A program made the translations under genes and the position numbers. The notes beneath the pieces were generated by a model that did not search any database, had not been told where the DNA came from, and saw only the letters and a list, made by a program, of their open reading frames with translations. From an uncultured Lachnospiraceae bacterium (lineage in GTDB: Bacteria; Bacillota; Clostridia; Lachnospirales; Lachnospiraceae), in contig CAJOPI010000118.1 of the NCBI GenBank assembly GCA_905236275.1, positions 1 to 12,710 on the forward strand: a stretch of DNA of 12,710 bases, written 5' to 3'. This document shows positions 1 through 12,710 of the stretch, in pieces; position 1 is the stretch's first letter, and each line of letters starts with the position of its first letter.

Positions 1-1116
1 GCAGTAGGCAACAACCTTCTTCGCGCAGCCCGGCAGGGTTTCAAAGCTTATGAAATAACCGCCCTTTGGCATTGTCCATTCACCGATTCCGAGTCCTGCA
101 AGGTTTTCTGAAAAAATAGCTTCAACGCTCTCGAATTTCGGACGGAGAATTGCCGCGTGTTTCTTCATGTGCTCTACCATTCCATGAATGTTCTTGAAGA
201 AACGTGTGGTTCTGAGCTGGTTAACCTTGTCGTGACCGATGGTCTGGAACTTCATCTGCTTTTTGACATCCTCGAGATTGTTAAGGCTTGCTGCCATTGC
301 TGCAATACCTGAACCCGGGAAGGCTACCTTTGAGGTTGAAGCAAATTTATAAACAAGGTCGGGATTGCCTGCCTTCTTGCATTCGGCAAGTATCTCAACG
401 ATATAATCCTGATCCTTTTCATAAAGGTGATGAATTGTATAAGCGTTATCCCAATAAATCCTGAAATCCGGAGCAGCAGGCTTTAAGTGTGCGAAACGGC
501 TGACAGTCTTGTCTGAATAGCTGTAGCCCTGCGGATTGGAATATTTGGGGCAGCACCAGATGCCCTTGATGGAATCGTCTTCGGAAACGAGCTGCTCGAT
601 CATATCCATGTCGGGACCTTCCGGAGTCATGGGAATATTTATCATTTCGATGCCGAAATATTCGGTTATTGCAAAGTGACGGTCGTAGCCCGGAACGGGG
701 CAGAGCCATTTAACCTTATCAAGCCTGCACCAAGGTGTGGAGCCCATTACACCATGCGTAAAGGAACGGCTGATGCAGTCATACATGACATTGAGTGATG
801 AATTGCCGAAAATTATTATATTGTCTGGATTGTTTTCCATCATATCCGACATAAGCTCCCTGGCTTCATCAATACCGGTGAGAACGCCGTAATTACGGCA
901 GTCGGTTCCGTCTTCACAGACAAGGTCGGAAGAGGAATTCAGAACATCCATCATGCCCATTGAGATATCGAGCTGTTCACGACAGGGTTTGCCGCGGCTC
1001 ATGTCAAGGTTCATATCCATGCCCTGATAGTGATGGTATTCTTTCCTGAGTTCCTCAAGCATCTGAGAAAGCTCGCTGTCTGACATTTCAGAATAAGGTT
1101 TTCTGCTTGTTTCCAT
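1..1116 (-). CDS. PLP-dependent class I aminotransferase, C-terminus beyond window
   Basis: The reverse strand reads open from ATG 1116-1114 to the window edge: 372 codons, no stop. It looks like the fold-type I aminotransferase family annotated as 'aspartate aminotransferase-like' (PF12897 type, usually about 420-430 residues), so roughly 50 residues are missing only because of the edge. Visible motifs: MSRGKP at 39-44 (substrate side), NPQGY at 194-198 (PLP-binding Asn), DNAY at 223-226 (Asp to the pyridine nitrogen, Tyr to O3') and STSK at 260-263, where Lys263 is the expected Schiff-base lysine. The Arg that usually follows in SKxxxPGxR is Gly270 here (PGSG at 267-270), which I believe is normal for this branch. 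The reaction is amino transfer between an amino acid and a 2-oxo acid in the cytosol; the substrate cannot be read from sequence. The start is supported by AGGAG about 10 bases upstream. It is transcribed away from all other genes on the left and appears monocistronic at its 5' end. Confidence 0.85.
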   Translation of the reverse strand, partial: METSRKPYSEMSDSELSQMLEELRKEYHHYQGMDMNLDMSRGKPCREQLDISMGMMDVLNSSSDLVCEDGTDCRNYGVLTGIDEARELMSDMMENNPDNIIIFGNSSLNVMYDCISRSFTHGVMGSTPWCRLDKVKWLCPVPGYDRHFAITEYFGIEMINIPMTPEGPDMDMIEQLVSEDDSIKGIWCCPKYSNPQGYSYSDKTVSRFAHLKPAAPDFRIYWDNAYTIHHLYEKDQDYIVEILAECKKAGNPDLVYKFASTSKVAFPGSGIAAMAASLNNLEDVKKQMKFQTIGHDKVNQLRTTRFFKNIHGMVEHMKKHAAILRPKFESVEAIFSENLAGLGIGEWTMPKGGYFISFETLPGCAKKVVAYC

Positions 1117-1182
1117 TGTCACTCAACTCCTAACTTTATTTCTTTCAATATAATTAGACACTTTAATGCGGTGTCGCGTTAC

Positions 1183-1211
1183 ATTTTAGCATGGATTTAT
1201 CGGCTCGGCAA
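1183..1211 (-). promoter_or_regulatory. Sigma-A-type promoter for the aminotransferase gene
   Basis: On the minus strand TTGCCG (1211-1206) is separated by exactly 17 bases from TAAAAT (1188-1183), and the -10 box is preceded by TGC, an extended -10 motif. Transcription would start near 1176, giving a leader of about 60 bases before the ATG at 1116. This is a match by eye only. Confidence 0.6.
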
Positions 1212-1309
1212 CTATAAAGTTCGTAATTTGGGAGTTCTGTTAGCTTTCATTAGCACAAGATTACTATAATTGTTAAGATTCTAAACACAGATTATTCAAA
1301 AAGTTCGGA

Positions 1310-1315
1310 TATAAT
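1310..1315 (+). promoter_or_regulatory. Possible -10 box (TATAAT) for the small ORF
   Basis: A perfect TATAAT lies 46 bases upstream of the small gene's ATG, so a start near 1322 would leave a short leader carrying the AGAGGAG ribosome site. No convincing -35 box lies 16-18 bases upstream; a second TATAAT at 1265-1270 is equally unsupported. The region is AT-rich, so chance occurrence is possible. Confidence 0.3.
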
Positions 1316-1360
1316 CGTTATACACTTCAGCAGATGTTTTATGATCAGAGGAGTTATTTT

Positions 1361-1525
1361 ATGAGAGAAGAAAAAAATCAGAGAGAATATATTGACCGCC
1401 TATACGATGCTGCTTCAAAGCTTCTGAGGGCTGCAGACGTAAACGGAATGCGTCTTTTTGAGTTTGATTCGGAAGAAGGACATCATAATTACAGTAAAAA
1501 GAAGAAAGTATCATTGGCAAATTGA
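1361..1525 (+). CDS. Hypothetical 54-residue charged protein
   Basis: A small reading frame of 54 residues that I do not recognise. The ATG at 1361 is chosen over an in-frame ATG at 1334 because AGGAG at 1349-1353 sits 7 bases before it, while the earlier ATG lacks a ribosome site. The product starts MREEKNQREY, continues with an amphipathic, probably helical stretch (about residues 8-28, with LYDAASKLLRAA), has an acidic centre and ends in a lysine run (KKKK at 46-49). There is no signal peptide or membrane segment. It is probably cytosolic and may bind a protein or nucleic acid, but this is speculation. It has its own intergenic region, and the next gene's promoter begins two bases after its stop codon, so it is likely transcribed separately. 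That it is real rests on the good ribosome site and the ORF-like composition only. Confidence 0.5.
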   Translation: MREEKNQREYIDRLYDAASKLLRAADVNGMRLFEFDSEEGHHNYSKKKKVSLAN

Positions 1526-1526
1526 T

Positions 1527-1555
1527 TTGACCGTTTAGCTTCTATAGTCTATAAT
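1527..1555 (+). promoter_or_regulatory. Near-consensus sigma-A promoter of the DUF1015 operon
   Basis: TTGACC (1527-1532), a 17-base spacer, and TATAAT (1550-1555): 11 of 12 consensus positions at ideal spacing. It begins just after the stop codon of the small ORF. The predicted start near 1562 gives an unusually long leader of about 140 bases before the ATG at 1702. This is the strongest promoter match in the window. Confidence 0.75.
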
Positions 1556-1607
1556 CATATAGAATGTGTTTTGAAATGTACAATCATGATACTCGTTTCG
1601 TGAGAAG

Positions 1608-1666
1608 CTGATTACGTTAATATTCAATCAGCAGCCAGCACTTTGCTGCTGGCTGCGTGAGAATAT
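1608..1666 (+). promoter_or_regulatory. Structured 5' leader with overlapping hairpins
   Basis: The leader holds a strong hairpin: GCAGCCAGCA (1631-1640), loop CTTTGC, TGCTGGCTGC (1647-1656), a 10-bp perfect stem. An outer stem ATATTC (1620-1625)/GAATAT (1661-1666) flanks it across small internal loops. An alternative hairpin pairs GCTGATT (1608-1614) with AATCAGC (1626-1632) and shares bases 1631-1632 with the strong stem. No T-run follows, so it is not a classical terminator. It could be an RNA-level control element, a protein site, or a stability structure. I recognise no known riboswitch class. Confidence 0.45.
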
Positions 1667-1701
1667 GAAGTGGGCCTGATTGCAGAATATAGGAGTTGAA
1701 A

Positions 1702-2943
1702 ATGGCAGATATAAGACCTTTCAGGGCAGTGAGACCGGATACGGGGAAGGCGGCGGATATTGCCGCACTTCCATATGACGTATATTCAAGACAGGAGGCG
1801 AAGGCTGAAGCAGCTGATAAGCCACTGTCTTTTTTGCGTATAGACAGACCTGAAATAAATTTTGATGACAGTGTAGATATTTACGATCCCCGCTGCTACG
1901 AAAAGGCAGGAGAATTGCTGGATTCAATGATAAAATCAGGAGATTTCATAGAGGATGAAAGTCCCTCATATTATATATATGAGCTGACGATGGATGGACG
2001 CAGCCAGACAGGCATAGTGGCTACAGCTTCGGTTGATGATTACAACAATAAGATCATAAAAAAACATGAAAATACAAGAGAGGACAAGGAAATAGACAGG
2101 ATACGCCATGTTGAAGCCTGCTCCGCGCAGACGGGACCTATTTTCCTTGGCTATCGTTCAAATGACATTATCAATAAAACGGTAGATGATATAAAGAAGG
2201 AAAGCGCACCTCTTTATAACTTTGTAAGTCCTGACGGAGTCGGACACAGGGTTTGGATAATAAAAGAGGAAGAAAGAATTGACAGGATAAGAAAGGAATT
2301 TAAGTCGATAAATTCCATTTACATCTGTGACGGGCATCACAGATGTGCCTCGGCAGTCAAGGCGGCGGAGAGAAAAAGAAATGCGGTTCCCGACCGTAAG
2401 GGAGATGAAGAGTTTAATTTCTTTCTGTCGGTGCTTTTTCCTGATGACCAGCTTCTTATAATGGATTACAACAGAGTCGTAAAGGATCTGAACGGACTTT
2501 CCGAGGACAGATTTTTTGACCGGGTAAGAAAGAAGTTTGTGATCGAGGATGCCGGAGAGAGTGCATACAGACCCGAGGCCAAGGGAAATTTCGGAATGTA
2601 CATCAGCGGGAAATGGTATCATCTTACGGCGAAACCTGAGACAAAGCTTGATGATCCGGTTGATGTACTTGATGTATCGGTTCTTCAGAATGAACTGCTG
2701 GCTCCGATACTGAATATTGAAGATCCAAGGACAGATTCGAGAATTAAGTTTGTGGGCGGTATCAGAGGCTTAAAGGAGCTTGAAAGGCTTGTTGATTCAA
2801 GAAAATACGCGGTAGCCTTTTCAATGTATCCTACGGATATCAGTGAGCTTTTTGAGGTGGCAGATAAAAACGCACTTATGCCGCCGAAATCCACATGGTT
2901 TGAACCCAAGCTCAGAAGCGGGCTTTTTATACATAAGTTTTAA
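1702..2943 (+). CDS. DUF1015 family protein (function unknown)
   Basis: A 413-residue protein of the widespread but uncharacterised DUF1015 (PF06245) family. It matches the family from its first residues (IRPFRAVRPD at 4-13) and shows DVYSRQEA, SFLRIDRPE, KHENTREDKE starting at 121, GPIFLGYR, and the signature DGHHR at 210-214 in a hydrophobic-strand context (YICDGHHRCASA). The DGHHR motif recalls the nucleotide-binding motif of ParB/Srx-fold enzymes such as the serine kinase SerK. That likeness is my inference, not proof of kinase activity. It is a soluble cytosolic protein with no signal peptide or membrane segment. The ATG at 1702 is chosen because AGGAG (1691-1695) lies 6 bases upstream; an in-frame TTG at 1696 touches that site and is implausible. 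The gene is first in a likely three-gene unit, 19 bases before the branching-enzyme homologue. In other Clostridia I recall DUF1015 genes near serine biosynthesis genes; none is visible here. Confidence 0.88.
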   Translation: MADIRPFRAVRPDTGKAADIAALPYDVYSRQEAKAEAADKPLSFLRIDRPEINFDDSVDIYDPRCYEKAGELLDSMIKSGDFIEDESPSYYIYELTMDGRSQTGIVATASVDDYNNKIIKKHENTREDKEIDRIRHVEACSAQTGPIFLGYRSNDIINKTVDDIKKESAPLYNFVSPDGVGHRVWIIKEEERIDRIRKEFKSINSIYICDGHHRCASAVKAAERKRNAVPDRKGDEEFNFFLSVLFPDDQLLIMDYNRVVKDLNGLSEDRFFDRVRKKFVIEDAGESAYRPEAKGNFGMYISGKWYHLTAKPETKLDDPVDVLDVSVLQNELLAPILNIEDPRTDSRIKFVGGIRGLKELERLVDSRKYAVAFSMYPTDISELFEVADKNALMPPKSTWFEPKLRSGLFIHKF

Positions 2944-2962
2944 TAGACGAGGAGTTTTTTAG

Positions 2963-5230
2963 ATGACAAAGAAAGTTTATAATCTCATGGATTGGGCGGC
3001 AATTGAGGCGATTACCTATTCGGAGGAGGATCATCCGAAGGAACTTCTCGGAGCACACGCAGTTGGAAGTCAGACCTTGATTCAGGTATTTATTCCCGAG
3101 GCAAAAAAGGTCTCTGTGAGGGTGGGACGTTCAAAAACTCCCATAGAATGTGAGCTTGCAGATGAAAGCGGATATTTTGCATGTCTTGTAAAAAGAAAGT
3201 TCCCCTTCCAGTATACCCTTATATATGAGGATAAGGACGGAAGGACTGTAGAGACTGCCGACCCTTATTCCTTTGAAAATATCATAAGCGAGAAGGATGT
3301 TCTGAAATTCGCAGAGGGTATTCATTATCATATCTATGAGATTCTCGGTGCACATACCATGGAGATTGACGGAGTTAAGGGTACTCATTTTGCGCTCTGG
3401 GCTCCTGCTGCGATGAGAGTCAGCGTTGTGGGCGAATTCAATGGCTGGGATGGCAGAATGCACCAGATGGAACGCCTATATGATTCCGGAATATTCGAGA
3501 TTTTTGTTCCGGGAGTGGAAGATGGAGCCGTTTATAAATTTGAATTAAAGAAAAAGAACGGTACTGTTATTTATAAATCCGACCCTTATGAATTTGGCGG
3601 AGAAATGAGACCCTTGAATGCTTCGGTTGTTCGTGATATTTCGGACTTCAGCTGGAATGATGACGAATGGCTTAAAAATCGTGCCAAGAAAAAATCCGAA
3701 AATGAGCCGATGCTTGTCTATGAGCTTCATTTAGGCACGTGGAAGAGACGTTCCCTGACAGCTAAGGAAAAAGAAAAAAACTGGGAAGATGTTGACAGGG
3801 AAGGTCTTTATTTCATGAACTACAGAAAGATTGCGCCTGAACTTGCAAAATATGTTCATGAAATGGGATATACCCATGTGGAGCTTATGCCCGTAATGGA
3901 GCATCCTTTTGATTTTTCCAACGGTTATCAGATAACGGGTTACTATGCGCCGACGAGACGTTTCGGAACGCCGGAGGACTTCGCATGGTTTATGAATTAT
4001 ATGCATTCGGAAGGGATAGGCGTAATCCTTGACTGGTCGGCAGCTAATTTCCCGAAGGATGATTTCGGACTTGAATGTTTTGACGGAACACATCTTTACG
4101 AGAGCAGCAATTCAAGAAGAAGAAAGCATCCTGATGCCGGTACGTGGATGTTTGATTTTGGACGTCCGCAGGTCAAGAATTATCTGATTTCGAGTGCTCT
4201 CTTCTGGGTTAACGTATATCATGCTGACGGAATAAGGGTTAATGACCTTGACTATATACTTTATCATGATTTCGGAAAGAATGACGGGGAATGGGATGCG
4301 AATATCTATGGCGGAAGGGAAAACCTTGAAGGTATAGAATTTATAAAGCATCTTACCTCTGTCTTTGCTAAAAATGCAAGAGGCTCTCTGATAATTGCCG
4401 AGGAGTCCGCAGCATGGTCAGGAGTTACGGCTTCGTTAGAGGATGGCGGACTTGGTTTTGATTATAAATGGAATAATGGCTGGAAGAATGATTTCTTAGG
4501 CTATATGGCTTATGACCATCATGCGCGCTCGAATCATTATGGCGAGCTTTGCTTCCCGATGATATATGCGTATACGGAAAAGTATATCCTGCCTTTTTCC
4601 CATAATGAGTCGATGGGACCGGCGGGGTCGCTCATAAACAGGATGAGCGGGATTAACAGGGATGAAAAGTTTGCGAATATGAAGACGGCTTTTGCTTTCT
4701 TTATGACTCATCCCGGTAAAAAGCTTCTCTTTATGGGACAGGATATTGGAGAATTTGATGAGTGGAATGCCGGCAGGGAGATAGAGTGGAATCTTCTCGA
4801 GGGTGAGGAACACAAGTGGTTTCATGCGGCGGTTAAGGATATGATAGCCCTTTACAGGGAGAATCCTGCCCTTTACGCGCTTGACCATGAGGAAGACGGA
4901 TTCGAATGGATAAACTGCATTTCCGCAAATGAAAATATCGTTGTTTACCTGAGGAAGACAAAGAAAGAGAATGAAACCCTGCTCTTTGTTGCTAATTTTG
5001 AAAATGTTCCGAGGAAAAATTATAAGATTGGTGTTCCTTTTGAGGGAAAATATAAGGAAATCTTTAATACAGATGCGGAAAAATACGGTGGTTTCGATTT
5101 CAGAAATACAAGATGCTATAATTCGGATAAGGATGAGTGCGATGGAAGGGAAGATTCAATAAGGATCAAGGTTCCACCGCTGGCAGTTTCCGTATTTAAG
5201 TGTACACCGGAAAAAAGGCTAAGGAACTGA
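2963..5230 (+). CDS. GlgB-like GH13 protein, predicted inactive branching enzyme
   Basis: A 755-residue homologue of 1,4-alpha-glucan branching enzyme, collinear with E. coli GlgB. It has an N-terminal N1/CBM48-like domain (about 20-110), a second CBM48 domain (about 118-225, with FALWAPAA and GEFNGWDG), a GH13 barrel (about 245-640) and a C-terminal beta domain to 755. Family hallmarks are intact: ELHLGTWKRR, GYTHVELMPVMEHPFD, GGRENLEGIEF, FPGKKLLFMG-like HPGKKLLFMG. Of the seven invariant active-site residues, D357, R425, E480 and H547 remain. The other three are all Asn: N362 for the region-I His (DWSAANF), N427 for the nucleophile Asp (GIRVNDL) and N548 for the transition-state Asp (SHNES). 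An enzyme without its nucleophile should not branch glucan, so I predict a glucan-binding or regulatory pseudoenzyme. The frame is intact, arguing against a decaying pseudogene. AGGAG lies 8 bases before the ATG. It is flanked closely by DUF1015 and an MscS channel gene, and no other glg genes are present. Confidence 0.9.
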   Translation: MTKKVYNLMDWAAIEAITYSEEDHPKELLGAHAVGSQTLIQVFIPEAKKVSVRVGRSKTPIECELADESGYFACLVKRKFPFQYTLIYEDKDGRTVETADPYSFENIISEKDVLKFAEGIHYHIYEILGAHTMEIDGVKGTHFALWAPAAMRVSVVGEFNGWDGRMHQMERLYDSGIFEIFVPGVEDGAVYKFELKKKNGTVIYKSDPYEFGGEMRPLNASVVRDISDFSWNDDEWLKNRAKKKSENEPMLVYELHLGTWKRRSLTAKEKEKNWEDVDREGLYFMNYRKIAPELAKYVHEMGYTHVELMPVMEHPFDFSNGYQITGYYAPTRRFGTPEDFAWFMNYMHSEGIGVILDWSAANFPKDDFGLECFDGTHLYESSNSRRRKHPDAGTWMFDFGRPQVKNYLISSALFWVNVYHADGIRVNDLDYILYHDFGKNDGEWDANIYGGRENLEGIEFIKHLTSVFAKNARGSLIIAEESAAWSGVTASLEDGGLGFDYKWNNGWKNDFLGYMAYDHHARSNHYGELCFPMIYAYTEKYILPFSHNESMGPAGSLINRMSGINRDEKFANMKTAFAFFMTHPGKKLLFMGQDIGEFDEWNAGREIEWNLLEGEEHKWFHAAVKDMIALYRENPALYALDHEEDGFEWINCISANENIVVYLRKTKKENETLLFVANFENVPRKNYKIGVPFEGKYKEIFNTDAEKYGGFDFRNTRCYNSDKDECDGREDSIRIKVPPLAVSVFKCTPEKRLRN

Positions 5231-5236
5231 TAAGAG

Positions 5237-6181
5237 ATGATGGCAGACACAGAATTAAGCGTTTCTCTGGATTCCGTATCGAATAACATGACGGAAATAT
5301 CGGAGACGCTTAAGAATATAAATAATTTAAGCTCCTTAAAGCAGGAGGTAACAAAGGGCTTTTTCGCAGAATATTTAGAGACTGTTCCCTCTAAGCTCTT
5401 TAATCTTGGAGTGAGGGTCATATTTGCACTGATATGCTATTTCCTCGGTTCTAAGCTGATTGAGTTTGCGAGAAAAATTGTTATTAAATCGCTTGAAAAG
5501 ACGGGAATGGAAAAGGGTGTGATCCATTTCGTTGACTCCTGTGTTAAATTCCTGCTCTATGTCATTTTGATAATGATAGTTGCTTCGGGATTCGGAGTTG
5601 ATGCGACCTCGATAGTGGCTGTGCTCGGTTCCATTGGTCTTACCGTTGGACTTGCACTGCAGGGAAGCTTTTCAAACTTTGCAGGCGGTATCATCCTTCT
5701 TTTGATGAAACCCTTCAAGGTCGGGGATTATATCAAAGAGGATTCACATGGAAATGAGGGTGTTGTGACAAGCATAAAGCTTTTCTATACCACGCTCAGA
5801 ACTATTGACAATAAGGTTGTGCTCATTCCGAACGGAACCCTCTGCAACAGCTCCATGACAAATGTTACATGGCATGAAGAAAGATGCATTGATTATTCGA
5901 TCGGAATAAGCTATGACTCGGATATTATTCTGGCAAAGGAAACGCTTAAGGGTCTTATAATGGAGGATGAAGGTCTCCTTCGTCCCGGAGATATTAAAAT
6001 ATTTGTAAGGGAGCTCGCTGACAGCGCGGTGGTTATCGGAGCACGTTATTTTGTCAGAACCTCGTCTTATTGGGACTCTCTGTGGAATATGAATGAAGCT
6101 GTAAAGCTTAAATTTGATGAAGTGGGAATTCAGATTCCATATAATCAGATGGATGTGCATATTAAAAATAACAGTTCCTAA
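5237..6181 (+). CDS. MscS-family small-conductance mechanosensitive channel
   Basis: A 314-residue protein of the MscS family, which opens under membrane tension to release solutes during hypo-osmotic shock. Residues 1-50 are a polar, probably helical extension (repeated Ser/Leu/Asn heptad-like pattern). Three hydrophobic helices follow at about 58-78, 101-118 and 125-157. The last carries the pore-lining Gly/Ala-rich signature (GSIGLTVGLALQGSFSNFAGG, 131-151), followed by the KPFKVGDYI hinge (158-166). The beta domain contains TTLRTIDNKVVLIPNG (185-200). The C-terminal alpha/beta vestibule runs to the end. Length is close to the 286 residues of E. coli MscS. The start is six bases after the preceding stop codon, with AAGGA overlapping that gene's end, so translation is probably coupled. 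ATG 5240 immediately after is an alternative start. A hairpin follows 11 bases after the stop codon. Confidence 0.93.
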   Translation: MMADTELSVSLDSVSNNMTEISETLKNINNLSSLKQEVTKGFFAEYLETVPSKLFNLGVRVIFALICYFLGSKLIEFARKIVIKSLEKTGMEKGVIHFVDSCVKFLLYVILIMIVASGFGVDATSIVAVLGSIGLTVGLALQGSFSNFAGGIILLLMKPFKVGDYIKEDSHGNEGVVTSIKLFYTTLRTIDNKVVLIPNGTLCNSSMTNVTWHEERCIDYSIGISYDSDIILAKETLKGLIMEDEGLLRPGDIKIFVRELADSAVVIGARYFVRTSSYWDSLWNMNEAVKLKFDEVGIQIPYNQMDVHIKNNSS

Positions 6182-6192
6182 TCAAGTAATCA

Positions 6193-6227
6193 TAAGAGTG
6201 AACGATTTTTTTTGTCGTTCACTCTTA
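6193..6227 (+). terminator. Hairpin terminator after the MscS gene
   Basis: A perfect 13-bp inverted repeat (TAAGAGTGAACGA at 6193-6205 with TCGTTCACTCTTA at 6215-6227) closes a 9-base loop of eight Ts and one G. The downstream tract ACTTTTATT is only moderately T-rich. Its position directly after the MscS stop codon supports a terminator for the DUF1015-GlgB-like-MscS unit. The stem's 3' end overlaps the possible sigma-D -35 element. Confidence 0.65.
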
Positions 6228-6252
6228 ACTTTTATTACGAAAATACCGATAT
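6226..6252 (+). promoter_or_regulatory. Possible flagellar sigma-D (sigma-28) promoter
   Basis: TAAC (6226-6229), exactly 15 bases, then ACCGATAT (6245-6252). This compares with the Bacillus SigD consensus TAAA-N15-GCCGATAT: 3/4 and 7/8 matches at the preferred spacing. It lies upstream of a FliD-like gene, which makes flagellar-class control plausible. It overlaps the preceding terminator stem, so one of the two may be accidental. Confidence 0.4.
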
Positions 6253-6302
6253 AAAAGGTGTACAGATATAAAAAGAAAAATCAGACAATTTAACGTAAAA
6301 GC

Positions 6303-6331
6303 TTGAAATAGATTGAATTTAATGTTAGAAT
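6303..6331 (+). promoter_or_regulatory. Sigma-A promoter for the FliD-like gene
   Basis: TTGAAA (6303-6308), 17 bases, then TAGAAT (6326-6331), preceded by TGT, an extended -10. Ten of twelve positions match consensus. Transcription would start near 6338, about 59 bases before the GTG start. A small inverted repeat ATGTC-GCCT-GACAT (6362-6375) lies in this leader just before the AAGGAG ribosome site. Confidence 0.6.
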
Positions 6332-6396
6332 CAAAGTGTATACAGATGTGATCAGACAAGGATGTCGCCTGACATATACAAAGGAGTGTGATTTTT

Positions 6397-7089
6397 GTGT
6401 CGTTAAATGTTAATACACTTTCAAAATCGTCATTTGATTATTCAAGCTGGTTTTCCACAAATTCATCCGATAATTCGGGAAATACACTTTTAGCAGACTA
6501 TGCCGCTATAAAAAACGGTTCCTTAAAGAAGCTTTATAAGGCTTATTACAGTACGGAAGGTGTTGACAGCGAAGCTGAGGAAAAGAAATCCGAGGCTTAT
6601 TCCACTGTTAAAGGCGATGCTTCGAAGCTTCGCAAGACCTTGGATAAACTCCAGAGTTCAAGCCTGTACGACGGAAATTCTACAGATAAGCTTTACAGTG
6701 CTGTTAAAGATTTTGTTACTGATTACAACAAGGCTTTCAGTTCGGCTGCTTCGGAGGATGCTGAAGCAGCAAACAGCATGGCATTGAAGCTGGGCAAGAC
6801 AACTTCAACCTATACAAATCAGCTGGAGAGCATTGGAATCAGCATGGATGAGGACGGGAAGCTGTCGATTGATGAGGATAAGTTCAAGGAGGCTGTTTCG
6901 ACCTCGACGGGACTTGCAACGGCAAAGGATTTGTTTGGCTCTAACTACGGATATTCGAATACACTGACCAACAAGGCTTCAGTTATTGAGTCGATTGCCG
7001 CTAACAAGGTTAAGTCTGATAAAATGACCTACAATGCTGACGGAAACGGTTCATCGGTTCTTGACAGTTTAATAAATATGAACGCATAA
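6397..7089 (+). CDS. FliD C-terminal-domain-like protein, function unknown
   Basis: A 230-residue protein, Ser/Thr/Asn/Lys-rich and without cysteine, with no signal peptide or membrane segment. Residues about 95-170 resemble the C-terminal region of the flagellar filament cap FliD: a helical stretch (LYSAVKDFVTDYNKAF) followed by LESIGISMDEDGKLSIDEDKFKEAV-type sequence from 143 to 167. In FliD this 'LxxIGI...DGKLxID...F' pattern precedes the final coiled coil. The protein is far shorter than FliD (usually above 400 residues) and lacks the FliD N-terminus, so I do not call it fliD. Similar short Ser-rich proteins beginning 'MSxNVNTL...ADYAxIKNGS' are, as far as I recall, common hypotheticals in flagellated Lachnospiraceae. 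GTG 6397 is chosen as start because AAGGAG (6381-6386) lies 10 bases upstream; the GTG at 6388 is one base from that site. It may be exported with the flagellar system, but no other flagellar gene is visible. Confidence 0.7.
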   Translation: MSLNVNTLSKSSFDYSSWFSTNSSDNSGNTLLADYAAIKNGSLKKLYKAYYSTEGVDSEAEEKKSEAYSTVKGDASKLRKTLDKLQSSSLYDGNSTDKLYSAVKDFVTDYNKAFSSAASEDAEAANSMALKLGKTTSTYTNQLESIGISMDEDGKLSIDEDKFKEAVSTSTGLATAKDLFGSNYGYSNTLTNKASVIESIAANKVKSDKMTYNADGNGSSVLDSLINMNA

Positions 7090-7099
7090 GTTGTACTGA

Positions 7100-7113
7100 T
7101 GCCCTTTGGGGCA
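7100..7113 (+). other. Small GC-rich hairpin after the FliD-like gene
   Basis: TGCCC-TTTG-GGGCA forms a 5-bp stem 10 bases after the stop codon. CTGAT (7096-7100) and ATCAG (7118-7122) can alternatively extend the structure. A palindrome ATGCAGCTGCAT (7127-7138) followed by TTTT lies just downstream. Together these may assist termination ahead of the stronger hairpin at 7148-7182. Confidence 0.35.
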
Positions 7114-7147
7114 CTAAATCAGGCAGATGCAGCTGCATTTTTATAGA

Positions 7148-7182
7148 AAGCCCCGGCATGGTTTCCCTTGATGCCGGGGCTT
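7148..7182. terminator. Bidirectional terminator between convergent genes
   Basis: A perfect 12-bp GC-rich inverted repeat (AAGCCCCGGCAT at 7148-7159 with ATGCCGGGGCTT at 7171-7182) closes an 11-base loop. On the plus strand it is followed by CTTAATG. On the minus strand it is followed by TCTATAAAAA, so neither T-tract is ideal. Its place between the FliD-like gene (plus) and the tRNA-Gly gene (minus) fits a shared terminator. Confidence 0.7.
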
Positions 7183-7195
7183 CTTAATGCCTTAA

Positions 7196-7266
7196 AGCAA
7201 GTGACGGGAATCGAACCCGCGTCATCAGCTTGGGAAGCTGATGTTCTGCCATTGAACCACACCTGC
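7196..7266 (-). tRNA. tRNA-Gly, anticodon CCC
   Basis: The minus strand folds as a 71-base tRNA without an encoded CCA. The acceptor stem GCAGGTG/CACTTGC has seven pairs with one G-U. The D-arm contains GGTTCAATGGCAGAAC. The anticodon arm is TCAGC-TTCCCAA-GCTGA, placing CCC (complement of 7232-7234) at positions 34-36. The T-arm is CGGG-TTCGATT-CCCG. It reads GGG glycine codons. The base at the discriminator position is T and is followed by TTAAG, so CCA must be added by nucleotidyltransferase. A fitting promoter lies upstream and a terminator downstream. Confidence 0.95.
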
Positions 7267-7290
7267 AGTCTAAAAATTGTCAACAATTGA

Positions 7291-7319
7291 ATTTTACTCC
7301 TATAGTCAATATAAATCAA
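7291..7319 (-). promoter_or_regulatory. Promoter for tRNA-Gly
   Basis: On the minus strand TTGATT (7319-7314), 17 bases, TAAAAT (7296-7291). The predicted start near 7284 lies about 18 bases before the mature tRNA 5' end, which is a usual distance. No terminator is seen between the nuclease stop codon (7340) and this site, so read-through from the nuclease gene into the tRNA is also possible. Confidence 0.5.
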
Positions 7320-7339
7320 GTCCAAAATGTTAACGTAAG

Positions 7340-8431
7340 TCATTTCTTTTCTTTCTTTTTCAATTCGTCGAGAACAAGACAGCTGTATTCTGCGAGCTTA
7401 TCGCTGTCAAAATTTTTTTCCTCGAAGACAAAATAATTCTCTTTTGATTTATAGTCTTCTCTGAAAGAGGGCGAGAATAATTCTGACCTGAACTGCGGCA
7501 GAAAACAGTCCTCTTTTTTTATATAGCAGTTAGAAGCTGAGGCTTTTTCACGAACGCTTGTCTGCATGAAGCTTCCGACAGATTTGTGGACGCAGACATC
7601 CTCTTCCGGAAGATAGTAGTAATTCTTATAATCCTTAAAGAAATGCTTGAGCTCTGCCCTGTAATACGGAACGCGAATCACTGCGCGCTCATTTCTGAAA
7701 GCAATGCTGAGACCATGAGCTGATAAAAGCTTATCATCAGGTACCTTGCTTTTCAGTCTGAGTTCGAGAATAAGGGCCTCTGTTCCGTCAAAGGAAAAAG
7801 AAACGCTTTCCGGCTTGGCGAAGAAGATGTTGAGATAACGGAAAATCTGAAGCACATCAGGCATTCCTGCTATGTCATCTGCGTTGTGAAGAAGCAGGAG
7901 AGAACGTTCACGCTCACCATGTCCCTCAGCGTAGCGCCAATATACGTCAATCAGCTCGCCTCCGCTCATTTTATCCTCGCGTGCAATACCCAAAAATTTC
8001 TCGACAGATTTCTGCTTCATATTTTCGAGACCCAGCAGGTTCTTAAAAGGACGGATCTGCCTGTAGATATCGAAGCTCTCCGGAAGGGAGGCATTAATGT
8101 CATAAACTTGATAGCGTGCTTTTATAAAAGGCAGGTCAAAGCTTTCACCGTTGAAGCTGATTATAAGATCAAATCTTTTCATGAACTCCCTCATGGCAAG
8201 AAGTGTTCGGAATTCATCGTCTGCGTCTTCGGCAAGAAACTGCCTGTAACGCCAGCTTTCATCCTCGAAGTAGACAAAGCCCGCAAGATAGAGCATGGAA
8301 CGTTCTCTGGAAAGTCCTGTGGTCTCGATGTCAAAGAAAGCAGTTTTCGATAAATCAGCAGTTAAAATGCCGCTTAACGCTTCGAGAGAATTTTTATCTA
8401 TTGTAGTCAAATTATTGTCAATTATTTCCAT
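7340..8431 (-). CDS. YprB-like ribonuclease H-fold (DEDD) exonuclease
   Basis: A 363-residue protein whose N-terminal half is an RNase H-like DEDD exonuclease domain of the YprB type (PF13482). Motif Exo I is FFDIETTGL (Asp34, Glu36). Exo II is ISFNGESFDLPFIKAR (Asn94, Asp99). A conserved family Asp is in DIYRQIRP (121-128). Exo III is HNADDIAG (His182, Asp185/Asp186). The metal-binding acidic set looks complete, so it should hydrolyse nucleic acid 3' ends; the natural substrate is unknown. The C-terminal half (about 200-363) is not the TPR-like region of Bacillus YprB but a separate domain with KDYKNYYYLPEED, HKSVGSFM and CYIKKEDCFLPQF. I recall this block from Lachnospiraceae homologues only. 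The start ATG has no Shine-Dalgarno sequence upstream (AATATCAAAA), unlike nearly every other gene here, and no better start exists before Exo I. The gene diverges from rnfC and precedes tRNA-Gly. Confidence 0.85.
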   Translation of the reverse strand: MEIIDNNLTTIDKNSLEALSGILTADLSKTAFFDIETTGLSRERSMLYLAGFVYFEDESWRYRQFLAEDADDEFRTLLAMREFMKRFDLIISFNGESFDLPFIKARYQVYDINASLPESFDIYRQIRPFKNLLGLENMKQKSVEKFLGIAREDKMSGGELIDVYWRYAEGHGERERSLLLLHNADDIAGMPDVLQIFRYLNIFFAKPESVSFSFDGTEALILELRLKSKVPDDKLLSAHGLSIAFRNERAVIRVPYYRAELKHFFKDYKNYYYLPEEDVCVHKSVGSFMQTSVREKASASNCYIKKEDCFLPQFRSELFSPSFREDYKSKENYFVFEEKNFDSDKLAEYSCLVLDELKKKEKK

Positions 8432-8436
8432 TTTTG

Positions 8437-8465
8437 ATATTATTATTTTGGACTGTTTTGTTTAA
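8437..8465 (-). promoter_or_regulatory. Possible promoter abutting the YprB-like gene start
   Basis: On the minus strand TTAAAC (8465-8460), 17 bases, TAATAT (8442-8437), weak matches at ideal spacing. The expected transcription start, about six bases past the -10 box, coincides with the A of the ATG at 8431, implying a leaderless transcript. Confidence 0.3.
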
Positions 8466-8533
8466 TGTGACGTTGGTTTTAACAGGTGCGTGATACGTTG
8501 GCACGCTTTCTTATTATAACACAGGTCAATGAT

Positions 8534-8595
8534 AATCCGTCAAATATTATCCGGTGTGCAACGGATTTTTACGGCGGAGGAAACCGAATAGTCCG
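8534..8595 (+). promoter_or_regulatory. rnfC leader with alternative hairpins
   Basis: AATCCGT (8534-8540) can pair with ACGGATT (8561-8567), or ATCCG (8549-8553) with CGGAT (8562-8566); both are followed by TTTTTA. Alternatively CGGA (8562-8565) can pair with TCCG (8592-8595), with CGG (8572-8574)/CCG (8584-8586) inside. The exclusive pairings resemble a weak attenuator. The gap before rnfC has no convincing consensus promoter; GATAAT at 8531-8536 is the best -10 candidate, with a poor -35. Confidence 0.3.
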
Positions 8596-8630
8596 GAAAA
8601 ATTATTATTTTAAGAAGAGAGGGTCTGAGA

Positions 8631-9968
8631 ATGTCACAGTATACTTTCAGTGGAGGCATTCATCCTTTTGACGGCAAGGGGCTGTCAAAGGATAAGCCTG
8701 TAAAAGAGGTGCTGCCAAAGGGATTACTGGTATTTCCGCTTTCACAGCACATCGGGGCTCCTGCGAAGGCTGTTGTTGCGGTAGGCGACAGTGTAAAGGC
8801 AGGACAGCTTATTGCTGAGGCAAACGGATTTGTTTCGGCAAACATTTTTTCTTCGGTCAGCGGTACAGTCAAGGCAATCGAGCCGCATCGTGTACCTACG
8901 GGAGCCATGGTAAACTCGATAGTTATCGAGAATGACGGCAAATATGAGGAGGTATCTTATCCTGCGCCGAAAGCCTATGAGGAAATGACCGGAGAAGAAA
9001 TAGTCAACGCAGTCAGGGCAGCAGGTGTAGTAGGAATGGGCGGAGCCGGATTTCCGACAGCGGTAAAGCTTTCTCCGAAAAATCCTGAAAAGATTGACTA
9101 TATTATAGCTAACTGCGTTGAATGTGAACCATATCTTACATCTGATTACAGACGCATGATGGAAAATCCGGAGCTTGTCATTGACGGATTGAAATGTGTC
9201 CTCAAGGTTTTTCCGAGAGCAAGGGGAATAATAGCAATAGAGGATAATAAGCCCGATGCTGTCGAGAAGATGAAAAGCCTTACGGCAAATGAATCATCTA
9301 TAGAGGTTTACTCCTTAAAAACAAAATATCCGCAGGGAGGAGAGCGCCAGCTTATCTATGCATGTACAAAGCGTGCCATAAATTCGAAGATGCTGCCGGC
9401 AGATGCAGGCTGTATCGTGGATAACTGCGAGACTCTTGTGGCGATCAATCGCGCGGTTAAGGAGAATAAACCTACTTTTCAGAGAATTGTTACCATTACG
9501 GGTGATGCGATCAATGACCCGCGAAATTTCCTCGTGCGTATGGGAAGCAGCTTCAACGAACTGATTTCCGAAGCGGGCGGGCTTAAATCAGAGCCTGAGC
9601 AGATCGTATCAGGTGGTCCGATGATGGGATTTTCCGTACTTGAAACAGACGTGCCTGTAACAAAGACATCGTCAGCAATGCTGTTCCTTTTAAGGGATGA
9701 TGCCCTTCACGCAGAGGAAACAGCCTGCATCAACTGCGGACGCTGCGTTGAGGTCTGCCCTTCAAGGCTCATTCCTTCACAGCTTGCCACCTATGGAGAA
9801 CATGAGAATTATGAAAAGTTCAATCAGCTTTTCGGCTCGGAATGTATCGAGTGCGGTTCCTGTTCTTATGTATGCCCCGCTAAAAGACAGCTTGCACAGG
9901 CTATTAAGGGTATGAAGAGACTTGCGGCGGCTAAGGCTAAAGAAGAAGCGAAGGGTGGTGACAAATAA
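8631..9968 (+). CDS. rnfC: Rnf electron transport complex subunit RnfC
   Basis: A 445-residue peripheral cytoplasmic subunit of the Rnf complex, which couples ferredoxin oxidation and NAD+ reduction to ion export. The N-terminus has the family start FSGGIHPFDGKGLS and a barrel-sandwich (biotinyl-like) region with VGDSVKAGQLIAEA. A NuoF-like flavin/NADH-binding loop GVVGMGGAGFPT spans 132-143, followed by CVECEPYLTSDYR. Two CxxCxxCxxxCP motifs at 366-377 and 405-416 bind two [4Fe-4S] clusters. The C-terminus is short and Ala/Lys-rich, lacking the long Ala-rich tail of proteobacterial RnfC, as is normal in Clostridia. The ATG follows AGAGAGGG by 7 bases. It is the first gene of the operon; its TAA overlaps the rnfD ATG by one base. 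Confidence 0.97.
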   Translation: MSQYTFSGGIHPFDGKGLSKDKPVKEVLPKGLLVFPLSQHIGAPAKAVVAVGDSVKAGQLIAEANGFVSANIFSSVSGTVKAIEPHRVPTGAMVNSIVIENDGKYEEVSYPAPKAYEEMTGEEIVNAVRAAGVVGMGGAGFPTAVKLSPKNPEKIDYIIANCVECEPYLTSDYRRMMENPELVIDGLKCVLKVFPRARGIIAIEDNKPDAVEKMKSLTANESSIEVYSLKTKYPQGGERQLIYACTKRAINSKMLPADAGCIVDNCETLVAINRAVKENKPTFQRIVTITGDAINDPRNFLVRMGSSFNELISEAGGLKSEPEQIVSGGPMMGFSVLETDVPVTKTSSAMLFLLRDDALHAEETACINCGRCVEVCPSRLIPSQLATYGEHENYEKFNQLFGSECIECGSCSYVCPAKRQLAQAIKGMKRLAAAKAKEEAKGGDK

Positions 9969-10921
9969 TGGCAGAAGAGAAGAAGCTTTTAAATGTATCT
10001 TCAAATCCTCATGTCAGGGACAGGATTACCACGCGGACAATCATGCTTCTGGTATTTCTGGCATTGCTTCCTGCGACGGGATACGGAGTTTATCATTTTG
10101 GACTTTACTCACTTGCGGTTGTCCTTGTAACGACAGGCTCGGCAGTAATCTGGGAGTTTATCTGGACTAAGTGCATGAAGAAAAAGAGTACGATAGAAGA
10201 TCTTTCGGCAGCGGTTACAGGACTTCTGCTCGCACTTAATATGCCTCCGAGGATTCCCATCTGGATATGTGTTTTAGGTTCCTTCTTTGCAATAATTGTT
10301 GTAAAGAACCTTTTCGGAGGACTTGGACAGAACTTTATGAATCCTGCTTTGGGTGCAAGATGTTTCCTGCTCATTTCTTTTGCCGGAAAAATGGCTGATT
10401 TTGCCTATGACAGCGTTTCGGGCGCAACCTACCTTGCAAATCTTAAGAACGGAAGCTCTTTTGATGCTTCGGCAATGGTATGGGGTAACGAAATGGGAAC
10501 CATAGGAGAGACAAGTGTTATCGCTATAGTAATCGGAGCGTGCATTCTTCTTGCCTTTGGAATTATCGATCTTACGATACCCGGAACCTATATCCTGACC
10601 TTTGTTGTATTCTGGTGTCTTTTCGGAGGACATGGTGCTGATCCCGGATATCTTACGGCAGAGCTCGCAGGCGGCGGACTTATGCTGGGTGCATTTTTCA
10701 TGGCAACCGATTATGTAACGAGCCCTATTACTACAAAGGGACGGATTGTCTATGGAATTATCCTCGGAGTCTTAACGGGCGTGTTCAGGGTATTTTCTTC
10801 GGGAGCAGAAGGCGTTTCTTACGCGATAATCGTATCAAACCTGCTTGTACCGCTTATCGAGCGTGCTACACCGCCTAAGTGCTTTGGCTATGTGAAGCCG
10901 GTGAAAGGAGGCAGGGCTTAA
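9968..10921 (+). CDS. rnfD: Rnf electron transport complex subunit RnfD
   Basis: A 317-residue integral membrane subunit of Rnf, homologous to NqrB. It opens with the family SSNPHVRDRITTRTIM motif (11-26) and has around eight to ten hydrophobic helices. The GGLGQNFMNPALGARCFL segment is the conserved flavin/quinone-site region. The covalent FMN site is expected at Thr154 in VSGATYLA (SGAT motif), attached through phosphoester by an ApbE-type flavin transferase not encoded here. KGRIVYGIILGVLTGVFRVF and the terminal PLIERATPPKCFG are typical. The start is set by the TAATG overlap with rnfC; the ribosome site GGGTGG (9953-9958) is only fair, suggesting translational coupling. The stop overlaps the rnfG start in the same way. 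Confidence 0.97.
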   Translation: MAEEKKLLNVSSNPHVRDRITTRTIMLLVFLALLPATGYGVYHFGLYSLAVVLVTTGSAVIWEFIWTKCMKKKSTIEDLSAAVTGLLLALNMPPRIPIWICVLGSFFAIIVVKNLFGGLGQNFMNPALGARCFLLISFAGKMADFAYDSVSGATYLANLKNGSSFDASAMVWGNEMGTIGETSVIAIVIGACILLAFGIIDLTIPGTYILTFVVFWCLFGGHGADPGYLTAELAGGGLMLGAFFMATDYVTSPITTKGRIVYGIILGVLTGVFRVFSSGAEGVSYAIIVSNLLVPLIERATPPKCFGYVKPVKGGRA

Positions 10922-11493
10922 TGAGCAAGGAATTAAAGAATACATTAATAATAACAGCCTTTGCGCTTGTTTCCGGACTGGCTCTCGGAGCCGTTCACCA
11001 GGTTACGGCCGGACCCATCGCCGCACAGAAGCAGCAGGCTTTGAATGAGGCCTATAGTGCCGTAATAGCTGAGGCAGCCAATTTCAACGATCTCGGAATC
11101 GAAGCCTATGATGACGCAGATTACAATGCACAGATAGCTTCGGTCTTGTCTGCTGAGGATGCTTCAGGAGCGAATGCGGGTTATGTCGTAAATGTTGTTT
11201 CTCATGGAGGATATGGCGGAGATATTGAATTTTCCGTTGGCGTAAAGAATGACGGAACGATTGAGAATATTTCGATCACCGCTATTTCGGAAACTCCCGG
11301 CCTTGGAATGAAGGCTCAGACGGAGCCTGATTTCATAGGACAGTTCTTAGGACAGAGCGTTGATAATGATTATGTGCTCGGAGATAATGTTACGGCAATC
11401 ACAAGTGCAACATTTACTTCGCGCTGTATGACAAACGGTATCAATGCCGCGTTAAAGTATTACACAAATAATTTAGCGGGAGGTACACAATAA
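10921..11493 (+). CDS. rnfG: Rnf electron transport complex subunit RnfG
   Basis: A 190-residue FMN-binding subunit, homologous to NqrC. One N-terminal membrane helix (about 7-27, NTLIITAFALVSGLALGAVH) anchors an extracytoplasmic FMN_bind domain. ISETPGLGMKAQ (about 120-131) is the conserved loop. The covalent-FMN motif reads ITSATFTS (160-167), with Thr164 the probable acceptor. The usual Gly of (S/T)GAT is Ser162 here, a variant I believe occurs in other clostridial RnfG. The start at 10921 is chosen because AAAGGAGG (10904-10911) lies 9 bases upstream and the TAATG overlap matches the other junctions. An upstream in-frame ATG at 10879 lies inside rnfD and lacks a ribosome site. Confidence 0.95.
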   Translation: MSKELKNTLIITAFALVSGLALGAVHQVTAGPIAAQKQQALNEAYSAVIAEAANFNDLGIEAYDDADYNAQIASVLSAEDASGANAGYVVNVVSHGGYGGDIEFSVGVKNDGTIENISITAISETPGLGMKAQTEPDFIGQFLGQSVDNDYVLGDNVTAITSATFTSRCMTNGINAALKYYTNNLAGGTQ

Positions 11494-12233
11494 TGAAGCC
11501 AAATTCACCGATAGAGAGACTTTTTAACGGCATAGTAAAAGAAAACCCCACGCTGGTTATCATTCTCGGAATGTGTCCTACGCTTGCGGTAACCACCTCG
11601 GCAATGAATGGAATAGGTATGGGACTTTCCACAACAGCCGTACTTGCAATGGCAAACCTTTTCATCTCGCTTTTGAGAAAGGTTATTCCCGATGAAGTGA
11701 GAATCCCTGCCTTTATCGTGGTCATAGCGTCCTTCGTTACGATGGTTGATATGCTTATGGAGGCTTATACTCCGGCACTTTATGAGCAGCTTGGAATTTA
11801 TATTCCGCTCATAGTTGTTAACTGTATTATTTTCGGACGTGCCGAGGCTTATGCATCAAAGAACGGTCCTGTTGCCTCACTTTTTGACGGAATTGGAATG
11901 GGTCTTGGATTCACCATTTCGATCACCATAATAGGATTTATACGTGAGCTGATTGGATCCGGTGCGGTATTCGGACATCCCATAGGCAGTCTTCCCGACT
12001 ATATGCCTTCTATTTTCGTAATGGCTCCGGGCGCATTTATGGTACTTGCTACAATGATCGTTGTACGTGCGAATATCATAAATCATATCGAGTCCAAGAA
12101 AGGTGTAAGACTTCCTGTCGAGCATACTGATGAGCCGGGTGCACAGTGTTCGGGATGTGCTTTTGTCGGCAGCTGTGCAGGTAAATTTCAGAAGTATGAG
12201 GCAGAATTTAAGAAGGAAGGAGAGACTAAGTAA
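11493..12233 (+). CDS. rnfE: Rnf electron transport complex subunit RnfE
   Basis: A 246-residue membrane subunit homologous to NqrD, with six predicted helices. Conserved half-helix cysteines are Cys28 (ILGMCPTLAV) and Cys111 (IVVNCIIFGRAEA); with the equivalent pair in RnfA they are known to hold an intramembrane [2Fe-2S] cluster. SLFDGIGMGLGF and GFIRELIGSG are family motifs. After the last helix (ending about 192) there is a tail of some 50 residues with CSGCAFVGSC (Cys219, Cys222, Cys228) and a charged end. NqrD and proteobacterial RnfE are shorter and lack this. Ribosome site GGGAGG (11478-11483) lies 9 bases before the ATG, which overlaps the rnfG stop by one base. Confidence 0.96.
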   Translation: MKPNSPIERLFNGIVKENPTLVIILGMCPTLAVTTSAMNGIGMGLSTTAVLAMANLFISLLRKVIPDEVRIPAFIVVIASFVTMVDMLMEAYTPALYEQLGIYIPLIVVNCIIFGRAEAYASKNGPVASLFDGIGMGLGFTISITIIGFIRELIGSGAVFGHPIGSLPDYMPSIFVMAPGAFMVLATMIVVRANIINHIESKKGVRLPVEHTDEPGAQCSGCAFVGSCAGKFQKYEAEFKKEGETK

Positions 12234-12710
12234 TGAACAGTTCGTCATCCTTAATATACATAGTTGTTTTTTCGATACTGATCAATAACGTAGTGCTGAG
12301 CCAGTTCCTCGGTATCTGCCCTTTCCTCGGCGTTTCCAATAAGGTTGCAACGGCAGCGGGGATGGGAGGCGCGGTTGTATTCGTTATAACCATAGCTTCG
12401 GCAGTAGCTGCGGTTATTTATCAGTTTGTGCTTTTACCCTTCAATCTTGACTATCTCAACACGATAGTATTTATTCTTGTAATTGCAGCGCTGGTTCAGT
12501 TAGTTGAGATGTTTTTGAAGAAATCGTCGCCGGGACTTTATAAGGCGTTGGGTGTATACCTTCCCCTTATCACGACAAACTGTGCGGTTCTTGGTGTGGT
12601 TCTCCTTAACGTACAGAATGGCTTCAACTTTATACAGAGTGTTGTAAACGGTTTTGCCACTGCATGCGGATTCGCACTCTCGCTTGTGATCATGGCGGGA
12701 CTTCGCGAGA
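12233..12710 (+). CDS. rnfA: Rnf electron transport complex subunit RnfA, C-terminus beyond window
   Basis: The first 159 residues of the NqrE-homologous membrane subunit; the frame is open at the right edge, where about 30 residues should remain (family about 190). The start MNSSSSLIYIVVFSILINNVV and the helix with Cys29 (SQFLGICPFLGV) match the family, as does Cys117 in ITTNCAVLGV. These two cysteines pair with those of RnfE around the intramembrane [2Fe-2S] cluster. Four hydrophobic helices and part of a fifth are visible. AAGGAG (12217-12222) precedes the ATG, which overlaps the rnfE stop (TAATG). In the standard order rnfB would follow directly. Confidence 0.96.
   Translation, partial: MNSSSSLIYIVVFSILINNVVLSQFLGICPFLGVSNKVATAAGMGGAVVFVITIASAVAAVIYQFVLLPFNLDYLNTIVFILVIAALVQLVEMFLKKSSPGLYKALGVYLPLITTNCAVLGVVLLNVQNGFNFIQSVVNGFATACGFALSLVIMAGLRE

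Follow-up and report, generated by a model that had tools for sequence, protein, structure and literature searches.

Introduction

In plants, the class III branching-enzyme homologue MKIP1 (AtBE1) is described as having lost two Asp residues of the catalytic triad, one of them to Asn, and as being devoid of branching activity, and it is retained beside active paralogues (PMC13172542). The GlgA-GlgB fusion of Criblamydiaceae and Waddliaceae contains a bacterial branching-enzyme domain that is reported as inactive, in the presence of another branching-enzyme gene (PMC11046441). The plant isoamylase ISA2, a debranching-enzyme homologue of a glucan pathway, is according to the account in PMC3958451 a non-catalytic paralogue that stands beside an active one and has six of eight key active-site residues changed, and Firmicutes GlgD, as presented in PMC9093745, is a dead protein beside an active relative in the same pathway. 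In full-text searches of openly licensed papers we met no bacterial pseudo-GlgB of the substitution type, the chlamydial fusion, as far as it is described in PMC11046441, being the only inactive bacterial case.

We analyzed a stretch of 12,710 nucleotides (the window) from a gut bacterium, an uncultured member of the Lachnospiraceae (assembly GCA_905236275.1, contig CAJOPI010000118.1, positions 1 to 12,710 of the forward strand), which encodes a full-length GlgB paralogue with altered catalytic residues. The gene is referred to as glgB2 and its product in the window as P0001; GlgB2 denotes the long GlgB form and GlgB1 the short paralogue.

Domain structure and active site of P0001

The glgB2 gene spans positions 2963..5230 of the forward strand and encodes 755 amino acids in an unbroken frame; a Shine-Dalgarno-like GAGGAG can be read at 2949..2954 (+), within the 19-base gap that follows the DUF1015 gene. 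The protein is composed of a GlgB_N domain (N1, PF22019; residues 11-102, 2993..3268), a CBM48 module (PF02922; residues 128-209, 3344..3589), a GH13 (beta/alpha)8 barrel (residues ~250-635, 3710..4867, with bounds set by us) and an alpha-amylase C-terminal all-beta domain (PF02806; residues 649-747, 4907..5203), all on the forward strand. In GlgBs generally, the N1, CBM48 and C-terminal parts are regarded as glucan-binding and as determinants of architecture. The best match of the Pfam Alpha-amylase model covers residues 296-358 only, with 47 bits for the protein. Over its full length, P0001 exceeds the cut-offs of three NCBIfam GlgB models, PRK05402 (783 bits; cut-off 741), PRK12313 (745 bits; cut-off 577) and TIGR01515 (714 bits; cut-off 464), and its initial annotation as a full-length GlgB homologue is thus borne out. 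The domain order is that of GlgB, as is the predicted fold, the model lying ~1.8-2.7 Å rmsd from the top-ranked solved bacterial GlgBs.

The GH13 triad is described as an Asp on strand 4, a Glu on strand 5 and an Asp on strand 7 (PMC11046441). In P0001 these positions are occupied by N427, E480 and N548, so that the Asp-Glu-Asp triad of GlgB as an enzyme is broken. Residues were assigned from an alignment with the solved branching enzyme of Cyanothece (5gr5 and kin; E ~1e-192), in which the seven sites of P0001 face D, H, R, D, E, H and D. Codons and alignment agree with the three Asn replacements that had been proposed at the outset, all encoded by AAT on the forward strand: N362 (4046..4048) at the region-I His of live GlgBs, N427 (4241..4243) at the nucleophile Asp and N548 (4604..4606) at the transition-state Asp. 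The catalytic acid/base E480 (GAG, 4400..4402) is retained, as are D357 (GAC, starting at 4031), R425 (AGG, starting at 4235) and H547 (CAT, starting at 4601). By offset count, N427 corresponds to D434 in the naming of 6klf; the E. coli GlgB equivalents of the seven sites are presumably D335, H340, R403, D405, E458, H525 and D526.

Erosion of the barrel extends beyond these residues. A reference set of 189 sites, at least 97% invariant among 110 long GlgBs with all seven residues, is altered in P0001 at 28 positions, 27 of them in the barrel, one in CBM48 and none in N1 or the C-terminal domain. Within six residues of the seven catalytic sites, 15 of 38 invariant sites are changed, compared with 13 of 151 elsewhere (Fisher p 1.6e-5), and most motif residues around the lost nucleophile and transition-state Asp are also replaced. 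The conserved W320 and W392 are absent in the genomes that carry the Asn triplet, and glucan binding in the P0001 cleft is uncertain for this reason. Judged by its sequence, P0001 very probably lacks branching activity; a weak or changed activity would be conceivable because the window copy retains E480 and H547.

GlgB2 and GlgB1 across the genus

A scan of one genome per species gave 38 loci and a genus search gave 48 genomes, in which both GlgB forms were fetched and tabulated where found. GlgB2 is present in 46 of the 48 genus genomes and was not found in G028 and G035, which are 95% and 92% complete. All seven catalytic residues are kept in 14 of the 46 copies, and at least one is lost in 32; a triad residue is lost in 30, the altered copies with an intact triad being those of G044 (H362N) and G045 (R425K). 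The states range from single changes (DNRDEHD, DHKDEHD, DHREEHD) to heavily altered sites (the Asn triplet, ESKYAHW, NKKNDKS, RSVSDD-). In eleven of the 14 seven-residue copies the barrel is fast and the motifs next to the sites are odd (AEDNS; HDAF- or HDVF-), and these copies may on this account be dead too; only G018, G040 and G043 look fully canonical. The 41 genus rows free of contig-end cuts have open frames of 688-802 residues, and W162 of CBM48 is kept in 50 of 51 altered rows. The long copy of G024, with all seven residues, has a TAG within the match, beyond its 744-residue frame. A third GlgB-like gene with intact catalytic residues and 34-36% identity was observed in G034 (L161, 866-2641).

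The Asn triplet is found in three of the 48 genus genomes (the window's and two relatives at 91% and 85% identity), in the database protein P0002 (85% identity) and in none of 127 readable family copies. The idea that the triplet is spread over Lachnospiraceae is thus not supported, other lineages having lost catalytic residues through different substitutions. The fourth genome of the window's clade (RUI497, 84-85% identity over its pieces) reads DNRNEHR, with Arg at 548. Nor is the window copy the only altered one among intact orthologues: the loss is common to its closest orthologues, the nearest of which is 91% identical and has the same triplet. Since seven-residue orthologues exist, as in Lachnospiraceae MA2020 (71% identity), the catalytic loss is lineage-specific. 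A sequencing or assembly artefact is ruled out by the same triplet in two more genomes, one of them a 3-contig 4.2 Mb genome, and by a different state in a third.

The GlgB1 site is readable in 43 genomes, and every readable residue is kept in 42 of them (the G022 copy is partial). The exception is G025, with the acid/base Glu replaced by Val. This genome is 82% complete, its GlgB1 (L121) reads AVEST and its GlgB2 is also altered (ESKYAHW); either the Val is an error, or none of the GH13 branching enzymes found in this genome works.

Intact GlgB1 is present in the triplet-carrying relatives G053 and G037. No second GlgB was found in the window's own assembly (453 contigs, 81.5% complete), and the canonical glgB anticipated elsewhere in the genome is accordingly documented in these relatives and not in the window's assembly. 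The gene that precedes GlgB1 in relatives matches contig C116 from base 26, over residues 4-412 of 792 and with in-match stops; its remainder and GlgB1 are absent. Because the assembly is 81.5% complete and C116 ends inside the preceding gene, GlgB1 of this genome is probably located in an assembly gap. The genome further contains one glgA, one full glgP and two more phosphorylase pieces. Two separate glgC-glgD-like pairs were observed in it (G000, C74 and C408) and in five of seven relatives tested.

Occurrence in the family and in databases

A family search with residues 1-256 covered 299 genomes, about one per genus, and revealed the long GlgB form in 181. The 128 long copies that were read comprise 28 loci from the N-terminal search and 100 fetched ones; L225, with N over the active site, was dropped, leaving 127 readable copies. 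Of these, 108 keep all seven residues and 19 are altered, no two of them sharing the same set; the fraction of 19 in 127 should not be read as an unbiased rate, because copies were picked best hits first by similarity to the N-terminal 256 residues. A triad residue is lost in 18 of the 19. Every one of the 19 genomes concerned has a further GlgB that reads DHRDEHD, itself of the long form in G067. The species scan contributed five altered loci outside the genus (L012, L024, L037, L038 and L039), and their genomes have a short DHRDEHD GlgB (L058, L062, L063, L053 and L055).

Among the 120 of 7986 database matches listed, 116 keep all seven residues and four are altered (P0002, P0010, P0011 and P0013); P0010 (DCRKQHD) is annotated as GlgB. 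Another database GlgB, P0005 (1095 aa), has a barrel segment repeated internally, probably by an assembly duplication. GlgA is near-universal (293 of 299 family genomes), and three of the six genomes without it (G097, G200 and G285) have the long GlgB N-terminus. Because of this near-universality, co-occurrence of GlgB2 and GlgA cannot decide a link to glycogen.

History of the catalytic losses

For the genus tree, the columns of the active site were taken out of the alignment. GlgB2 genes of the genus form a single clade (support 100/100), and the four genomes of the window's clade nest within the live G018, G040 and G043 (supports 97/88 and 100/98). A single loss, which would unite the 32 lost genus rows in one clade, is rejected (AU p 1.9e-30), as is the joining of the window's clade with either of two other altered clades (AU p 0.004 and 0.0006). 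These two other altered clades comprise 20 and four genomes, and their union is not rejected (AU p 0.19). With regain allowed, the fewest changes are nine on the 67-row tree (74 rows minus three outgroup and four GlgB1 rows), four if genus rows alone are scored, and 11 on the 130-row family tree; with regain disallowed, seven losses are read by eye within the genus. These counts depend on the rule applied, L161 was left out of tree and counts, and long branches may have drawn altered rows together. As traced in these sequences, catalytic losses at the GlgB2 locus are repeated across lineages.

Selection and constraint

dN/dS was calculated by the Nei-Gojobori method with our own script; many dS values exceed 1 (saturation), and the pairs share genomes and are therefore non-independent. 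The ratio is 0.023-0.090 in 13 altered-altered GlgB2 pairs; four pairs drawn from the window's four-genome clade give 0.023-0.048. It amounts to 0.027-0.067 in five seven-residue pairs with measurable dS, four of which come from the motif-eroded, possibly dead clade, only G040/G043 (0.030) being clearly canonical. One mixed pair gives 0.046, one pair was saturated, and the measurable GlgB1 pairs give 0.016-0.057. Among altered pairs, saturation is lowest in G037/G036 (dS 0.17, ratio 0.026) and G052/G032 (dS 0.82, ratio 0.056). In five of five comparable altered pairs dN is higher for GlgB2 than for GlgB1 (G038/G058: 0.100 versus 0.028), hence constraint on altered GlgB2 is relaxed overall. The original suggestion, that the gene encodes a pseudoenzyme under selection and that a true GlgB exists elsewhere, gains support from the shared loss, the low dN/dS in the window's clade and the intact GlgB1 of G053 and G037. 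glgB2 thus combines lineage-level catalytic loss, a fold predicted to be kept and purifying selection, the sequence traits of a pseudoenzyme.

The domains differ in how they change. In the 19 altered family copies, 826 of 2451 invariant cells are changed in the barrel, 58 of 722 in CBM48, 3 of 171 in N1 and 8 of 228 in the C-terminal domain; the three live genus copies have 4 of 387 barrel cells changed. In this count gaps are scored as changes, the three live genus copies were included when defining the sites, the window-clade row included the fragment G036 (the count was repeated without it), and the row set labelled 14-clade consists of 11 rows, without G044, G045 and G034.

In intact pairs from the family, no part evolves more slowly than the barrel (0.298 versus 0.574 for N1). 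It is the fastest in the two large altered genus sets (0.358 and 0.346 versus 0.176 and 0.169 for N1); the reversal is absent in the ESK pair (0.161 versus 0.167), and the difference is slight in the window's clade (0.127 versus 0.116). The truncated rows G020, G048 and G051 were left out of the domain comparison, and genomes lacking a full GlgB1 out of the comparison scaled by GlgB1 divergence. So scaled, the barrel factor is 2.8-3.5 for the two large altered sets versus 1.1 for the live set, and N1 reaches 1.45-1.75 versus 1.44; across three altered sets and the motif-odd set the N1 factor is 1.31-1.75, and it is 2.49 in the 4-genome clade. Measured against the nearest intact copy, the 19 altered family copies have barrel/N1 ratios of 0.80-1.44, and 5 of 108 intact copies have a ratio of at least 0.80. 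Because the barrel speeds up and scaled N1 does not slow down, the barrel of altered GlgB2 is relieved of constraint, and no new constraint is seen in N1.

Genomic neighbourhood

The gene order in the window is DUF1015-glgB2-mscS. The DUF1015 gene (1696..2943, +) is a conserved upstream neighbour, and the MscS-type channel gene (5237..6181, +), frequent downstream, starts 6 bases past glgB2. No serA or serC lies upstream of glgB2 in the window; the upstream side has an unrelated, open-ended reverse-strand frame of at least 374 aa (1-1122), aminotransferase-like by eye. In 28 genus stretches, some of them cut by contig ends, DUF1015 occurs in 27, MscS in 20, a serA-like gene (F3) in 20 and a serC-like gene (F4) in 17, the names serA and serC being our reading of the sequences. 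In many relatives serC-serA is found upstream, with altered and intact GlgB2 alike. Eighteen of 23 species-scan loci (one of which, L006, is from the genus) have at least one of the four neighbour genes and five have none; among the altered family loci, 17 of 19 carry one or more of them, with the MscS gene adjacent in 12 and DUF1015 in 11, the exceptions being a 3.5-kb contig and L373. Intact and altered GlgB2 copies are largely one orthologous locus, since they share these neighbours.

No glg genes were seen among the recurrent neighbours of glgB2. At Rfam gathering scores no riboswitch was detected in the window, the only match being a tRNA-Gly (CCC; 7196-7266, -). We take DUF1015 to be linked to phosphoserine, an assumption that plays no part in the argument; a literature search for DUF1015 with serine kinase gave no paper with both terms. 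In fragments presumed to come from Firmicutes, DUF1015 (COG4198) genes are described as lying under glycine riboswitches (PMC2211319). Elsewhere in the window, a 233-aa protein (6388-7089) has a weak FliD C-terminal match (Pfam 2e-8), and electron transport genes of the rnfC-D-G-E type occupy 8631-12233, the first identified by Pfam and the rest by reading of the frames.

Discussion

The best explanation for glgB2 is that it represents a selected, recurrent non-catalytic GlgB paralogue, that is, a pseudoenzyme, with a probability of about 0.6. With the nucleophile and the transition-state Asp both replaced by Asn, GH13 double displacement would be impossible for P0001. Branching would be performed by another, intact GlgB, leaving the GlgB2 active site free to decay repeatedly; the gene would not be free to be lost, as a non-catalytic job would retain it. 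Selection of GlgB2 for a non-catalytic function appears very probable. In this mechanism the N1, CBM48 and C-terminal domains would grip glucan or glycogen enzymes, with the barrel as a scaffold, and in the window's clade the Asp-to-Asn cleft would possibly trap glucan. GlgB2 would then act as a non-catalytic subunit in the way that GlgD does for GlgC and, in plants, ISA2 for ISA1. The more specific proposal that it holds alpha-glucan and/or GlgB1 and GlgA through the three accessory domains is the likeliest of the jobs considered but tentative, at slightly less than even odds; it is put forward because such GlgB parts are retained and dead partners are known (GlgD, ISA2). For the active paralogue of a GlgD- or ISA2-type arrangement, the candidate is the intact GlgB of G053, of G037 and of all 19 altered family genomes; none was found in the 81.5% complete assembly of the window.

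It is unlikely, if worth weighing, that GlgB2 instead moonlights outside glycogen metabolism, tied to DUF1015, the MscS channel and the serine pathway. The neighbours recur family-wide with intact or altered GlgB2, and no glg gene was seen among them; the placement of DUF1015/COG4198 under glycine riboswitches, as given in PMC2211319, points to serine/glycine metabolism, and MKIP1, which by the description in PMC13172542 left starch metabolism for intron splicing, offers a precedent. However, CBM48 is largely kept, with W162 in 50 of 51 altered rows, which suggests glucan contact, and serA and serC are not upstream in the window. The adjacency may also reflect no more than an old operon. Intact copies share the same context, and the neighbourhood thus predates the catalytic loss. 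An enzyme with residual or changed glucan activity, acting through E480 and other groups, would be consistent with the strong purifying selection and with the E480, D357, R425 and H547 of the window copy, but this is improbable against the loss of the nucleophile, the transition-state Asp and most surrounding motif residues, and against the persistence of orthologous copies that lack E480.

Ongoing decay of a redundant gene that has yet to disappear would account for barrel invariants eroding far faster than in intact copies, for a dN above that of GlgB1 in altered pairs and for the failure to find the gene in G028 and G035, at 95% and 92% completeness. The dN/dS of 0.023-0.090, the open frames of 688-802 residues in 41 uncut genus rows, the altered group shared by a 20-genome clade and the predicted intact fold make it very unlikely, and recent decay is rejected by the shared altered states together with dN/dS. 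An artefact of the metagenome bin is scarcely credible: the assembly is broken into 453 contigs and in-match stops occur in a gene on a different contig, but the same triplet occurs in two other genomes and a third state in a fourth.

The non-catalytic reading of glgB2 could be extended, with considerable doubt, to the whole long-GlgB lineage of Lachnospiraceae. The primary function of this lineage would be non-catalytic, with branching optional and shed repeatedly, and it would be encoded together with DUF1015, the channel and often serine genes. If true, GlgB2 would be a bacterial regulator, derived from a branching enzyme, that binds glucan and links glycogen stores with amino-acid or osmotic physiology. 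Databases name the altered proteins branching enzymes, and models of glycogen metabolism in rumen and gut Lachnospiraceae may consequently miscount activities. With repeated catalytic loss at one locus (at least 11 changes on the family tree) and altered and intact orthologues at 71% identity, GlgB2 provides a natural experiment that could reveal what makes catalysis dispensable and what pseudoenzymes do.

Comparison with known systems

Bacterial GlgBs (Cyanothece BE1, 5gqu; E. coli, 1m7x) have the same N1-CBM48-barrel-C-terminal order as P0001, and the Cyanothece protein is ~43% identical to it over the aligned part. By contrast, P0001 has Asn at the nucleophile, the transition-state Asp and the region-I His, and most neighbouring motif residues are changed. 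MKIP1 resembles GlgB2 as a branching-enzyme homologue kept beside active paralogues; it differs in being eukaryotic, in forming a separate clade, in its class-specific region, in its MatK partner and in its role in chloroplast intron splicing, as described in PMC13172542. GlgB2, unlike MKIP1, has undergone several scattered losses at a single locus within one bacterial family. The chlamydial fusion is set apart by its description, its inactivity being ascribed to rearrangement and to its fusion with glgA, within a defective pathway (PMC11046441), whereas GlgB2 is encoded by a separate gene, is altered by active-site substitutions and occurs alongside an apparently complete pathway. ISA2 shares with GlgB2 the position of a non-catalytic paralogue beside an active one, but is a debranching enzyme described in a heteromeric complex with ISA1 (PMC3958451). 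Firmicutes GlgD, in the account of PMC9093745 the inactive subunit of ADP-glucose pyrophosphorylase, belongs to another enzyme family and has a known partner and a known regulatory effect; like GlgB2, it stands beside an active relative in the same pathway.
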